A DNA stretch of 64,000 bases. Origin: Burkholderiales bacterium PBB3. Lineage in GTDB: Bacteria > Pseudomonadota > Gammaproteobacteria > Burkholderiales > Burkholderiaceae_C. Of the stretch, positions 1 through 64,000 are shown piece after piece. Under the pieces are notes generated by a model, which made no database searches, was not told the DNA's origin, and saw only the letters and a program-made list of their open reading frames with translations. How positions within the stretch are numbered: position 1 is the stretch's first letter; every line of letters begins with the position of its first letter. A program made the position numbers and the translations under genes. The stretch spans positions 1 to 64,000 of the forward strand of contig NKIK01000021.1 in NCBI GenBank assembly GCA_002256115.1, given 5' to 3'.

Positions 1-47
1 CAGAGACTGTTTAAACCGGTTCAGCATGACGCCGGTGATTCAGCGGT

Positions 48-713
48 TTAGCAACCTTCTTGGTAGGTCACGCGCACATTGGGCTGTGCGGCGGTGGGCT
101 GGGCCACACACTGCCAGATGCTGGTGGGGATGTTCATATTGGCCCCGTTGACGAGAGCCGGTACGCCACCCCGAGGTGTGCACACTTTGATGTCTACCGA
201 CTGGTCTGCATTGATAGTGACAAAGCTCTTGTACGACAGCAAGCCGGTATTGATGACGAAGCTGGAGCCTGCTGCGGTAAGGGTCAGGTTTTCAGTCATG
301 CTCAGGGCCGTGGCTTCCATGGTGCCTGTAACGGCTGCCGTCGGGTTGGCGAGGTTGAAAGCAAAGTTTCCTTTGCCGCTAACGGCTGAATAGGTAGGGC
401 CACCATTCAAACCGAACTCAACGCCAGAGCACGATGGAAATTTTGCGTTCTGGAAAGTCGTGGCCAGTGTGGCGGTGTAGTCAAAGCTGATGCTGGTTCC
501 ACTGAAACCAACCGTGGCGCACACCGTGGCAGGCAAGCCAAACTTGCTCAGCGGGGCAATGGACACGGTGCCACTGCCAGGGGCCGGTACGGGGTTGGTC
601 GACGAGGGCGTGGGTGTGCAGGTTTTGCCCTCAAACTGGGCCAGCGCCATGCCTGGAAGAAACAGGGCGGCGACCAGGGCTAAAGAAAACTTGCTGCGGG
701 TTGAGGCTTGCAT
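48..713 (-). CDS. secreted protein of unknown function
   Basis: The protein has 221 residues and I do not recognise its family. The start at 713 is chosen because it follows an AAGGAG-type ribosome binding site and gives a clean Sec signal peptide: basic start, hydrophobic run, then a cleavage site after ALA in MALAQ. A longer open frame reaches 824 but would bury the signal peptide. The mature part is rich in Thr, Ser, Gly and Val with alternating polar and hydrophobic residues, which suggests an all-beta fold. A few cysteines (in CTPTP, VCATV, SCSGV, VCTPRG, WQCVA and the C-terminal GC) could form disulfides after export. The location is probably periplasmic or outer surface. It stands alone, 116 nt downstream of the FimV-like gene on the same strand. 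Confidence 0.6.
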   Translation of the reverse strand: MQASTRSKFSLALVAALFLPGMALAQFEGKTCTPTPSSTNPVPAPGSGTVSIAPLSKFGLPATVCATVGFSGTSISFDYTATLATTFQNAKFPSCSGVEFGLNGGPTYSAVSGKGNFAFNLANPTAAVTGTMEATALSMTENLTLTAAGSSFVINTGLLSYKSFVTINADQSVDIKVCTPRGGVPALVNGANMNIPTSIWQCVAQPTAAQPNVRVTYQEGC

Positions 714-829
714 GAACACGACTCCTTGAAGGATTTGACACGGGCGGGGGGAAGAGATGTAAATCAACTTTACACGAAGGGGCCTGTTCATGGAAGCCCT
801 AATTCCGCCCGCCGCCTGCGGCAAATGGC

Positions 830-2239
830 TTATTCCGGGTCGGCGTCGCTAGATGCTAAGGGCTGCCCAGCGGTGGACAGCAGCAGCGAACTGGGGTCTA
901 CAAATGCCGAACTTTCAAACAGGGGCATGTGTTCTACCCCCTCTTGCACTTTGATTTCAGCCAGCAGGGCGCGGGCCTGCTCGCGCACATGGTCATGCGG
1001 CGAATCCATCAGCTCGGTGGCAATATCCCGCGCGCCCGGAAGCAGGCCCAGGGCCAGAAACTCTTGGGCTAGCGCCAGTTGGATCTCGGACGGAGTTTCG
1101 CCGTCGGCACCGGTGTCGGCATCGCTATCCGCATCCTGTGCGGGTTCGGGCAGCGCTTCGTGTTCCGGGGCTGGATGCGGCACCGGGTCATCTGGGTAAC
1201 TGAAACTGGGTGGCTCAGTGTCCGCTTCTTTAGGCTCGGAGTCCAACTCGGGTTCTGGTTGCGGTTCCGGCTCAGGCGCGGGTTTGATTTCTGGTTTTAG
1301 TTCTGGTTCGGGTTCGACTTGCGGCGGTGCTGTTTTCTTCAGGCCCAGATCAACATCCAGATCGCCACCAAAATGTGGATCGACCTCGACATCCTGCCTG
1401 CCTGCGCTCGCGCCGAGCATGGGCTGCGGTTCGGCTGGGGGTAAATCAATATCCAGCTCCAAATCGACAGTGCTACGACCCGCCAGCGGCGCTGGGGGGG
1501 GGCGCAGGTGGCCATAGTCCGCAGTTACATCGTGGTTGTCATAACCCTCTTGCGCGTGGTCACCGTCGTCGGCCGACAAGGGCGCGTGGTGTGAGCCGTG
1601 GCCCATTGCGCGGGCCGCGCGCTTGTGCGCCAGCGACGCACGCACCTTGTGGACCTCTACGGCGGCAGTTTCTGAGTCAAAGGCGGCTGGCTTGGCCTGG
1701 GCTTCGGGCTCCCAGAAGCGCGAGTCTGCGCCGGTGTCGTCGCCCATCTCGCCCACCGCATCCTGGCCCCAGTCGGAATGGTGGTCAGAGGCCACAAAAT
1801 CTAGATCCCGGTCCACCCAATGCGGGTCATCTCCGGGGCGCGGCGCGGCTCGCTTCTCTACAAATGGGGCTGGGGCAGAAACCGGGGCAGCCGCGGCCAG
1901 GGGACTAGAGCGACGTGTCCGTATCCAAAACAACAGCGCCGCCAAGGCTAACGCAGGCAATAGCAGGACCGTGTCTGCGGAGTAGTGCCCGTCCAGAACT
2001 GACATTTCTGGCATACCCGGCATGCCGGGCATTTCAGGGAAATAGGAGCTGCTGAGATCGGCTTCGCGCTGCTTGAGATCGCGAATACTGGCCTGAATGC
2101 TCAGGGCCTGCTGCTGCATGGCAGCTATGTCGGCACGAAGGGCATCGCCCGCAGGCAAAGCGGTAGACGTGGCAAGCGGCGGCACTGGGGTCGCTGAGAC
2201 CAGTGCCGGGATTGCTTCGTCCCCGTTTTTCACTTGCAT
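830..2239 (-). CDS. FimV-like membrane protein
   Basis: The 469-residue protein has a short N-terminal part with a predicted coiled coil (about residues 30-65), one membrane segment near residues 90-108 (VLLLPALALAALLFWI), and a long acidic Pro/Glu-rich cytoplasmic stretch. The C-terminal helical block starts near residue 385 (EIQLALAQEFLALGLLPGARDIATEL) and resembles the conserved TPR-like FimV C-terminal domain. FimV proteins act at the inner membrane in type IV pilus assembly, twitching motility and polar organisation. No LysM motif is visible, and the protein is much shorter than classical FimV, so it is better called FimV-like. The start is supported by AAAGGA upstream. No pilus genes are adjacent, so a pilus role is inference from the domain only. 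Confidence 0.6.
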   Translation of the reverse strand: MQVKNGDEAIPALVSATPVPPLATSTALPAGDALRADIAAMQQQALSIQASIRDLKQREADLSSSYFPEMPGMPGMPEMSVLDGHYSADTVLLLPALALAALLFWIRTRRSSPLAAAAPVSAPAPFVEKRAAPRPGDDPHWVDRDLDFVASDHHSDWGQDAVGEMGDDTGADSRFWEPEAQAKPAAFDSETAAVEVHKVRASLAHKRAARAMGHGSHHAPLSADDGDHAQEGYDNHDVTADYGHLRPPPAPLAGRSTVDLELDIDLPPAEPQPMLGASAGRQDVEVDPHFGGDLDVDLGLKKTAPPQVEPEPELKPEIKPAPEPEPQPEPELDSEPKEADTEPPSFSYPDDPVPHPAPEHEALPEPAQDADSDADTGADGETPSEIQLALAQEFLALGLLPGARDIATELMDSPHDHVREQARALLAEIKVQEGVEHMPLFESSAFVDPSSLLLSTAGQPLASSDADPE

Positions 2240-2296
2240 GCCACATTCCTTTGCGGCGTATTATCAAACAATCTAGGGGGTGCCCAGAAGAAGTGC

Positions 2297-2351
2297 CAAA
2301 TGATCCTCTAGGCCCCGTGGATAGTGCGGGAGCAGCTATCAAAAGCGTAGC
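2297..2351 (+). repeat. Repeat A copy 1
   Basis: This is a copy of the 54-nt dispersed element (core GTGGATAGTGCGGGAG, then AGCT-N10-TAGC). AGCT is at 2334-2337 and TAGC at 2348-2351. It carries one extra base left of the core. It lies between the start of the FimV-like gene and the end of the ABC permease gene, a 207-nt gap that shows nothing else. Confidence 0.9.
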
Positions 2352-2446
2352 GGTTTGGGCGAGCAGGACCCAAAATAGCGGACCAACGGGGTTTTGGACA
2401 CGACGTTGGGTGGTCCAGCGCACACACTGAGGCACCCAAGGCGGCG

Positions 2447-3373
2447 CTAATCGGCGGTGCGCCAGCGACGCAAGCGGATGGCGATAGCGATCATGGCGAT
2501 GCCGGAGATGGCGCCGATCCAGAGGCTGGGCAAGCCCAATGCGCGCCAGGAATCACCGACAAGGCCCAATTCTGGAGAACCACCCAAACTGGTTATAAAC
2601 CACGCGCCGAAGGCTCCGCTGAACATCGTTCGTCCGAGAACATCGCTAAAAAGCCACTGCGTGTTCTGGCTGTAGTGCAGCACCTCGTTACTCCACTGTG
2701 CTAACCAAATAACGAATATTGGAATACCCACTGCCCACAGAAAGGGCGTGGAGCGCGCCCAAGCCGAGACAAGCAACAGCCAGCCTACGGTGGGCAGCGC
2801 CCAGAGCACGTAGATTGGTAAGACAAATAGCAGTTCTAACGGAGAAATGAAATAGCGCGTCGTGTTCTGGTCGTTAGTTGCAAAAGTGACGATCAAAAAA
2901 GCGGCTGCGCAGTAAATCGCACAACAAAGCAGAGGACTGATAACCAGTGCCACGCTGGCCTTGCTCATCACCATTGCGGTGTCGGATGAGGGAAGTGATT
3001 TCCAAAACAAAATGCTGCGGTCACGCCGGTCGGCTTCCAGCGCGTCAAGGCAATAGGAAAAAACTGTGATAACCGGTAAAAAAATCAGTAAAAAGGGATA
3101 GAGAAAACCGCCGCTACCCAATTCGGCTGCCATGGCAAAAGCTTGCGTAAGCGCTATTGAAAAACCGTCTGTCGACGTAGATTTCCAAATTGGATCTCGC
3201 GGCAAGAAAATTCCACCCGCAGCGGCGAGGAGGCCTAAAAACATCGGCATCCAAACCAACCCTCGCTGGTGTTCCCAAAACTCTCGCCAAATCAGCCAGT
3301 AAAACGCTTTCATCTGCTGCCGCAGGGCGCTAGTTCGCGGGGTACCGGGGGCTTGTAAAACCGGAGCGTTCAT
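2447..3373 (-). CDS. ABC-2 type exporter permease
   Basis: This 308-residue membrane protein has a cytoplasmic N-terminus and about six to seven hydrophobic segments, starting with WMPMFLGLLAAAGGIF near residue 42. After the first segment comes a charged loop ending in ALEADRRDRSILFWKSLP, which is typical of ABC-2 permeases where it contacts the ATPase. The family exports small molecules, peptides or lipids across the inner membrane. The start codon overlaps the ATPase stop as ATGA, so the two are translationally coupled. It is the last gene of a GntR-ATPase-permease operon. The substrate cannot be told from sequence. Confidence 0.85.
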   Translation of the reverse strand: MNAPVLQAPGTPRTSALRQQMKAFYWLIWREFWEHQRGLVWMPMFLGLLAAAGGIFLPRDPIWKSTSTDGFSIALTQAFAMAAELGSGGFLYPFLLIFLPVITVFSYCLDALEADRRDRSILFWKSLPSSDTAMVMSKASVALVISPLLCCAIYCAAAFLIVTFATNDQNTTRYFISPLELLFVLPIYVLWALPTVGWLLLVSAWARSTPFLWAVGIPIFVIWLAQWSNEVLHYSQNTQWLFSDVLGRTMFSGAFGAWFITSLGGSPELGLVGDSWRALGLPSLWIGAISGIAMIAIAIRLRRWRTAD

Positions 3374-4254
3374 TGCGCACCTCCTTGCATCTTCGCTACA
3401 AAAATATCAGCCAGAGCCACGCTGCGCACTTCGCCCAGTGCCGCCAATTGCGCGTGCGGCACGTCCTCAAAAGTCATCAGGGTTTTGCCAAACACTTGGC
3501 GCTGGGCTAGTGGGCGTAAGGCGGTGGCCTCTGCCAGGTGCTCGGGCAACACGGCAAGCTCCAGGTAGCGCGTAGCCAGGTCTTCCATGCTGGCATTCAA
3601 TGTGACGCGGCCCTCTTGAATGAAGATCACATCGGTCAATACATGTTCAATTTCTTCGACCTGGTGGGTGCTAATGAGGATGGTCTTGTCTTGGTCAAAG
3701 TAGTCTTCCAACAGTTGCTGGAAAAACTGCTTGCGCACCACAATGTCCAGGCCCAGCGTGGGCTCGTCCAGCACCAGCAGGCGCGCATCGATGGCCATCA
3801 CCAGCGCTAGGTGCAACTGCGCCACCATGCCTTTGGACATTTCACGCACCCGCATGTTGGGGCGCAGTCGGGTGGCGGCGATCATGCGTTCGGCTTTTTG
3901 GCGGCTAAAGCGCGGGTGCACACCCTCTACAAAATCCAACGCCTGGCTGACCTTGAGCCAGCGCGGCAGCACGGCCACATCGGCAATGAAGCTCACGTCT
4001 TGCATCAACTGGTCGCGCTGGGTGCGCGGGTCCAGGCCCAGCACCTGAAGTGCGCCATCGCAAGGGATCAGGCCCAGCAGGGCTTGCAAGGTGGTGGTTT
4101 TGCCCGAGCCGTTGGGGCCGATCAGACCGACGATGCGCCCGGCCGGAATCTGCAGATCTATGCCGTTGACGGCGGTGTGTTTGCCATAGCGCTTGGTCAG
4201 GCCTTTGGCGGAAATGACAGCGTCAGCCGCAGTGGGTGGTTGGATAGCGCTCAT
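3370..4254 (-). CDS. ABC transporter ATP-binding protein
   Basis: The 294-residue ATPase has all nucleotide-binding motifs: Walker A GPNGSGKTT, a divergent signature region MSKGM, Walker B LLVLDEPTLGLD and H-loop STHQ. The start at 4254 is chosen because its ATG overlaps the GntR stop codon as ATGA; a longer frame runs inside the GntR gene. The signature lacks canonical LSGGQ, as is common in the YtrB-like exporters that pair with ABC-2 permeases. The C-terminal 70 residues form an extra domain seen in this subfamily. It energises the permease encoded next. Confidence 0.9.
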   Translation of the reverse strand: MSAIQPPTAADAVISAKGLTKRYGKHTAVNGIDLQIPAGRIVGLIGPNGSGKTTTLQALLGLIPCDGALQVLGLDPRTQRDQLMQDVSFIADVAVLPRWLKVSQALDFVEGVHPRFSRQKAERMIAATRLRPNMRVREMSKGMVAQLHLALVMAIDARLLVLDEPTLGLDIVVRKQFFQQLLEDYFDQDKTILISTHQVEEIEHVLTDVIFIQEGRVTLNASMEDLATRYLELAVLPEHLAEATALRPLAQRQVFGKTLMTFEDVPHAQLAALGEVRSVALADIFVAKMQGGAQ

Positions 4255-4613
4255 GTGGCGTCTCCTACCGATTGCACCAGTTGGGCCACATCGAGGCCTA
4301 AGGCTTTGGCGCGCGCCAGCACGGCGGGCCATTCTTCGGTCAAAAATCGATCACGTTCACGCAGCAGCAATTGGTCGCGCGCACCTTCCAAAACGTACAT
4401 GCCCATCCCCCTTCGTTTTTCGATCAAACCTTCATCCACCAGCTCTTGGTAGGCTCGCGATACGGTGATCGGGTTGAGCTGAAAATCTGCCGACACCTGC
4501 CGCACCGAGGGCAACGGGTCGCCGCTTTGGAGTGCGCCGTCCAGCACCATGCCCAGCACCCGGCTCTTGAGTTGCCGGTAGATGGGCGCGTTGTCGTGCC
4601 AGTCAGTGGCCAT
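4251..4613 (-). CDS. GntR family regulator, YtrA subfamily
   Basis: This 120-residue regulator has an N-terminal winged helix (about residues 8-75, with PLPSVRQVSADFQLNPITVSRAYQ as recognition region and a wing ending in GMGMYVLEGA). It has only a short C-terminal helical tail, which is the size and layout of the YtrA subfamily. YtrA-type repressors normally control the ABC transporter in their own operon, and here the ATPase follows with a 4-nt overlap. The upstream region (4640-4680) is AT-rich and holds a weakly symmetric GTTA...TAAC stretch that could be its operator; this is tentative. Confidence 0.88.
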   Translation of the reverse strand: MATDWHDNAPIYRQLKSRVLGMVLDGALQSGDPLPSVRQVSADFQLNPITVSRAYQELVDEGLIEKRRGMGMYVLEGARDQLLLRERDRFLTEEWPAVLARAKALGLDVAQLVQSVGDAT

Positions 4614-4749
4614 GGTGAGAACTCCTGAAACAGCAAATTGTGTTGGTGTGCTGGTTAACTATAACACTAACTCAAATAACCGCAACTGCATGCGATGCTG
4701 GGTGACGAAATGCCCTAAAAATGCCCTTTTAAACCCTTGATTTGGGTGC

Positions 4750-4803
4750 CAAAACTGCGTTCTAGGCCGTAGATAGTGCGGGAGAAGCTACTAAAACTGT
4801 AGC
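4750..4803 (+). repeat. Repeat A copy 2
   Basis: A 54-nt element with two core changes (GTAGATAG, and GAAGCT for GCAGCT). AGCT is at 4786-4789 and TAGC at 4800-4803. It lies in the gap between the anti-sigma gene and the GntR gene. Confidence 0.88.
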
Positions 4804-4874
4804 AATTGCGATTTGATCTGCAATCGACACCGACACGAAAGTTGAAGCTCCGGTCGTCAGGGTTGGACTAGCAA

Positions 4875-6140
4875 TTACGGCGCGGCGGGCGCGGCCAAAG
4901 CGCGCAGTTGCAGCCACTGCGCTGGCGTGAGCGGGCTGGTGCTGACGATGCCAGCAGTGCTGGCGCGCACGCTGCTGGCGCTGATCTCCCAGCGCTCGCC
5001 GTCGGGCGTTTGTACGGTGAAGGGCGTGGCGCTGTCTGCCAACAGGCCGTTATTGCCTATTGCCGCGCCAGTGCGGGAGGATTCCACTTGCCAGGGTAGG
5101 GCGCGCAAGCTTGCCAACAAAGAAGCGGATTGCGCTGCCGTGAGCGTGCGCCGCTGGCCGTCTAGCACGACCTGTAGGCCGGGGCTGGTGGCGGCATCTC
5201 GCCGGGCGCGGGCTGCCGACTCCGCCAGGGGCGGCGGCGCGGCAGGCGCTGGCGCTGCCGCTACCACAGGCGCGGGAGCCGGTGGGGGCGCGGCTGTTGC
5301 GGCTACGGCAGGCGCTGTGGGCGTAGGGGCCGCCATTTTGGCAGCGGGCTTGGCTGCATCGGCCATGGGGGCCATTTGCGTCATTTGCGCAGACTGGAGT
5401 CGGGCGTCGCTGCGTTCTGCGGCGCTTTCTTTGGCGGGCGCAGGCGGCGTTGGCGGCGGTGAGGGGGGCGCGGGCAGGTTGGCGGCTGATTGAATACTGG
5501 CTACCGCCTTGGGTGCTGCGACCGCTACGGGCGGCTGCGCTAGGCCTTGCGCTGGTGGAGCAGCAGGTGCGGCGGTGGGAGAGGGCGCGGGGGCCGGTGC
5601 TGGAGCAGGCGTCAGCACGGCACGGGCAGCGGGTGGCGCAGATGCCTGGGGCGGTTCAGTCGCCTGTTGGGCTGTCGTGTTACTGGGGCTGGGACTGGCG
5701 CTGGCGTTTTCTGCTTTGGCTGCCTTCTCTGTTTTGCCGCCGTAGTTTGCCTCCGCCACTGACACGCTTTCGGGGTTGGCATCGGGCACCTCTTGACCGA
5801 GCCACATCACGGTCACAAAACTGGCAATCAGCAGGCTGGCGAGCGCGCCGGTCAGGGGCACGCGTTGGCCGGGCTGGCCCAGGAGCCAATGCCAGGCCTT
5901 GCGCCAACCGGGTACGCCGTCAACCTGGGGTTGCGTATCAACAGCGTTATTTGCTTGCTTGGGTGTTTCTGGGGCATCCTCCAGCGCCTTCAGGGCCGCT
6001 TGCAACACCGCGTTGCGCGTTTGCGGGTCAGGTTGCATATGCGCATCGGGCATGTGCTTGAGCGCTTGGGCCAGGCGCGCGTCACGCAGCGTGTCTGGCT
6101 TGCCGTCGTTGCCGTCACCGTGGCGGGGTTGTTGGCTCAT
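4875..6140 (-). CDS. putative anti-sigma factor, single-pass, Ala/Pro-rich
   Basis: The 421-residue protein begins with about 95 cytoplasmic residues, then one membrane helix (about 96-115, LTGALASLLIASFVTVMWL), then about 200 residues of very low complexity Ala/Pro/Thr sequence, and a structured C-terminal 90 residues (LQVVLDGQRRTLTAAQSASLL onward). Its ATG overlaps the sigma-factor stop as ATGA, and that layout is the reason for calling it an anti-sigma factor. The cytoplasmic part has no zinc-type HxxxCxxC motif and no cysteine, so it is not a ZAS-domain anti-sigma. The Ala/Pro linker could span the periplasm and place the C-terminal domain near the outer membrane. The function is inferred from context. 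Confidence 0.6.
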   Translation of the reverse strand: MSQQPRHGDGNDGKPDTLRDARLAQALKHMPDAHMQPDPQTRNAVLQAALKALEDAPETPKQANNAVDTQPQVDGVPGWRKAWHWLLGQPGQRVPLTGALASLLIASFVTVMWLGQEVPDANPESVSVAEANYGGKTEKAAKAENASASPSPSNTTAQQATEPPQASAPPAARAVLTPAPAPAPAPSPTAAPAAPPAQGLAQPPVAVAAPKAVASIQSAANLPAPPSPPPTPPAPAKESAAERSDARLQSAQMTQMAPMADAAKPAAKMAAPTPTAPAVAATAAPPPAPAPVVAAAPAPAAPPPLAESAARARRDAATSPGLQVVLDGQRRTLTAAQSASLLASLRALPWQVESSRTGAAIGNNGLLADSATPFTVQTPDGERWEISASSVRASTAGIVSTSPLTPAQWLQLRALAAPAAP

Positions 6141-6763
6141 GTGCGGCCTCCGGCCAGGGGCATGCCGTCCAAATACGTGCCCATGCAGCCGCGCAGTTTG
6201 GTCATGGCATAGCGCAGGCGACTTTTGGCGGCCTCCAGGGCGATTTGCAGTGCGGCGGCCATTTCTTGCAGGCTGCAGTCGTCTTCGTGGTGCATCAAAA
6301 AAACCACGCGCTGGGCGGGGGGCAGGGCGTCCAGGCAGTGCATCAGTTGTTGGCCTGCGGCGCGCCAGTGGGCGGTGTCTTCGCTGCTGGGGCTGCTTTG
6401 GCCCAGTTCGGCTTGCAGCCAGTCCAGGGGTGTTTGTGCATCTTCTCCATCGGCATGATCGCCCAACACGACCTCACGCCCGCTTTTGCGCAGGCGGTCT
6501 AGGCAGGTGTTGTGGGCAATGGCAAAGGCCCAGGTTTTCCAGCGGGCGCTGCCGGGCACAAAGCTGGCGTGGGCCGCGATGATTTTCATCCAGGTGTCTT
6601 GCGCCGCCTCATCGGCCTGGGCCGCAAAGGCATGGCCCAGTATGCGGCGCACAAAGCGAAACAGGCTGCCCTCGTGGCGGCGGTACAGGGCCTCAAAGGC
6701 CGCGCCCTGGCCGTTGGCGTAGGCCAGCATGAGTTCATCGTCGGGCATGTCGTTCCACTGCAT
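6137..6763 (-). CDS. ECF-type RNA polymerase sigma factor
   Basis: The 208-residue protein has sigma region 2 (about residues 8-75: DDELMLAYANGQGAAFEALYRRHE through DTWMKIIAAHASF and WAFAIAHNTCLDRLRK) and region 4 (about 135-190: LPPAQRVVFLMHHEDDCSLQEMAAALQIALEAAKSRLRYAM). There is no region 1 or 3, which is the ECF layout. The start at 6763 avoids an N-terminal extension that would be encoded by the arm of Repeat B; an ATG at 6748 is also possible. It shares a 4-nt overlap with the membrane anti-sigma gene and is divergent from a vWA lipoprotein gene, a likely target. Confidence 0.88.
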   Translation of the reverse strand: MQWNDMPDDELMLAYANGQGAAFEALYRRHEGSLFRFVRRILGHAFAAQADEAAQDTWMKIIAAHASFVPGSARWKTWAFAIAHNTCLDRLRKSGREVVLGDHADGEDAQTPLDWLQAELGQSSPSSEDTAHWRAAGQQLMHCLDALPPAQRVVFLMHHEDDCSLQEMAAALQIALEAAKSRLRYAMTKLRGCMGTYLDGMPLAGGRT

Positions 6764-7105
6764 CTTTCTATTGTTACATCTGGGTTGCTGGGTTTTGGTC
6801 GCCTGTTGTTCGTTGGCTCTCGCTCGGAGCTTGAACGGCAAAACGTTTTGCTTCGTGTCCCCCGGCCGCTGCGCGGCCTCCTCCTTTTACCTACGCAAAA
6901 CGCTTTGCCGTCCAAGCTCCTGGGTAGTGGGCTAGCAGACAGAAGATGTATGTCTGACGTGTCTTATACGGATCAGGTTGTCATTTGGGGTCGGGGTCCT
7001 ACAAAAAGAATTTCAAATTATTTTCAAAAGCGTTAACCCTTTTGTGGGGGCTGGTGCGTGTAAGCCCTGTTCGCTCTCATCAACTTTACTTTTTTGGAGA
7101 ACCTT
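6764..7105. other. divergent intergenic region of sigma and vWA genes
   Basis: This 342-nt gap contains no gene. It holds Repeat B copy 1 (6826-6920). The stretch 6990-7105 is AT-richer and must carry the promoter of the vWA gene. GTTAACCC at 7032-7039 followed 17 nt later by CGTGTAA at 7057-7063 could be an ECF-type promoter, but this is only a suggestion from spacing. Confidence 0.45.
6826..6920 (+). repeat. Repeat B copy 1, long hairpin with conserved loop
   Basis: The arms 6826-6851 and 6895-6920 are 26 nt each and complementary at 24 of 26 positions. They enclose a 43-nt loop beginning TTCGTGTCCCCC and ending TCCTTTTACCTAC. The loop and the innermost 8 nt of the arms match the copy at 22328-22420 (opposite strand), while the outer part of the arms does not. 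It lies just upstream of the sigma gene. Confidence 0.85.
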
Positions 7106-8737
7106 ATGCGCAATCTTCCTTTCAAGCGGCACCTGGTTTGCCTGGTCATTGGTTCACAGCTGATGGGCTGTACCGGAGCCGTGGGCGCGGCCCCGCAGAA
7201 TGATGACTGGGCACCTGCGGCGCCCCTGGCGCGGCCCATCCATTCCGGACACGGGCACTACTTGGCCCCCTCCAGCCAAGTCCCCGTGCCCAGCTTTGGC
7301 CCGGTGGCGGTGCGGCCCAATTTCCAAGCACCGTCGGCCAATACCTGCTCACGCAGCATCCGCACCCGGGAGGTGCCTGGGCGTGAGGGGCAGGCCCAAA
7401 GTGCGGCACCGGGCACAGACCTGTGGGCCGCAGCGGGCAGCCTGCGGGCGGAAAAGGAAAGCAGCTTAGGCAAGGCCATGCCAGAGCGGCGGCGCGACGC
7501 TGCTGTTGCAGAGGCATCTGCGCCAGCCGCCCCCGCCCTAGTGGCACCACCACCACCGCCCGCACCTATGGGCATTGCGGCACCCGCCCGCGCGATGGCC
7601 GATTCTGCTGCGCCGGGCACGCTGAACTTTGCCGCACCGGCCGCCAAAGCAGCTGCACCGCAAATAGAGCGCCGCCCGGCGCAGGCCGCGCCGGTCAACC
7701 CTATCGTCACCGCCGGGGTGATTGACGACAACGCCAACTTTGCCGAGTACCTGGCCTTTCGCCAGCGCACGCAGGTGGCGCACAACCCGCGTGACATTGC
7801 GGATCGCTACTTGCTACAAGTGCGCGACGGCGCGGGCCGCAGCGTGAGTGATGCCGAGGTGCGCGTGCAGTCCCCCAGCGGTCAGGCCATGTGGGCGCGC
7901 ACCGATGCCGGTGGCCAGGTCTGGGTGTCGCCCAACGCCTTTGACACCAGCCGTGCCAACACCTACCAGATCAGTGTGCGCAAGCCCGGCCGCTGGGGCA
8001 TGACCCAGGCCACGGCCTTTTTGCAGCGCGGCCAAAAAAGCGCTATTGATGTGACGCTGGACGCCGCACCACAGCAGCGCGCGCAGTTGGATTTGGTGTT
8101 TTTGATCGACGCTACCGGCTCTATGGGTGATGAGATCGACAAACTCAAAACCACCTTGCGCACCATTGCCAATGAAGTGGCGAATCTGCCGGCCAAGCCG
8201 GACCTGTGTTTTGGCCTGGTGGCTTACCGCGATAAAGGGGATGAGTACTTGATCCGCAGCCACGACTTCACCAACGACCTGGGTGCATTTCAGGGCGTGT
8301 TGAACCAACTGCAGGCCGGCGGTGGCGGCGACTACCCCGAGGCCATGAACGAAGCCCTGCACGACACTGTGCACAACTTAAGCTGGCGCGGCAGCGGCAC
8401 TACGCGCATGGTGTTTTTGCTGGCCGATGCACCGCCCCACCTGGACTACGGCGGCCCGCAGTACGACGACAGCATGCAAGCCGCTTTGGGCAAGGGCATC
8501 AAGGTGTTTAGCGTGGGGGCAAGCGGGCTGGACAAACAAGGTGAATACATCCAGCGCCAGATTGCCCAGTACACCGGCGGCAAGTTCGTATTCTTGACCT
8601 ATGCCCAGGCCCACAACCCCGCCAGTGGCCCTGGCCGCGAGACCAGCCACGATGTGCAGAACTACAGCGTGGATAGTCTGGATCGCCTGATCGTGCGCCT
8701 GGTGCGGGAGGATCTGGCGAAGTTGGGGAAGAGTTGA
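7106..8737 (+). CDS. von Willebrand factor A domain lipoprotein
   Basis: The 543-residue protein starts at the ATG at 7106, six nucleotides after GGAG. It has a lipoprotein-type signal peptide ending in LMGC. Then follow about 190 residues of Ala/Pro-rich sequence, an Ig-like or carboxypeptidase-regulatory-like beta module (about 235-300, YLLQVRDGAGRSVSDAEVRVQS), and a vWA domain from about residue 325 to the end. The metal site is of the DxTGS type (LIDATGSMGDEID), a variant of the usual DxSxS. Such domains bind protein partners through a divalent metal. It is transcribed divergently from the ECF sigma/anti-sigma operon, whose anti-sigma shares the Ala/Pro-rich style; a joint cell-envelope response is inference. 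Confidence 0.8.
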   Translation: MRNLPFKRHLVCLVIGSQLMGCTGAVGAAPQNDDWAPAAPLARPIHSGHGHYLAPSSQVPVPSFGPVAVRPNFQAPSANTCSRSIRTREVPGREGQAQSAAPGTDLWAAAGSLRAEKESSLGKAMPERRRDAAVAEASAPAAPALVAPPPPPAPMGIAAPARAMADSAAPGTLNFAAPAAKAAAPQIERRPAQAAPVNPIVTAGVIDDNANFAEYLAFRQRTQVAHNPRDIADRYLLQVRDGAGRSVSDAEVRVQSPSGQAMWARTDAGGQVWVSPNAFDTSRANTYQISVRKPGRWGMTQATAFLQRGQKSAIDVTLDAAPQQRAQLDLVFLIDATGSMGDEIDKLKTTLRTIANEVANLPAKPDLCFGLVAYRDKGDEYLIRSHDFTNDLGAFQGVLNQLQAGGGGDYPEAMNEALHDTVHNLSWRGSGTTRMVFLLADAPPHLDYGGPQYDDSMQAALGKGIKVFSVGASGLDKQGEYIQRQIAQYTGGKFVFLTYAQAHNPASGPGRETSHDVQNYSVDSLDRLIVRLVREDLAKLGKS

Positions 8738-8846
8738 GCGGCTTCCCTCGATCCATCAGAGGATGGAAGGCGCTGTGCGTGGTAGACCGATGGCATACTT
8801 TCATCTCTGCGTTTGATCCGCCCCGAACCGCCCACAGGAAAATCCT

Positions 8847-10241
8847 ATGTCCTTGCGCCTGAAGTTTGTACTGGCTCTGCTGTTCAGCAGCATCGCCTCG
8901 GTGGCGCTGGTGGGTGGAGTGGCCTATGTGCAGTTGACCGATAAATTCGACTCACTGCGCCGCCAGCAGGCCAGCTTGCATTTCATTGCGTCGGTGACCG
9001 ACTACCTGACGCGCTACGGCGGTAGTTGGCAAGCCGCCAGCGCGGTGATGCCGTTTCGCCAGTTCATGGAACAGCAGGGCTCTGGCAACGGCCAGCAAAA
9101 GCCACAACAACGGCCGCCGCGGCCTGATGGCCCACCCGATCAGTCCCGCGGCCCGTCCCCTGGTGATGACCGCCGACCTGCGCCTGATGGCCGTCCCGCC
9201 GGTCCCGATGGCAGGCCGCCCGGTCCGCCCGATGCGGGCCCAGAGGGTGGCCCGCGACGGAATGACGCGCCACCGTTCCGTTTTATCTTGCTGGATTCCC
9301 AGTACCGCGTGCTGCTGGGTGCGGGCGATTATGCGCATGACGTCGTGGCACCGCCCGAGATCCAACGCGATGCCACGCCCATCGTCATCAATGGCAAGGT
9401 TGAGGCCTATGTAGCACCGCAAGGCGTGCTGGCACCGGGCAAGCAGGACATCGAATACCTGGCCGCCATGCGCGAGGCCCTGGGCTACGGCGCAGCGGCG
9501 GCAGCGGTGCTGGCATTGGGTCTGGGTTTGTTGTTGGGCAATGGCCTGAGCGCGACGCTGCGCCAATTAACCCGCGCGGTCAAGGCCATGCGCGGCGGCG
9601 CCTTGCGACAAAAGGTGCCGGTAGAAGGCGGCGGTGAAATCGCCACGCTGGCCACCGCCTTCAACCAGATGAGTGAAGAACTGGCGCAGAGCCATGAGGC
9701 ACTTCAGCTATCCAACCAAACCATTCTGGAGCAGGCCAGCCAGCTCAAAGAGATGAGCATCCGCGACGCGCTGACCGACCTCTACAACCGCCGCCACTTT
9801 GACGAGCAGGCGCAGCAGCTGTTTGAGCAATCGGTGCGCCACGGCCACCCCATGACGGTGGTGATGGGGGATATTGATTTCTTCAAACGCATTAACGATA
9901 CCTACTCGCACGCTACGGGCGACGTGGTGCTCAAACAGATTGCTGAGATTTTGCGCACCCACATGCGTATCTCTGATGTGGTGGCCCGCTATGGCGGCGA
10001 AGAGTTCGTCATCATCCTGCCTGAAACCCCGCTGCCCCAGGCTGCCGCGCTGTGCGACAAGCTGCGCCAGGTGATTGAGGGTTTCCCATGGACCAATGTG
10101 CACCCCGACCTGCGCGTGACCATGAGCATGGGCCTGTGCGCCGATGTGGCCGCAGGCACCGTACATGCCATGCTGGACAAGGCCGATGGCCTGCTCTACC
10201 GCGCGAAGGAAATGGGGCGCAACCGGGTGTGCTTCGCTTGA
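8847..10241 (+). CDS. membrane diguanylate cyclase with HAMP and GGDEF domains
   Basis: The 464-residue protein has TM1 at residues 7-28, a periplasmic region that includes a Pro/Gly/Asp-rich stretch (about 80-135) and a sensor-like part, TM2 near 212-233, a HAMP segment near 234-285 and a C-terminal GGDEF domain. The active-site loop reads RYGGEEF (GGEEF near residues 383-387), so cyclase activity (2 GTP to c-di-GMP) is expected. RISD lies five residues before GGEEF and fits the RxxD product-inhibition site. The start is preceded by AGGA. The low-complexity PPDGRP-like periplasmic insert is unusual. The gene stands alone, about 110 nt after the vWA gene. Confidence 0.92.
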   Translation: MSLRLKFVLALLFSSIASVALVGGVAYVQLTDKFDSLRRQQASLHFIASVTDYLTRYGGSWQAASAVMPFRQFMEQQGSGNGQQKPQQRPPRPDGPPDQSRGPSPGDDRRPAPDGRPAGPDGRPPGPPDAGPEGGPRRNDAPPFRFILLDSQYRVLLGAGDYAHDVVAPPEIQRDATPIVINGKVEAYVAPQGVLAPGKQDIEYLAAMREALGYGAAAAAVLALGLGLLLGNGLSATLRQLTRAVKAMRGGALRQKVPVEGGGEIATLATAFNQMSEELAQSHEALQLSNQTILEQASQLKEMSIRDALTDLYNRRHFDEQAQQLFEQSVRHGHPMTVVMGDIDFFKRINDTYSHATGDVVLKQIAEILRTHMRISDVVARYGGEEFVIILPETPLPQAAALCDKLRQVIEGFPWTNVHPDLRVTMSMGLCADVAAGTVHAMLDKADGLLYRAKEMGRNRVCFA

Positions 10242-10243
10242 TC

Positions 10244-10666
10244 CTACTTAGGCGTTGAGGGCCAAATCGGCCGTTCAGGCCGTGGATAGTGCGGGAGCAG
10301 CTTCTTTTTTGATAGCGAATCCGCTTGCTTTTCAAAGCCCGATGTCGCGGTGCCTTGGTGGAAACGCATCTTCCAGCCGCCATCGGTGCGCTGCCACAGT
10401 GACGCGCGATTCGTATGGCGCTCAAGCTGGCCTTGTTCATTGACACGCGCAGACCGGTAGGTGAGCAGAGCCAGATTCTCCGCCAGCGCCTCGACCGCAA
10501 AATCCTGCGACCAAATCACTGCCGTTACGTCCTGCGTTGAAACACTGTCCACGATTTCTTGGCGTGTGTAGTGCGCGCCCGAACGGCCGAATTCGCGGAA
10601 AGAGGGGTGCAGCAGAGCTTCTAGCACATGATCAAGAAGGGGCAGATGAACTGCCCCGACGGCCAA
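10244..10666 (-). CDS. NTF2-like / DUF4440 family protein, probably altered at both ends
   Basis: The central 100 residues (ALLHPSFREFGRSGAHYTRQ through SLWQRTDGGWKMRFHQGT) look like the small NTF2-like DUF4440 family. No ATG is available: the frame opens with TTG at 10666 after an in-frame stop further upstream, and the usual N-terminal helix is short, so the start may be lost. The last about 25 residues (from about FEKQADSL to the stop) are encoded by Repeat A copy 3 read from its opposite strand, so the natural stop seems to have been replaced by repeat sequence. It is convergent with the diguanylate cyclase, with 2 nt between the stops. It may be a decaying gene. Confidence 0.5.
   Translation of the reverse strand: MAVGAVHLPLLDHVLEALLHPSFREFGRSGAHYTRQEIVDSVSTQDVTAVIWSQDFAVEALAENLALLTYRSARVNEQGQLERHTNRASLWQRTDGGWKMRFHQGTATSGFEKQADSLSKKKLLPHYPRPERPIWPSTPK
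10263..10316 (+). repeat. Repeat A copy 3, inside the 3' end of the NTF2-like gene
   Basis: A consensus-like 54-nt copy with the GGCC-GTTCA-GGCC mini-hairpin. AGCT is at 10299-10302 and TAGC at 10313-10316. It lies antisense inside the C-terminal coding part of the NTF2-like gene. Confidence 0.9.
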
Positions 10667-10748
10667 ACCATGTCTGCAGCCAACCCGTTCTACAGCCTTG
10701 CCGCTTGATCACCAGGCCAACTGCCCAACTCTTTTCGGCCCGACCTCA

Positions 10749-12629
10749 CTATCGCAACACAACCGACAAAAGTCGCTCTCCAATTTGACTCAATGGATGG
10801 GTCCAATCTAGAGGCTTTAGCTGTCTTAAAAGCGTTACCGATGGGTACCATGGGGAGTCGGACCTATTGAGCTGCCAACGCCAGTCAGGGTTAAAGGGTA
10901 GCAACACCAAGGTAGGCTTCCCAAGTGACCCACTCAGGTGCGTGATGCTTGTATCGACACAAATAACAGCATCCATCAAGTCACAAAGTGCCGCCATATC
11001 AGCGAAATCTTTGATTTCGCTGCGGAAGTCGACAATTTCTGGGTTTTCCTGAAGCGTGTTCAGATCGATGGGCCTGATATCGTATTGCAAGCTGACGTAC
11101 TGATACTCTTTGGGAAGATAGGGCAATAGATTTTCAAGGCGAAGACTGCGCCTCTCATCGTTTTTATGACTTTGACTGCCGCTCCAGGCGATCCCAACTC
11201 GAATTTTTCCGGTGTCTTTAAGCTTCTCGAGCCAAACCTGCCTTCTTTTGACATCGCTGTGAAAATAGCAAGTTCCCGATGGGATAGATAGCACCGTGGT
11301 GCCAAATGCCAATGGCAGGCTCAACAGCGGACACTGAACATCAAAGTGCGGCATCTGTGAATCATTGTCGACGACCAGGCTGAAAGGGAATTGGAACTGC
11401 AATAGTTCAACGAGTGGTTGTGGTACCTTGAATACAATATTTGCGCAACGTTGAGCAACAAGCGGGATGTAGCGGCAGAACTGCAATGTATCTCCGTACC
11501 CCTGTTCTGCATGGATCAGTATTGTCTTTCCGGCAATATCAGATGTGCCATCCCACTGTGGATATTGAAAGATACCAGTTGGTATCGTGCCGCTGATGGC
11601 GGGCAACTTCCACCTGCTTTCATATAAGGGCCACCCTCGATCAAGATCACCCTGCTGCAGCGTCGCCATGGCCAGCCCGTAATGAGCGGTCCAGAGTTCC
11701 GAGTCGGATGCGATAGCCGCCTTGTAACTCGCTATTGCATCGTCAACCAGAAGGAGATCCATTTGCGCGATGCCGCGGTGCAGATGCGCTTTCGTAAACC
11801 CCGGGCGCAGCGAGATCGCCTGGGCGTATGCCTCAATGGATCGTCCCGGCTGGTCTAGCTTCATCCAGACGTTGCCAAGTTGTAAGTGTGTATCGGCTTG
11901 ACGCGGGTCGATCCGAACGCTGCATTGGAGGCTTGCCAAGGCCGATTCAAACTGCTTGAGTCGCATTTGAGCCAATGCCCGATTGCTATAGGCGAGTCCA
12001 AGGTCCGGGTTGATTTCAATTGCGCGATTCATACTCTGAATCGATTGTTCATAACGTCCAAGTGAAAACAGAACGACGCCTCTGTCGCAGTAGGCGTCGG
12101 CGTCCAGTGGATCGTGGCACAGACCCTCTTCGAAACAGTCCAGAGCCTGATCATGCCGCTTAAAGACACGATGCCAATTGGCCAAGGAGAATGCTTTCTG
12201 AGCGGCAGATTTAGCTTCTGCTGAAACCATCAGAGGCTGACGTAGCTGCTTCTGGGAGATCGCTAGACCAACCTTGGCATCAACATATTCAGGTTTCAGT
12301 ACGAGCGCTCTTTGAAGGCACTCCAGGGCGTCGTTGTGACGATTCACCGACTGATAGATCATTCCAAGGTTGCGTTGAGAGACCGCATTCCCAGAATGCA
12401 GTGCTATCGCCTGCGAAATGCGTTTGATGGCCAAGACGGGCCTGCCTTGATCGTAATCAATGAGCCCTGACATGTGCAACGCGCCGAAGTTCGATGGGTC
12501 GTGTCTCAGGATCTCCTGATAGATTTCTTTTGCACAATCAAGGCGACCCGCCTGATGTTCTGCAAGTCCTTCACGAAGTCTCACAGCAATGGGCTTCGAC
12601 TGCCTAGCATCTACGAATATATTTGGCAT
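10749..12629 (-). CDS. TPR protein with glycosyltransferase-like C-terminal domain
   Basis: The 626-residue protein has about nine tetratricopeptide repeats between residues 15 and 330, several with the signature spacing (for example AYSNRALAQMRLKQFESALASL). It ends with a domain of about 270 residues resembling the GT-B C-terminal half found in OGT/SPINDLY-like and glycosyltransferase-9-like proteins: ILIHAEQGYGDTLQFCRYIPL, then VGIAWSGSQSHKNDERRSL, then DAVICVDTSITHLSGSLGKPTLVLLPFNPDWRW. Bacterial members are often involved in modifying surface or flagellar proteins; the substrate here is unknown. By eye the gene is clearly AT-richer, with less biased codons than its neighbours, which suggests transfer. 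It has no operon partner. Confidence 0.8.
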   Translation of the reverse strand: MPNIFVDARQSKPIAVRLREGLAEHQAGRLDCAKEIYQEILRHDPSNFGALHMSGLIDYDQGRPVLAIKRISQAIALHSGNAVSQRNLGMIYQSVNRHNDALECLQRALVLKPEYVDAKVGLAISQKQLRQPLMVSAEAKSAAQKAFSLANWHRVFKRHDQALDCFEEGLCHDPLDADAYCDRGVVLFSLGRYEQSIQSMNRAIEINPDLGLAYSNRALAQMRLKQFESALASLQCSVRIDPRQADTHLQLGNVWMKLDQPGRSIEAYAQAISLRPGFTKAHLHRGIAQMDLLLVDDAIASYKAAIASDSELWTAHYGLAMATLQQGDLDRGWPLYESRWKLPAISGTIPTGIFQYPQWDGTSDIAGKTILIHAEQGYGDTLQFCRYIPLVAQRCANIVFKVPQPLVELLQFQFPFSLVVDNDSQMPHFDVQCPLLSLPLAFGTTVLSIPSGTCYFHSDVKRRQVWLEKLKDTGKIRVGIAWSGSQSHKNDERRSLRLENLLPYLPKEYQYVSLQYDIRPIDLNTLQENPEIVDFRSEIKDFADMAALCDLMDAVICVDTSITHLSGSLGKPTLVLLPFNPDWRWQLNRSDSPWYPSVTLLRQLKPLDWTHPLSQIGERLLSVVLR

Positions 12630-12970
12630 TCACGAAACAAGGAGTTACTGTTCCATTATGGCCTTTCGAGCCTTTCTGGATTGCTGCGGACTTCGGGGTC
12701 ATGCAGCAAGACCTCTAGCGCTCTCAAGGTTTTGAGTAAGGCGGTCACTTGGATTCCAAGTTGAGCTGAGTCCAAATGAAATCTGCGCTGTGAACAAGCT
12801 GAGTTGGGAACATGACTTCACATTCGGATGTTGTAAGTTGTTGATGACTAGCCGAGCAGAGGCCCCTCCCGCTACTATTCGCAAAGTCCAAACCAAATCG
12901 CCCGTTCAGCCCATGGATAGTGCGGGAGCAGCTTCGTTTTTAATAGCAGAATAGCTTTCTTTGCGTGTCC
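12630..12970. other. intergenic region before the first TacAT module
   Basis: This 341-nt gap carries Repeat A copy 4 at 12894-12947. The rest (12630-12890) is AT-richer like the TPR gene and contains only short, unconvincing open frames. It must include the promoter of the TPR gene, but I could not pick out boxes with confidence. Confidence 0.5.
12894..12947 (+). repeat. Repeat A copy 4, downstream of TacAT module 1
   Basis: A 54-nt copy (CATGGATAG variant of the core). AGCT is at 12930-12933 and TAGC at 12944-12947. It ends 23 nt from the toxin stop codon and forms the left bracket of the module. Confidence 0.9.
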
Positions 12971-13462
12971 CTAGTTCAATCGAACCGACTGAATCCGCAG
13001 CATCAACACCAGCGGGTCCATCTCCGATTCGCTGAACCCGTGGTGGGTGTAAAAAGCTTTGGCCCGGCCATGCAGGGCGTGGACCAGCAGCGCCCGGATA
13101 CCCACTTCCTGTGCCAATCGCTCGGTGCGCAAAATCGCATCCTGGAGCAAGTCAGAGCCCAGGCCTTTGCCGTGAAACGCCACATCGACCGCCAAACGTC
13201 CCAACACCATCACCGGCACAGGGTTTGGCATATTGCGCCGCACGGCGCTGGTGGCCGCCAAATGCGCCACGGCACCCGCGGCCAGGGCGTAATACCCTTG
13301 GGCTTTGTTGGCGTCATCCGCAACGACAAAGGTTCGGGATGCCCCCGACGATTGATTGCCCATCGCACGACGCCTGAGCCAATCGTTCAAGACAGGCTCA
13401 CCGCAGTCAAACGCGTTCAAGTCGTGATCAGCCCGGAGTAGCGCGGGTGCAAGCAGCTTCAT
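12971..13462 (-). CDS. GNAT acetyltransferase toxin (TacT/AtaT-like)
   Basis: The 163-residue GNAT fold protein has the hallmarks of the toxins that pair with DUF1778 antitoxins. It begins with FDCGEPVLNDWLRRRA, has an acetyl-CoA loop FHGKGLG after RLAVD, and the conserved Tyr in AKAFYTHHGF. Family members acetylate the amino group of charged aminoacyl-tRNAs and stop translation. The start at 13462 is chosen because its ATG overlaps the antitoxin stop as ATGA, the standard coupling in these operons; an ATG 9 nt upstream is less likely. Key residues look intact, so the toxin is probably active. Confidence 0.88.
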   Translation of the reverse strand: MKLLAPALLRADHDLNAFDCGEPVLNDWLRRRAMGNQSSGASRTFVVADDANKAQGYYALAAGAVAHLAATSAVRRNMPNPVPVMVLGRLAVDVAFHGKGLGSDLLQDAILRTERLAQEVGIRALLVHALHGRAKAFYTHHGFSESEMDPLVLMLRIQSVRLN

Positions 13463-13722
13463 TTTTCCCACAAAGGCTGGCGCGCCATCAAGCGATCCAG
13501 TGCGGGGTTGGGTTGAATGGGGGCGTCCAAAAGGGCGCTAAAACGTGCAAAAGCCGCACCGTCCAGCGAAAAGAAAGTGCTGTCCAGAACGATGGACTGC
13601 GCTTTTTCGCAAGCTGCTTCCAGCATGAAGTCAGATCGATTTCTGCCCAGGCTACTGGCAGCACGGTCAATCAGATCACGTTGATCGGATCGCGCCCGAA
13701 GATTGATGGCAATGTCCCGCAT
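13459..13722 (-). CDS. DUF1778 antitoxin (TacA-like)
   Basis: The 87-residue protein has an N-terminal ribbon-helix-helix DNA-binding part (INLRARSDQRDLIDRAASSLGRNRSDFMLEAACEKAQ) and a C-terminal tail (FARFSALLDAPIQPNPALDRLM) of the kind that wraps and neutralises GNAT toxins. It is first in a two-gene operon with the GNAT toxin. DUF1778 antitoxins usually repress their own promoter together with the toxin; a palindrome overlaps the likely -35 box upstream. Confidence 0.9.
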   Translation of the reverse strand: MRDIAINLRARSDQRDLIDRAASSLGRNRSDFMLEAACEKAQSIVLDSTFFSLDGAAFARFSALLDAPIQPNPALDRLMARQPLWEK

Positions 13723-13752
13723 AGATCTGTCCTTACAATGAATACACAGTGA

Positions 13753-13781
13753 AGCGTAGCCAAATGTCTATACATTGTCAA
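13753..13781 (-). promoter_or_regulatory. promoter and putative operator of TacAT module 1
   Basis: On the minus strand there is a perfect -35 TTGACA (13776-13781), 17 nt of spacer and TACGCT as -10 (13753-13758), about 30 nt before the antitoxin start. The -35 box lies within the 9-nt palindrome ATTGACAAT, a plausible site for the ribbon-helix-helix antitoxin. Confidence 0.5.
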
Positions 13782-13817
13782 TACAACTTGCTCGACTTTG
13801 TAGTTGAATATGCCGGT

Positions 13818-13871
13818 CAAATATGCTGTTTAGGCCGTGGATAGTGCGGGAGCAGCTCCTAAAAACATAGC
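13818..13871 (+). repeat. Repeat A copy 5, upstream of TacAT module 1
   Basis: A 54-nt copy. AGCT is at 13854-13857 and TAGC at 13868-13871. It has the same orientation as copy 4 and forms the right bracket of the module. Confidence 0.9.
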
Positions 13872-13931
13872 GATGGAGTTTTTACCGCTCTCGGCCACTA
13901 GCGTCTTGCTGCGCTGTGAATGCAGGCCGCC

Positions 13932-14330
13932 TTAAAAATCCAGCGCCAAATGCCAGCGGGCACCCAGCTCAGCCGCTTGCTGCAGCACTGCGCGGTATTC
14001 GCCCAAGTCTTCCAGGATGCCTGCGGCGTCTTGTAGCGCGTCGGGGTCTTTTTGGATGGCGGCGACGATGGCGTCAATGGTGTCCAAACCCGCCTGGGGC
14101 TCGAACCAGATCTCGTCCGTCTCGGCGTCGTCGGGCAGCTCCATGTCTTCGCCCAGCATGTCGGCCACGTCGTCCATCGACTGGCCCATAAAGTCTTCCA
14201 GCCTGGCGATGCCCTCGCGCTCACACAGGGCGTCTAGCTCTTCAATGGCGTGCGCCACGGATTTTCCGTTGACGAAGGTTTCAAACCCTGGCTCTTCGTC
14301 ATCCAGCTCAATGTAGTAAGCAACGGACAT
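13932..14330 (-). CDS. small acidic protein of unknown function
   Basis: The 132-residue protein is strongly acidic. The start at 14330 follows AAGGAG and is preferred over a longer frame inside the TonB-receptor gene. The sequence has an N-terminal beta stretch (YYIELDDEEPGFETFVNGKSVAHA) followed by helices rich in Asp and Glu (DFMGQSMDDVADMLGEDMELPDDAE) and no signal peptide or membrane segment, so it should be cytoplasmic. It lies 25 nt after the TonB-receptor gene on the same strand and may be cotranscribed. I do not recognise the family. Confidence 0.65.
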   Translation of the reverse strand: MSVAYYIELDDEEPGFETFVNGKSVAHAIEELDALCEREGIARLEDFMGQSMDDVADMLGEDMELPDDAETDEIWFEPQAGLDTIDAIVAAIQKDPDALQDAAGILEDLGEYRAVLQQAAELGARWHLALDF

Positions 14331-14355
14331 GGCGCACTCCTTGTAAAAGCGGTTT

Positions 14356-16560
14356 TTACATCTTAATCTCAACCCCGGCGTTGAAGCTAGTGCGCCCGAG
14401 GCGGCTGGTGTAGGTGCTGGAGTTGGCCCCGGCCAGCGCCAAGCTTTCATTGCCTGCAGGAAACAGGTTATTGGCCGACACCCGCACCGACAAAGTGCGG
14501 CTGACCACCCACTGGGCAAACATGTCTACGCTGCGGCTGCGACCTTGGTCCAGGCTCTGGCTCAGGGTTTGCTGGGTGCTGTAGCCGGGCGTAAAGGCCA
14601 GGCTGCCACCCATGGTGACGGGCACGCTGCTAAAGCGGTAGTCGGCCCCGAAGTTGCCCGACCAGGGCTGCTGACCATCCAAGCGGTTGTTGGGGCCGGG
14701 CAGGGCATCTACGCGCGACTGGTAATAGTTCAATGCACCGCGCAGGTTCAGGGCCAGCTTGGGGTCAAACAGGGTGGGCATCAGCTCACCAGCGCGGCCT
14801 TTAACCTCCAGCTCTAAGCCCGCAGTCTCAGCTTTGGAGAAGTTCACCGGCTGCGACACCCAGCGCGGCACCGTGGAGTAGCCCACAGTTTGCAAAGAGG
14901 TCACGTTGCGCATCAGGTCATTGACCTGGCGATAAAACACGCCAACGCTGATCAGGCCGCCGCCGCTTAGGTACTTCTCATAGGCCAAGTCCAGCCCCGT
15001 GGCCAGCTCGGGCAAAAGCGCGGGGTTGCCGATGCGGTCGGGCGCGAGTTCGGTGTTGGGCTTGGTCGTGTCAGGGAACAGGCTGCTCAGGGATGGCCGC
15101 GCCAGCAGTGCACCCAAATCGGGCGCTTTGTAGCTGCGGGTGATGCTGCCGCGGATGATGTCTTTGGCCGCTGGGTCGAGCTTGTAGTTCAGGTGCCACA
15201 TCGGCGTCACCACGGTGCTGGTGTTGCTCAGTGTGGTGGCATTGCCCTGGCTGCGTGTGGCAATGCGTTCACCCCGCACACCCAGGTAGGTAGACCACTG
15301 CTTGCTGATTTCCCATTCGTCTTGCAAATACAGGGCCTGGCGCTCAATGCGGGCCCCAAAGGGTTGGCCTTCAAATTCGGCAATTTGCGGCACGCCTTTT
15401 TCAGTGACGGCGCGCTTCTCGTCGCGCTGGCGCCACTCCAGGTCCCAGCCCACGGTCAGGCTGTGTTCGTCATTGATCAGGTGGCTGTAGTTGCCGGCTT
15501 GTGTCGCGCTCAGGTCGGCGTTGTCGGCCAGCACGCTGCGCTGCACTGCGCCTTGCCTGAATGTCTGCCCATCAAACGAACCCATGGATGAAGAGAAACC
15601 CGCTTTGAGTTCAATGCGATCCGTGCCGCTGAAGTGGTTGACCCACTGCAGATTGCTGCGCACGTTTTGCCAACCACCTTGGTAAGCGCCATCGTCGTCA
15701 AAACTGGGTTGCCCCTGCACGGTTTGGCGGACGTAGCTAGAGCGGTTATTCCACTGCCCTTTTTGCAAAAAGGACTGCCAGGTCAGGGTTTCGTCATCGC
15801 TGATCTTCCAGTTCAGGCGGGGCCCCAGATTGAAGCCGCGGCCATGGTTGAACTGGGTATCGCGCTGGTCCGAGCGCGCGGGCAGGCCGTCCAGGCCCGG
15901 TGTGTTGCGCAGTACGGTGGCCTCGTTTTGGTTGCGCCACTCAAATACGGAAATGGGGAAGGACAAAGAAATGCCGCCCCATTTTTCACCCAAGGTGTAG
16001 CCGCCCGACACCGTGGGGCGGTCTACGCTGTAGCCCATGCCAAGGCGCAGGTCGCGTTGTGAGCTTTTGGGCGCTTCTTTCAGGATGATGTTGATCGCAC
16101 CGGCCACAGCCTGGGCGCTTTGGTTGGCGGTGGGGCCTTTGGTCACTTCAATGCGCTCTACCTGCGCGGGGTCGAGTTGGTCCAGCGCAAAGCCGGGTGG
16201 CGCGGGGTCGCCATTGAGCAGTACCAGCGTATAGCCTGAGCCCAGGCCCCGCATGCGCGGCGCATTGCCCTGCATGGTCACGCCGGGCAGGCGCTTCAGC
16301 ACATCGGCCACGTTGTTGTCGCCGTATTTGTCCAGCTCGTCGCGGCCATACACCTGCTTGGCAATTTGGGCGCGGCGGCGCAGATCGTTGTCGGCCTGTT
16401 TGCCCATGATCTCTACGCGGTCCAGCTTGCTGCCGGGCGCACGCGCGGGCGCGTCACCAGGGCTGCCGGGCATGTCTTGCGCGCTGGCGCAAGGCACCAG
16501 GCAGGCAGACATGCCGACTGTGACCAATGTGCCCCACACGGCAGCTGTGATGTGTTTCAA
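14356..16560 (-). CDS. TonB-dependent outer-membrane receptor
   Basis: The 734-residue receptor starts at a TTG at 16560 that follows AAGGGAAT and places a Sec signal peptide at the N-terminus (AAVWGTLVTVGMSACLVPCASAQ). An ATG at 16641 would add 27 residues before it. The plug domain is clear (about residues 60-165: YGDNNVADVLKRLPGVTMQG, RGLGSGYTLVLLNG, VERIEVTKGP, AGAINIILKEAP), followed by a beta-barrel of about 550 residues. The last residue is Met, not the usual Phe or Trp, an atypical C-terminal barrel signal. Such receptors import siderophores, vitamins or sugars by TonB energy. No other uptake gene is nearby to hint at the ligand. Confidence 0.9.
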   Translation of the reverse strand: MKHITAAVWGTLVTVGMSACLVPCASAQDMPGSPGDAPARAPGSKLDRVEIMGKQADNDLRRRAQIAKQVYGRDELDKYGDNNVADVLKRLPGVTMQGNAPRMRGLGSGYTLVLLNGDPAPPGFALDQLDPAQVERIEVTKGPTANQSAQAVAGAINIILKEAPKSSQRDLRLGMGYSVDRPTVSGGYTLGEKWGGISLSFPISVFEWRNQNEATVLRNTPGLDGLPARSDQRDTQFNHGRGFNLGPRLNWKISDDETLTWQSFLQKGQWNNRSSYVRQTVQGQPSFDDDGAYQGGWQNVRSNLQWVNHFSGTDRIELKAGFSSSMGSFDGQTFRQGAVQRSVLADNADLSATQAGNYSHLINDEHSLTVGWDLEWRQRDEKRAVTEKGVPQIAEFEGQPFGARIERQALYLQDEWEISKQWSTYLGVRGERIATRSQGNATTLSNTSTVVTPMWHLNYKLDPAAKDIIRGSITRSYKAPDLGALLARPSLSSLFPDTTKPNTELAPDRIGNPALLPELATGLDLAYEKYLSGGGLISVGVFYRQVNDLMRNVTSLQTVGYSTVPRWVSQPVNFSKAETAGLELEVKGRAGELMPTLFDPKLALNLRGALNYYQSRVDALPGPNNRLDGQQPWSGNFGADYRFSSVPVTMGGSLAFTPGYSTQQTLSQSLDQGRSRSVDMFAQWVVSRTLSVRVSANNLFPAGNESLALAGANSSTYTSRLGRTSFNAGVEIKM

Positions 16561-16715
16561 AACCAATTCCCTTCGAGTTCGGATAGCCGCAAAGCCGATC
16601 TGGCATTTGCTAAAAAGAGCGATATTGTCGCCAGATGGCATGGCGCGGGCGGCGTCAACAAAAATTAGGCCTGCCCCAAGCGGGTCTAAGCGGGCCTAAA
16701 TGGACTTGAGCAGGC

Positions 16716-19091
16716 TTAAGCGGCAACCCACTGCAGGCCCGCCGCATGCGTGCGCACCAGCGCCTGAAATTCGGGCAGCGGCAGCGCCTGAGCCACCAAA
16801 AAGCCTTGTATTTCATGGCATCCGGCCGATGTCACCAGCTCCAGTTGGGCTGCGGTTTCCACCCCTTCGGCCACCGTGCGCATGGAGAGTGCTTTGGCGA
16901 GCTGCGAAATCATTTGAATGATCGCCTTGGCGTCGGTGCGGTTCAGCGCCTCTTGCACAAAAGACTGGTCAATCTTCAGTGTGTCAAACGGAAAGCGGCG
17001 CAAATAGGCCAGCGACGAATAACCTGTGCCAAAGTCATCCAGCGCAATGCGCACGCCCAGACTGCGCAGCGCGTGCAGCTGTTGCAGCACGCCATCGGCA
17101 TCGTCCATAAACGCGGATTCGGTGATTTCAAGCTCCAGGCGGTGGGCTTGCAAGCCGCTGTCGGCCAGCGCCTGGCGCACCAGCACCGCCAGATTGCCGC
17201 CGCGAAACTGCAGCGGCGACACATTCACCGCAATCGTCAGCCCCGACCCCAGCTTTTCCAGGGGCTCCAACTGCGTTAACAGCGCGCCGCAGCGGCAGGC
17301 CTCTTGCAGGGCCCATCGCCCCAGCGCATCTATCTTGCCGCTCTGCTCGGCAATGCCGATGAACTCCGTGGGGCTGAGCGTGCCCAGCGCCGGGTGGTCC
17401 CAACGCAGCAGGGCTTCAGCACCCACAATGCGCTGCGTTTGAATGTCCACTTTGGGTTGCCAGTGCAGTGCGAATTGGCCTTGTTCCAGTGCGGGGGCCA
17501 GGCCGTGCTCAATCATCAGCCGCCTGCGGCTGCGCTCCCCCATGGACGCCTCGTATTGCGCATAGTGGCCGCGCCCTGCAGCTTTGGCGGCGTAGAGCGC
17601 CGTGTCGGCCTGCACCAGCAGTTCGTCCACGCTGCAGCCACTGCCAGCCCACACCGCGCCGCCCACGCTGGCACCCACGCGCATATTGCGCTCGCCCAGT
17701 GCAATCGGGTTGGACAACAAGGCCTGCAAACGGTTGGCCACCATCTCGGCCTGTGCGCCATCGGCCGGGTGTTGCAAGAGGATGGCGAACTCATCACCGC
17801 CCAAGCGCGCGGCCAGGTCACCCGGGCGCAGGCAGCCGCGCAAGCGCCCGGCCACGGCTTTGAGCAAGTCATCACCGGCGGTATGGCCCCAGCTGTCGTT
17901 TACCGCTTTGAAATGGTCTAGGTCAATCATCAGCAAGGCCCCCGAGTCTTGGCGGTTGAGGGCGGCTGTCAGGTGTTCGCGCAGCGTAAACCGATTGGCC
18001 AAGCCGGTGAGCGAATCGGTGTGCGCCAGAAACTGCAGGCGCTGCTCGCTTTCTACCTTGGCCGTTACATCTGCCACCACCCCGCGCCAGCCGGTGGCCT
18101 GGCCTTGCAGGTTCAGCAGGCGTTTGCCATTGAGCACCAGATGGCGCACGCCCCGCTCCAGGCTCAGGCGCAGCGCCACATTGCGAAACGGATGCGCCTG
18201 TTGCAAGGCTTGCTCTAACGTTTGTGCGCCCGCAGGGTCGTGGGTATGCAGCAGTTGGGGTAGCGGTGTGCTGGCCAGTAGCACTGGATTGAGCTGCAAT
18301 AGCTCTAACAGGCGGGGCGATGGGTTGTGGACACGCCCCTCGTTATCAGCCTCCCACAGCGCTTCATCGGCGTGTTGTTCGAAGTCTTGCAGCAGCACCG
18401 CCAGCATTTGCTCTTGGCGCTCGGCGTGGGCTGTGGCCTTGAGCAGGGCGGTGGATTTACGCCAACTGTAGAGGGCCCCTACCATCACCATCGGGCCATA
18501 AAACCCCAGCAAAATAGCCACACCGGCCATGGTGGCGCTGGCGATTTGCAACATCGCACCAAAGGCGCACAGCATGTAGATGCTGGAATACACCAGGCTG
18601 GCGCGGGGCAGGGGGTTGAGTACAAAGCTACCAGCCCCCAGCATGCCGGTGTAGAGCGTGGCTATGATGATTTGCTGCCCGGCACTGGCGCTGCTAAACC
18701 AGCCCAGTGCCAAACTACCCCAAAGCAGTGCCAAGGTAGCCGCGTGCCAGGTGGCGCGCTTCACTGCGCGGGCCGAGGCCGATGTGATCTGGCGCTGCCG
18801 CCCGTGAAACCAACTGGCCAAAGTGCCCAAGGTCAGCAAAATCAGACAGGCCCACCAGAGCCACATGAGGGTGGATATTGCGTCGCGGTAAGACCACAGC
18901 ACCAGCGTGCCGCTGGCGGCATTGGCAAGCATGGTGTGGGGAGTCAGCCGCACCACGGCATTCAGGTGGGCACCCCGGATGAGGCCCATCTCCGTGCCGG
19001 GCTCGCTGTACATCTGGGCAATCTCAGCCCGCAGGCTGCCGATGTCTTTCGCGCTCAGGGCGAGCCTGTTGGTGTCTTGCCGATGTTCCAA
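16716..19091 (-). CDS. membrane GGDEF-EAL protein with PAS domain
   Basis: The 791-residue protein has an N-terminal membrane sensor of about six helices (residues 60-215), a PAS-like domain (about 225-340), a GGDEF domain with intact RLGGDEF (near 430) and a complete EAL domain (about 520-775, GAEALLRWDHP, then EITESAFM, DDFGTGYSSLAYLRRFP, KIDQSFV and AEGVET). Both catalytic halves look active, so it may make or break c-di-GMP depending on the signal. An N-terminal cytoplasmic extension of about 45 residues precedes the first helix. It is a single gene with no partner. The diguanylate cyclase at 8.8 kb is the other c-di-GMP protein in the window. Confidence 0.93.
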   Translation of the reverse strand: MEHRQDTNRLALSAKDIGSLRAEIAQMYSEPGTEMGLIRGAHLNAVVRLTPHTMLANAASGTLVLWSYRDAISTLMWLWWACLILLTLGTLASWFHGRQRQITSASARAVKRATWHAATLALLWGSLALGWFSSASAGQQIIIATLYTGMLGAGSFVLNPLPRASLVYSSIYMLCAFGAMLQIASATMAGVAILLGFYGPMVMVGALYSWRKSTALLKATAHAERQEQMLAVLLQDFEQHADEALWEADNEGRVHNPSPRLLELLQLNPVLLASTPLPQLLHTHDPAGAQTLEQALQQAHPFRNVALRLSLERGVRHLVLNGKRLLNLQGQATGWRGVVADVTAKVESEQRLQFLAHTDSLTGLANRFTLREHLTAALNRQDSGALLMIDLDHFKAVNDSWGHTAGDDLLKAVAGRLRGCLRPGDLAARLGGDEFAILLQHPADGAQAEMVANRLQALLSNPIALGERNMRVGASVGGAVWAGSGCSVDELLVQADTALYAAKAAGRGHYAQYEASMGERSRRRLMIEHGLAPALEQGQFALHWQPKVDIQTQRIVGAEALLRWDHPALGTLSPTEFIGIAEQSGKIDALGRWALQEACRCGALLTQLEPLEKLGSGLTIAVNVSPLQFRGGNLAVLVRQALADSGLQAHRLELEITESAFMDDADGVLQQLHALRSLGVRIALDDFGTGYSSLAYLRRFPFDTLKIDQSFVQEALNRTDAKAIIQMISQLAKALSMRTVAEGVETAAQLELVTSAGCHEIQGFLVAQALPLPEFQALVRTHAAGLQWVAA

Positions 19092-19163
19092 ATATCCCTC
19101 GTCTTAAGGCCGCTTGCGCTGCAGTATTGCTGGAAAGCGCCACGGCGTAAAGACTTTGCGTGG

Positions 19164-19748
19164 CTAAGTACGCCGTTTGGCGGCGGTGTGCAGGTAGCCC
19201 GCCAGCGCGTCGGCACTGGCGTGCAACGCTGTCTCGGGCAAAAGCTGCAATGTGGCCCAGGCACTGTGTCCGTCGGCGTCCGTGTGGCGGCCCACCTGCA
19301 GCACGCCGCTGACTTCTACCAGGCCGTCCAGGTGGGGCACCGTCCAGCCCTGGTGGGCATCGTCCAGCATCACCCGCACCGCTACAGGGGCCTGGCCATC
19401 GCCGCCGCTGGCCCGCAACTCATCCACCCGGCAGGGGCGGGCGGTCAGTAAAAAACCACCAGGGCGGGCCTGCGCTTGGGGCAGCATGTAGCCTACCAAG
19501 CGCACTCTTTTGCCCTCGGCCTGGCGAAGGTGCTCACTGATTTCGGGTGTGGGGTTGCCATCGTTGCCAGGGCAGGGGGCAAAAAAATGCCGAAACCGCA
19601 GCTCTTGGCCCTGGCGCGCATTGGCCGGAACCCAATGCGCCGCGGCGGAGCCCATCCACATGGCGGCCGTGGTGGCCAAAATGAACTTGAGCGGCGCACC
19701 CAAACAGCCGGGTTTGAGAAGCGCCATCGAGAATTGCAGCGGTTTCAT
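19164..19748 (-). CDS. exported protein, distantly DUF3299-like
   Basis: The 194-residue protein starts after GAGGGAA. It has a hydrophobic signal-like segment at about residues 18-37, ending in AAAHW. The centre reads RVRLVGYMLPQAQARPGGFLLTARPCRVDE and PVAVRVMLDDAHQGWTVPHLDGLVEVSGVLQVG. This recalls the small OB-like DUF3299 lipoproteins (GYMVP followed by FLL), but the resemblance is weak. A periplasmic location is likely. It sits between the GGDEF-EAL gene and the FecR-like gene on the same strand, and the 65-nt gap to the latter leaves cotranscription open. Confidence 0.5.
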   Translation of the reverse strand: MKPLQFSMALLKPGCLGAPLKFILATTAAMWMGSAAAHWVPANARQGQELRFRHFFAPCPGNDGNPTPEISEHLRQAEGKRVRLVGYMLPQAQARPGGFLLTARPCRVDELRASGGDGQAPVAVRVMLDDAHQGWTVPHLDGLVEVSGVLQVGRHTDADGHSAWATLQLLPETALHASADALAGYLHTAAKRRT

Positions 19749-19813
19749 GGTGTGTTCCCTCAGAACACACGAGCGTACAAACCGGGCGTTACAGGCCGGT
19801 GACAGCGCTGCGC

Positions 19814-20527
19814 TTACAGGTAGCCGCTACCGTCTTTAGTGCCTTTTTTGCCAGCGATTTGCCAAGCGGTGCGCTGGTTGGCCAAGCGGGCCAAAAATTC
19901 AAGCTCTTCATCGGTGTGGTTAATGGCTTTGGCCGGTGTCAGCATCTTCCCATTATTGGGTGCCACCTCACCCCAATACGCCTGGTGGTATTCCGACTGA
20001 CTGACCGCACGGTCGGCACCGGCCGCCATATCCACGGTGCCATAGCAATTGCAAAAATAGCTGCGACCACCCTGGTTGGCAAAAATCTCTGTGTACACGC
20101 CGGTACCGCGGATACCTGCTGTCAGGGTGGGCGTGGTGATCTGGCGGCTAGAGCCCCGGCCCCAGACGCTAACTACGGCACCGCTGAGCAAACGCAGCAG
20201 GCTTACCGCCGTCAAGCTGGGGCCGCGCTCGACGGTCATCATGGAATTCTGGCGCACATGAAAAGAGGAATTGCCCAGCACAAAGATCAGTGTGGACTTG
20301 GGGCCGGTGGTGATCTGATCACCGGTCTGGATGGTTTGCTGGGGCAGCAGCGTGCTGCCATTGACCAGGGCATCGCCCATGAGCTGCACCACGTTACTGC
20401 GCGATTGGGCTTGCACGGTGGCTGCCCCGCCCCATGCGGCCCAGGCAGCGGCGGCCTGTAAAAAGTCGCGGCGTTGAAACCAGGTCACTTCCTGGTCGGT
20501 GCGGCCTTGCAAATGGTGCTGCGTCAT
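19814..20527 (-). CDS. FecR-domain protein with Tat-type signal
   Basis: The 237-residue protein has an N-terminal twin-arginine motif (QRRDFLQAAAAWAAW) and a cleavage region at VQAQ. The FecR-type beta domain follows (about residues 50-150: LMGDALVNGSTLLPQQTIQTGDQITTG, then STLIFVLGNSSFHVR, LLRLLSGAVVSVWG and ITTPTLTAGIRGTGVYTEI). An FCNCYG dicysteine motif lies near residue 160. The domain is shared with FecR signal transducers, but there is no N-terminal anti-sigma part, so it is an exported FecR-like protein. Its ATG overlaps the BPSS1780-family stop by ATGA. Confidence 0.75.
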   Translation of the reverse strand: MTQHHLQGRTDQEVTWFQRRDFLQAAAAWAAWGGAATVQAQSRSNVVQLMGDALVNGSTLLPQQTIQTGDQITTGPKSTLIFVLGNSSFHVRQNSMMTVERGPSLTAVSLLRLLSGAVVSVWGRGSSRQITTPTLTAGIRGTGVYTEIFANQGGRSYFCNCYGTVDMAAGADRAVSQSEYHQAYWGEVAPNNGKMLTPAKAINHTDEELEFLARLANQRTAWQIAGKKGTKDGSGYL

Positions 20528-21303
20528 GGGGATTCTCCGGTGGGGATCTCAAAACTGTCTGCGAATGTGAAGTACTGCGATGTGAAAAACATCGCGGCGA
20601 TCAGCATCATGGTGGGCATCATGATGGCGGCCAAAATGCCCGCCTCACCCAGCAGGCCGCCCACCGTAGCCACCAGCATGCCGGTGGCCATGGACAAGCC
20701 CATCCAGGCCAGGCCGTAGACGATGAAGGCGGTCAAATTCTGGCGGCACGCCATGAAGCTGAAAAACACGCTTTTGACCGGCGCCACGCCATGCCAGTGC
20801 ACCAGCGCAGGGGCATGCCAAAACGCCAGAGACACGGGGGTGTACAGCGCCGTGGCCAGCAGTGCCGCCAACAAAAAGCTGTCGTCCTTGACCAAATCTA
20901 TCGTCAGGTTGCCGCCTAGCAGGTAGATGCGGGCAAACTGGCCGCCATCCACCAGCGCCGATGCACCCATGACCAGTACGATGGCTACGGCATACAGCGC
21001 GCCCAAGGTCAAGATGGCCTGCAGCCCCGCTGGGCCTTGCCGAAACGCGGCCACCAGCTCCCAGGGCATGGGAAAGCGACCCTCATGTGCCTGGCGCGAC
21101 GCGACCATAAACCCGGCGGTAAAGCCCGGTAGCAACAGCAGGGCGATCACATTGCCAATGACAGGGATCAGGCTCAGGATAGACGCCAGCGCCAGAAACA
21201 TGAAGAACAAACCCGACAGCGCCAAAGGCTGGCGGAAGAAAGTACGCACGCCCATGCGCAGCCACTGTGTGCCGTGGCGGGCTGGGACCGGGTTGAGCTT
21301 CAT
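20524..21303 (-). CDS. BPSS1780 family integral membrane protein
   Basis: The 259-residue protein begins with the typical family N-terminus (NPVPARHGTQWLRMGVRTFFRQP) and has about five to six membrane helices. The family is found in Burkholderiales and relatives and has no established function. The start at 21303 is fixed by the ATGA overlap with the thrB stop. It is the middle gene of an operon thrB - this gene - FecR-like gene, each pair overlapping by 4 nt, so the three proteins are translated in a coupled way. Confidence 0.85.
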   Translation of the reverse strand: MKLNPVPARHGTQWLRMGVRTFFRQPLALSGLFFMFLALASILSLIPVIGNVIALLLLPGFTAGFMVASRQAHEGRFPMPWELVAAFRQGPAGLQAILTLGALYAVAIVLVMGASALVDGGQFARIYLLGGNLTIDLVKDDSFLLAALLATALYTPVSLAFWHAPALVHWHGVAPVKSVFFSFMACRQNLTAFIVYGLAWMGLSMATGMLVATVGGLLGEAGILAAIMMPTMMLIAAMFFTSQYFTFADSFEIPTGESP

Positions 21304-22289
21304 GCGGCTTGGCCTTGCAGGCAATCTAGTGTCAGTGGCTGGGCCACGCGCTGGCGCAAAACGCGCTCAAAGTGGCTTGGGTCGTGCGCCTTCAGCATAG
21401 AGGCCTCGCGCGGCAAATGGAAATCCCACAAACGCGAGATCCAGAAGCGCAGCGCCCCGGCGCGCACTAGCGCAGGCAGCAGCTCTCGTTCCTGGGATTG
21501 CAGCGGTCGCACCTCGGTGTAGGCATCAAGAAACGCGCGGGTGCGCTCCAGGTCCATGGCACCGGTCGGCAAATCAATGCACCAGTCATTCAGGCACACG
21601 GCAATGTCAAACAGCCAGGCATCCACGCCCGCAAAGTAAAAGTCAAAGAAGCCTGTTAGCTCGGGCTCTGCGCCCTCCGCACTATCAAACATCACGTTGT
21701 CGCGGAACAAATCGGCATGGATAGCGCCACGCGGCAGCGCACCGTAGGCAGCCTTGGCTGCTGTGTGATTTTGGTAGGCCAGCTCGGATTGCAGCAGTGC
21801 GGCTTGCTCGGGTGTTAAAAATGGCAGGATCACGGGCGTAGTTTCGTTCCACCAGGCCAGGCCGCGCAAATTGGGTTGGCGTAATTCAAAGTCGCGCCCG
21901 GCCAAGTGCATACGCGCCAGCATGGCACCTACGCGTTCGCAGTGCAGGGCGGTGGGCGCCAGTTCGCTCTTGCCCTTGAGCCGGTTGACCACTGCGGCAG
22001 GTTTGCCATTCAGACTGTGCAGCACGTCGCCATCGGCATTAGACGCCGGGTCCGGCACCGGAATGCCATGAAAAGCCAGGTGCTTCATCAGCCGCAGGTA
22101 AAACGGCAGCTGTTCAGCGGTCAGCCGCTCAAACAGGGTCAGCACCAGGGCCGATGCATCGGTAGTGACAAAGTAGTTGGTGTTCTCAATGCCACCCGAG
22201 CAGCCCTGCATTTCTTGCAGGTTGCCGAGTTTGAGGGATTGAAGGAAAGTGTTGGCCTCGTCGAACGAGACCTCTGTGTAGACCGCCAT
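21300..22289 (-). CDS. thrB: homoserine kinase (ThrB, APH-like type)
   Basis: The 329-residue enzyme phosphorylates L-homoserine in threonine synthesis. It is the aminoglycoside-phosphotransferase-like form, not the GHMP form. The N-terminus MAVYTEVSFDEA is typical, as are GGIENTNYFV, the catalytic loop GAIHADLFRDNVMF and the metal site GFFDFYFAGVDAWLFDIAV. The start is at 22289; a longer open frame continues upstream through Repeat B and antisense to polA but has no biological support. The gene leads the operon with the BPSS1780 and FecR-like genes and is divergent from polA. Confidence 0.93.
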   Translation of the reverse strand: MAVYTEVSFDEANTFLQSLKLGNLQEMQGCSGGIENTNYFVTTDASALVLTLFERLTAEQLPFYLRLMKHLAFHGIPVPDPASNADGDVLHSLNGKPAAVVNRLKGKSELAPTALHCERVGAMLARMHLAGRDFELRQPNLRGLAWWNETTPVILPFLTPEQAALLQSELAYQNHTAAKAAYGALPRGAIHADLFRDNVMFDSAEGAEPELTGFFDFYFAGVDAWLFDIAVCLNDWCIDLPTGAMDLERTRAFLDAYTEVRPLQSQERELLPALVRAGALRFWISRLWDFHLPREASMLKAHDPSHFERVLRQRVAQPLTLDCLQGQAA

Positions 22290-22327
22290 GGTTGAATTGT
22301 AGGGCTCCGAGGGGTTCAACAGCCCGC

Positions 22328-22420
22328 AGGGCAGGCCGGGATGGGCGTTCTGCGTAGGTAAAAGGAAGGAGCCCGGAGGGCGGGGGGACACGAAGCAGAA
22401 CGTCCATCCCGGCCTGCCCT
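22328..22420 (-). repeat. Repeat B copy 2, long hairpin with conserved loop
   Basis: The arms 22328-22353 and 22395-22420 are 26 nt each with 25 of 26 positions complementary. The 41-nt loop, read on the minus strand, matches the loop of copy 1 at both ends (TTCGTGTCCCCC and CCTTTTACCTAC). It lies in the 162-nt gap between the divergent thrB and polA genes. Confidence 0.88.
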
Positions 22421-22451
22421 GAGCGAATATCCAACAAAAGCACAGTGCAAA

Positions 22452-25295
22452 ATGCCCCCCATGACCGAAACCAAGAAAACCCTGCTGCTGGTAGACGGCT
22501 CCAGCTACCTCTACCGTGCCTTCTTTGCCGGTGGCGACTCCATGAGCACCACACTGCCCGACGGCACCGTGCAAAAAACCGGTGCCATTCGCATCATGAT
22601 CAACATGATGCAGAGCCTGCGCAAAGAAGTGCCCGCGGACTACGTGGCCTGCGTATTTGACGCCAAAGGCCCGACCTTTCGGGACACCATCTACCCCGAA
22701 TACAAAGCCAATCGCTCCCCCATGCCGGATGACTTGCGCAGCCAGATCGCCCCCATCCACGAGGTGGTACGCCTGCTGGGCTGGACCGTGCTGGACGTGC
22801 CCGGCGTAGAAGCGGATGACGTCATCGGCACGCTGGCCGTGGTCGCCGCCAACCAGGGTATTGAAGTGATCGTCAGCAGCGGCGACAAAGACCTGGCGCA
22901 GTTGGTCAACGAACACATCACCATCATCGACACCATGAACGGCAAGCGCCGTGATCTGGCGGGTGTGCAAGAAGAATTTGGCGTACCTGCGCACCTGATG
23001 CTGGACTACCAGACCCTGGTGGGCGACACCGTGGACAACGTGCCGGGCGTGCCCAAAGTGGGCCCCAAGACGGCCGTAAAGTGGCTGCAAGAGTACGGGT
23101 CTTTGCAGGGCGTGGTGGACAACGCCGCAAATATCAAAGGCGTGGTGGGCGAGAACCTGCGCGGCGCTTTGGGCTGGTTGCCGACCGGGCGATCCTTGCT
23201 CACCATCAAGACCGACTGCGACTTGAAGGAATGGTTGCCCGGACTGCCTGCTATGGAATCTATAGCTGCTCCCGCACTATCCACGGCTTCATTGCGTGAT
23301 TTTTATCTGAAATACGGCTTCAAAGGCCTGGCCAAGGCGCTGGAGGGGGCGGGCGACCCCGCGCCAGCGGGAAAAGGGGTTGGAGCCAGCTCCGCTTCGC
23401 TGCGTGGATCCGACCCGATTTCCTCCGAGCCCGGTCTGTTTGATGAAGCCAGCGCGGCATCTGCCCCGGCCCCCAAGGAGCCGCGCGTGCCGAATGCGGG
23501 TTACGACACCATCCGGACTTGGGAGGCCTTTGATTCGTGGTTGACCAAATTGCAAGCGGCCGAGCTGGTGGCACTGGATACCGAAACCACCTCGCTGGAT
23601 GAAATGCGTGCCGAGATCGTGGGGATTTCGTTCAGTGTGGAGCCGGGCAAGGCGGCCTATATTCCGCTGGCCCACCGCTACCCCGATGCGCCTGAACAGC
23701 TCAACCGAGAAGAGGTGCTGGCCAAGCTCAAGCCCTGGCTGGAAAACCCAGCCGCGCACAAGCTGGGCCAGCATGTGAAGTACGACCGCCATGTGTTTGC
23801 CAACCACGGTATTGAAGTGCAGGGCTATGCCCATGACACCATGCTGCAAAGTTATGTGCTGGAGGTGCATATGCCCCACGGCCTGAGCAGCCTGGCCGAG
23901 CGCCATGTAGGCCGCAGTGGCATCAGCTTTGAAGACCTGTGCGGCAAGGGTGCCAGCCAGATTTCCTTCGACCAGGTGGACATTGCCAAGGCGGCGGAAT
24001 ACTCCTGTGAAGACTCGGATCAGACACTGGACGTGCACCGCGTGCTGTGGCCGCAACTGGAAGCGAATGACAAGCTTAAGTTCATTTACGAACTAGAGAT
24101 GACCAGCAGTGAAACCCTGTACCGCATTGAGCGCAATGGTGTGCTGATTGATGCGCCCACCTTGGCCAAGCAAAGCCATGAAATCGGCCAGCGCATCCTG
24201 CAACTGGAGGCCGAAGCCTATGAGATAGCGGGCCAGCCCTTCAACCTGAGCAGCCCCAAACAACTGGGAGAAATTTTCTTTGACAAGCTGGGCATGCCGG
24301 TCGTCAAGAAAACCGCCACCGGCGCACGCAGCACCGATGAAGAAGTGCTGGAGAAACTGGCCGAAGACTACCCCCTGCCCGCCAAGCTGCTGGAGCACCG
24401 GGGGCTGGCCAAACTCAAAGGCACCTACACCGACAAACTAGCCCTGCTGGCGCTGCCGCGCACGGGTCGCGTGCACACCCACTATGCGCAGGCCGTGGCC
24501 GTGACGGGGCGGCTCAGTAGCAATGACCCCAATTTGCAAAACATCCCCATCCGCACGCCTGAGGGCCGCCGCGTGCGCGAGGCCTTTGTGGCCCCGGCGG
24601 GTAGCGTCATAGCCAGTGCTGATTACAGCCAGATCGAGCTGCGCATCATGGCCCACATCAGTGGCGACGCGGCCTTGCTCAAGGCGTTTCATGACGGCAT
24701 AGACGTGCACCGCGCTACGGCGGCCGAAGTATTTGGTGTGCCGGTAGAGCAGGTGGCCTCGGAGCAGCGGCGCTATGCCAAGGTGATTAACTTTGGCTTG
24801 ATCTACGGCATGAGTGCCTACGGCTTGGCGCGCAACTTGGGCATCGACAACACGGCGGCCAAGAACTACATCGCCCGCTACTTTGAACGCTACCCCGGTG
24901 TCAAAACTTATATGGAAAGCACGCGCGAACTGGCCAAAAAGCAGGGCTATGTGGAGACTGTATTTGGTCGGCGGCTGCAGCTTGCAGGCATCCAATCCGC
25001 CAAGGGTGCACAACTGGCAGGCCTGGAGCGTGCCGCCATTAACGCGCCCATGCAGGGCACGGCGGCGGACCTGATCAAGCTCAGCATGAACACGGTGCAA
25101 CAGGTGCTGGACGCCGAGCAGCGTGCCACCAAAATGATCATGCAGGTGCACGATGAGCTGGTGTTTGAAGTACCGCTGGGTGAAGTGGATTGGCTCAAGG
25201 AAGCCATACCGCGCCTGATGGCGGGTGTGGCCGACCTGAAAGTCCCACTTTTGGCCGAGGTGGGGGTCGGAGAAAACTGGGACAAGGCGCACTAA
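22452..25295 (+). CDS. polA: DNA polymerase I
   Basis: The 947-residue protein has all three domains. The 5'-3' exonuclease begins LLLVDGSSYLYRAFFA and includes VEADDVIGTLA, GDKDLAQLV and YQTLVGDTVDNVPG. The 3'-5' proofreading domain (from about 350) keeps its acidic residues in DTETTSLDE, KYDRHVFANHG and YSCEDSDQTL. The polymerase domain has motif A DYSQIELRIMAH, motif B RRYAKVINFGLIYGMSAYG and motif C MQVHDELVFEVP. It functions in Okazaki fragment maturation and excision repair. Repeat A copy 6 sits at about residues 267-284, near the end of the exonuclease domain, and encodes ESIAAPALSTA without shifting the frame. An ATG at 22461 is an alternative start. Confidence 0.97.
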   Translation: MPPMTETKKTLLLVDGSSYLYRAFFAGGDSMSTTLPDGTVQKTGAIRIMINMMQSLRKEVPADYVACVFDAKGPTFRDTIYPEYKANRSPMPDDLRSQIAPIHEVVRLLGWTVLDVPGVEADDVIGTLAVVAANQGIEVIVSSGDKDLAQLVNEHITIIDTMNGKRRDLAGVQEEFGVPAHLMLDYQTLVGDTVDNVPGVPKVGPKTAVKWLQEYGSLQGVVDNAANIKGVVGENLRGALGWLPTGRSLLTIKTDCDLKEWLPGLPAMESIAAPALSTASLRDFYLKYGFKGLAKALEGAGDPAPAGKGVGASSASLRGSDPISSEPGLFDEASAASAPAPKEPRVPNAGYDTIRTWEAFDSWLTKLQAAELVALDTETTSLDEMRAEIVGISFSVEPGKAAYIPLAHRYPDAPEQLNREEVLAKLKPWLENPAAHKLGQHVKYDRHVFANHGIEVQGYAHDTMLQSYVLEVHMPHGLSSLAERHVGRSGISFEDLCGKGASQISFDQVDIAKAAEYSCEDSDQTLDVHRVLWPQLEANDKLKFIYELEMTSSETLYRIERNGVLIDAPTLAKQSHEIGQRILQLEAEAYEIAGQPFNLSSPKQLGEIFFDKLGMPVVKKTATGARSTDEEVLEKLAEDYPLPAKLLEHRGLAKLKGTYTDKLALLALPRTGRVHTHYAQAVAVTGRLSSNDPNLQNIPIRTPEGRRVREAFVAPAGSVIASADYSQIELRIMAHISGDAALLKAFHDGIDVHRATAAEVFGVPVEQVASEQRRYAKVINFGLIYGMSAYGLARNLGIDNTAAKNYIARYFERYPGVKTYMESTRELAKKQGYVETVFGRRLQLAGIQSAKGAQLAGLERAAINAPMQGTAADLIKLSMNTVQQVLDAEQRATKMIMQVHDELVFEVPLGEVDWLKEAIPRLMAGVADLKVPLLAEVGVGENWDKAH
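23250..23303 (-). repeat. Repeat A copy 6, inside polA
   Basis: A copy in reverse orientation. The reverse complement of the core (CTCCCGCACTATCCAC) is intact, AGCT is at 23264-23267 and TAGC (as GCTA) at 23250-23253, with exactly 10 nt between. The distal part beyond 23290 is degenerate. It is read through in frame by polA. Confidence 0.88.
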
Positions 25296-25331
25296 TTTGG
25301 TGATACTTGAGGCCGGGGTAAAAACAAAGAA

Positions 25332-25351
25332 GGGCCCGTTTCAACGGGCCC
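25332..25351. other. GC-rich hairpin between polA and the chemotaxis receptor
   Basis: There is a perfect 9-bp stem GGGCCCGTT / AACGGGCCC with a 2-nt loop. On the plus strand it lacks a T-run and lies just before the Shine-Dalgarno AGGAG. On the minus strand it is followed by TTCTTTGTTTTT, so it fits an intrinsic terminator only in that direction, where no gene is seen. Confidence 0.6.
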
Positions 25352-25367
25352 ACCAGGAGACAACAAC

Positions 25368-25447
25368 ATGATTTCGCTAAGCTACAAGGCGCGTCCAAAC
25401 TCTGGATATTCATCCTGCTGGTCATCGTTTCTATCTGCGCCGTAGCC
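25368..25447 (+). other. displaced N-terminus of the chemotaxis receptor
   Basis: An ATG at 25368 follows AGGAG at a good distance, but its own frame ends after 25 codons. In the frame of the downstream receptor the same bases read [19 protein letters not shown] and continue into a membrane helix. The loss of one base at codon 2 would explain this. Confidence 0.6.
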
Positions 25448-26644
25448 GTGGTGGGGCTGGTGCGCGGTGCTGGCATTCTGGCCGAGGCGCGCCGCCAGGC
25501 CAACGAATTGAACGCGCGCATTGCCCAGGGGGACCTGAGTTCGGATATTTCTACCGACCGCGAAGACGAGTTCGGGCAATTGCTGAAATCCCTGAACACC
25601 ATGAACGCTTCACTCAGCACCATGGTGTCCCAGGTGCGGGCCAGCACCGACAACATCGCCATTGCCAGCGCAGAAATTGCCACCGGCAATAACGACTTGG
25701 CCCAGCGCACCGAGCAGACCTCCAGTAACTTGCAAGCCACTGCGTCCAGCATGGACTCATTGACCACCACGGTGCAAAACAGCACCGACAGTGCGCGCCA
25801 AGCCAGCGCCTTGGCTTCGAACGCGTCTATGGTGGCGCAGCGCGGTGGTGAGGTGGTCAACCAGGTCGTCACCACCATGCAAGAGATTGATGCCAGCAGC
25901 AAGAAGATTGCCGACATCATCAGTGTGATCGACGGCATTGCGTTTCAGACGAATATTCTTGCGTTAAACGCAGCGGTAGAAGCGGCCCGCGCGGGCGAGC
26001 AGGGTCGGGGCTTTGCGGTCGTGGCCAGTGAGGTGCGCTCTTTGGCGGGCCGCAGTGCCGAGGCCGCCCGCGAGATCAAAACGCTGATCGGTACGTCGGT
26101 CGACAAAGTGGAATCGGGCACCCGCCTGGTGACCGAGGCGGGCTCGACGATGGTCGACATCGTGCAATCTGTGACCCGTGTGGCCGATGTGATTCGCGAA
26201 ATTACTGACGCGGCTACGGTGCAAAGCAGCGGCATTGCGGGCGTCAATGTGGCCATCAGCAATCTGGACCAGATGACGCAGCAAAACGCAGCACTGGTGG
26301 AAGAGAGCGCCGCCGCTGCCGAGAGCCTGCGCGAGCAGGCGGACAATATGAAGCGTGCGGTGTCGGTGTTCAAAGTGAGTGGTCAAGCCGATGGCTTCTC
26401 TACCCCGGCGCGGGCTGCGGTGCGTTCGCCCCAGCAAAAACCGTTTGGTGGTGACGACCGCCGCGCCACCGGCGTGCCCAAGGGCGCGGCCGCCAGGGCT
26501 GCGGGTGCTGCCAAAGCCCCGCAAGCCGCGAAGGCTTCTAAGCCCGCGTCGTCGGCCGCTTCCACGGCTTTGCCAAAATCGCAGCCCAAGACCTCCCAGA
26601 TCAAAACCCCGGCAGGCGGGGACGATGACTGGGAAACCTTTTGA
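25448..26644 (+). CDS. methyl-accepting chemotaxis protein, N-terminus frameshifted and sensor domain missing
   Basis: The in-frame part has 398 residues from a GTG at 25448 that lacks a ribosome binding site. It contains the end of a HAMP domain ([30 protein letters not shown]) and a complete signalling domain with the highly conserved hairpin tip [37 protein letters not shown]. The C-terminus ends in DWETF, like the NWETF pentapeptide that tethers the CheR methyltransferase and CheB. Only one membrane helix is encoded upstream, and no periplasmic ligand-binding domain. The real start appears to be at 25368 but is out of frame by one base. Either the gene is damaged or the sequence has an error at codon 2. 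Confidence 0.75.
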
Positions 26645-26694
26645 CCCTGTATTGACCCCTCATTGACACTTTTACAACCCCCGGAGACGAAGAA

Positions 26695-27603
26695 ATGCAA
26701 ACTGAGTTGAAGAGCGATTTTGATTCCCTGTTGCCAGGCAGCAGCACTGAAGACGGCGCAACCCGACGCACCGCATTGAAGGCCGCGCTGGGCGTGGGCT
26801 ACGCCGCTACGGCGATGCCCATCATGGCGCAAACAGCGATTCGTACGCCATCCACGGGTTTGACAGAGGGTTCTGAGATATTCGACCTGGACGGCGCAAC
26901 GATACCGGTCTATTTCGCCAAGCCGGAAGGAAAAACCAACTTGCCCATTGTGTTGGTAGTCCAAGAAATTTTTGGTGTGCATGCTTACATTGCAGACACT
27001 TGCCGCCGATTTGCCAAAGCAGGTTATCTGGCGGTTGCACCGGATTTGTACAACCGCCAGGGTGATGCCAGCAAATACACCGATATCGGCAAGCTGTTGG
27101 CGGAAGTGGTGGCCAAGGTGCCTGATGAGCAGGTGATGGGCGACTTGGATGCGACGGTGCAATGGGCGATCAAAAACGGCGGCAACGGCAAAAAAATTGC
27201 GGTCACCGGCTTTTGCTGGGGTGGCAGAGTCACCTGGCTCTACGCGGCCCACAACAAAAACGTGAAGGCCGGTGTGGCCTGGTACGGGCGCTTGGTGGGT
27301 GCGGCTTCCGCGCTCACGCCCAAGCATCCGGTGGATCTGGCGGCATCCCTGAATGCCCCCGTGCTGGGTCTGTATGGCGGCGAGGACGCCGGCATCCCGC
27401 TCACCACCGTGAACCAGATGAAAGAGGCGCTGGCCGCCGCCGGTAGTAAAGGCAATAAGGCAGCCCAAGCGTCTGAGTTTGTGGTCTACCGCGATGCCCC
27501 CCATGCTTTCCATGCCGACTACCGCCCCAGCTACCGCAAGGCCGAGGCGGCAGACGGATTTGCACGCGCGCTGGCTTGGTTCAAGGCCAAAGGCGTAGCC
27601 TGA
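26695..27603 (+). CDS. dienelactone hydrolase family protein with Tat-like signal
   Basis: The 302-residue alpha/beta hydrolase carries an N-terminal TRRTALKAALGVGYAATAMPIMAQ-type segment, which looks like a twin-arginine signal (written in parts: TRRTALKAAL, then a hydrophobic run to MAQ). The catalytic Cys sits in GFCWGGR, with Asp in YGGEDAGIP and His in DAPHAFHADY, giving the Cys-Asp-His triad of dienelactone hydrolases. The natural substrate is probably a lactone or ester; family membership alone does not fix it. A GGAG-like site precedes the ATG. The patatin gene overlaps its 3' end by 28 nt, and the two may be coupled. Confidence 0.87.
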   Translation: MQTELKSDFDSLLPGSSTEDGATRRTALKAALGVGYAATAMPIMAQTAIRTPSTGLTEGSEIFDLDGATIPVYFAKPEGKTNLPIVLVVQEIFGVHAYIADTCRRFAKAGYLAVAPDLYNRQGDASKYTDIGKLLAEVVAKVPDEQVMGDLDATVQWAIKNGGNGKKIAVTGFCWGGRVTWLYAAHNKNVKAGVAWYGRLVGAASALTPKHPVDLAASLNAPVLGLYGGEDAGIPLTTVNQMKEALAAAGSKGNKAAQASEFVVYRDAPHAFHADYRPSYRKAEAADGFARALAWFKAKGVA

Positions 27604-28730
27604 GTCCGGGTCTGCGCCCCATCAATCTGGCCTTGCAGGGCGGGGGCTCGCATGGCGCATTCACTTGGGGCGTTTTAGACAAGCTGCTGGAAGACGGCCG
27701 CTTGTCTTTGGAGGGCATCAGCGGCACCAGCGCAGGGGCCATGAATGCCGTGGCTCTGGCGCAGGGGCTGGCCCATGCGGCGGGCAAAGCACCAGACACG
27801 ATGCGCGATTCGGCCCGCGCTTCCCTGAAAGCCTTTTGGGAAGGAGTGATTGATTTGGGTGCGCTCACGGCGTCGCTGTCGCAAGCCCAGCGCACACCGC
27901 TGGATTTTTTGTTCGGCGGTTTTGGTGCGGTGTCGGGCGATGCATCGCCCAGCCAAATGATGACGGACGCGATGACCAGCCTATGGTCCAAAACAGTATC
28001 GCCCTACCAAAGCAACCCGCTGGATATCAACCCGCTTAAAAATTTGCTGGAAAAGCAGATCGACTTTGAGCGTCTGGCAGCCTTCAAACAAGTCAAAGTT
28101 TTTGTAGTGGCCACCGCCGTATCCACCGGCAAGGCTGAGGTGTTTTCAGGCAAACGGCTTACTGTGAAAGCGGTGCTGGCGTCGGCTTGCTTGCCCACGG
28201 TGTTTCAGGCGGTGGAGATTGAGGGCGAGCACTACTGGGACGGCGGTTACGCCGGTAACCCAGCGATTCACCCCCTGATTTACCAATGCGCCAGCCGCGA
28301 CATTGTGCTGGTGCAGATCAACCCGCTCAAGCGTGCCAAGCTGCCCACGACGGCGGGTGACATCATGGACCGGCTCAATGAGATTACTTTCAACTCCGCG
28401 CTGATGGCCGAGATGCGGGCGATTGATTTTGTGAAGCGCCTGCTGGCCGAAGGCAGGTTGGACCCCGCACGCTACAAAGACGTGCTGATGCACCGCATTG
28501 ACGGCGGCGATGCCCTGAACGCTTACTCCGCCTCCAGCAAGTCTGCCACCGATGCCAAGTTGATTCATGGCCTGCACGACCTGGGGCGCAGCTGCGCAGA
28601 CCAGTGGTTGCACAAAAAGTCGGGCCACGTGGGCCACAGCGCCAGCATTCAGATTGCGCACGATTACCTGGATGACTTGCGCGTGCCCGTGGCAGTGCAT
28701 CGCCCGCCCGGCACACACCCGGCGGATTGA
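27576..28730 (+). CDS. patatin-like phospholipase
   Basis: The protein of up to 384 residues has all patatin elements: the oxyanion Gly-rich loop LALQGGGSHGAFTWGVLD near its N-terminus, the nucleophile Ser in GISGTSAGAMNAVAL (GTSAG) and the catalytic Asp in YWDGGYAGNPAI (DGG). Patatins cleave acyl chains from phospholipids. No ATG precedes the domain; the TTG at 27576 is the first possible start and overlaps the hydrolase gene. The C-terminal 60 residues are variable and hydrophilic. No signal peptide is seen, so it is probably cytoplasmic or membrane-associated. Confidence 0.88.
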   Translation: MVQGQRRSLSPGLRPINLALQGGGSHGAFTWGVLDKLLEDGRLSLEGISGTSAGAMNAVALAQGLAHAAGKAPDTMRDSARASLKAFWEGVIDLGALTASLSQAQRTPLDFLFGGFGAVSGDASPSQMMTDAMTSLWSKTVSPYQSNPLDINPLKNLLEKQIDFERLAAFKQVKVFVVATAVSTGKAEVFSGKRLTVKAVLASACLPTVFQAVEIEGEHYWDGGYAGNPAIHPLIYQCASRDIVLVQINPLKRAKLPTTAGDIMDRLNEITFNSALMAEMRAIDFVKRLLAEGRLDPARYKDVLMHRIDGGDALNAYSASSKSATDAKLIHGLHDLGRSCADQWLHKKSGHVGHSASIQIAHDYLDDLRVPVAVHRPPGTHPAD

Positions 28731-28802
28731 GTTTCGATTTCCGTTACAGTGCGCGGTCGCCATCCACAGCGGCCAGGGCGGCGCATTAAAAACGGGGGAA
28801 AA

Positions 28803-30929
28803 ATGGGAATTCAAATCACGCGGTTCGCTGGGGTCAGGGCTCTTTTGCAGGGCTTGGTGTGGGTCTGGCTCGGTACCAGTTTGGGTGCGTTAGCGCAGCC
28901 AACGCTTGTAACGCCAGTTGCGGCTGTAGCGCAAGCACAAACACAAGCCGCCCTACCTGTCGAAGCATTCTTTCGCGATGCCGATGTGGGGGAGGCGCTG
29001 CTCTCGCCCAGCGGCAAGCGCTTGGCCCTGACGACTGCGCAGGGCGGCAAACGTTATGCGCTGTTTGTGTACGACCTGACCACACCGGGGCAGGTCATCC
29101 AAGTAGCCAACTTCAGCAATGCCGACGTACGTGGCGTGACCTGGTTGGATGATGCACGGTTGCTGTTCAGTGCGCTGGATTACTCCGAAGGCAGCGGCAC
29201 CCCCAACGGCGCGCCAGGGCTCTTCATCGTGGGGGCGGATGGCAACGGCTTGCGCGCGCTGATCAATCGTAAAGCTGCGCGTGTGGTCGCCGGTAGTGGT
29301 GCCAGCCGCGCGCTGGACTGGAATCACATGGTGCTGAGCGTGCCTTTCCCACGGGCGGGTGAAGCCAATGACGAAATCATCATTGGCAAGCTGCAAGCCA
29401 GTGCCGATGGTGGTGCCCCCAATGTCGTGCCCCTGGTGCTGAATGTGAACACGGGCCGCACCCACAACCCTGGCTTTAACGCACCGCGTGGTGCCTTGGC
29501 CTGGAAGTTCAACAGCAAATCAGAACCGCGTGTGGTTTTTACCCAGGATGGCAACAAGCGCGCTGCCTACTGGCGTGGCCCGGCGGACACCGAGTGGCGC
29601 AAACTGGTGGAAGGCGATTTGATTTCCATGCCGTTTACGCCGCATACCGTGGATGATGCGGGCAATCTGTATGTCACCCGCAACGAGGGACCAGATGGCA
29701 CACGCGCCCTGGTGCGCTATGACTTTGCGACGAATGCACCCGCCGCCAAAGTCTTGGTGGCCCCTGCGGGGTTTGACTTTTCTGGCAGTCTGATTCTGGA
29801 GCGCGGCTCGGGCGAAGCCCAGGGCGTGCGCGTGGTGACCGACGCGGAAACCACGGTGTGGCTGGATGAAACCCGCAAGCACATCCAAACGCTGGCCGAT
29901 GAAAAATTTCCCGGCCGGGTAAACCGCATCAGTTGCCGCCAATGTGGGCAGCCCGACGCTATTGCCATGGTGTGGTCTTACTCCGACCGCGACCCTGGCC
30001 GCTTGGTGCTGTACCGGCCCAACCCGGCCCCAGGGCAGGCGCAGTGGCAGGGCATTGCTGCAGTGCGCGCCGGGCTGGACCCCAGCGCTATGGCGCGGGT
30101 GGGATTTCAGCGCATTCAGGCGCGCGATGGTCGCGACCTACCGGTGTGGATCACCTCGCCCCAGGGCGTGGCATCGGGCAAGCCTGCCCCTACGGTCGTG
30201 CTGGTGCACGGCGGCCCGTGGGTGCGCGGCAATACCTGGCATTGGGAGCCCATGGCGCAGTTTTTGGCATCGCGCGGTTACTTGGTGATTGAGCCCGAGT
30301 TTCGCGGCAGCGCGGGCTACGGCGATGCCCACTTCAAGGCCGGTTGGAAGCAGTGGGGCCAGACCATGCAGGACGATGTGGCCGACGCGCTGCTGTGGGC
30401 GCAAAAGCAAGGCATTGCCAGCGACCGTGCCTGCATTGCAGGGGCCAGCTATGGCGGCTACAGCACGCTGATGGGCTTGGTGCGGCACCCCGGTTTGTAC
30501 CGCTGCGGCGTGGCCTGGGCGGCGGTGACCGACCTGCAGCTCTATGTCAGCGGGTCTTGGTGGATTGGGGACGACATCAGTGAATTGGGCCGCAAATACA
30601 GCTTGCCCGAACTGGTGGGCAGTGCCGACGCAGATGCCGATCTGATCGCCAAGAACTCCCCCATCCTGCTGGCGTCCCAGATCAAAGCGCCGCTGATGCT
30701 TGCCTTTGGCGAGGCCGACCTGCGCGTGCCGCTGGCGCACGGCACACGCCTGCGCGAGGCCTTGCAAAAACTAGGCCGCGATCCGGAATGGATCACCTAC
30801 CCCGGCGAGGGCCATGGTTGGGCCAAACCCGAGACGCGTCTGGATTTTGCAAAGCGCGTGGAGCAGTTTCTGGCCAAGCATTTGGCAGCCGCAGACCCTG
30901 CCAGTGCCTCTGCTGCGGCTAAGCCCTGA
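28803..30929 (+). CDS. S9 family prolyl oligopeptidase-like exported peptidase
   Basis: The 708-residue protein has a Sec signal peptide (ending LGALAQ near residue 32), an N-terminal seven-bladed-propeller-like region, and a C-terminal alpha/beta hydrolase domain. The domain begins near PTVVLVHGGPWVRGNTWHW, and the catalytic Ser is in GASYGGYSTLMG, the Asp in AFGEADLRVPL and the His in PGEGHGW. This is the dipeptidyl-peptidase/acylaminoacyl-peptidase type of S9. The ATG at 28803 has GGGGGA upstream; a GTG-type extension to 28749 is unlikely. A second S9 peptidase gene follows at 106 nt, so the pair may be a peptide-degradation unit in the periplasm. Confidence 0.9.
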   Translation: MGIQITRFAGVRALLQGLVWVWLGTSLGALAQPTLVTPVAAVAQAQTQAALPVEAFFRDADVGEALLSPSGKRLALTTAQGGKRYALFVYDLTTPGQVIQVANFSNADVRGVTWLDDARLLFSALDYSEGSGTPNGAPGLFIVGADGNGLRALINRKAARVVAGSGASRALDWNHMVLSVPFPRAGEANDEIIIGKLQASADGGAPNVVPLVLNVNTGRTHNPGFNAPRGALAWKFNSKSEPRVVFTQDGNKRAAYWRGPADTEWRKLVEGDLISMPFTPHTVDDAGNLYVTRNEGPDGTRALVRYDFATNAPAAKVLVAPAGFDFSGSLILERGSGEAQGVRVVTDAETTVWLDETRKHIQTLADEKFPGRVNRISCRQCGQPDAIAMVWSYSDRDPGRLVLYRPNPAPGQAQWQGIAAVRAGLDPSAMARVGFQRIQARDGRDLPVWITSPQGVASGKPAPTVVLVHGGPWVRGNTWHWEPMAQFLASRGYLVIEPEFRGSAGYGDAHFKAGWKQWGQTMQDDVADALLWAQKQGIASDRACIAGASYGGYSTLMGLVRHPGLYRCGVAWAAVTDLQLYVSGSWWIGDDISELGRKYSLPELVGSADADADLIAKNSPILLASQIKAPLMLAFGEADLRVPLAHGTRLREALQKLGRDPEWITYPGEGHGWAKPETRLDFAKRVEQFLAKHLAAADPASASAAAKP

Positions 30930-31034
30930 GCCGCGCAACCCCGGCCTGGCGATTCCAGTACAGTGCGGGGTCTTGCCCCTGGCGTGCGCACTCTGCGGCG
31001 CGTGGCCGGGGCATTCCATCTTCTGAGGTGAAAC

Positions 31035-33209
31035 ATGCGCAATTTCCGTTTTGTTGTGGGCGCGGTGGCTTGGGCCGCTTGTGCCGTGTCGGCTTTCTCG
31101 GCCCCTGCGGTGCAACCCATGGCTCCTGTGGGCATGGTGCAAGACACCCTGCACGGCGTCGTGGTCAAAGACCCATACCGTTATTTTGAAAACGTCAAAG
31201 CCCCTGAAGTACAAACCTGGCTCCGGGCCCAAGGGGCCTACAGCCGCGAGGTACTGGACCAAATCGCCGTGCGCGATGGCCTGGAAAAGCGCCTGACCGA
31301 GCTGACATCGGCCAATGGTGACGCCATCAATGGCATGGTGCGCCTGCCGGGCGACAAGATTTTTTACATGCTGCGCCCCAAGGGCGAGCGCCAGTTCAAG
31401 TTGGCTATGCGCACGGGTTTTGGTGGTGCCAATCGCATTTTGGTTGACCCCGAAGTGGCTGCCAAAGCGACCGGTGTGCCCCATGCCATCAATTATTTCA
31501 AACCCTCGTGGGATGGCAAATATGTCGCCTATGGCATGTCGGCAGGCGGTTCGGAAGACGCGTCGCTCTACATTCTGGACATTGCCACAGGCAAGACCGT
31601 GGGCGCGCCCGCACCCCGCGTGCATGAGAGCCTGGTGAGCTGGCTGCCCGACAGCCGCTCGGTGACTTACAACCAGCTCAAGGTCCCCACTGCGGGCGAG
31701 CCTGAAAGCGAAGCCTACCTGGACAGCCGCGTGATGTGGCTGAAAGTGGGTGCCGAGCCTGCGCAGGCCCAAGCCGTATTCGGCCCCACCGTCACCAAAA
31801 ACCTGGGCCTGGCGCGGCTGGATGTAGCCACCTTGATTTTTATGCCCGGCAGTCCCTGGGTGATTGCCCGCACCACCGACACCACCTTGCCGGAAGGTTT
31901 TTTGTTTGTGGCCAAAGCGGCTGATTTGGGCAAGCCCAGCTTGAAGTGGACCCGGATTTCCGGCTACGACGACAAAATCACTGCGGTGGAACTGAAGGGC
32001 AATGACCTGTACTTCATGACGCACAAGAATGCCCCGCGCAAGCAGGTGATGAAACTTGATCTGCGCAAGCCGCAGTTGGCCCATGCCCAACTGGTGGCGG
32101 CGGCCCCGGCCAATGGCGTGTTGGAAGATTTCTCATTGACGCGCGACGGCCTGATGGGCGCAGTGCGCCAGGGCACCGAGATCGTGCTGCGCCGCTATGC
32201 CACGGGCAACACAACCGGTGAGGCTATTGCCATGCCATTCCCCGGCGCGGCGCGCATGACCGAAGACCTGGCCCACGCCTACAGCGATGTGGTCTATACC
32301 TTAAGCGGCTGGACCCAAATGCCCCTGAGCTTTGTGCTCAAAGACAACGTGTCCACCGACACTGGCATGCGCGTGAACCCCGTGCTGCCCAATGCGCCGG
32401 ATGTGCAAGTGGAGAACGTAGAGGTCGCCAGCTACGACGGTGCCAAAGTGCCAATGACCCTGCTGTACAAGAAGAGTCTGCAACGGGATGGCAACAACCC
32501 AACCCTGTTAACCGGCTACGCGTCGTATGGCTTTTCGGAGACTGCCGGCTTCTCTCCCCAACGTCTGGCCTGGATCGAGCAGGGCGGCGTGATTGCCCTG
32601 GCCAATGTGCGTGGCAGCGGCGTGTATGGCGATGCCTGGTACCGGGCTGGCCAAAAGGCCACCAAGTCCAACACCTGGAAAGACGGCATCGCCTGCGCCC
32701 AGTATTTGATCGACCAGAAAATTGCCTCGCCCAAAACCCTGGGTGTGATGGGCACCAGCGCCGGGGGTATTTTTGTCGGCCGCTCGGTGACTGCCGCGCC
32801 GCAGTTGTTTGCTGCCGCCATTTTTGATGTGGGCGTGATGGACGCCGTGCGCGCCGAAGAAAGCGCCAACGGCATCACCAATATCTCGGAATTTGGCAGC
32901 TACAAAAACGCCGCGGAGTTTCCGGCGCTGCTGGAGATGAGCACCTACCACCAGGTGGTGGACGGCACGGCTTACCCTGCTGTGATGCTGGTGCACGGCA
33001 TCAACGACCCGCGGGTGGACGTGTGGCACAGCGCCAAGACGGCAGCACGCTTGCAAGCGGCCACCAGCAGCGCCAAGCCCATACTGCTGCGCCTGGATTT
33101 GCAGGCCGGCCACGGCATGGGCAGCACCGCCACCCAGCGCAATGCCCAAGCGGCGGATATATATGCCTTCTTGCTGTGGCAAATGGGCAAGACCACCCTA
33201 AAACCATGA
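31035..33209 (+). CDS. S9 family prolyl oligopeptidase, exported
   Basis: The 724-residue protein has a signal peptide ending AFSAP. The classical N-terminal S9A sequence (DPYRYFENVKAPEVQTWLRAQ) follows, then a propeller region and a catalytic domain with Ser in MGTSAGGIFVGR, Asp in GINDPRVDVW and His in QAGHGMGS. It therefore resembles true prolyl oligopeptidases, cutting short peptides after proline, unlike the neighbour upstream, which is of the YGGY type. GAGGTG precedes the ATG. The 3' end lies 10 nt before Repeat A copy 7. Confidence 0.92.
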   Translation: MRNFRFVVGAVAWAACAVSAFSAPAVQPMAPVGMVQDTLHGVVVKDPYRYFENVKAPEVQTWLRAQGAYSREVLDQIAVRDGLEKRLTELTSANGDAINGMVRLPGDKIFYMLRPKGERQFKLAMRTGFGGANRILVDPEVAAKATGVPHAINYFKPSWDGKYVAYGMSAGGSEDASLYILDIATGKTVGAPAPRVHESLVSWLPDSRSVTYNQLKVPTAGEPESEAYLDSRVMWLKVGAEPAQAQAVFGPTVTKNLGLARLDVATLIFMPGSPWVIARTTDTTLPEGFLFVAKAADLGKPSLKWTRISGYDDKITAVELKGNDLYFMTHKNAPRKQVMKLDLRKPQLAHAQLVAAAPANGVLEDFSLTRDGLMGAVRQGTEIVLRRYATGNTTGEAIAMPFPGAARMTEDLAHAYSDVVYTLSGWTQMPLSFVLKDNVSTDTGMRVNPVLPNAPDVQVENVEVASYDGAKVPMTLLYKKSLQRDGNNPTLLTGYASYGFSETAGFSPQRLAWIEQGGVIALANVRGSGVYGDAWYRAGQKATKSNTWKDGIACAQYLIDQKIASPKTLGVMGTSAGGIFVGRSVTAAPQLFAAAIFDVGVMDAVRAEESANGITNISEFGSYKNAAEFPALLEMSTYHQVVDGTAYPAVMLVHGINDPRVDVWHSAKTAARLQAATSSAKPILLRLDLQAGHGMGSTATQRNAQAADIYAFLLWQMGKTTLKP

Positions 33210-33218
33210 ATTTAAGAC

Positions 33219-33272
33219 CAAAAGGCCATTGCAGCCCGTGGATAGTGCGGGAGCAGCTATGACATTGATAGC
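33219..33272 (+). repeat. Repeat A copy 7, forms the start of the ZIP gene
   Basis: A 54-nt copy with AGCT at 33255-33258 and TAGC at 33269-33272. The N10 segment begins with the ATG of the ZIP gene at 33259, and the invariant GGGAG of the core (33249-33253) serves as its Shine-Dalgarno sequence. Confidence 0.92.
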
Positions 33273-34071
33273 AATCTTGGTGGGCACCCTGGTCGCCGGT
33301 ATTGGCAGCGTGTGGTTGGCTGCGGCCTTGAGCTTTGGGGTGCTGGCCCGCTACACCCAGCACATGCTGAGTCTGGCAGCCGGGGCCTTGCTGGCCACGG
33401 CCTTCATGCATTTGCTGCCCGAGGCGTTTGAGAGCCAGGCAGGGGCGCACGACCTCTTTCTGACGCTGCTGTTTGGCTTGGTGTTCTTCTTTTTGTTGGA
33501 CAAGGCTGAGCTATGGCACCACGGGCATGAGCACCACCAGCACGCCGCGCCTGCCCAAGGCGATGGCCATGAACATCACCACGATCATGGCCATGACCAT
33601 GGACACCACCACGCTGCCCAGCCCGGCAGTTGGGCCGTGCTCACCGGCGACAGCGTGCATTGCTTTGGCGATGGCGTCTTGATTGCGTCGGCCTTTATGG
33701 CCGATTTGCGCCTGGGGGCCATTGCCTCCCTGGCGGTGCTGGCGCATGAGGTGCCGCACCACATGGGCGACCTGATGGTGCTGCGCTCAGGCACCAGCAA
33801 CAAGCGCATGGCGCTGGTGAAGGTGTCGTTGGCGGGCGCCGTCACCGCTTTGGGCGGCGTGCTGGGTTTTTGGCTGGTAGAGCAGTTGCAAGACTATTTG
33901 CCCTACTTTTTGGTCGTGGCGTCCAGCAGCTTTGTCTATGTGGCGCTGGCCGATTTGATTCCCCAACTGCAAAAACACCTGAATGCGCGCGAAACGGCGG
34001 TGCAAATTACCTGGCTGCTGGCCGGCATTTTGCTGGTCAAACTGGTGAGTGGCCTGGCCCACGGGCACTGA
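33259..34071 (+). CDS. ZIP family divalent metal transporter
   Basis: The 270-residue protein has about seven to eight membrane helices and a histidine-rich cytoplasmic loop (about residues 88-125) with many HH and HGH runs that would bind Zn2+ or related metals. The conserved ZIP helices contain HCFGDGVLIASAFM and LAHEVPHHMGDLMVL, in which the His, Asp and Glu residues form the metal path. The start at 33259 is chosen because the hydrophobic N-terminus begins there; the frame runs further up into Repeat A. The start codon and ribosome binding site lie within the repeat, and so do codons 1-4. It stands alone between the S9 gene and the RND operon. Confidence 0.9.
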   Translation: MTLIAILVGTLVAGIGSVWLAAALSFGVLARYTQHMLSLAAGALLATAFMHLLPEAFESQAGAHDLFLTLLFGLVFFFLLDKAELWHHGHEHHQHAAPAQGDGHEHHHDHGHDHGHHHAAQPGSWAVLTGDSVHCFGDGVLIASAFMADLRLGAIASLAVLAHEVPHHMGDLMVLRSGTSNKRMALVKVSLAGAVTALGGVLGFWLVEQLQDYLPYFLVVASSSFVYVALADLIPQLQKHLNARETAVQITWLLAGILLVKLVSGLAHGH

Positions 34072-34138
34072 ACGCGCGGGGCCGACCCTGGCCTGGCCCG
34101 GTCCAGGCTATTGAGCCTCGCCAACTATTTTTCGGTAG

Positions 34139-34160
34139 TTAAATCAAACGTTTGATTTAA
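34139..34160. promoter_or_regulatory. 22-bp perfect palindrome, putative TetR operator
   Basis: The half-site TTAAATCAAAC is followed at once by its exact complement, giving a 22-bp perfect palindrome that ends 19 nt before the TetR start codon. Its place and size fit an operator for the regulator of the efflux operon. TACACT at 34166-34171 may be the -10 box. Confidence 0.7.
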
Positions 34161-34179
34161 TTGGGTACACTCTCGCCCT

Positions 34180-34914
34180 ATGTCTGAAACTCTAACTGCC
34201 GTGCCAGCCAGCGCCAAGCCATTGCGCAGCGATGGGCAAGAGGCCCGCAACCGTCTGCTGGATGCGGCGCTGGGCCTGTTTGCCGACAAGGGATTTGCCA
34301 AAACATCGATCCGCGAAATTGCCCAAGCCGCGCAGGTCAATGTGGCCTCCATCAGCTACTACTTTGGCGACAAAGACGGTTTGTACCGCGCCGTGTGGAC
34401 CGACCCGCGTTGCAACCCGGATTGCGGTTTTGCCAATGGTGCCGATAGCGATGTGTCTCTGACCGACGCCCTGCGCGGCATGCTGCGCGGCTTTGTCGAG
34501 CCGCTCAAGCAGGGCGAGCTGACGCAGCGCTTCATGAAGCTGCATTTTCGGGAAATGCTGGAACCCACGGGCGTTTGGCAGCAAGAAATTGACAACAACA
34601 TCAAGCCCTCGCACATGGCCCTGGTTAGCCTGCTGTGCCGCCATTTGGGTGTTGACCAAGCCGATGACGACATCCACCGCCTGTGCTTCAGCATTGCAGG
34701 CCTGGGGATGATGCTGCATGTGGCGGGTGATGTGTTCACCGCCATTCGCCCGGAATTGGTGGCCTCGCCCGAGGCGCTGGATGTGTATGGCGACCGTCTG
34801 CTGACTTACGCACTGGCGGTTGTAGAGGCAGAACGGCTGCGCCGTGTTGCCTTGCCACCTGCTTCTCTTTCCTCTAAACCCCCCCGCAAATCTACCCAGA
34901 AGCCAAACCCATGA
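34180..34914 (+). CDS. TetR family repressor of the RND efflux operon
   Basis: The 244-residue regulator has a TetR DNA-binding domain at about residues 22-70 (RNRLLDAALGLFADKGFAKTSIREIAQAAQVNVASISYYFGDKDGLY in parts: LLDAALGLFADKGF, then TSIREIAQAAQVNVASISYYF) and an all-helical ligand domain resembling the CerR/DUF1956 type. Its stop overlaps the ATG of the outer-membrane efflux gene, so it is the first gene of the operon that it probably controls. A perfect palindrome upstream is a likely autoregulatory site. There is no good Shine-Dalgarno sequence. Confidence 0.9.
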   Translation: MSETLTAVPASAKPLRSDGQEARNRLLDAALGLFADKGFAKTSIREIAQAAQVNVASISYYFGDKDGLYRAVWTDPRCNPDCGFANGADSDVSLTDALRGMLRGFVEPLKQGELTQRFMKLHFREMLEPTGVWQQEIDNNIKPSHMALVSLLCRHLGVDQADDDIHRLCFSIAGLGMMLHVAGDVFTAIRPELVASPEALDVYGDRLLTYALAVVEAERLRRVALPPASLSSKPPRKSTQKPNP

Positions 34915-36344
34915 TGTTGCATTCCCTTCGAAATTTCACGCCCCTGGTGGCGGCGCTCCTGCTCAGTGGCTGTGCCAGTTTGATGCCGCCCACGCAGGTC
35001 GATTCATCGGTGGCGGCGGCCTGGTCTGCGCCTTTGCCGCACCAAGGCACGGTCACCCAGCTAGCCCAGTGGTGGCAGCAGCAGGGCGATCCTTTGTTGG
35101 CAGAGCTGATCACAGCGGCGCAGGCGGTGAGCCCATCGGTATCGCAATCGCTGGCGCGCATAGAGGCGGCCCGCGCCAATCAGGCCCTGGCCCGTTCGGC
35201 GCTGCTGCCCAATATCTCGGCCCAGGTAGGTGTGAGCCGCGGCGTCAGCCAACCCGCCATTCCGGTGGCCACCACCTCGCAGTTGGGTGTGCAGGCTTCT
35301 TGGGAGCTGGATGTGGTGGGTGCCAACCGCGCGGTCAGCAATGCAGCCATGGCCAATCTGGAAGGCAGCCAGGCCCAGTGGCATGACGCGCGCGTGTCGG
35401 TGGCCGCCGAAGTTGCCAATTTGTACTACAGCCTGTCGACCTGCACCCAGCAGTTGGCCCTGGCCCAGCGCGATGCCGCGTCCCGCGCCGAGACGGCGCG
35501 GCTGACCGAAATCAACGCCAAAGTTGGCTTCTTGGCGCCCTCGTTGGCGGCCATGGCGCGCGCCAGCGCGGCGGATGGCAAAAGCCGCGCCACCCAGCAA
35601 AGTGCGCAGTGCGATATAGAAACCAAGAGCCTGGTGGCACTGACAGCCATTCCAGAGCCTGAATTAAGAAAGAAATTGGCCTCCAAGCCCGTGGATAGTG
35701 CGGGAGTAGCTCCTATTTCTGTAGCAAACGTGCCTGCACAAACTATCAGCCAGCGCCCCGACATTTACGCCGCCGAGCGCGATGTGGTGGTGGCCAGCGC
35801 CCAGGTGGGCAGTGCCAAGGCCCAGCGCTTTCCGCGCCTGAGCCTGAATGGTTCTATCGGCTCCATGCGGGTCAGCAGCGGCGGTGTCGACCAGGATGTG
35901 TCTACGTGGTCGTTTGGCCCCTTGGCCGTGAGCGTGCCACTGTTTGACGGCGGCCAGCGCGTAGCGGCGGTCAAGTCGGCCGAGGCCAATTACGCAGCCA
36001 CCGTGGTCGCCTACCGGGGCAAGGTGCGCAACGCGGTGCGCGAGGTGGAAGAAGCCCTGGTGAACTTGCAAAGCACCGAAGCGCGTGCCGAGGACACCAA
36101 GGTGTCCACCCAGGGCTACGCGGAATCCTTAGCCGCCACCCAATCCCGCTTCGGCCAGGGCCTGGCCAGCTTGGTAGAGCTGGAAGACGCCCGGCGCAAC
36201 GCGCTGGCATCCGAGTCCGCCCAACTGGGCCTGCGCCTGGAGCGCAACCGCGCTTGGGTGGCGCTGTACCGCGCCCTGGGCGGTGGCTTTGAGCCCGGCG
36301 CTGCGGCAGCCGCCACGACTACGGCCAACGCTTCTACGTACTGA
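34911..36344 (+). CDS. RND efflux outer-membrane lipoprotein (NodT family)
   Basis: The 477-residue protein has a lipobox LLLSGCASL and two OEP domains of alternating coiled-coil and beta segments (first about 60-250, second about 280-465, with QRPDIYAAERDVVVASAQVGSAKAQRFP). It is the TolC-like exit duct of the tripartite pump encoded by the next two genes. Repeat A copy 8 lies at about residues 254-272 in the linker between the two halves and encodes KPVDSAGVAPISVAN in frame. Homologues normally have a variable linker here, so it seems to be tolerated. Confidence 0.93.
   Translation: MMLHSLRNFTPLVAALLLSGCASLMPPTQVDSSVAAAWSAPLPHQGTVTQLAQWWQQQGDPLLAELITAAQAVSPSVSQSLARIEAARANQALARSALLPNISAQVGVSRGVSQPAIPVATTSQLGVQASWELDVVGANRAVSNAAMANLEGSQAQWHDARVSVAAEVANLYYSLSTCTQQLALAQRDAASRAETARLTEINAKVGFLAPSLAAMARASAADGKSRATQQSAQCDIETKSLVALTAIPEPELRKKLASKPVDSAGVAPISVANVPAQTISQRPDIYAAERDVVVASAQVGSAKAQRFPRLSLNGSIGSMRVSSGGVDQDVSTWSFGPLAVSVPLFDGGQRVAAVKSAEANYAATVVAYRGKVRNAVREVEEALVNLQSTEARAEDTKVSTQGYAESLAATQSRFGQGLASLVELEDARRNALASESAQLGLRLERNRAWVALYRALGGGFEPGAAAAATTTANASTY
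35672..35725 (+). repeat. Repeat A copy 8, inside the efflux outer-membrane gene
   Basis: A 54-nt copy with AGCT at 35708-35711 and TAGC at 35722-35725. The core has a single change (GGGAGTAGCT). It is read in frame in the gene's own direction. Confidence 0.9.
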
Positions 36345-36380
36345 TTTTTAAACTTTCATTTGATGCGACGCGAGAACACC

Positions 36381-37535
36381 ATGAACCTGCAAAACCGATT
36401 CCAAATCAAACCCGTCACCCTGGGCCTGATGGCGGCCAGCGTGCTGACCTTGGCCGCTTTGGGCCTGTTCGCCACCGGCAGCCAGGCGGCGGATGCTGCC
36501 AAGCCCGCAGAGGCCAAAGCCGCGCTCACCGTGTCGCTGACCCAGCCCAAAAACAGCATGCTGACCATCAAGCTCGCGGCCAACGGCAGCGTGGCCGCGT
36601 GGCAAGAGGCCAGTGTGGGTGCCGAGGCCAATGGCCTGCGCGTGGCGGAGTTGCAGGCCAATGTGGGCGACAGCGTCAAGCGCGGCCAAGTGTTGGCCAG
36701 CTTTGCCGCCGAGAGCGTGCAGGCGGACGTTTCTATTGCGCGCGCTGCACTGGCGGAGGCCCAGGCCAATGCCGCAGAGGCCGCCGCCAATGCCGATCGT
36801 GCCCGCGCCGTGCAAGGCAGTGGTGCTATCAGCGCCCAGCAGGTCAACCAATACCTGACCCAAGAGCAAACAGCCAAGGCCCGTGTCGAATCCGCTAAGG
36901 CCCAGCTGGACTCCCAGCTCTTGCGTCTGAAAAACACGCAGCTGCTGGCCCCAGACAACGGCATCATCTCCGCCCGCATGGCCACCGTGGGCAGTGTGGT
37001 GGGCGCTGGCACCGAAATGTTCAAGCTGATCCGCCAAGGCCGCCTGGAGTGGCGCGGTGAGGTCACCTCGTCCGAGCTGGCCCGCATCACCCCCGGCACT
37101 GCCGTCGTAGTCACTGCCCCGGGCGGCGCGCAGCTCAAAGGCAAAGTGCGCACGCTGGCACCCACCGTAGACGCCGCCACGCGCAATGGCTTGGTCTATG
37201 TGGATTTGGGCGGCGCGGTGGAGGGCGGCAAAGTGACTGCGGGTGCCTTCAAGCCAGGCATGTATGCGCGTGGCGAGTTCGAATTGGGTAGCTCGGGCGC
37301 GTTGACCGTGCCGCAAACTGCGGTGGTGGTGCGTGATGGCTTTAGCTATGTGTACCGCGTGAGCCCTGAGAACAAAATCAGCCAGCTCAAGGTGCAGACC
37401 GGCCGCGTCGTGGGCGATCAGGTCGAGATTCAAAGTGGCGTGAAACCGGAAGACAAGCTGGTGGCCAGTGGTGGCAGCTTTTTGAGCGAAGGCGACACCG
37501 TGCGTGTTGCGGGTGCTGCGCCGGCCGCCAAGTAA
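36381..37535 (+). CDS. RND efflux periplasmic adaptor (HlyD/AcrA-like)
   Basis: The 384-residue membrane fusion protein has an N-terminal signal/anchor segment (TLGLMAASVLTLAALGLFATG). A lipoyl/barrel-sandwich domain (VGAEANGLRVAELQANVGDSVKRGQVLASF) follows, then a coiled-coil hairpin (about 115-180, rich in Ala, Gln and Glu), a beta-barrel and a membrane-proximal domain. The start at 36381 is preferred; an ATG at 36363 would add six residues. It bridges the permease and the outer-membrane duct, and is cotranscribed with both. Confidence 0.92.
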   Translation: MNLQNRFQIKPVTLGLMAASVLTLAALGLFATGSQAADAAKPAEAKAALTVSLTQPKNSMLTIKLAANGSVAAWQEASVGAEANGLRVAELQANVGDSVKRGQVLASFAAESVQADVSIARAALAEAQANAAEAAANADRARAVQGSGAISAQQVNQYLTQEQTAKARVESAKAQLDSQLLRLKNTQLLAPDNGIISARMATVGSVVGAGTEMFKLIRQGRLEWRGEVTSSELARITPGTAVVVTAPGGAQLKGKVRTLAPTVDAATRNGLVYVDLGGAVEGGKVTAGAFKPGMYARGEFELGSSGALTVPQTAVVVRDGFSYVYRVSPENKISQLKVQTGRVVGDQVEIQSGVKPEDKLVASGGSFLSEGDTVRVAGAAPAAK

Positions 37536-37547
37536 GGAGAAAACACG

Positions 37548-40500
37548 ATGAATGTCTCAGCTTGGTCCATAAAAAACCCCATTCCGGCGGTCATGCTCTT
37601 TGTCTTGCTGACATTGGCAGGGCTGATGTCTTTCAGCGCGATGAAGGTGCAGCAGTTCCCTGATCTGGAACTGCCCACCGTCACCGTATCCGCCAGCCTG
37701 CCCGGTGCCGCACCCGCGCAACTGGAAACTGAAGTTGCACGCAAACTGGAAAACGCGATTGCGCCTTTGTCGGGCCTGAAAAACATCTACACCAATGTGT
37801 CGGATGGCAGCGTCAGCGTCACAGCCGAATTCCGCCTGGAGAAGCCCACCCAAGAAGCGGTCGACGATGTACGCAGCGCGGTGCAGCAGGTGCGCAGTGA
37901 TTTGCCAAGTGACTTGCGCGACCCCATCGTCAGCAAGATGAATTTGTCGGGTGCGCCTATCTTGGCCTTCACCATACGCTCCAGCAATATGGATGACGAG
38001 GCCCTGAGCTGGTTCGTGGACAACACCATCTCGCGCGCGCTCTTGGGTGTGCGCGGTGTGGGCTCCGTGGCCCGCGTGGGCGGCGTGACGCGTGAAGTGC
38101 AAGTGGCGCTAGACCCGCTGAAGCTGCAAAGCCTGGGCGCCACCGCGGCCGATGTGTCGCGTCAGCTCAAACAAGTGCAAACCGAGAGCGCGGGCGGCCG
38201 CGCTGATATTGGTGGCTCTGAGCAGCCGATGCGCACCCTGGCTACCGTGGCCACGGTGGAGGAGTTGTCGCGCATAGAGCTGAGCCTGGGCAGCGGCAAG
38301 CGCGTGCGTCTGGATGAGATTGCCACCGTCAAAGACACCGTGGCTGAGCGGCGCAGCTTTGCGACTTTGAATGGCAAATCGGTGGTCGGTTTTGAGATCA
38401 CCCGCAGCAAGGGCGCCAGTGAAGTGGAAGTGGGCGCGGCCGTGCAAAAGGCGCTGGCCGACCTGAAGGCCCAGCACCCCGATCTGGAGCTGACCCAGGC
38501 CTTTGACTTTGTAACCCCGGTGCAGGAGGAGTTCGATGCGTCGATGACCATGCTGTACGAGGGCGCGATTTTGGCGGTCATCGTGGTGTGGTTCTTTTTG
38601 CGCAGCTGGCGTGCCACGTTGGTGTCTGCGGTGGCGCTGCCGCTGTCGGCTATTCCCGCCTTTATCGGCATGCACTACATGGGCTTTACCACCAATGTGG
38701 TGACGCTGCTGGCGCTGTCTTTGGTCATCGGGATTTTGGTGGACGATGCGATTGTGGAGGTGGAAAACATCGAACGCCACCTGCGCATGGGCAAGACGCC
38801 TTATCAGGCCGCGATGGAAGCGGCGGACGAAATCGGCCTGGCCGTGATCGCAACTACTTTCGCGCTGATTGCGGTGTTTTTGCCCACCGCGTTTATGAGC
38901 GGTGTGGTGGGCAAATTCTTCAAGCAGTTTGGCTGGACTGCGGTGTTTGCGGTGTTCGCTTCGTTGATCGTGGCGCGGGTGCTGACGCCCATGATGGCGG
39001 CCTACATCATGAAGCCCTCTACCCATGTGCACGAAGAGCCCACCTGGATGCCGCTGTACCTGAAGATCACGCGCTGGACCCTGAACCACCGCTGGATCAC
39101 GATGTTTTCGGCCGTCGCTTTCTTCATCGGGTCGCTGTTTTTGGTGCCTTTGATCCCCAGTGGATTTATTCCGCCGGATGACAACTCCCAGACCCAGGTC
39201 TACCTGGAGCTGCCCCCTGGCACCACACTGGCACAAACCAGCGTGGCGGCCGAAAGCGCACGCGCGATGATTAGCAAGGTCAAGCATGTGCAAAGCGTCT
39301 ACACCACGGCGGGTGGTGGTTCGGTGGGTTCAGACCCGTTTGCGGGTGGAGCCAGCACCGAGGTGCGCAAGGCCACGCTGACGGTGCTGTTGGATGACCG
39401 CGGCAAACGCCCGCGCAAGCAGGTGATCGAGAGCCAAATGCGCACCGCGCTGGCCGAACTGCCGGGGGCGCGTTTCAAAGTGGGCTTGGGTGGATCGGGA
39501 GAGAAATACCAGTTGGCCCTGAAGGGTGAAGACCCGGTGGCCCTGGCGCAAGCCGCTGCCGCGGTGGAACGTGATCTGCGCAAGATCCCAGGCCTGGGCA
39601 ACATCTCGTCCAGTGCCAGCCTGACGCGCGCTGAGATCGCCATCCGCCCCGACTTTGCCAAGGCTGCCGATATGGGTGTCACAAGTGCCGCCATTGCCGA
39701 GACGCTGCGCATCGCCACCGTGGGGGATTACGAGTCGGCGCTGGCCAAGCTCAATCTGAGCCAACGCCAGGTGCCTATCGTGGTCAAGCTGGCCACCGAT
39801 GCGCGCCAGGATCTGGAAGTGCTGGGCCGCTTGATGGTGCCCGGTGTCAAGGGTCCGGTGATGCTGAGCCAGGTCGCCACGTTTGAAATGTCAGGCGGCC
39901 CGGCGGTGGTCAGCCGCCTGAACCGCGTGCGCAATGTCAATTTTGAAGTGGAGTTGTCCGGCGTGCCGCTGGGTGAGGTGACCGAGGCCGTGGCCAAGCT
40001 GCCGAGCATCGTGAATCTGCCAGCCGGTGTGCAGCAGCTAGAGATTGGCGACGCTGAAGTGCAAGGCGAAATGGTGGCTGGCTTCGGCGTGGCCATGCTG
40101 ACCGGCGTACTGTGTATCTACATTGTGCTGGTGCTGCTGTTCAAAGACTTTTTGCACCCTATCTCGATTTTGCCGTCGGTGATTCTGTCCTTCGGTGGTG
40201 CCTTTTTGGGCCTGCTGATCAGCGGCAAGATGCTGTCCATGCCGTCCTTCATTGGCTTGGTGATGCTGATTGGCGTGTCGACCAAAAACTCGATTCTGCT
40301 GGTGGAGTACGCCATCACGGCGCGCCGTGAACATGGGCTGAATCGCTTTGAAGCGCTGATGGACGCCTGCCACAAACGTGCCCGCCCCATCATCATGACG
40401 ACGATTGCCATGGTGGCCGGTATGCTGCCGCTGGTGATTGGCTTGGGTGATGCGGACAACAGCTTCCGCGCCCCCATGGCGGCGGCGGTGATTGGTGGTT

Positions 40501-40652
40501 TGATCACCTCCACCATCCTGAGCCTGCTGGTGACGCCAAGCTTCTTCTCCATCGTCGATGACATTGAGCACTTTGTCGGCGTAGCCAAGCGCAAGATGCT
40601 GCGCCAGCCACCGGAAGCCCCTGTTCCTGCCAAAGCGGCTGAGACGCTATAG
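37548..40652 (+). CDS. RND efflux permease (HAE1/AcrB-like)
   Basis: The 1034-residue inner-membrane pump has the RND duplication of one plus five helices with large periplasmic loops. The N-terminus (SAWSIKNPIPAVMLFVLLTLAG) is cytoplasmic. TM4 carries the proton-relay Asp pair in LVIGILVDDAIVEVENIERHL, and the second half has the matching helix with STKNSILLVEYA. AAGGAG precedes the start. Substrates are unknown; HAE1 pumps handle hydrophobic drugs, and some members of this branch act with a single adaptor, as here. Confidence 0.95.
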   Translation: MNVSAWSIKNPIPAVMLFVLLTLAGLMSFSAMKVQQFPDLELPTVTVSASLPGAAPAQLETEVARKLENAIAPLSGLKNIYTNVSDGSVSVTAEFRLEKPTQEAVDDVRSAVQQVRSDLPSDLRDPIVSKMNLSGAPILAFTIRSSNMDDEALSWFVDNTISRALLGVRGVGSVARVGGVTREVQVALDPLKLQSLGATAADVSRQLKQVQTESAGGRADIGGSEQPMRTLATVATVEELSRIELSLGSGKRVRLDEIATVKDTVAERRSFATLNGKSVVGFEITRSKGASEVEVGAAVQKALADLKAQHPDLELTQAFDFVTPVQEEFDASMTMLYEGAILAVIVVWFFLRSWRATLVSAVALPLSAIPAFIGMHYMGFTTNVVTLLALSLVIGILVDDAIVEVENIERHLRMGKTPYQAAMEAADEIGLAVIATTFALIAVFLPTAFMSGVVGKFFKQFGWTAVFAVFASLIVARVLTPMMAAYIMKPSTHVHEEPTWMPLYLKITRWTLNHRWITMFSAVAFFIGSLFLVPLIPSGFIPPDDNSQTQVYLELPPGTTLAQTSVAAESARAMISKVKHVQSVYTTAGGGSVGSDPFAGGASTEVRKATLTVLLDDRGKRPRKQVIESQMRTALAELPGARFKVGLGGSGEKYQLALKGEDPVALAQAAAAVERDLRKIPGLGNISSSASLTRAEIAIRPDFAKAADMGVTSAAIAETLRIATVGDYESALAKLNLSQRQVPIVVKLATDARQDLEVLGRLMVPGVKGPVMLSQVATFEMSGGPAVVSRLNRVRNVNFEVELSGVPLGEVTEAVAKLPSIVNLPAGVQQLEIGDAEVQGEMVAGFGVAMLTGVLCIYIVLVLLFKDFLHPISILPSVILSFGGAFLGLLISGKMLSMPSFIGLVMLIGVSTKNSILLVEYAITARREHGLNRFEALMDACHKRARPIIMTTIAMVAGMLPLVIGLGDADNSFRAPMAAAVIGGLITSTILSLLVTPSFFSIVDDIEHFVGVAKRKMLRQPPEAPVPAKAAETL

Positions 40653-40663
40653 GCCGCACCGGT

Positions 40664-40804
40664 ATGAAAACCAGCTATCTCTTTATTGCCATCTTGGTGT
40701 GCAGCGTCTTGGGTGCCGTGGTGGTGGGGCGCACGGCCAAGAATGCCTGCTTCTTGATCTCGGGCCTGCTGGCGGTGTATGGCCTGTTCAGGATGCTGGG
40801 CTAG
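40664..40804 (+). CDS. 46-residue two-helix membrane protein
   Basis: This small frame starts 11 nt after the permease stop. It encodes a short basic start, a hydrophobic helix (YLFIAILVCSVLGAVVVG), a loop RTAKNA and a second helix (CFLISGLLAVYGLFRML). It is not a shadow of any gene. Its place at the end of the RND operon recalls small proteins such as AcrZ that bind RND permeases, but there is no sequence proof. The ribosome binding site is weak, so translation may depend on coupling to the permease. Confidence 0.55.
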   Translation: MKTSYLFIAILVCSVLGAVVVGRTAKNACFLISGLLAVYGLFRMLG

Positions 40805-40834
40805 GCGAGAGGGGCGGGGAGCTTTACGGGGTTT

Positions 40835-41581
40835 TTAGCGCCCGCCCGACACCTCCAACACCGTGCCGGTGGTGTAAGACGCTGCATCGGACAGCAGCCA
40901 CAGCACCGCCTGGGCCACTTCTTCGGGTGTGCCGCCGCGCCCCATGGGCACCGAGGTTTTGACCCGATCCACCCGGCCCGGCTCGCCCCCGCTGGCGTGG
41001 ATATCGGTGTAAATCAAGCCCGGCGATACCGCGTTGACCCGTATGCCTTCGGCCGCCACTTCTTTGGCCAAGCCGATGGTTAAGGTATCCACCGCTGCCT
41101 TAGAGGCCGCGTAGTCCACATATTCGCCCGGCGAGCCCAGCTTGGAGGCGCGCGATGACACATTCACAATCGCACCACCCGGCCCGTCTTGAGCTGTGGA
41201 CATGCGCCGCACCGCCTCCCGCGCGCATAAAAAACTGCCCAGCACATTGGTGGCCAGCACGCGGCTGATGCGCTCGGCTGTCATGTGCTCCACCCTGGAT
41301 TGCTGCTCCAAAACACCCGCGTTGTTGACCAGGGCGCTGATACGGCCCAGCGACGCATCTACCTGGGCAAATAGGCGCAGCACATCGGCCTCCAGCGCCA
41401 CGTCGGCCTGCACCGCCAGTGCCTGCCCGCCCGCGCTGGTGATGTCTGCCACCAGCTGGTCCGCAGCAGCCCGGTTGTTCACATAACTAAGGGCGACTGC
41501 GTAGTGCTGTTGTGCGGCCAGGCGCGCGGTGGCGGCACCAATGCCGCGCGAGCCGCCGGTAATGAGGATGACTTTTTTCAT
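40835..41581 (-). CDS. short-chain dehydrogenase/reductase
   Basis: The 248-residue enzyme has the classical SDR pattern: the nucleotide motif ITGGSRGIGAATA near the N-terminus, the NNAG motif in ALVNNAGVLE, catalytic Ser in VNVSSRASKLG, and Tyr and Lys in YVDYAASKAAV. The C-terminus ends TGTVLEVSGGR. The loop SRG suggests NADP use, as in FabG-like glucose dehydrogenase relatives. The start at 41581 skips an unconserved extension. The substrate is unknown and there is no operon partner. Confidence 0.9.
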   Translation of the reverse strand: MKKVILITGGSRGIGAATARLAAQQHYAVALSYVNNRAAADQLVADITSAGGQALAVQADVALEADVLRLFAQVDASLGRISALVNNAGVLEQQSRVEHMTAERISRVLATNVLGSFLCAREAVRRMSTAQDGPGGAIVNVSSRASKLGSPGEYVDYAASKAAVDTLTIGLAKEVAAEGIRVNAVSPGLIYTDIHASGGEPGRVDRVKTSVPMGRGGTPEEVAQAVLWLLSDAASYTTGTVLEVSGGR

Positions 41582-41732
41582 GCGGATGGGGTCAAAGTGA
41601 GGGCAAGTGTTGCCATTGTGCCTACGCACCGCACCTGTGCGACAGATAGCTGCTTTGCGGCACTACAGTGGTGCGATACTTAAATTGGCGTGGGCGTAGA
41701 CCCGCGTTTTTATCTATAACGAGGAGATCAAC

Positions 41733-42911
41733 ATGATGCAAAAGACACGGGCCGCACTGGCTGCGTTGGTCGGGTTGGGGCTATTTGCCGGTTCTACGGG
41801 CTTTGCCAGCGCCCAGCAGGGCATTAGCAAAGACGAGATTCTGGTCGGCACCATTCAGGATTTGTCAGGCCCGCTGGCGGGTTACGGCAAGCAGGCCCGC
41901 AACGGCATGTTGCTGGCGGTGGAAGAGGTGAATGAGCAAGGCGGCATCAATGGCCGCAAGATCAAGCTGCTGATAGAGGACGCTGGCTACGATCCCAAAC
42001 GCGCGGTATTGGCGGCCACCAAGTTGGTGCAGCAAGACAAAATTTTCATGATGCTGGGGCACATCGGCACGGCGCAAAACAACGCCGCGATGCCGATTCT
42101 GTTTGAGAAAGAAGTGATCAACTTCTTCCCGCTGACAGCGGCGCGTGAGATGTATGAGCCGTTTCACCGGCTCAAGTTCTCCACTGTCACTACCTACTAC
42201 GAGCAAATCCGCACGGCCTTGCCCAAGTTGATTCGGCGCAAGCCAGTCACCAAAGTCTGTGCGCTGTACCAGGACGATGAATTTGGCCTGGAAGTACTGC
42301 GTGGCACGGAAGAAGGGCTCAAGCTCAGCCAGCTGGCATTGACAGACAAGACGTCATTCAAACGCGGCGCCACGGATTTTTCAACGCAGGTCGTCAAAAT
42401 GCAAGCCAGCGGTTGCGAAATGGTCGTGCTGGGCACGATTATTCGTGAGACGGTAGGTGTCATGGGGGCCGCCCGCAAACTCGGCTACACCCCGATCTTT
42501 TTGGGATCGAGTGCAGCGTATTCCGAGTTGATCCCCAAGTTGGGTGGCAAGATTGCAGAGGGGCTCTACGCCACCATGACGGGGCAAATTCCTTATGCCG
42601 ACGATCCATCGCCGCAGGTGCGCCGCTGGGCTAGCAAGTACTCCACCAAGTTCAATGAAGACCCGTCGTCGATTTCGGTATTTGGCTACACCACCATCAA
42701 TGTGTTTGCCCAAGCCATGCGGGAAGCCGGACCACGCCCCAACACCTCCAAGTTCATCCGTGCCATGGAGACTGTGAAGTACCCGAGCGATATGTTTGGC
42801 AACCCCGCTTTGCGCTTCACGCCCACCAAGCGCCTGGGTAGCAATGAATCCCGTTTGTCGCAAATTCAGGATGGCCGCTGGAAAGTGGTCATTGATTACG
42901 ACGTGCAGTAA
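41733..42911 (+). CDS. branched-chain amino acid-type ABC substrate-binding protein (orphan)
   Basis: The 392-residue protein has a Sec signal peptide ending FASAQQ and a type I periplasmic binding fold of the LivJ/Peripla_BP_6 class (ILVGTIQDLSGPLAGYGKQARNGMLLAVEEVNEQGGINGRK in parts; key pieces are QDLSGPLAGYG and VNEQGGINGRKI). GAGGAG precedes the start. No permease or ATPase genes lie nearby, so it either serves a distant transporter or acts as a sensor partner. Ligands of the family are amino acids, amides or aromatic compounds; none can be assigned. Confidence 0.88.
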   Translation: MMQKTRAALAALVGLGLFAGSTGFASAQQGISKDEILVGTIQDLSGPLAGYGKQARNGMLLAVEEVNEQGGINGRKIKLLIEDAGYDPKRAVLAATKLVQQDKIFMMLGHIGTAQNNAAMPILFEKEVINFFPLTAAREMYEPFHRLKFSTVTTYYEQIRTALPKLIRRKPVTKVCALYQDDEFGLEVLRGTEEGLKLSQLALTDKTSFKRGATDFSTQVVKMQASGCEMVVLGTIIRETVGVMGAARKLGYTPIFLGSSAAYSELIPKLGGKIAEGLYATMTGQIPYADDPSPQVRRWASKYSTKFNEDPSSISVFGYTTINVFAQAMREAGPRPNTSKFIRAMETVKYPSDMFGNPALRFTPTKRLGSNESRLSQIQDGRWKVVIDYDVQ

Positions 42912-42979
42912 TCCACCGGTGCGCCAGGGCTGCCTGCAAGGGCTGGCCCTGGCCATGGGCCATTGCCCAGTATCCCGAT

Positions 42980-43603
42980 TTAAGCGCCTTGGCCCAGCAG
43001 CGCTGATTTGAGTTTCTCGTCCGCCGGGCGGGCACCTAACCAAATGCGCATCATTGCGCTGATCAGGTCTGGCTTGGCAAACACTTCAACGGTGGGCTTG
43101 GGCTGGCTGCGCTCGCGTACGGTGATGGTGATGGTGGTGCCGCCGGTGGCGTTCCAGTCAATCTGAAAGCTGTCACCCGCTTTGAGCTTGCCCTGTTTGG
43201 CGATCAGCGAGCCCAGGTCCATGATTTCCGGGATGATTTCCACCAGCTCATCGTCGCTGGAATTGCTGGTCAGCCCGCGCGCCAGCAACTCGCTGATCTG
43301 TCGGCTGTTCACATCACGCAGCAAGGTCACTACCAGTTGCTTGGCACCTTTGTCAGCAATGACGACACCGGGCACGGTGGTTTTTTGTTCCAGGTACAGC
43401 GCAGCGGTGTAGAGGTCTTTGTCGCCCATACGGCGCACGCCAGCGCCATTCAGCACCAGCTTGGCAGCCCCCGCTTGTTTCTGTGGGGCATAACTCACCT
43501 CGGACACATCCAACGCCCATGCCGGGGCAGCCAGCGCGCTGCCCACCAGTGCCAAACACAGGGCGGCGTAGGTCACCATCGATTTGGAAAATAGGGTTTT
43601 CAT
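42980..43603 (-). CDS. chalcone isomerase-like exported protein
   Basis: The 207-residue protein has a Sec signal peptide (ALCLALVGSALAAPAWA) and a fold like the bacterial chalcone-isomerase-like family: LVLNGAGVRRMGDKDLYTAALYLEQKT near the N-terminus and IWLGARPADEKLKSALLG at the end. The family is common in proteobacteria with no firm enzymatic role, and may bind fatty acids. Start 43603 is set by AAGGA and the signal peptide; a longer frame upstream is spurious. Confidence 0.87.
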   Translation of the reverse strand: MKTLFSKSMVTYAALCLALVGSALAAPAWALDVSEVSYAPQKQAGAAKLVLNGAGVRRMGDKDLYTAALYLEQKTTVPGVVIADKGAKQLVVTLLRDVNSRQISELLARGLTSNSSDDELVEIIPEIMDLGSLIAKQGKLKAGDSFQIDWNATGGTTITITVRERSQPKPTVEVFAKPDLISAMMRIWLGARPADEKLKSALLGQGA

Positions 43604-43899
43604 ACAAGTCCTTGTGTAAACGTCGAGCAACAGAGCTCTACACGACTGTAGAAGCAAGTGGTGCGGCGTATTAGGGTAAACACTCAGTTGAAGCCTCGCC
43701 ACCCTGGAGCGGACTGCCCAAAAAAATGGCAGTTTGGTGCGCCGGGGCTGGCCCAGCAGCGTTCGCCAAGCCGCAATGCTATTTTTTGCACCAAATTGGG
43801 GCAAAAATGCCGTGCTGGCCCCGGTGACAGGGCCAGCCGTGCACCGCGCATTGGAGAGCTCACTCAGTTTGCGCGTGGTGGCTGCGCAACGGCCTTTTG

Positions 43900-43993
43900 C
43901 TGGTAAGCACGGGCCGCATCATCGTTCAGCGGATGCGTCAGCATTGCGCGCCACCTCAGCCGCACTGCACAATATGGTTTCTTGCGGCCCCGT
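43900..43993 (-). pseudogene. remnant of a TacAT-type toxin-antitoxin module
   Basis: Positions 43900-43950 match 45 of 51 bases of the intact GNAT toxin gene at 48661-48711, and 43951-43993 match 36 of 43 bases of the DUF1778 antitoxin gene at 49268-49310, in the same orientation and order. On the minus strand they encode a TGPQE...AAEV piece joined to an AMLTHPLNDDAA piece. About 560 nt between the two parts have been deleted. The rest of the gap 43604-43994 shows no gene. Confidence 0.75.
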
Positions 43994-43994
43994 C

Positions 43995-44630
43995 TTATCC
44001 AGCGACTTGCCTCAGACCCTCAGCCGTAGTCTTCGCGCCATGGAGGCGTAGGGCGGCCACGAGTTCCGCTACTGTGTACGGCGGCTTTGTCAGATCACTG
44101 AGCGACTTTGCAATCGCCTGACTGGCTCTGGATGGCGCAGCATCAAACAGGCGGTCAACGAACGCACCGGCCTTGATGACCTCGATGCCCAGCTTACAGG
44201 TTTCGGCAATGGCCAGATGCTTGGTGTTGTCGGAAACGATCATCACCTTGTGCAGTGCCGGGTCATCTTCTTCATCGAGTCCGTTGACCATGACCAAGGC
44301 GGCGGCGATCAGGTGCCGGTCGTTGTTATGCACCCGCACTGGCACGCGCGACATAAATGCGGCATCTTCATACCCGGTAACCAGATGCCCATGGTTGGTG
44401 GCCCGCTGAAATGCCTTGAGCCGCTTGGTACCCGACTTCGATGCGTCGGGGTGTACTTGTGGCCAGTTGCGCAGGAACTCGGCCTCCACGTCGCCCGTCC
44501 AGTAGGCGAGGTACAAGCCTTCGAGCATCAAGTCAAACAGCACATCCGACAGGCGCGATGGCAACAGTACGCAGGTATCCAAAATAACCAAAGTGTTGCC
44601 ACCGGGGGTGAGTGGGTGGTGGTGCATCAC
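43995..44630 (-). CDS. PIN domain toxin-like ribonuclease
   Basis: The 211-residue protein has a PIN fold from about residue 14 (LVILDTCVLLPSRLSDVLFDL). Its acidic residues lie in ILDTC, in GDVEAEFLRNW, in HNNDRHLIAAAL and in IVSDNTKHL, the four-acid arrangement that binds Mg2+ for RNA cleavage. A C-terminal extension of about 55 residues follows (DRLFDAAPSRASQAIAKSLSDLTKPPYTVAEL). It lies 6 nt after the HTH gene and is probably the toxin of that pair. It is longer than typical VapC (about 130-140). Its 3' end abuts the TacAT remnant. Confidence 0.8.
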   Translation of the reverse strand: MMHHHPLTPGGNTLVILDTCVLLPSRLSDVLFDLMLEGLYLAYWTGDVEAEFLRNWPQVHPDASKSGTKRLKAFQRATNHGHLVTGYEDAAFMSRVPVRVHNNDRHLIAAALVMVNGLDEEDDPALHKVMIVSDNTKHLAIAETCKLGIEVIKAGAFVDRLFDAAPSRASQAIAKSLSDLTKPPYTVAELVAALRLHGAKTTAEGLRQVAG

Positions 44631-44636
44631 CTACGG

Positions 44637-45155
44637 TCAACGATTTTTTGCAAGCGCTTTGACGCGGCGCACCACGTCTGCTTCGGTGCTTTTATAGGCG
44701 CCGGCCTTTTGCCCCTCGGTACGCAGGTCAGCGGCTTTGCCCGTGACTTGATGCTGGGCTTTCCAGTCCAGCACGGCGGCACGTGAAACCCGGCGATGAC
44801 CACCAGCGGAAACTGTGGCACTCTTTAGTTTGTTCTGGTCGATCAACATGGCGACGTAGGGGCGGCTGTACCCCAATAACTCAGCGGCCTGCGCCGTGCT
44901 GATCAGGTCATTGCCGGAGGCAACCGGCTTAGGCATCTCGATACCGACCGATTGGCTCTCAATGTCCACCAAATGGCGAATTAACTGCAAGCGAGCGCTG
45001 CGGCTTGCTGGGGTGGTGGATTCAAGGACCTGGTGCAGTGCGCTGGCAACCTGACCGGACAAGGTCCCGGTCAACGAACCGATGGCATCCGCCAACGGCC
45101 CAAGCGGGTCGTAGCGGCGGGTAGGTGTTTTACCAAGTGTGACTGCGGTAGGCAT
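44637..45155 (-). CDS. excisionase-type HTH protein, putative antitoxin to the PIN protein
   Basis: The 172-residue protein starts at 45155 after GGAGG. The middle (about 95-150) is a MerR/excisionase-like helix-turn-helix: LISTAQAAELLGYSRPYVAMLIDQNKLKSATVSAGGHRRVSRAAVLDW in parts, with key pieces STAQAAELLGYSRPYVAMLI and GGHRRVSRAAVLDW. The N-terminal 90 residues are mostly helical and the basic C-terminus ends KALAKNR. It precedes the PIN gene and, by analogy with VapB-like pairs, should bind the toxin and its own promoter. Confidence 0.75.
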   Translation of the reverse strand: MPTAVTLGKTPTRRYDPLGPLADAIGSLTGTLSGQVASALHQVLESTTPASRSARLQLIRHLVDIESQSVGIEMPKPVASGNDLISTAQAAELLGYSRPYVAMLIDQNKLKSATVSAGGHRRVSRAAVLDWKAQHQVTGKAADLRTEGQKAGAYKSTEADVVRRVKALAKNR

Positions 45156-45202
45156 GGTGCCCTCCAAAATTTGATCCAGATGTCGGGCCAGTATAAAACG
45201 AA

Positions 45203-45235
45203 AACAACGAATAATACGAAATTTTGATCGTTGTT
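45203..45235. promoter_or_regulatory. inverted repeat upstream of the HTH/PIN module
   Basis: AACAACGA (45203-45210) and its complement TCGTTGTT (45228-45235) are separated by 17 nt of AT-rich DNA, 48 nt before the HTH gene start. TATACT on the minus strand at 45190-45195 may be the -10 box. It is a possible autorepression site. Confidence 0.45.
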
Positions 45236-45252
45236 GCCCGGAGCGTGCAGTT

Positions 45253-45573
45253 AAATTTGCCAACGAGTCAGGATCAAAAACGCGCACATTTCCAGGATCA
45301 CAAGAACGCTGCAATCGCTACTAGGTGTTCCGGTCGATGTGCTGACGCTCAATGCAGTTTCTGAGAAATTCAGGGCCATCGAGTTGGCCGAGGCGCAAGC
45401 GGTATGAAGAAGGCAGCTTTGCGCAGCAACAGGTCCACTGTCCTTGGGATGACGCTTACTGGATGCGCAACGTGCTGTCACACGGCTATTTACAGGTGGA
45501 TCTGGACATGGTGTGGAACACGGCCACCGCAGAATTGCCAGCGTTTCTGGCGTTGATTGGCGCGATGGCCTGA
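45253..45573 (+). pseudogene. remnant of a MntA-HepT (nucleotidyltransferase/HEPN) module
   Basis: The plus strand first encodes the end of a MNT nucleotidyltransferase (SLLGVPVDVLTLNAVSEKFR, then AIELAEAQAV and stop at 45407). The stop overlaps an ATG as ATGA, the normal junction with the HEPN gene. Further on, in a different frame, 45440-45573 encodes the end of a HepT/DUF86 protein (WMRNVLSHGYLQVDLDMVW), which includes the RX4H ribonuclease motif as RNVLSH. The catalytic N-terminal part of MNT and the HEPN core are missing and the frame is broken, so the module is dead. Confidence 0.65.
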
Positions 45574-45637
45574 GGCGGTAAGGACCAGAACGCCTTTTTT
45601 GCGCCTTGGACATTGCGCAGCGTATCCCAGCCCCGCT

Positions 45638-48391
45638 CTATCCCTCGTCAGTAATCGTCAAGGTGAACGCCCGGACCAACGGATTGCTACCCCCAGCCGG
45701 GGTGGCAGTTACCGTCACCGTGTAGAGGCTATTGCAAAAGGCATCAAATATGCCACTGATTACGCCCGTCGAACTGTTAATTACCAACGGGAGTGCTGGT
45801 GCAGTTGCAATGTATCCAGGCGAACCTGGAGGGACGCCACATTCAGTCCTTAGAAAAACAGACGACATGCTATATGCGATGACCCGCCCCAGCGGGTCCG
45901 TTGCACCACCGGCGTTGAAGGGAGCAATGGGGCCACCACCGGCGCTATCACCCGTCGACACATCGCCCAACGCAGCCCCCGTCGGCATTGGGTCCGCCGC
46001 TGCACTCACCGTCACCGTCCGGGTGGCCGTGCCAGTGTTGCCTGCCGCATCGGTCTTGCGGTAGGTGCGGGTGTAGCTGCCCGCTGCTGCGGTGTTGACG
46101 GTGCCGGTAATGTCCGTCACCGTGCCACTGCCGTCCACCGCGTCGCTCCAGGTAGCGCCCTGCTCGGTGTAGCTGTCCCCCACCGTCAGGCTGATGCTGG
46201 CCGCGCCGTTCAGGCTGATGCTGGGCGGCGTGATGTCCGGCGGGGCAATGGTGCTAAACGCCACGCTTTGCACGGCAGCCTGCACATTGCCCGCAGTGTC
46301 TTGGGCCACAAAGTAGAGCTTGTAAGCGGTGCTGGCGCTTAGGCCGCTCAGGCTGGCGCTGCCCGCCACATTGGCCGCCAGGGCCAGGCTGGTGCCTGCC
46401 TTGACCGCCGCCACGCTGGGTGCGGCGGCACCGGCCGCTTGCAGCAGGTAGTAGCCGCTTCCTGCCTCGTTTAATGTGACGGACAGTGTGGCCGCGCTGC
46501 TGGTAATGCCCGTGGCCGCGGGGCCAGCGGTGGTCACAGGTGCCGTCAGGTCGGGTGCGGCAGTGGTGCTAAAGGCCAGGCTTTGCAGCGCCGCTTGCAC
46601 ATTGCCCGCCGTGTCTTTGGCTACAAAGTACAGCGTGTAGGCGGTAGATGCGGTGAGGCCACTCAGGCGAATGCTGCCGGGGCTGGCCGCCGCCAGGGCC
46701 ACTGTAGTACCGGCCAGCACGGCGGCCGGGGTAGGTGCTGCTCTGGTGGCGGGTAGCACCAGGTAGTAGCCAGTGCCCGCCTCGTTCAGGGTGACGGTGA
46801 TGGTGGCGGTGGTGTCCGTAGCGGCGGTGGCCAGGCTGGGGCCTGCTGTGGTGAGTGGCGCGGTGGTGTCTGGCGCGGCGCGGGTGCTGGTGCTACCCAG
46901 CAGGCTGGTGCGCAGCGTCCAGGTATCTAGCGCGGGGTTGTAGGTTTCGGCCTGGGTGCTGATCCAGTAGGGGGTGCTGGGGGTTAAGCCTGTAAAGCTG
47001 CCGGTGGTGTTGCTGGTGAGCACGGTGGTGGCGCTCTCTTGGGCATACAAGCGGTAGCTGAGGTTGCGCACGCCATCTGCATCCGCAATGCCGGGGGTGG
47101 TCACGCTCAGGCTGGTGCCGTTGACCCCGGCGCTGATTTGCGGCGCGGCCAGCGTGGCGGCGCGGTCGGGGGCCACCACGCTCAGGCGCACGCGCTGGCT
47201 CCAGGTCACGGCCGATGTAGTGGGTGTGGCGGTGGAGCTTGCGGTGTTGGGGTCGACCAGGCGGTGGTTGACCTGTAGCGCAAATGACTGCCCGGCCAGG
47301 GGGTCCAGGTCTAGGAGTGTGGACAGGGTAGCTATCAGCGCACCATTGGCCGCGCGGCCCATTACAAAAGCGTCGCCCACGTTGACGGTGCCGCCGGGCA
47401 CCTCCAGGGCAATTTGGTCAATGCGGGTGTTGGCAGCACCGCCAAGGTTCAGCACCAGCGGTTCTGTGGCGGCGGTGCCGTTGGTCACCACACGCAGGCT
47501 GGTTTCTTTAGCGAGCGCCAGCACGCTGCGCGGGCTGAGCACCAGCTTTTGCTTCAGCGTGGGGGTGTTATCCGTAAACACCCAACTGGCCTCCAGCGCA
47601 AAGTCTTGCCCGGCTACGGGGTCAAAGTCCAATCCGCCCAAGCGGGCCTGCACATTGCCACCCGCATCGGGGGTCAGGGCAAAGGCCGATTGCACTGGCA
47701 CGCGGGTACTGCCGCTCACCAAGGCCAGCTCTTCCAGCCGGGCACCGGCCACTCCGGGTAGGGTAAAGGCCAGCGTGTCGGGGGCGGCCGTGCCATCGGT
47801 GGGCACCAAGATCAAGGTGTCTGGCAGCGCGGTTGGGGCGCGGATTATTTGCAGTTGCAGTAGCTCGGTGGTGGTGCCAGTGGTGGGAGTGGTGCCGGGG
47901 GTTTCTGTGGCGGTGTGGGCGGCCACGCGGTTGGGGCTGTGGGTTTTGACCAGCTTGAGCACATAGCTTTGGCCCACTAGAGGTCGCCAGTCCACACTGG
48001 GCATCAGCCGGGCCAGCAGGGTGGTGGTGTCGCCGAGTGACGCAGTAGTTGCCGCTGCCGTGGTTTGGGTTTCCAGGGCAAACAGACGCAGTAGGCTGGT
48101 CTCGGTGCCATGGTCGATCAAGATGATGTCACTGAGCGTCTGCCCCGGCTTGAGCGATACGGAGAAAGCCAGCCCACGGGCCTGACCATGCGCACCGGCA
48201 GCCAGGTGATTCAGCACCACGGGCAATAGGGGTGCTGTGGGCTCAACAGCTGCTGCACCCGTGCTGAGCGCAGTAGCGCCCACGGCCAAAGATACACAAG
48301 CCGCGCTGCGCAAGGCCGTAGCCAAACGGCTGAGCGGCAGGCGGCAACGCGCCCACAGGGTTTGCAAGGTGGTGTGGTTTTTGTGGTGCAT
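45638..48391 (-). CDS. large exported surface protein with Fn3-like and Ig-like domains
   Basis: The 917-residue protein has a signal peptide (LRSAACVSLAVGATALSTGAAAV) with a long basic lead. The N-terminal 400 residues are repetitive beta sequence (LDFDPVAGQDFALEASW, LDLDPLAGQSFALQVNH). Then come two closely similar modules of about 105 residues, each with LNEAG[TS]GYYL and FVA[KQ]DTAGNVQAA[LV]QS. An Ig-like DUF5011-type module (LTVGDSYTEQGATWSDAVDG) and a C-terminal cadherin-like or putative-Ig end (IAYSMSSVFLRTECGVPPGSPGYIATAPALPLV, in which SSTGVISGIF follows) complete it. It is probably secreted or surface-bound and may aid adhesion. No sorting signal is seen. Confidence 0.75.
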   Translation of the reverse strand: MHHKNHTTLQTLWARCRLPLSRLATALRSAACVSLAVGATALSTGAAAVEPTAPLLPVVLNHLAAGAHGQARGLAFSVSLKPGQTLSDIILIDHGTETSLLRLFALETQTTAAATTASLGDTTTLLARLMPSVDWRPLVGQSYVLKLVKTHSPNRVAAHTATETPGTTPTTGTTTELLQLQIIRAPTALPDTLILVPTDGTAAPDTLAFTLPGVAGARLEELALVSGSTRVPVQSAFALTPDAGGNVQARLGGLDFDPVAGQDFALEASWVFTDNTPTLKQKLVLSPRSVLALAKETSLRVVTNGTAATEPLVLNLGGAANTRIDQIALEVPGGTVNVGDAFVMGRAANGALIATLSTLLDLDPLAGQSFALQVNHRLVDPNTASSTATPTTSAVTWSQRVRLSVVAPDRAATLAAPQISAGVNGTSLSVTTPGIADADGVRNLSYRLYAQESATTVLTSNTTGSFTGLTPSTPYWISTQAETYNPALDTWTLRTSLLGSTSTRAAPDTTAPLTTAGPSLATAATDTTATITVTLNEAGTGYYLVLPATRAAPTPAAVLAGTTVALAAASPGSIRLSGLTASTAYTLYFVAKDTAGNVQAALQSLAFSTTAAPDLTAPVTTAGPAATGITSSAATLSVTLNEAGSGYYLLQAAGAAAPSVAAVKAGTSLALAANVAGSASLSGLSASTAYKLYFVAQDTAGNVQAAVQSVAFSTIAPPDITPPSISLNGAASISLTVGDSYTEQGATWSDAVDGSGTVTDITGTVNTAAAGSYTRTYRKTDAAGNTGTATRTVTVSAAADPMPTGAALGDVSTGDSAGGGPIAPFNAGGATDPLGRVIAYSMSSVFLRTECGVPPGSPGYIATAPALPLVINSSTGVISGIFDAFCNSLYTVTVTATPAGGSNPLVRAFTLTITDEG

Positions 48392-48516
48392 GGCGGTGGT
48401 GTCCCTGAGATTGAGGCGGTGTGGCGTGTGCCGCGCGTTTTTATAGATTCTAGGGGGGCAGGCAGCATGCTTTGTGCAGCACTTGGACTTAGACTCGGCC
48501 CATGCCGATTAGGTGC

Positions 48517-48570
48517 CAAAAGTGCAGTTCAGCCCGTGGATAGTGCGGGAGCAGCTCCTGCTTTAATAGC
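48517..48570 (+). repeat. Repeat A copy 9, downstream of TacAT module 2
   Basis: A 54-nt copy with AGCT at 48553-48556 and TAGC at 48567-48570. It ends 9 nt from the toxin stop codon and forms the left bracket of the module. Confidence 0.92.
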
Positions 48571-48579
48571 AAAACAGGT

Positions 48580-49077
48580 CTAACTACAAAGTCGGCGGGC
48601 ATCCTTCAGCAACAAAAGCAACTGTTCCGGGCGCAGCGGTGAGGCTTCAAAACCGAAGCGTTGGTAAAAACGGGCTGCATCATCGTCCAGCGGATGCGTC
48701 AGCATCGCGCGAATCCCAGCCTGCTCGGCGATGAGCAAGGTGCGCCTAATCGCATCTTGCAGCATGCCGACGCCAATCCCATGCCCTTGGGCCCGCTGCG
48801 CGACAGCAAGGCGCGCCAAAATCACCACAGGCAACGGGTATTGGCCCATGCCTTTGCGAATGCGGTCAGGGGCTTCCAGTGTGTCGACCTGGCCTACGGT
48901 TAAGCTGAAGTATCCGGCCACTTGGTCACCATCCGCCACCACAAAGGTTTTGGCGGAGCCACTGGCTTGGGCCTGGCGTGCGTGGCGTGTTGGCCATTCG
49001 TTCAGCGTGGGTTTGCCGCAATCAAAGCTGTCTAGCCGGTGCAGTGCCTGCAGCGGCACCGGTGACCCCAAAGTCAT
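48580..49077 (-). CDS. GNAT acetyltransferase toxin (TacT/AtaT-like)
   Basis: The 165-residue protein is a second GNAT toxin, well diverged from the one at 13 kb. It shows SFDCGKPTLNEWPTRHA, an acetyl-CoA loop AQGHGIGVG after LARLAVAQR, and the Tyr in AARFYQRFGF. Its ATG overlaps the antitoxin stop as ATGA. The presumed activity is acetylation of charged tRNA. Compared with the usual LNDWLRRRA, the start of helix 1 is altered to LNEWPTRHA, with a proline that may or may not matter. It is the closest relative in the window of the fragment at 43.9 kb. Confidence 0.88.
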   Translation of the reverse strand: MTLGSPVPLQALHRLDSFDCGKPTLNEWPTRHARQAQASGSAKTFVVADGDQVAGYFSLTVGQVDTLEAPDRIRKGMGQYPLPVVILARLAVAQRAQGHGIGVGMLQDAIRRTLLIAEQAGIRAMLTHPLDDDAARFYQRFGFEASPLRPEQLLLLLKDARRLCS

Positions 49078-49391
49078 TGTCCGGCCCAGGGTGCCTTGCG
49101 GGAAAAAAGGTCTTGCAGACCCGGGTTGTCCTGCGCGGGTCTGTCAAGCAAGTCCATCAGCGCCTGGTATTGCGTGCCCGACACCATGAACAGGCGTTGG
49201 TCCAAGAGGGTTTGTTCGGCTGCCAGGCAGGCACTGTCCAGAATGAAATCGGTCAAAGACTTATGCGTCACCTCGGCCGCACGCCGCAATATGGCTTCTT
49301 GCGGCCCGGTGGCGCGCAAACCCAGCCGCGCTGAGCGCGCGGCGTTTGACGCGCGAGATGACGTTGTTTGCGAGACGGGGGTCGAGGCCAT
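49074..49391 (-). CDS. DUF1778 antitoxin (TacA-like)
   Basis: The 105-residue protein has a Ser/Thr-rich N-terminal tail of about 20 residues. The ribbon-helix-helix part follows (RLGLRATGPQEAILRRAAEVTHKSLTDFILDSACLAAEQ in parts; key piece RAAEVTHKSLTDFILDSA), then the toxin-binding tail YQALMDLLDRPAQDNPGLQDLF. Start 49391 is chosen for the AAGG at the right distance; the frame is open to 49460. It forms an operon with the GNAT toxin. The palindrome GACGTACGTC at 49446-49455 lies in the upstream region and may be an operator site. Confidence 0.88.
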   Translation of the reverse strand: MASTPVSQTTSSRASNAARSARLGLRATGPQEAILRRAAEVTHKSLTDFILDSACLAAEQTLLDQRLFMVSGTQYQALMDLLDRPAQDNPGLQDLFSRKAPWAGQ

Positions 49392-49536
49392 GCTGGCACC
49401 TTGCGTGGTTAAATGAATGTGAATGGCGCTCATGTTAGTACAAATGACGTACGTCCACAACCTGCAGCCCCCAAACCCCGTGCGCAGCTTGGTTCAATGC
49501 TTTTTCTGCCTATTTGTGCAGATGCAAAAATATGAG

Positions 49537-49590
49537 GAAATCGGCCTTTCAGCCCATGGATAGTGCGGGAGAAGCTCTTATTTTCATAGC
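49537..49590 (+). repeat. Repeat A copy 10, upstream of TacAT module 2
   Basis: A 54-nt copy (CATGGATAG and GAAGCT variants) with AGCT at 49573-49576 and TAGC at 49587-49590. It has the same orientation as copy 9 and lies 7 nt from the lysR stop codon. Confidence 0.9.
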
Positions 49591-49597
49591 GACCTCA

Positions 49598-50548
49598 TCA
49601 GCCAAGCTCCAGTTTCCCTGCCACCTCGCGCAATGCTTGAACCAGCGCATCGCGCAGCGGGTGGGGCGCGGCCACCTCGGGCAGCAGCACGCTCACCCTG
49701 AACGGTATCGCCACCGCGAGTGGGCGTACCACCAACTGTGCGCTGGCACAGGCGGCTGCGGTCAGCGGGTTGACGATGGCCACGCCCAAGCCCTGCTGCA
49801 CCATGGCGCACACGGCGGCAGCGTTGGCGGTGTCTAGCAGGCAGGCGCGCTCGACTCCGGCTTGGGCAAACAGGGCGTCTATCGCCTGGCGGTAGGGGTC
49901 GCCATCGGCCAGGCTGACAAAGCGCTCGTTGGCAAAGTCCTCAGGCGTGAGCACCGCCTTTTTGCACAGGCGGTGGCCGGCGGGCAACACGGCCACCTCA
50001 TTGACTTGCAGCAGTGGCTGCAAGGCCACGCCGCTGGGGGGCTCGCTGATTTCGCTCAGGCCCACATCAAAACGCTGCTCGCTCAGGGCTTGCTCCAGCC
50101 AGGGCGACTCCAGCGGCACCACGCTGACGCTAGCCTGGGGCAGTTGCTTTTGAAACTGCTGCAAAACCCGGGGCAGCAGCGCATGTGCCAGCGCGGGCAG
50201 GCCGGCCACCCGCAGCCGCCCGGTGGACAGGGTGCGCAGCTCTTGCGCCCGCGCGGCAATTTGTTCCAGGCCCACAAAGGAGCGCTCCACCTCTTGCATT
50301 AGCGCCAGCGCGCGCGCCGTGGGCCGCAGGCGGCCGCGCACCCGGTCAAACAGGCCAAAGCCCAGCAGGTATTCCAGGCGCGCCAGTTCGCGGCTGAGCG
50401 TGGGCTGGCTGCTCTGGGTGGCCTCGGCAGCGCGGCTTAAGCTCCCCTGCAACATGATGGCCCGAAAGATGGACAACTGGCGGTGGTTCAGCGCGGGGGA
50501 CGTTGGGGGCGCAGGCGACCTTGGTTGGGGGCTAGGCAGTTGGGGCAT
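49598..50548 (-). CDS. lysR: LysR-type regulator of lysA
   Basis: The 316-residue regulator has an N-terminal winged helix (LNHRQLSIFRAIMLQGSLSRAAEATQSSQPTLSRELARLE in parts; recognition helix SQPTLSRELARLE near residue 50) and a LysR effector-binding domain. It is divergent from lysA. The namesake LysR of enterobacteria is also divergent from lysA and activates it according to diaminopimelate and lysine levels, so the same job is likely here. No Shine-Dalgarno site is seen before 50548; a longer frame reaches 50626 but would run over the promoter. Confidence 0.85.
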   Translation of the reverse strand: MPQLPSPQPRSPAPPTSPALNHRQLSIFRAIMLQGSLSRAAEATQSSQPTLSRELARLEYLLGFGLFDRVRGRLRPTARALALMQEVERSFVGLEQIAARAQELRTLSTGRLRVAGLPALAHALLPRVLQQFQKQLPQASVSVVPLESPWLEQALSEQRFDVGLSEISEPPSGVALQPLLQVNEVAVLPAGHRLCKKAVLTPEDFANERFVSLADGDPYRQAIDALFAQAGVERACLLDTANAAAVCAMVQQGLGVAIVNPLTAAACASAQLVVRPLAVAIPFRVSVLLPEVAAPHPLRDALVQALREVAGKLELG

Positions 50549-50555
50549 GCACAAA

Positions 50556-50574
50556 CTATATCCAATTTGAATAG
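50556..50574. promoter_or_regulatory. putative LysR-type binding box between lysR and lysA
   Basis: CTAT (50556-50559), 11 nt, then ATAG (50571-50574) gives the dyad with T-N11-A spacing typical for LysR-family sites. It lies in the 81-nt gap between the divergent genes, 8 nt before the lysR start, so it could mediate autorepression and lysA activation. Confidence 0.55.
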
Positions 50575-50629
50575 TGCAACAAAGAAATTGGCATTGATTG
50601 AATAGATTAAGCTGGGCATCATCCACAGC

Positions 50630-51907
50630 ATGAATCCTTTTTTACCCTCTACCCTCGCATCTTTGGCCCAACAACACGGCACCCCCCTGTGGGTGTATGA
50701 CGCGGCCACCATCACGGCTCGTATTCAGTCGCTGCAGGCTTTTGACGTAGTGCGCTTTGCCCAAAAAGCCAATTCCAACACCCACATCCTTCGGCTGATG
50801 AAGAGCCTGGGCGTGGCGGTGGACGCGGTGTCCTTGGGCGAGATTGAGCGCGCGCTGGCCGCAGGTTTCAAACCTGGCCTGCACAAGGTAGATGGCATGA
50901 ACCACGCCGAGATTGTGTTCACGGCCGATCTGTTTGACCGCGCCACATTGGCGCGCGTAGTGGAGCTGGGCATACCGGTCAATTGCGGCTCTACGGACAT
51001 GTTGGACCAACTGGGCGCTGTCAGCCCCGGCCACCCGGTGTGGCTGCGCATCAACCCCGGCTTTGGCCACGGCCATAGCAACAAAACCAACACGGGTGGC
51101 GAGCACAGCAAGCACGGCATCTGGCATGCCGAGCTGGTGGGCGCGCTGGCCCAGGTGCGCGCCAATGGGCTCGCGCTGCAAGGCCTGCACATGCACATTG
51201 GCTCGGGGGTGGATTACTCGCATTTGCAAGACGTGTGCGGTGCCATGGTGGCGCTGGTGCAAACCGTGAAGGACCAGGGCATGGATTTGCACGCCATCTC
51301 GGCGGGCGGCGGTCTGTCTATCCCCTACCAGGTGGGTGAGCCCACGTTGGACACAGCCCACTACTTTGCGCTGTGGGATGCCGCGCGCCAGCAAGTGGCT
51401 GCGCTGTTGGGCCACGCCATCACGCTGGAGCTGGAGCCCGGCCGCTACCTGGTGGCCGAGTCGGGCGTCTTGGTGAGTGAAGTGCGCGCTACCAAACACC
51501 AGGGCAGCGCCCGCTTTGTGATGGTGGACGCCGGCTTTAGCGATCTGATGCGCCCGGCCATGTATGGCAGCCACCACGACATGGAAATCATCCACGCCGA
51601 CGGCACACCCGCCACCGGCGCGCTGCAGCCCACGGCGGTGGCGGGGCCGCTGTGCGAGTCGGGCGATGTGTTTACCCAAGGCGAGGGTGGTGTGGTGCTA
51701 AACCGCGACTTGCCCGCCGCCCAAGTGGGTGACTTGCTGGTGCTGCATGACACGGGAGCCTACGGTGCGTCTATGTCCTCCAACTACAACACCCGGCCCC
51801 TGGTGCCCGAGGTGCTGATAGAGGGAGGCGCACTCAGCGGCACCGCCCGCCTGATCCGGCGCAAGCAAACGGTGGCCGAGCTGATTGCGCTGGAAGCCAC
51901 CGACTGA
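50630..51907 (+). CDS. lysA: diaminopimelate decarboxylase
   Basis: The 425-residue PLP enzyme makes lysine from meso-diaminopimelate, the last step of the pathway. The PLP lysine is in FAQKANSN, the His-rich loop in LHMHIGSGVDY, the phosphate-binding region in LELEPGRYLVAESG and the active-site Cys in GPLCESGDVF. The C-terminal Tyr is in HDTGAYGASMSSNYN. The size fits the enterobacterial-type LysA. It is expressed from the lysR-lysA intergenic region. Confidence 0.95.
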   Translation: MNPFLPSTLASLAQQHGTPLWVYDAATITARIQSLQAFDVVRFAQKANSNTHILRLMKSLGVAVDAVSLGEIERALAAGFKPGLHKVDGMNHAEIVFTADLFDRATLARVVELGIPVNCGSTDMLDQLGAVSPGHPVWLRINPGFGHGHSNKTNTGGEHSKHGIWHAELVGALAQVRANGLALQGLHMHIGSGVDYSHLQDVCGAMVALVQTVKDQGMDLHAISAGGGLSIPYQVGEPTLDTAHYFALWDAARQQVAALLGHAITLELEPGRYLVAESGVLVSEVRATKHQGSARFVMVDAGFSDLMRPAMYGSHHDMEIIHADGTPATGALQPTAVAGPLCESGDVFTQGEGGVVLNRDLPAAQVGDLLVLHDTGAYGASMSSNYNTRPLVPEVLIEGGALSGTARLIRRKQTVAELIALEATD

Positions 51908-51977
51908 GCGAGTGATTGATTGCTGGCGTAGTGGGCGGGCTGTGCATTAGGATAGACACAAACCCACCTCCACTGCC

Positions 51978-53750
51978 ATGCCCGCCTCCGACGATCCCGC
52001 CAACGCGGATTTGATTGCAGCCACTGCCGAGTTGCAGGCGTGGGCGATTGAAGTCTTTGGCGCGCTGGGCGTGCAGGTGTGGGTGGCCGATGACTTGGGC
52101 TTTCATCCGCGAGCGGTGCTGGGCCGTGCATGCACCGATGCCGACCGCGACTGCGCGCGCCAATGCTGCATTCAGGGCCAGGCCGTGGTGCATGGCCCGG
52201 TGTTGGCCCTGCCCCTGACGCTGACCGACCGGTCCAGCGGCGCCTGCGTGTTTGTATTGCCCGACCAGGTGGGTGTGCTGAGCGCGCAGCCTTTTACGGT
52301 GCAGGTCAATGCCATGAATGCCCGGCTGGATGCGGCGCTGCACTCAGAGCGGCTGCAACGCCTCTCCGGCTTGGCCCGCAAAAGTGATCTGCTGCGCGCC
52401 ACCCTCACGTTGGCCCATACGCTGGAGCACTGCGACCAACTGGCCCCCGTCTTCGCCCAATTGCACCAGTCGCTCAAGGCGCTGATGTATGCAGAAAATT
52501 TCTTTGTGGTGCTGCTGGATGAGCACCGCCACCAGCTTAACTTTGAATATTCGGTGGACGCGTTTGACAGCCCTGAGGAGCCGATTGCCTTTCTGGAAGG
52601 GCGGCTGCAGGGATCACTGTCGGCCTTTGTGGTGGCGGCGGGCCGCACGCTGCGCGGCTCGTCTTTGGAGCTGATGACCCAGGCCGGCCATGTGGACAAG
52701 ATGGACCAGCACAGCTACGGTCCCCCGGCCGTGGATTGGCTGGGCGTGCCCATGATGGTGGCCAACGAGGCGCTGGGTGCGGTGGTGGTGCAAAGCTATG
52801 ACGCAGACATTCGCTTTACCGATGCCGACCCGAGTATGCTGTCCATGGTGGCCGATACCATGGCGGCAGCCCTGCACCGCAGGCGGCTGCGCGAGGCCTT
52901 GGAGCGCACCGTGGCCGAGCGAACCCGCCAGTACGAAGCCAGCAACCAGACTTTGCAGGACACCGTCAGCACGCTGGAGCGCGCCATGAGCGAGTTGGTG
53001 CAGGCCGAAAAACTGGCCTCTTTGGGGTCGATGGTGGCGGGCATTTCGCATGAGCTGAACACGCCCATTGGCAACGCCGTGACGGTGAGCACGGCGCTGG
53101 ATGAGCGCTTTGCCCGGCTGGCAGCCCAGGTGGCCGAAGGCGGTTTGACGCGCTCGGGCCTGGACAGTTTTGTATCTGCGGGCCGCGAGATGAATAGCCT
53201 GGTGGTGCGCTCCACCCAGCGCGCCGCAGAGCTGATTTCCAGCTTCAAGCAAGTGGCGGTGGACCAGACATCGGCGCAGCGCCGGGTGTTTGATCTGCAG
53301 CAGGTGGTGGAGAGCATTCTGATTGCGTCGGGCCACGCGCTGGACCGGCCCCAAATTCACATCCACAACGCCATTCCCGCCGCGCTGGTGTGTGACAGCT
53401 ACCCCGGCCCGCTGGGGCAAGTGGTGGCCAACCTGATTCAAAACGCGCTGCTGCATGCCTTTGCCGGTCCGCAGGGCGGTAGCATTCGCATTGATGCTGA
53501 GGTGCAAGACCAGCGGGTGCGCTTGTCAGTGACGGATGACGGTGCTGGTATGAGTGCGCAAGTGCTGGCCCGCGCTTTCGATCCCTTCTTCACCACCAAG
53601 CTGGGCCAGGGCGGCTCGGGCCTGGGGCTGGCCGTGTGCCACCGCATCGTTACCTCGGTGCTGGGCGGGGAGTTGTCGGTGGCGTCATCGGTGGGGCAGG
53701 GCGCGTGTTTTGTGCTGGAGTTCCCGGCCCACGCGCCTTACAAGCTGTAG
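51978..53750 (+). CDS. cytosolic sensor histidine kinase with GAF-like region
   Basis: The 590-residue kinase has no membrane segment. It has a GAF-like region (about 130-290, containing FFVVLLDEHRHQLNFEYSVD), a short coiled coil (300-345) and a kinase core with H-box GISHELNTPIGN, N-box NLIQNALLHAF, G1 DDGAGM and G2 GGSGLGLAV. Residues 20-110 hold a cysteine-containing segment (GRACTDADRDCARQCCIQ) of unknown role. The N-terminal part is close to a second GAF or PAS. No response regulator gene is adjacent, so its partner is unknown. Confidence 0.88.
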   Translation: MPASDDPANADLIAATAELQAWAIEVFGALGVQVWVADDLGFHPRAVLGRACTDADRDCARQCCIQGQAVVHGPVLALPLTLTDRSSGACVFVLPDQVGVLSAQPFTVQVNAMNARLDAALHSERLQRLSGLARKSDLLRATLTLAHTLEHCDQLAPVFAQLHQSLKALMYAENFFVVLLDEHRHQLNFEYSVDAFDSPEEPIAFLEGRLQGSLSAFVVAAGRTLRGSSLELMTQAGHVDKMDQHSYGPPAVDWLGVPMMVANEALGAVVVQSYDADIRFTDADPSMLSMVADTMAAALHRRRLREALERTVAERTRQYEASNQTLQDTVSTLERAMSELVQAEKLASLGSMVAGISHELNTPIGNAVTVSTALDERFARLAAQVAEGGLTRSGLDSFVSAGREMNSLVVRSTQRAAELISSFKQVAVDQTSAQRRVFDLQQVVESILIASGHALDRPQIHIHNAIPAALVCDSYPGPLGQVVANLIQNALLHAFAGPQGGSIRIDAEVQDQRVRLSVTDDGAGMSAQVLARAFDPFFTTKLGQGGSGLGLAVCHRIVTSVLGGELSVASSVGQGACFVLEFPAHAPYKL

Positions 53751-53765
53751 CGGAGTGCTTGCCGC

Positions 53766-56453
53766 TTACTTAGGCACTTTATAGACCAGCCTGAAGCGGC
53801 CGCTGGTGGCCATTTCGTTGGCATCCAACCCGTAGCCCACGTAGATGGAGGCCCCCTCAAGGCCTGTGAGATCGGTGTCGGTCAAGATTTGTGCGCGCAC
53901 CACACTGTCTTGGTTGTCTAGCGCCACACCGCGCAAATACTCGCCAATGGGCCACACCAAGTTGCCCCAGCCCTTCACGCCATCGAGCTGAAAGTACAGG
54001 GGCTGCGTGCCATTGGGCACGGCGGCGGCTACATACACGTTGTAGCCCCGCGTGGCGTTGGGCCGCGCTTTGCCGTTGGCGGATGCGGTGGGAGGGTTCA
54101 GCAGGCCGCGCAGGTCCACCGACAGCGTCGTGTTTTTTTTGCCTCCTACTTTTTGGGTGGATGCAAAGAAGGTGGGCAGTTTGCTAGGGTCTGTCGGCAA
54201 GTTGGGTACGGCCAGATTCAAATCGAGCAAGTTGCTGAATTGCTCGTTGATAACAGCCACGCTATCGGCATGAAAGGCATAGGTGCCATCGCCCAGGCCG
54301 CCTTCGATATTGAGGCCCCAGGACCACACCGTGCCATCAGTCTTGGCCACCAGGCTGTGGGCCAGCCCGGCGGTGATGCTGCTGGCATTGCCCAAGCCCG
54401 GAAACTCCAGCGGGAAGCCCACGGCGTAGGCGTCTTCGTCGGTTATCACCAGGCCCCAGACCCAGACACTGCCGTCTTTGCAGAGTGCCATGGAGTGGTT
54501 GGTGCCCGCCGCAATGGCCACCACATTGCTCAGGTTGGCAATGCGCGCAGGCAATGCAATGCCCGCATCCAGCTGCAGATTGCCCAGGATGCCATTGGTC
54601 TGGTCGCCCCAGGCCCACACCCTGCCGTCTGACCCCAGTGCCAGGGCATGCTGAGACCCTGCCGCCACGGCCACGATGGTGGGCAAACCATTGATGCGCG
54701 CGGGCAAGGTCCGGTAAGACTCATTGCCCACAGCGGTGGTGCTGGGGTCCACACCCAGCTCGCCAAATTTATTTGTGCCCCAAGACCAGACGCTGCCATC
54801 GGTGCGCAGCGCCAGGTTGAAGCCGGACCCGGCAGACACCTGGCTCACGCTGGTCAGGTTTTTGACTTGGATGGCATTCCCGCGCTGCGAATGCGTGCCC
54901 TGGCCCAATTCGCCCTCCTGGTTGCTGCCCCAGGCCCAGACCGTACCGTCGGATTTGCGGCCAATGGAGTGCAAGGAGCCGCCACTGGCTTGCGTCATAT
55001 TGCCAACCCCGACTACTTTGACGGGCTTGGTTTTGGAGTCGGTGGTTCCGTCGCCCAATTGGCCGCCCAGGTTGTAGCCCCAGGCCCAAACGGTGCCGTC
55101 AGACTGCACCGCCAGCGAATGCCGGAAGCCCCCAGCAATGGAAGTGATACTGCTCAAGCCTGCCACGGTGTTGGGCAGCGTGCGGTCGGTGTCGGTGGTC
55201 AGGCCCAGTTGGCCCGCCAGGTTTTCACCCCAGGCGTACAACTGGCCGTCTTGGGTCACGGCCATGGTGTGCCCAACGCCGGGCTCGGCGGCCAGCACGC
55301 CACTAAAGGCCGGAACGCGCGCGGGTGCGGCGCGGTTGGCCGCAGATCCGTCGCCCATTTGACCGGTGGTGCCAGCACCCCAGGTCCAGGCGTTGCCCGT
55401 GGTGTCAATGGCAATGGTGTGGTTGTAGTGGGTTTTGATGCGGGCAATATTGCTCAGGCCCGGCACCTTGGCGGGGCTCAGGCGCGCGCTGATACCGCTG
55501 ACACCCAACTGCAAATAGTCGTTGTTGCCCCAAGCCCAAACGCTGCCGTCCTGCGCCAGGGCCACGCTGTGCTGGCCGCCCGCGGCAATGGCCACGATGC
55601 GCGGCAAACCCGTGATCTGTGCGGCGTAAGGGCGGCTGAACTCTGTGCCATCTCCCAAGCGGCCGTCGGTGTTGGTACCCCAGGTCCAGACACCGCCATT
55701 GGAATCCAGTGCAATGGCGTGGTAGACGCCTGCGGCCACTGCTACCACGTTAGACGGGCCGTACACAAACTGCGCAGAAGGAGTAGCCACGTCAGTGCCA
55801 TCCCCCAATTGGCCACCCACGTTATCCCCCCAAGCGATGACGTAGCCATTGATCACCGCCAACGCAAATGCAAACCCTGCCGCCACAGACTGCACTTGCA
55901 GACCCTCCAGGCCAGCCACTTTCACGGGACTGTATTCGCTGTCTTGCACACTGGCGTCATAGCCAGTGCCCAGTTGCCCGGAATCATTGCTACCCCAGGT
56001 CCACACGCTGCCGTCCGATTTCAGCGCCATGGTGAATGCGAAGCCCGCTGACACGGCCGTGGCCTGCTTGAGGCCCTGCACGGCAGTGGGGGTGGATTTA
56101 GCGGTGATGCTGCCGTCCCCCAGTTGACCTGCCAAGTTATCACCCCAGGTCCAGACGGTTCCATCGGCTTTGACAGCGGCATTGTGATACGCGCCCGAAG
56201 CGAGCTTGGCAGTGTTAGCAGCACCCAGGTTCATGCCGGGCACCTTTTGCGGTGTACCCAAAAAGGTGGCGCGGCCAATGCCCAACTGGCCGCTGTTGTC
56301 ACTGCCCCAGGTTAGTACTTTGCCGTCGGATGTGAGTGCCATGCTGTGGCTCAAGCCCGCAGCCACCATGGGGGTGGCGGCCACAGCGGGCAGGGCCAAT
56401 GACACCAACAAGCCGAGGCCGGTTGCAAGTTTCCTTTGAAATGATGACTTCAT
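53766..56453 (-). CDS. exported RCC1-repeat beta-propeller protein
   Basis: The 895-residue protein has a signal peptide (LATGLGLLVSLALPAVAA) at the start chosen at 56453, where AGAGG precedes it; a much longer frame upstream is spurious. It contains 14 recognisable RCC1 units, each with a core like VWTWGDNLAGQLGDG, between residues 25 and about 730. Fourteen units would make two seven-bladed propellers. A C-terminal domain of about 150 residues (from LDLNLAVPNLPTDPSKL) is non-repetitive. RCC1 repeats in bacteria are usually secreted or surface-exposed protein-binding modules. It is divergent from the antiporter gene. Confidence 0.85.
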   Translation of the reverse strand: MKSSFQRKLATGLGLLVSLALPAVAATPMVAAGLSHSMALTSDGKVLTWGSDNSGQLGIGRATFLGTPQKVPGMNLGAANTAKLASGAYHNAAVKADGTVWTWGDNLAGQLGDGSITAKSTPTAVQGLKQATAVSAGFAFTMALKSDGSVWTWGSNDSGQLGTGYDASVQDSEYSPVKVAGLEGLQVQSVAAGFAFALAVINGYVIAWGDNVGGQLGDGTDVATPSAQFVYGPSNVVAVAAGVYHAIALDSNGGVWTWGTNTDGRLGDGTEFSRPYAAQITGLPRIVAIAAGGQHSVALAQDGSVWAWGNNDYLQLGVSGISARLSPAKVPGLSNIARIKTHYNHTIAIDTTGNAWTWGAGTTGQMGDGSAANRAAPARVPAFSGVLAAEPGVGHTMAVTQDGQLYAWGENLAGQLGLTTDTDRTLPNTVAGLSSITSIAGGFRHSLAVQSDGTVWAWGYNLGGQLGDGTTDSKTKPVKVVGVGNMTQASGGSLHSIGRKSDGTVWAWGSNQEGELGQGTHSQRGNAIQVKNLTSVSQVSAGSGFNLALRTDGSVWSWGTNKFGELGVDPSTTAVGNESYRTLPARINGLPTIVAVAAGSQHALALGSDGRVWAWGDQTNGILGNLQLDAGIALPARIANLSNVVAIAAGTNHSMALCKDGSVWVWGLVITDEDAYAVGFPLEFPGLGNASSITAGLAHSLVAKTDGTVWSWGLNIEGGLGDGTYAFHADSVAVINEQFSNLLDLNLAVPNLPTDPSKLPTFFASTQKVGGKKNTTLSVDLRGLLNPPTASANGKARPNATRGYNVYVAAAVPNGTQPLYFQLDGVKGWGNLVWPIGEYLRGVALDNQDSVVRAQILTDTDLTGLEGASIYVGYGLDANEMATSGRFRLVYKVPK

Positions 56454-56595
56454 TTTCGTACCTCTGGTGCTTTGTGTCATTCTCGCACCATGCGGCACGC
56501 CCCGGCTACACTGTGCCTTGGGTGTGGCCCTTGCAATCGGCGGGGGCCACAGGTTTTTTGCGTTGGTCGGGCCGCCACGCGTTCCAGCTACGTCT

Positions 56596-57855
56596 ATGCC
56601 CACACCCACACTGATCCAGACCATTGGCGCAACCCTGTTTGCGCTGGCCATACTGCATACGTTTTCCACCAAGTTTTTTGAGCGCTTGGCGCATACCAAT
56701 CCGCGCCACGCGGGCATTTGGCATTTGCTGGGCGAGGTGGAGGTGGTGTTCGGCTTTTGGGCCATGGTGCTGATGCTGTTCATGTTTGGCATCAGCGGCA
56801 AACCCGCGGCCACGGCCTACCTGGAGTCGCGCAATTTCACCGAGCCCCTGTTTGTGTTCGCCATCATGGTGATTGCAGGCACCCGGCCGGTGCTGCAGTT
56901 TGCGGGCGCGCTGGTGCAAACCACGGCGCGGCGGCTGCCGCTGCCCACCGGGGTGGCCATGTACTTTTTGGTGATGTTTCTGGTGCCCCTGCTGGGCTCG
57001 TTTATCACCGAGCCCGCTGCCATGACCCTGGCCGCCCTGATGCTGCGTGACAGTCTGTTTACCAAAGACACATCGGTGCGGCTGAAGTACGCCACCATTG
57101 GCGTGCTGTTCGTGAACATTTCCATCGGTGGCACGCTGACGCCCTTTGCCGCACCGCCGGTGTTGATGGTGGCTGCCAAGTGGAACTGGGATGTGGCCTT
57201 CATGCTGTCGCACTTTGGCTGGAAGGCTGCGATTGCTGTTTTTGTGAATGCGCTGGTAGTGACCTTGTTGTTCCGCAGTGAGGTGACCCATATGGGGCAG
57301 CGGCCTGCAGCTGCAGACACCCCCGTTCCCTGGGCCGTGGTGCTGGTGCATCTGGTGTTTTTGGCGTTGGTGGTGGTGTTTGCCCACTATCCATCGGTGT
57401 TTTTGGGGCTGTTTTTATTCTTTATGGGATTTACCAGCGCCTATGAGCGCCACCAGAACCCGCTGATCTTGAAGGAGGCGCTGCTGGTGGCATTTTTCCT
57501 GGCTGGGCTGGTGGTGTTGGGCGGCGTGCAGCAGTGGTGGCTGGAGCCTGTTTTGATGGGTATGGGGGCTAACTCGGTGTTCTATGGCGCAGCCACCCTG
57601 ACCGCGCTGACGGACAACGCTGCCTTGACCTACCTGGGGTCTTTGGTGCCCGGCCTGAGCGATGAGTTCAAGGTGGCTTTGGTGGCGGGTGCCGTGACCG
57701 GTGGCGGCCTCACCGTCATCGCCAATGCGCCCAACCCAGCCGGTGCCGCCATTCTGAAAGAGAAGTTTGCCGACAACGCCATCCACCCGCTGGGCTTGCT
57801 GCTAGCGGCGCTGCCGCCCACCGCCGTGGCGGCGCTGGCGTTTAAGCTTCTTTAG
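56596..57855 (+). CDS. putative Na+/H+ antiporter
   Basis: The 419-residue membrane protein has about eleven to twelve helices. It resembles the putative Na+/H+ antiporter family with FVNISIGGTLTPFAAPPVLMVA and ATLTALTDNAALTYLGSLVPG, which recall the paired discontinuous segments of ion transporter superfamily members. The start at 56596 gives a sensible first helix (TIGATLFALAILHTFSTKFF); a longer frame to 56467 has no support. Cation specificity is not proven. Repeat A copy 11 follows 3 nt after the stop. Confidence 0.75.
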   Translation: MPTPTLIQTIGATLFALAILHTFSTKFFERLAHTNPRHAGIWHLLGEVEVVFGFWAMVLMLFMFGISGKPAATAYLESRNFTEPLFVFAIMVIAGTRPVLQFAGALVQTTARRLPLPTGVAMYFLVMFLVPLLGSFITEPAAMTLAALMLRDSLFTKDTSVRLKYATIGVLFVNISIGGTLTPFAAPPVLMVAAKWNWDVAFMLSHFGWKAAIAVFVNALVVTLLFRSEVTHMGQRPAAADTPVPWAVVLVHLVFLALVVVFAHYPSVFLGLFLFFMGFTSAYERHQNPLILKEALLVAFFLAGLVVLGGVQQWWLEPVLMGMGANSVFYGAATLTALTDNAALTYLGSLVPGLSDEFKVALVAGAVTGGGLTVIANAPNPAGAAILKEKFADNAIHPLGLLLAALPPTAVAALAFKLL

Positions 57856-57858
57856 AGT

Positions 57859-57912
57859 CAAATCGGCCTTCCAGGCCGTGGATAGTGCGGGAGCAGCTCC
57901 TAAAAAAATAGC
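57859..57912 (+). repeat. Repeat A copy 11, between convergent genes
   Basis: This copy is closest to the consensus: GGCC-TTCCA-GGCC mini-hairpin, core GTGGATAGTGCGGGAG, AGCT at 57895-57898 and TAGC at 57909-57912. It lies between the convergent ends of the antiporter and pbpC genes. Confidence 0.92.
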
Positions 57913-57944
57913 ATTCTCGTGTCTAAAAAGTAATGCATTCATTT

Positions 57945-60224
57945 CTACTGAACTTGCTCAACAACTAACTCACGCGTTTCCGACCGACCATCAGCATCTA
58001 CCACGCGCAGCGTATAGCGCCCCGGTCGTGGTGGTGTCCAGCTCAGTGTTTCACCCGGACGATTTTGTCCAAGCAGGGCGTCCTGGGCAAACCAATGCAA
58101 CGGCGCGGCACTTCCTGATTCGGCGCGCAATTGAATCGGTTGCGGCAGATTCGTGCGCTGCACATGCGTCACTCCGCGCAAAGGTGAAATGATGCGAGGT
58201 GCGCCATCAACCGCAACAGCTTGGTCGCATTCGCCTGCCGGTGGCAAGCGAAGTGGCAGCCCGGCACGTTTGAACAGCGTCAGCATGTCCGATGACCAGT
58301 ACTCAAAGGTCTCCTCCCGGGTATGGGGGCCAGCCACGCAAGCCAGCTTGCCATTGCGCGTATCAATGAGCACTTTGCGATGCAAGGTACTTTGTCGGAT
58401 GGGTGACTTACCAGCGATGAACCAAGCGGTTTGACGCACTCGGCATGCGTCATTGGGTAAGTCGCCACTGGCAGCACAGACCTCAATCTTTTGTAAGTCC
58501 GCAGGCTGAGAAAATGCCACTTCTGGTGGAGCCAGACGTTCAGCGCGCAAGGCATCGACGATGCGTAAAAACAGGGGTGCGGCGGTCTCGATGCCGATCA
58601 GCGCTGGGTTGCTAGAGCCATCAAAATTACCAACCCAAACGACTAAAGCGTAACGTCCAAAAACTCCAGCGGTCCATGCATCACGAAAGCCCCAAGACGT
58701 ACCAGTTTTCCAAGCGACGGCTGGCCGTGCCGGCGCAAAGGTATCAGGGCGGGGCGACTGTCGAAGCATCTCCAGTGTGATCTGCGATGCGGCTGCGCTA
58801 AGCAGAGGAATCGGCCGTACCGGCGATTCGGTGCGTGCCAGGTACTGCAGTTCAGTCCATCTGCCATGGTTGGCCAACATGGCGTACAACTGAACGAGCT
58901 CCTCGGGTGACACCTCTCCACCGCCCAGAACCAATGCCAGTCCGTAGTGTGTTTCTGGTGCAAGTTTTTGTACGCCAGCCATCCGCAACAGGTCGTAGAG
59001 ATTGGGTCGGCCCAAGCGGGAGGCCAGATCGACCGCAGGCACATTGCGGCTGCGTATAAGTGCTTCGTGTGCCGGGATCGGTCCAGCAAATCGGCCATCA
59101 AAGTTCTCCGGAGAAAAGCCTCCGTAACTGCTGGGAGAGTCCTTCAGTATCGAGGCCGAATGGATAAGCCCTTGGTCTAGCGCTAGGCCGTAGATAAAGG
59201 GTTTGAGCGTCGAACCGGGCGATCGCCGACTCAGGACGCAATTGACTTGACCCGAAATTGCCTCATTGTGGTAGTCGGCTGAGCCAACGAGCGCCTTCAC
59301 TTGCATAGTGCCTGTGTCCACCAAAACAGCACAGGCGTTGTGGATGCCTACATTTTTGCGCGACTTGATGTACTCATCCAGTACACGCTCCAGTACCGTT
59401 TGTGTCGGCAGGTCTACGCTTGTTTTCAGCTCTCGTTCAGGGCGTTGTCGCAGCAATGCATCCACCAGATGCGGCGCTCTGGATGACAAACCGGCGCGGG
59501 TTTTGAAGGGTGTTTGCAGAGCGTTGTTTTCCAGGAATCGGGCATCCCCAGGGAACTTGGTGACCCAGCGCTGCGCAAGGCGTTGGCGTGAGGATCGCAA
59601 ATCCTCAGAGGCAGAAAGGCCAGCAAACTCGCCAAGTCGCTTGCGTGGATTTTGGGGAATGACCGCCAGATTTAGGGCCTCTGGAATGGTAAGAATACTT
59701 GCTGGTTTTCTCAGATAGATCAGGCTGGCAGCGCCCACGCCTTCAATATTGCCCCCAAAGGGAGCTATGTTCAGGTAAGCCTCCAGAATCTCGCGCTTGC
59801 TGTAACGCCACTCTAGCCACGCCGCCGCTGCCACTTGGTGCAGCTTGCCTCTGACGTTACGGCTGTCAATGGCAAAGGCTCTGCGTGCGACTTGCATGGT
59901 GATCGTCGAGCCCCCTATGCGACGTTGCCCCAACACGGTTGCTGCGCTGGCCCGAATCAGTGCCCAAGGATTAAACCCCGGGTGCCAATAGAACCAGCGA
60001 TCCTCATAGAGCAGCACCGCTTCGCGCATAGGCTCGGCAATCTCATCAAGCGGTGTCCACAGACGGTATTGTTCGTCTGTGGATAGTGTCAGTCGCAATA
60101 GTTCGCCTCCCGCAGCTGTCACGCTACGAGACGACGGGGCTAGGTTCGAAAGCGCTGGTTTGGGCAACCATTGGGGCAGCCCAAGCAATATGAGCAGGGC
60201 GACGAGCCCCCATAGACGCTTCAC
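57945..60224 (-). CDS. pbpC: penicillin-binding protein 1C
   Basis: The 759-residue bifunctional protein has one N-terminal membrane helix. The glycosyltransferase domain follows (about 60-230: YEDRWFYWHPGFNPWALIRA, RIGGSTITMQVARR). The transpeptidase domain has SxxK in SPGSTLKPF (near 335), SxN in IRSRNVPAVD and KTG in WKTGTSWGFRDAW. The C-terminal BiPBP_C domain ends TLRVVDADGRSETRELVVEQ. It polymerises and cross-links peptidoglycan. Its start codon overlaps the stop of the alpha-2-macroglobulin gene, the usual yfhM-pbpC arrangement, in which the two proteins may defend the cell wall against proteases together. Confidence 0.94.
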   Translation of the reverse strand: MKRLWGLVALLILLGLPQWLPKPALSNLAPSSRSVTAAGGELLRLTLSTDEQYRLWTPLDEIAEPMREAVLLYEDRWFYWHPGFNPWALIRASAATVLGQRRIGGSTITMQVARRAFAIDSRNVRGKLHQVAAAAWLEWRYSKREILEAYLNIAPFGGNIEGVGAASLIYLRKPASILTIPEALNLAVIPQNPRKRLGEFAGLSASEDLRSSRQRLAQRWVTKFPGDARFLENNALQTPFKTRAGLSSRAPHLVDALLRQRPERELKTSVDLPTQTVLERVLDEYIKSRKNVGIHNACAVLVDTGTMQVKALVGSADYHNEAISGQVNCVLSRRSPGSTLKPFIYGLALDQGLIHSASILKDSPSSYGGFSPENFDGRFAGPIPAHEALIRSRNVPAVDLASRLGRPNLYDLLRMAGVQKLAPETHYGLALVLGGGEVSPEELVQLYAMLANHGRWTELQYLARTESPVRPIPLLSAAASQITLEMLRQSPRPDTFAPARPAVAWKTGTSWGFRDAWTAGVFGRYALVVWVGNFDGSSNPALIGIETAAPLFLRIVDALRAERLAPPEVAFSQPADLQKIEVCAASGDLPNDACRVRQTAWFIAGKSPIRQSTLHRKVLIDTRNGKLACVAGPHTREETFEYWSSDMLTLFKRAGLPLRLPPAGECDQAVAVDGAPRIISPLRGVTHVQRTNLPQPIQLRAESGSAAPLHWFAQDALLGQNRPGETLSWTPPRPGRYTLRVVDADGRSETRELVVEQVQ

Positions 60225-63200
60225 TTGCTTGCTGGTTTGACCACAAACTTAGCTGCCGCCGAGCGTCCAAAAATACGTCGCTCATACATAGCCTCAGCAT
60301 ATGCAGCTGGGACTATGAACTCGCCAATATTGGTGGCCCTAGCCTTGTATGTTACTTCTGACAAACGGCCGTTGACATCCCCATAGAAAATTACGCGGTC
60401 TTCCCTGATGTCGGCGTATTCAATATTCCAACTGCTACTGCCTCCTAGGCGACGACGCCAAATCGGCACGTCGGGTGCGTCTCCATCCGAAGGTACCGAC
60501 AAGACCGGCTCCAACCCACCTGGAAGTACGTCGACCAAAGCCACCTGTGGCACGTCACCTCTTTCGCTGGACCGTACTCGCACCCGCACAGTTAGTTCAT
60601 CGCCCACTGCTGCTTCGTTGACTACATTGCCCTTCGCATCCAAGAACTCGTGGATTACTTCGATGCCTTTGCTAAGCGCATCTTTAGGCAAGCTGCGCTC
60701 GTAGCCAGATTCTGCCCAAGTGTAGAAAAGCGGTAACTCGCCGCCGTTGTTCAGCTTCAGACGAACGCTGTCCAGTGGCACTGCGAGCTTGGCCAATGCC
60801 AATTCTTGAGGTACCTCAAGAGCCTTGACAACTCCCGTTGCATTGACGGCGCTCAAACCCACATTGCCCGCGGCAGAGCGTACTGCCAACCCGGAATACG
60901 CATCAATGGCTAACAATATGCGTGCGGCAGAAAGACTTTGGTAATAATTGTCGCGAATCGCGGTGGCCATGCGGCCCCAGTAGTCCATGGGCAATACTTT
61001 GATTTGGGCTGGAAAGTGCAGTGCCAGGAGCTGTACGGTTGTCGATTGCTGCACCAATGGATCGTAGTAATAGCGCCAGTACCAATCCTTCCAGGGATCG
61101 GTGTTTCCCAGTAAATCTTTCAATGCGGGTTGCAAAAGCTCCTGTGCTATTTTTTCCTGTTTAAGCATTTGAAAGCTTGCCGCCAGATAGACTGCACCTA
61201 AGTCGCGTCGCAGCGAATCTCGCTGTGCATTGGTACTGGCCGCTGCCACCATTTGCCGCAGATTCTCATTCAAGTTGGTCAGCGCGGCGGTAGTTACGAT
61301 CCCTTGGCGCGTCAGCAGATATACCGCTTGGGCTTGCGTGCGCCAGTTGTAGTCGTACCGGGCCACTTCGGCAATCCGGGTCTGCAAGTAGACATTGGCG
61401 CGTTGCAACATGTCATTGGGTACAACAAGCTTGCGGTCTTTGGCCTCTACCAAAAGGTTGACGACGTAGGTCGTAGCGAAGAGGTCGGATGCTGATCCCG
61501 GCCACATAGCAAAACCGCCATCACCTGTTTGGCGCGCGCGCACTTGTGCCAAGTAACGCTCGAAAGTCTTCTTAGGGTCAGGTGCTTTAACCCCTTGCTG
61601 AGCCATCTTGTGAAGTTGCTCGGCCACTGCAGGTTGTGCGGCCAGAAGCACTGCCGGGAAAGTCTGGCTGGTGATCTGCTCGGTACAGCCGTGCGGGTAA
61701 ACCTCCAGGTACTGCATCAACCCTGTCGAAAAACCCCACGGCGATGAAGCAAGCGCTGCCTCACTGCGCTGGAAGTTGGGGTACATGTCCGCCTGTGTCT
61801 TGATCTCGGCAGCACCACGGAACATGCCGGTTTGTACCAAGGTAACAAAGGCCGATGCGGGGCGCACGCTCACATCAGTCGACAGGCGGGCTTTGGCCTC
61901 GCCAACTTGGGCCGTGAAGATGACGCTTGCCGAGCCCAATACTGCTTGCGCACCAGGCTTAGCACGCACGCGGAATTTTGTGGCTACCTCAGAGCGTTCA
62001 TTCACCTTCAATTGCTGCGTGGCAGGACCTACTACCTCCAGACCGGGTGACACGGTCAATGCCAACGCCAAAGCGGCATCCTTGCCAGAACCCTTGGCAT
62101 TGTTGGCGACACCAACGCCGATCTCAACCTCATCACCAGGGGTAATTGCGACTGGAACATTGGGCAGTAGAACAATGTCGCCACGCACTAGCGTTTGCTT
62201 GGTCGTAGCTGACAAAGTGTCGTCGTTGATGGTCACTGCCATGACGCGTAGGGTGCCATTGAAACTCTCTGGAACGGTATAGCTAAATTCGCGGCTACCG
62301 TTGACTTCCACCACCCCTGACCAGAACACCACGGGTTTGTCTGTTTTGCGCTTGAATGGATTCAGGTGTTTACCGCTTTGGCCTTCTCCGTCGCCGCCAG
62401 GGGCTGTCTGCATCAACTTCTTAAACTCTGGCAGGATTAAATCTAGAGTCTGTTGGGTGCTAACTTCCAGCGCTCTTTTTTGGAAGAAGAATTTCAGTGG
62501 ATCCGGCGCTTGGTAGCGCGCTACCTGCAATATTCCTTCGTCCACAGCAAATAACAGCGCACGACTAGGTGCCTTCGACTCCAGCTTGAATCGAGCCGTT
62601 TGCCCTGGCTTGATGAGATCAGGGACCTGCAAGCTTACGGGATTTGTCCGTCGGGCTAGACTGGTTGCGAAAGGAGCCACGCCGTAGCTCAAAGGACTCA
62701 TGTAGATTTCATTGGAGCCCAAGTCGCGGGCAAACTGTACCGACACATACCCGTTGCCTTCGAAGTCTTTAGGCAAAGTGATTTTTTGTACCGAAGCGGT
62801 TTCCTTGGCCAAGAACCATTTGTGAGTGAATACTTTGTCGCGTTCAATGGTGATCAGACCCGCGCCGGCATAAGGTGCCCGGATGCTGATTTCAATTTCC
62901 TCACCCGGCTCGTAGTCTTTCTTATTCAAAGTCATTTGCAGCTCGGCATTGCGGTCTAGCGAGCGCGACACATTGCCCGTTCCCGCTACGCTGTAGTTGA
63001 TGCGCGACAACTCTAAGCCGTTGGCATCAAGCACTGCATAAGCAAAATTGCCTGGTGTTTGCGTAGCCAGCAACACGTTAGTTCCCGCGCTCGCAATAGC
63101 AAAGGGCTCTTCTTTGAGTACGCTCTCTTTGGCCCGCGATTCGTATTTAAACAAGCCATTGAACTGACGAACCAAGACGGAAACAACCTTGCGTTCGATC

Positions 63201-64000
63201 CGTGCCAGTCGTAGGTCACCAATGGCCTTCTTTTTGGCGTTAGGGTCGATGGCGATGAAGTTCACGTTCCGTACACCGTTACGGTTGATGTAACTCACGT
63301 CACCATCAGACTTATTGCCAACTAGGAAGGGGCGGTCTGACACTAAGGCTGAGGTTTCTGCAGCAACACTACGCCCACCCTCTGGTTCAAATGCTTTGAC
63401 AAGTACATGCAGTTGGTAGGTTGCCTGGGCATAACGTTGTAAGCCCAATTCAAACTCGGCATTTCCTTGGTCGTCACTTGTCCCCTTTTCTAAATCGGCT
63501 CTGAAAGTTTCTTTCGCCCGTGTTGGGTCAAAAAAACTGAAATCTGGGTAGCTGCGGAAGGATGGAAAAACCGGCGCAAGCGTCATCGTTGCGTCTAGTC
63601 GGCGGTTGGGCGCGGGTGTTCCAAAGAGATTTTGGACATTGACCCGGGTTTTGAGGTCTTTCGGCATAACCCAGCCCTCAGGGACCTCCGCCGACAGCTT
63701 GGCCGACACTTTCATGCGGTCCGGCATGAATTCTTGCACTTTCACATTCACGCTACCCAGGCGCTGTGCTGGCGATTCGGGCGCGCCGGGGTTCGCGGTG
63801 CCGGAGTCACGCGCAAGATTCAAATTGATACTGTAATTGCCTGTGGGAGAAACATCTTGCGTTGTGTGCGAAAACTCGGCCATTCCACTGGAACCCAGCT
63901 TGAGTTTGTCGCGGCGAATGGTGAGGCCACGGGCATCGACAACTTCAATCTCGACCGGTAAATCACTCAGTTTTTGCGCCCAATTGGTAGACTTGGCGAC
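60221..64000 (-). CDS. bacterial alpha-2-macroglobulin (partial, 5' end outside window)
   Basis: At least 1259 residues are visible, and the frame is open to the end of the window, so the start lies beyond 64000; an ATG at 63883 is internal. The thioester motif CTEQ is present in YPHGCTEQITSQTFPA (about 61690), so this is the thioester-forming class that traps proteases covalently. The MG domains precede it, and an alpha-alpha barrel (TED) with repeated helices follows (AYSGLAVRSAAG, TRIAEVARYDYNWRTQAQAVYLL). The C-terminus has the receptor-like part EYADIREDRVIFYGDVNG. It is a periplasmic lipoprotein in known members. It is coupled to pbpC by a 4-nt overlap. Confidence 0.93.
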   Translation of the reverse strand, partial: VAKSTNWAQKLSDLPVEIEVVDARGLTIRRDKLKLGSSGMAEFSHTTQDVSPTGNYSINLNLARDSGTANPGAPESPAQRLGSVNVKVQEFMPDRMKVSAKLSAEVPEGWVMPKDLKTRVNVQNLFGTPAPNRRLDATMTLAPVFPSFRSYPDFSFFDPTRAKETFRADLEKGTSDDQGNAEFELGLQRYAQATYQLHVLVKAFEPEGGRSVAAETSALVSDRPFLVGNKSDGDVSYINRNGVRNVNFIAIDPNAKKKAIGDLRLARIERKVVSVLVRQFNGLFKYESRAKESVLKEEPFAIASAGTNVLLATQTPGNFAYAVLDANGLELSRINYSVAGTGNVSRSLDRNAELQMTLNKKDYEPGEEIEISIRAPYAGAGLITIERDKVFTHKWFLAKETASVQKITLPKDFEGNGYVSVQFARDLGSNEIYMSPLSYGVAPFATSLARRTNPVSLQVPDLIKPGQTARFKLESKAPSRALLFAVDEGILQVARYQAPDPLKFFFQKRALEVSTQQTLDLILPEFKKLMQTAPGGDGEGQSGKHLNPFKRKTDKPVVFWSGVVEVNGSREFSYTVPESFNGTLRVMAVTINDDTLSATTKQTLVRGDIVLLPNVPVAITPGDEVEIGVGVANNAKGSGKDAALALALTVSPGLEVVGPATQQLKVNERSEVATKFRVRAKPGAQAVLGSASVIFTAQVGEAKARLSTDVSVRPASAFVTLVQTGMFRGAAEIKTQADMYPNFQRSEAALASSPWGFSTGLMQYLEVYPHGCTEQITSQTFPAVLLAAQPAVAEQLHKMAQQGVKAPDPKKTFERYLAQVRARQTGDGGFAMWPGSASDLFATTYVVNLLVEAKDRKLVVPNDMLQRANVYLQTRIAEVARYDYNWRTQAQAVYLLTRQGIVTTAALTNLNENLRQMVAAASTNAQRDSLRRDLGAVYLAASFQMLKQEKIAQELLQPALKDLLGNTDPWKDWYWRYYYDPLVQQSTTVQLLALHFPAQIKVLPMDYWGRMATAIRDNYYQSLSAARILLAIDAYSGLAVRSAAGNVGLSAVNATGVVKALEVPQELALAKLAVPLDSVRLKLNNGGELPLFYTWAESGYERSLPKDALSKGIEVIHEFLDAKGNVVNEAAVGDELTVRVRVRSSERGDVPQVALVDVLPGGLEPVLSVPSDGDAPDVPIWRRRLGGSSSWNIEYADIREDRVIFYGDVNGRLSEVTYKARATNIGEFIVPAAYAEAMYERRIFGRSAAAKFVVKPASK

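Follow-up and report, generated by a model that had tools for sequence, protein, structure and literature searches.

A dispersed repeat with genome-specific cores overlies the probable translation start of a ZIP transporter gene

Can a short dispersed repeat provide the ribosome binding site and the start codon of a protein-coding gene? The question is raised by one copy of a repeat, here called repeat A, which lies across the start of a ZIP metal transporter gene in the window, a stretch of 64,000 nucleotides that was analysed as a whole. The genome of the window, G000, comprises 4.76 Mb in 118 contigs and is 94.9% complete. The locus contains the following features.

31035-33209, plus strand: upstream gene of the prolyl oligopeptidase family, ending 49 nt before the ZIP ATG
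33218-33274, plus strand: copy of repeat A over the ZIP start, made up of an A/T tract, hairpin 1, the core and hairpin 2
33235-33251, plus strand: hairpin 1, predicted, pairing the GGG of GGGAG; the fold is no stabler than that of shuffles (z 0.54)
33238-33258, plus strand: dialect-A core GTGGATAGTGCGGGAGCAGCT, with 524 copies in the genome within 3 mismatches
33249-33253, plus strand: GGGAG, Shine-Dalgarno-like, 5 nt before the ATG, anti-SD duplex -6.6 kcal/mol
33256-33272, plus strand: hairpin 2 of repeat A, with arms GCTAT and ATAGC, the 5' arm including the first two bases of the ATG
33259-34071, plus strand: ZIP metal transporter gene (Pfam Zip), 270 aa, its very probable start ATG within the repeat

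Repeat A is imperfectly palindromic and about 55 bp long, and at the ZIP gene it has the order CCAAAA..GCCC-GTGGATAGTGCGGGAGCAGCT-ATGACATTG-ATAGC. In this copy, CCAAAA occupies 33218-33223 and GCCC 33234-33237, followed by GTGGATAGTGC, GGGAG at 33249-33253, CAGCT at 33254-33258, the ATG at 33259-33261 and ATAGC at 33268-33272. The stretch from AGCT to ATAGC spans 9 nt, or 10 if the variable A is counted. A preliminary description had placed GGGAG five to six nucleotides before the ATG and the early ZIP codons, up to codon 4, inside the repeat. Both statements agreed with our analysis: the spacing is 5 nt, and repeat A codes for codons 1-5, with the terminal ATAGCA forming codons 4-5 (Ile-Ala). 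In the Rfam scan, no match at or above the gathering score was found at repeat A copies. The sole match in the window was a candidate nhaA-I riboswitch at 56520-56579 (51.7 bits, gathering cut-off 37). Next to it, positions 54283-56330 contain an internal repeat series (family D2) with a spacing of about 150 bp, RCC1-like on the minus strand by eye.

The ZIP reading frame matched PF02535 with 100.7 bits (cut-off 35.1), residues 3-261 aligning with profile positions 8-320. Against the zinc transporter ZupT model (NCBIfam NF003243), it scored 57.5 bits, below the equivalog cut-off of 252. The nearest ZIP proteins were found at loci of Rhodoferax and other Comamonadaceae or Burkholderiales MAGs. 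Eighty orthologous loci were fetched, and 74 of them were compared for the start and the Shine-Dalgarno (SD) sequence. L016, L031, L064, L066 and L076 were excluded from the SD comparison because the match did not begin at residue 1 or upstream DNA was lacking, and L032 was also excluded, without good reason. An orthologue was called repeat-bearing when GCT preceded the start and an arm resembling ATAGC followed. By this rule a related repeat in the same register was present at the ZIP start in 21 of the 74 orthologues, from Rhodoferax, Polaromonas and Curvibacter among others, which indicates that the overlap of repeat and predicted start is not peculiar to the version of the repeat in the window genome. 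Decayed repeats at L020, L026, L038 and L068 were counted among the 53 others in the SD comparison.

The repeat-bearing orthologues were informative about where translation begins. The ATG was at the same position in 21/21, a GC-rich hairpin upstream was mostly present (by eye), and ten had an in-frame stop at codon -3. In 18 of the 21 there was no in-frame start at all between the upstream stop and the ATG, the exceptions being L045, L052 and L069, and ATG33259 is therefore very probably the translation start of ZIP. The Zip profile, which is matched from residue 3, points the same way, and the earlier proposal that the ZIP N-terminus begins at the ATG of the repeat was very probably correct. 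Initiation further upstream within the repeat, at TTG33229 or GTG33238, would add 10 or 7 residues (MQPVDSAGAA or VDSAGAA). Both codons are present in the window, where the frame stays open as far as codon -20. However, the extra residues would be the core's own coding in that frame, residues of this type are absent from the ZIP orthologues listed, and the lack of any earlier start in those 18 orthologues also speaks against it, which makes an upstream start very improbable.

The strength of the SD sequence gave a different picture for the window and for the family. The anti-SD energy of the window ZIP gene was compared with a median of -0.7 kcal/mol in the 21 repeat-bearing orthologues, of which the strongest, L054 (-7.0), surpassed the window, and with a median of -3.6 kcal/mol in the 53 other orthologues. 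Among 333 predicted gene starts of the window genome, the median was -2.8 kcal/mol, and 16.5% were at least as strong as ZIP. The nearest relative, L001, has an ATG-bearing repeat with a different core and an SD energy of -2.2. On these predicted energies, the repeat family as a whole provides no ribosome binding site, since 16 of the 21 repeat-bearing orthologues have an SD weaker than the gene median of the window genome. The good SD at ZIP appears as a property of the window genome's own dialect A, which carries GGAG, because the related repeats on the ZIP start mostly have a weak one. In the lineage of the window, where dialect A places GGAG at SD distance, ZIP very probably also has its ribosome binding site in the repeat. 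The preliminary claim that the repeat provides both the ribosome binding site and the start codon thus holds for this copy, in which the SD, the ATG and codons 1-5 are all repeat sequence, and fails for the family, in which the SD is mostly weak. In the predicted RNA fold, the GGG of the SD and the AU of the start codon are both taken up by hairpins of the repeat, and the SD may therefore act only weakly. Comparison with shuffled sequences ruled out an unusually stable RNA structure at the ZIP start.

The preliminary description had suggested an alignment of ZIP homologues as a way to see whether their N-termini lack the segment encoded by the repeat. They do not lack it. In the repeat-less Hydrogenophaga orthologues L044, L065 and L080, ZIP begins MTLIAILIGT with other codons, and in the window and its repeat-bearing relatives the same kind of N-terminal residues is encoded through the ATA GCA of the repeat. 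Judged by these alignments, the repeat brought no N-terminal segment to ZIP, since orthologues that lack it have almost the same peptide from the same first residue; the gain of a new segment was ruled out on this ground. A protein tree was built with the N-terminal 10 residues omitted, and the four decayed loci were set aside, leaving 71 rows for the count of the repeat label. The window ZIP and L001, itself repeat-bearing, were sisters (SH-aLRT 95). The label required 11 changes over the 71 rows on weak branches, so that a single old origin of the repeat at this site was not established, and the tree is compatible with a single origin as well as with multiple ones.

Copies of dialect A with an ATG at the same place were then compared with the ZIP copy. 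Such copies were rare: six exact matches and four with one mismatch elsewhere in the core were found. Seven of these ten open just 8 to 75 codons, and in one (L252) the ATG lies inside a gene with prolyl-tRNA-synthetase-like domains, as an internal codon. The remaining two open a plausible gene, namely ZIP with 270 codons and an alpha/beta hydrolase with 360 codons at L254 (1540-2622 of L254; G000 contig C74, about 55239-56321). The L254 copy has one core mismatch and an SD energy of -7.4, and PF00561 is matched from residue 91 of the protein. It probably starts the hydrolase gene as the ZIP copy starts ZIP; the case is weaker than for ZIP because 111 codons upstream are open in the same frame and include other start codons. 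A role of the repeat as a general start codon was ruled out by these proportions. Among 57 sampled dialect-A copies, two reached across a predicted gene start, one in antisense orientation. At L153/L154 (G000 contig C31, 59824-61275), the first residues of a predicted gene, presumably malonyl-CoA-decarboxylase-like, are encoded by a repeat A copy, with the start uncertain.

The copy at ZIP belongs to a large family. The core GTGGATAGTGCGGGAGNAGCT occurs in G000 268 times on one strand and 256 times on the other within 3 mismatches, and 436 copies are within 1 mismatch of its 20 specified positions; the reversed-pattern control gave 0, which puts the repeat well outside chance, and the flanks are conserved as well. 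Within 1 mismatch, 1-2 copies were present in 7 of 60 other genomes and none in 53. In 464 kb examined closely, 44 exact and 15 one-mismatch cores were found (shuffled controls 0), together with 9 cores with 2 to 4 mismatches (about 0.4 expected); beyond that, matches were background. These nine kept TGCGG in 8 and AGCT in all 9 cases, and differed mostly in the 5' half. Six of them lay in genes; of the 59 cores with at most 1 mismatch, 15 did. Partial matches of this kind would be in keeping with a piecewise replacement.

The placement was studied in 57 copies chosen by TAGTGCGGGAGNAGCT, and another copy alignment was chosen by GATAGTGCGGGAGNAGCT, so that invariance at the positions of these strings is built in. 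Genes were predicted with a home-made hexamer model. By this model, 42 of the 57 cores lay outside predicted genes, with non-coding DNA making up 12.9% of the sample, and 12 of these 42 fell in the 24 convergent gaps (among 238 gaps of more than 40 nt). The other 15 copies were wholly within predicted genes, seven on the coding strand and eight antisense, one of the latter in a low-scoring, doubtful ORF (window 10244-10627). All seven coding-strand copies are read in the frame GAT AGT GCG GGA GCA GCT, and of the remaining two frames, one is interrupted by TAG. The smallest gap between copies was 924 bp. The spacing did not stand out as more even than random (CV 0.94, simulated 0.974), as 41% of the simulations were as even. 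In the set L141-L157 (G000 contigs C12 and C31), repeat A copies also lie inside dnaX-, addA/uvrD-, nadE-, allantoate amidohydrolase- and acyl-CoA synthetase-like genes, with all these names assigned by eye.

In the related genomes the same architecture was found with other cores. A generic pattern (GCCC, 14-20 bases, GCTAT, 6-9 bases, ATAGC) gave 10 to 367 matches in each of the 13 genomes that supplied repeat-bearing ZIP loci, and 0 or 1 in the reversed control; the Rhodoferax, Polaromonas and Curvibacter genomes contained tens to hundreds. Each of six profiled genomes had its own commonest core, or dialect: GCCC-AGGTAAAAACTGCCTGAGTA-GCT in G061 (the genome of L001), GCCC-ATTAAGTACGGGCGCAAGCA-GCT in Polaromonas G068 and GCCC-TCGTGGAATATGCGTAAGCA-GCT in G066, for example. 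The profiles of the relatives cover one length class only, with rows used per matches of 49/146 in G061, 40/135 in G066, 40/367 in G068, 39/121 in G065, 40/157 in G071 and 27/44 in G067; dialect A is represented by 55 copies gathered by their own core. Seven of the 29 generic matches in G000 look older: they begin with GCCCAGG, as in the dialect most frequent in G061, and survive alongside dialect A.

Several sites are shared between genomes, and the fit of each copy to the dialect of its own genome was therefore evaluated by the profile score at the ZIP site and by the distance to the consensus at two sites within genes.

35671-35728, plus strand: repeat A copy, in frame in a NodT-type outer membrane factor gene (34911-36344), encoding KPVDSAGVAPISVA
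23248-23302, minus strand: repeat A copy, antisense within the DNA polymerase I gene (22452-25295)

In 6 of 7 genomes, the copy at the ZIP site received its best score from the profile of its own genome; Curvibacter L045 did not. At the NodT site, the orthologous sequence is GCCCAGGTAAAACCTGC.. in G061 and GCCCCCGCAGTACCTGCGCAGG.. in G014 (the genome of L059/G071), and all three copies, including that of the window, were nearest to the consensus of their own genome. At the polA site this was true of 2 of 3 copies, with G061 failing. In total 11 of 13 copies fit the dialect of their own genome, or 8 of 10 without the three rows of the window, which are dialect A by construction owing to the way its profile was gathered. 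The two copies outside their own genome's dialect, Curvibacter L045 at ZIP and G061 at PolA, count against a replacement in place.

Gene length was unchanged at the NodT and PolA sites. The presence or absence of the repeat was judged by eye in the alignment rows of NodT, PolA, NadE and the GNAT-like gene, and some rows of the NodT and PolA alignments share one genome. NodT residues 251-285 had gaps in none of the 26 rows of at least 65% identity, of which four were repeat-less (L071, L121, L124 and L139); gaps occurred in 12 of 18 more distant rows. PolA residues 259-292 had no gaps in 17 orthologue rows, eight of them repeat-less. NadE (C31 85264-87003) had none in 12 rows from 10 genomes, all repeat-like, and a 3-residue gap relative to PDB 4f4h, which has no repeat-like segment. 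Two genes were less clear: a GNAT-like gene varied in length at its repeat site, and an enoyl-CoA hydratase (C31 57890-58684) had about 12 residues more at the repeat than its best PDB homologue. As far as these alignments go, a length-neutral, dialect-wise change of the core fits gene conversion or an uptake-sequence-like drive better than insertion, since such replacement at shared coding sites disfavours plain insertion.

The family was compared with known systems. REP/REPIN elements form genome-specific sequence classes with hundreds of short, imperfectly palindromic, mostly intergenic copies (PMC3116915, PMC2817692). Repeat A resembles such elements with RAYT in all these respects. It differs in occurring as single copies of about 55 bp with two unlike hairpins and in sharing sites inside genes without indels; with a smallest gap of 924 bp, the 57 copies contained no inverted REP-type pairs. 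The DNA uptake sequences (DUS) of Neisseriaceae have species dialects and copies in genes, where a stop codon limits the frames (PMC3630211). Repeat A is like DUS and the USS of Pasteurellaceae in its hundreds of copies on both strands, in-gene copies restricted in their reading frame, species dialects and length-neutral replacement. Unlike DUS and USS, whose cores of about 9-12 bp are shorter, it has a core of 20 bases with flanks conserved to about 55 bp. Its spacing did not stand out from random. The AGTGCGG in the dialect-A core is close to the Haemophilus USS core, which we take as a lead only.

Rickettsia palindromic elements (RPE) are inserted in frame into ORFs and read within proteins, as PMC10969869 describes. 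Repeat A shares with RPE and in-gene MITEs that a short repeat is read in frame inside proteins; the NodT and PolA copies, unlike these elements, leave the length unchanged. An inserted block of the MITE/RPE type was not found at NodT (26 rows) or PolA (17 rows). In the same bacterial class, the beta-proteobacterial repeat element (BRE) is about 90 bp long with 69% GC in Bordetella, has at most 29 copies that are sometimes tandem, and is reported in Bordetella, Rhodoferax and Polaromonas; it is usually intergenic, though some copies sit within ORFs or extend a few bases into an ORF end (PMC3110155). By this description, BRE would differ from repeat A in its greater length, its fewer copies and their sometimes tandem arrangement. 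Another dispersed repeat of the GGGGGACACGAAGCAGAACG type lies in the window at 6813-6940 and 22327-22426, partly as an inverted pair, with many matches in genomes of the same genus, and may possibly be BRE-like. A GGGGGACACGAAGCAGAACG-like sequence is also inserted in frame, with 28-31 residues, in the GNAT-like gene of L230, L233 and L234. The Correia, ERIC, BOX and similar small repeats adjoin genes and have possible effects on expression, whereas repeat A contains the start codon itself. These small repeats are listed in PMC3110155. No description of the repeat A family was recognised in searches of open-access papers, one of them by DNA strings. In the text covered of the R. ferrireducens genome paper (PMC2755013), the word palindromic was used solely for CRISPR arrays and a reference, and a term search of PMC3733652 returned neither Rhodoferax, Polaromonas, Acidovorax nor Comamonadaceae.

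Taken together, we regard it as likely that ATG33259 starts ZIP and that the SD comes with dialect A in the window genome; in relatives, a related repeat with other cores overlies this start. According to this explanation, the last hairpin arm GCTAT would supply the context of the ATG, and the repeat end ATAGCA would serve as codons 4-5, suiting an N-terminus that is also found in repeat-less orthologues. An older core at the ZIP site would have been replaced in place by the genome-wide dialect A, which would bring GGAG to SD distance, and the repeat would thereby double as the ribosome binding site. True recruitment would instead mean that the repeat was selected as the start of ZIP, turning a gene coupled to its upstream neighbour into one with a free-standing start whose initiation is regulated by the hairpins. 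Such a change is suggested by the repeat-less L017, L062 and L027, in which the ZIP start touches or overlaps the upstream stop and is twice a TTG, next to the repeat-bearing L028 and L042, in which a similar upstream gene (by eye) is followed by a 49-nt gap with repeat and ATG. The ATG and pairing arms were kept in all 21 repeat-bearing orthologues, partly owing to the selection rule, and the probable second case at L254 with its strong SD is in keeping with recruitment. However, conserved arms and start codon are no proof of regulation, because the repeat family and the protein constrain both, the upstream gene in the window is a different one, a peptidase, the fold is no better than shuffles, and the SD is weak in most of the repeat-bearing orthologues. 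We consider recruitment doubtful.

As for the family, gene conversion between copies, an uptake-sequence-like drive and transposition remain as candidate drivers. If the copies were ordinary REP/MITE-type insertions, the match to the dialect at shared sites would reflect repeated insertion at preferred places. The excess of cores outside predicted genes, the small palindromic arms, the longer enoyl-CoA hydratase and the variable length of the GNAT-like gene are what insertion would leave. The sites common to relatives with different cores, the NodT and PolA copies without an indel against repeat-less relatives, the NadE alignment (no indel in its repeat-bearing rows and 3 residues against the PDB structure) and the absence of REP pairs are not, and we hold this explanation to be rather unlikely. 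A more specific idea, which we hold to be unlikely, is that a Comamonadaceae uptake-sequence-like signature, consisting of the A/T tract, core and hairpin motif, occupies many fixed sites. Species core dialects would sweep these sites, including those in frame in polA, nadE and the efflux channel gene, by length-neutral replacement via biased uptake and recombination, and the ribosome binding sites at starts such as that of ZIP would be rewritten as a side effect. A ComEC-type protein (PF03772) is present in G000, and the E. coli control has one too.

A repeat lying over one gene start, as at ZIP, is modest when taken by itself. More surprising is that shared sites seem to be rewritten dialect by dialect with no change in length. 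For annotation, the case is a warning that an SD within such a repeat can belong to the repeat rather than to the gene. If dialects of this repeat of about 55 bp do replace one another in place at many orthologous sites, the bacterial chromosome would hold a natural record of concerted evolution, and DNA that is driven or neutral would have a way to rewrite protein segments and ribosome binding sites with no indels.
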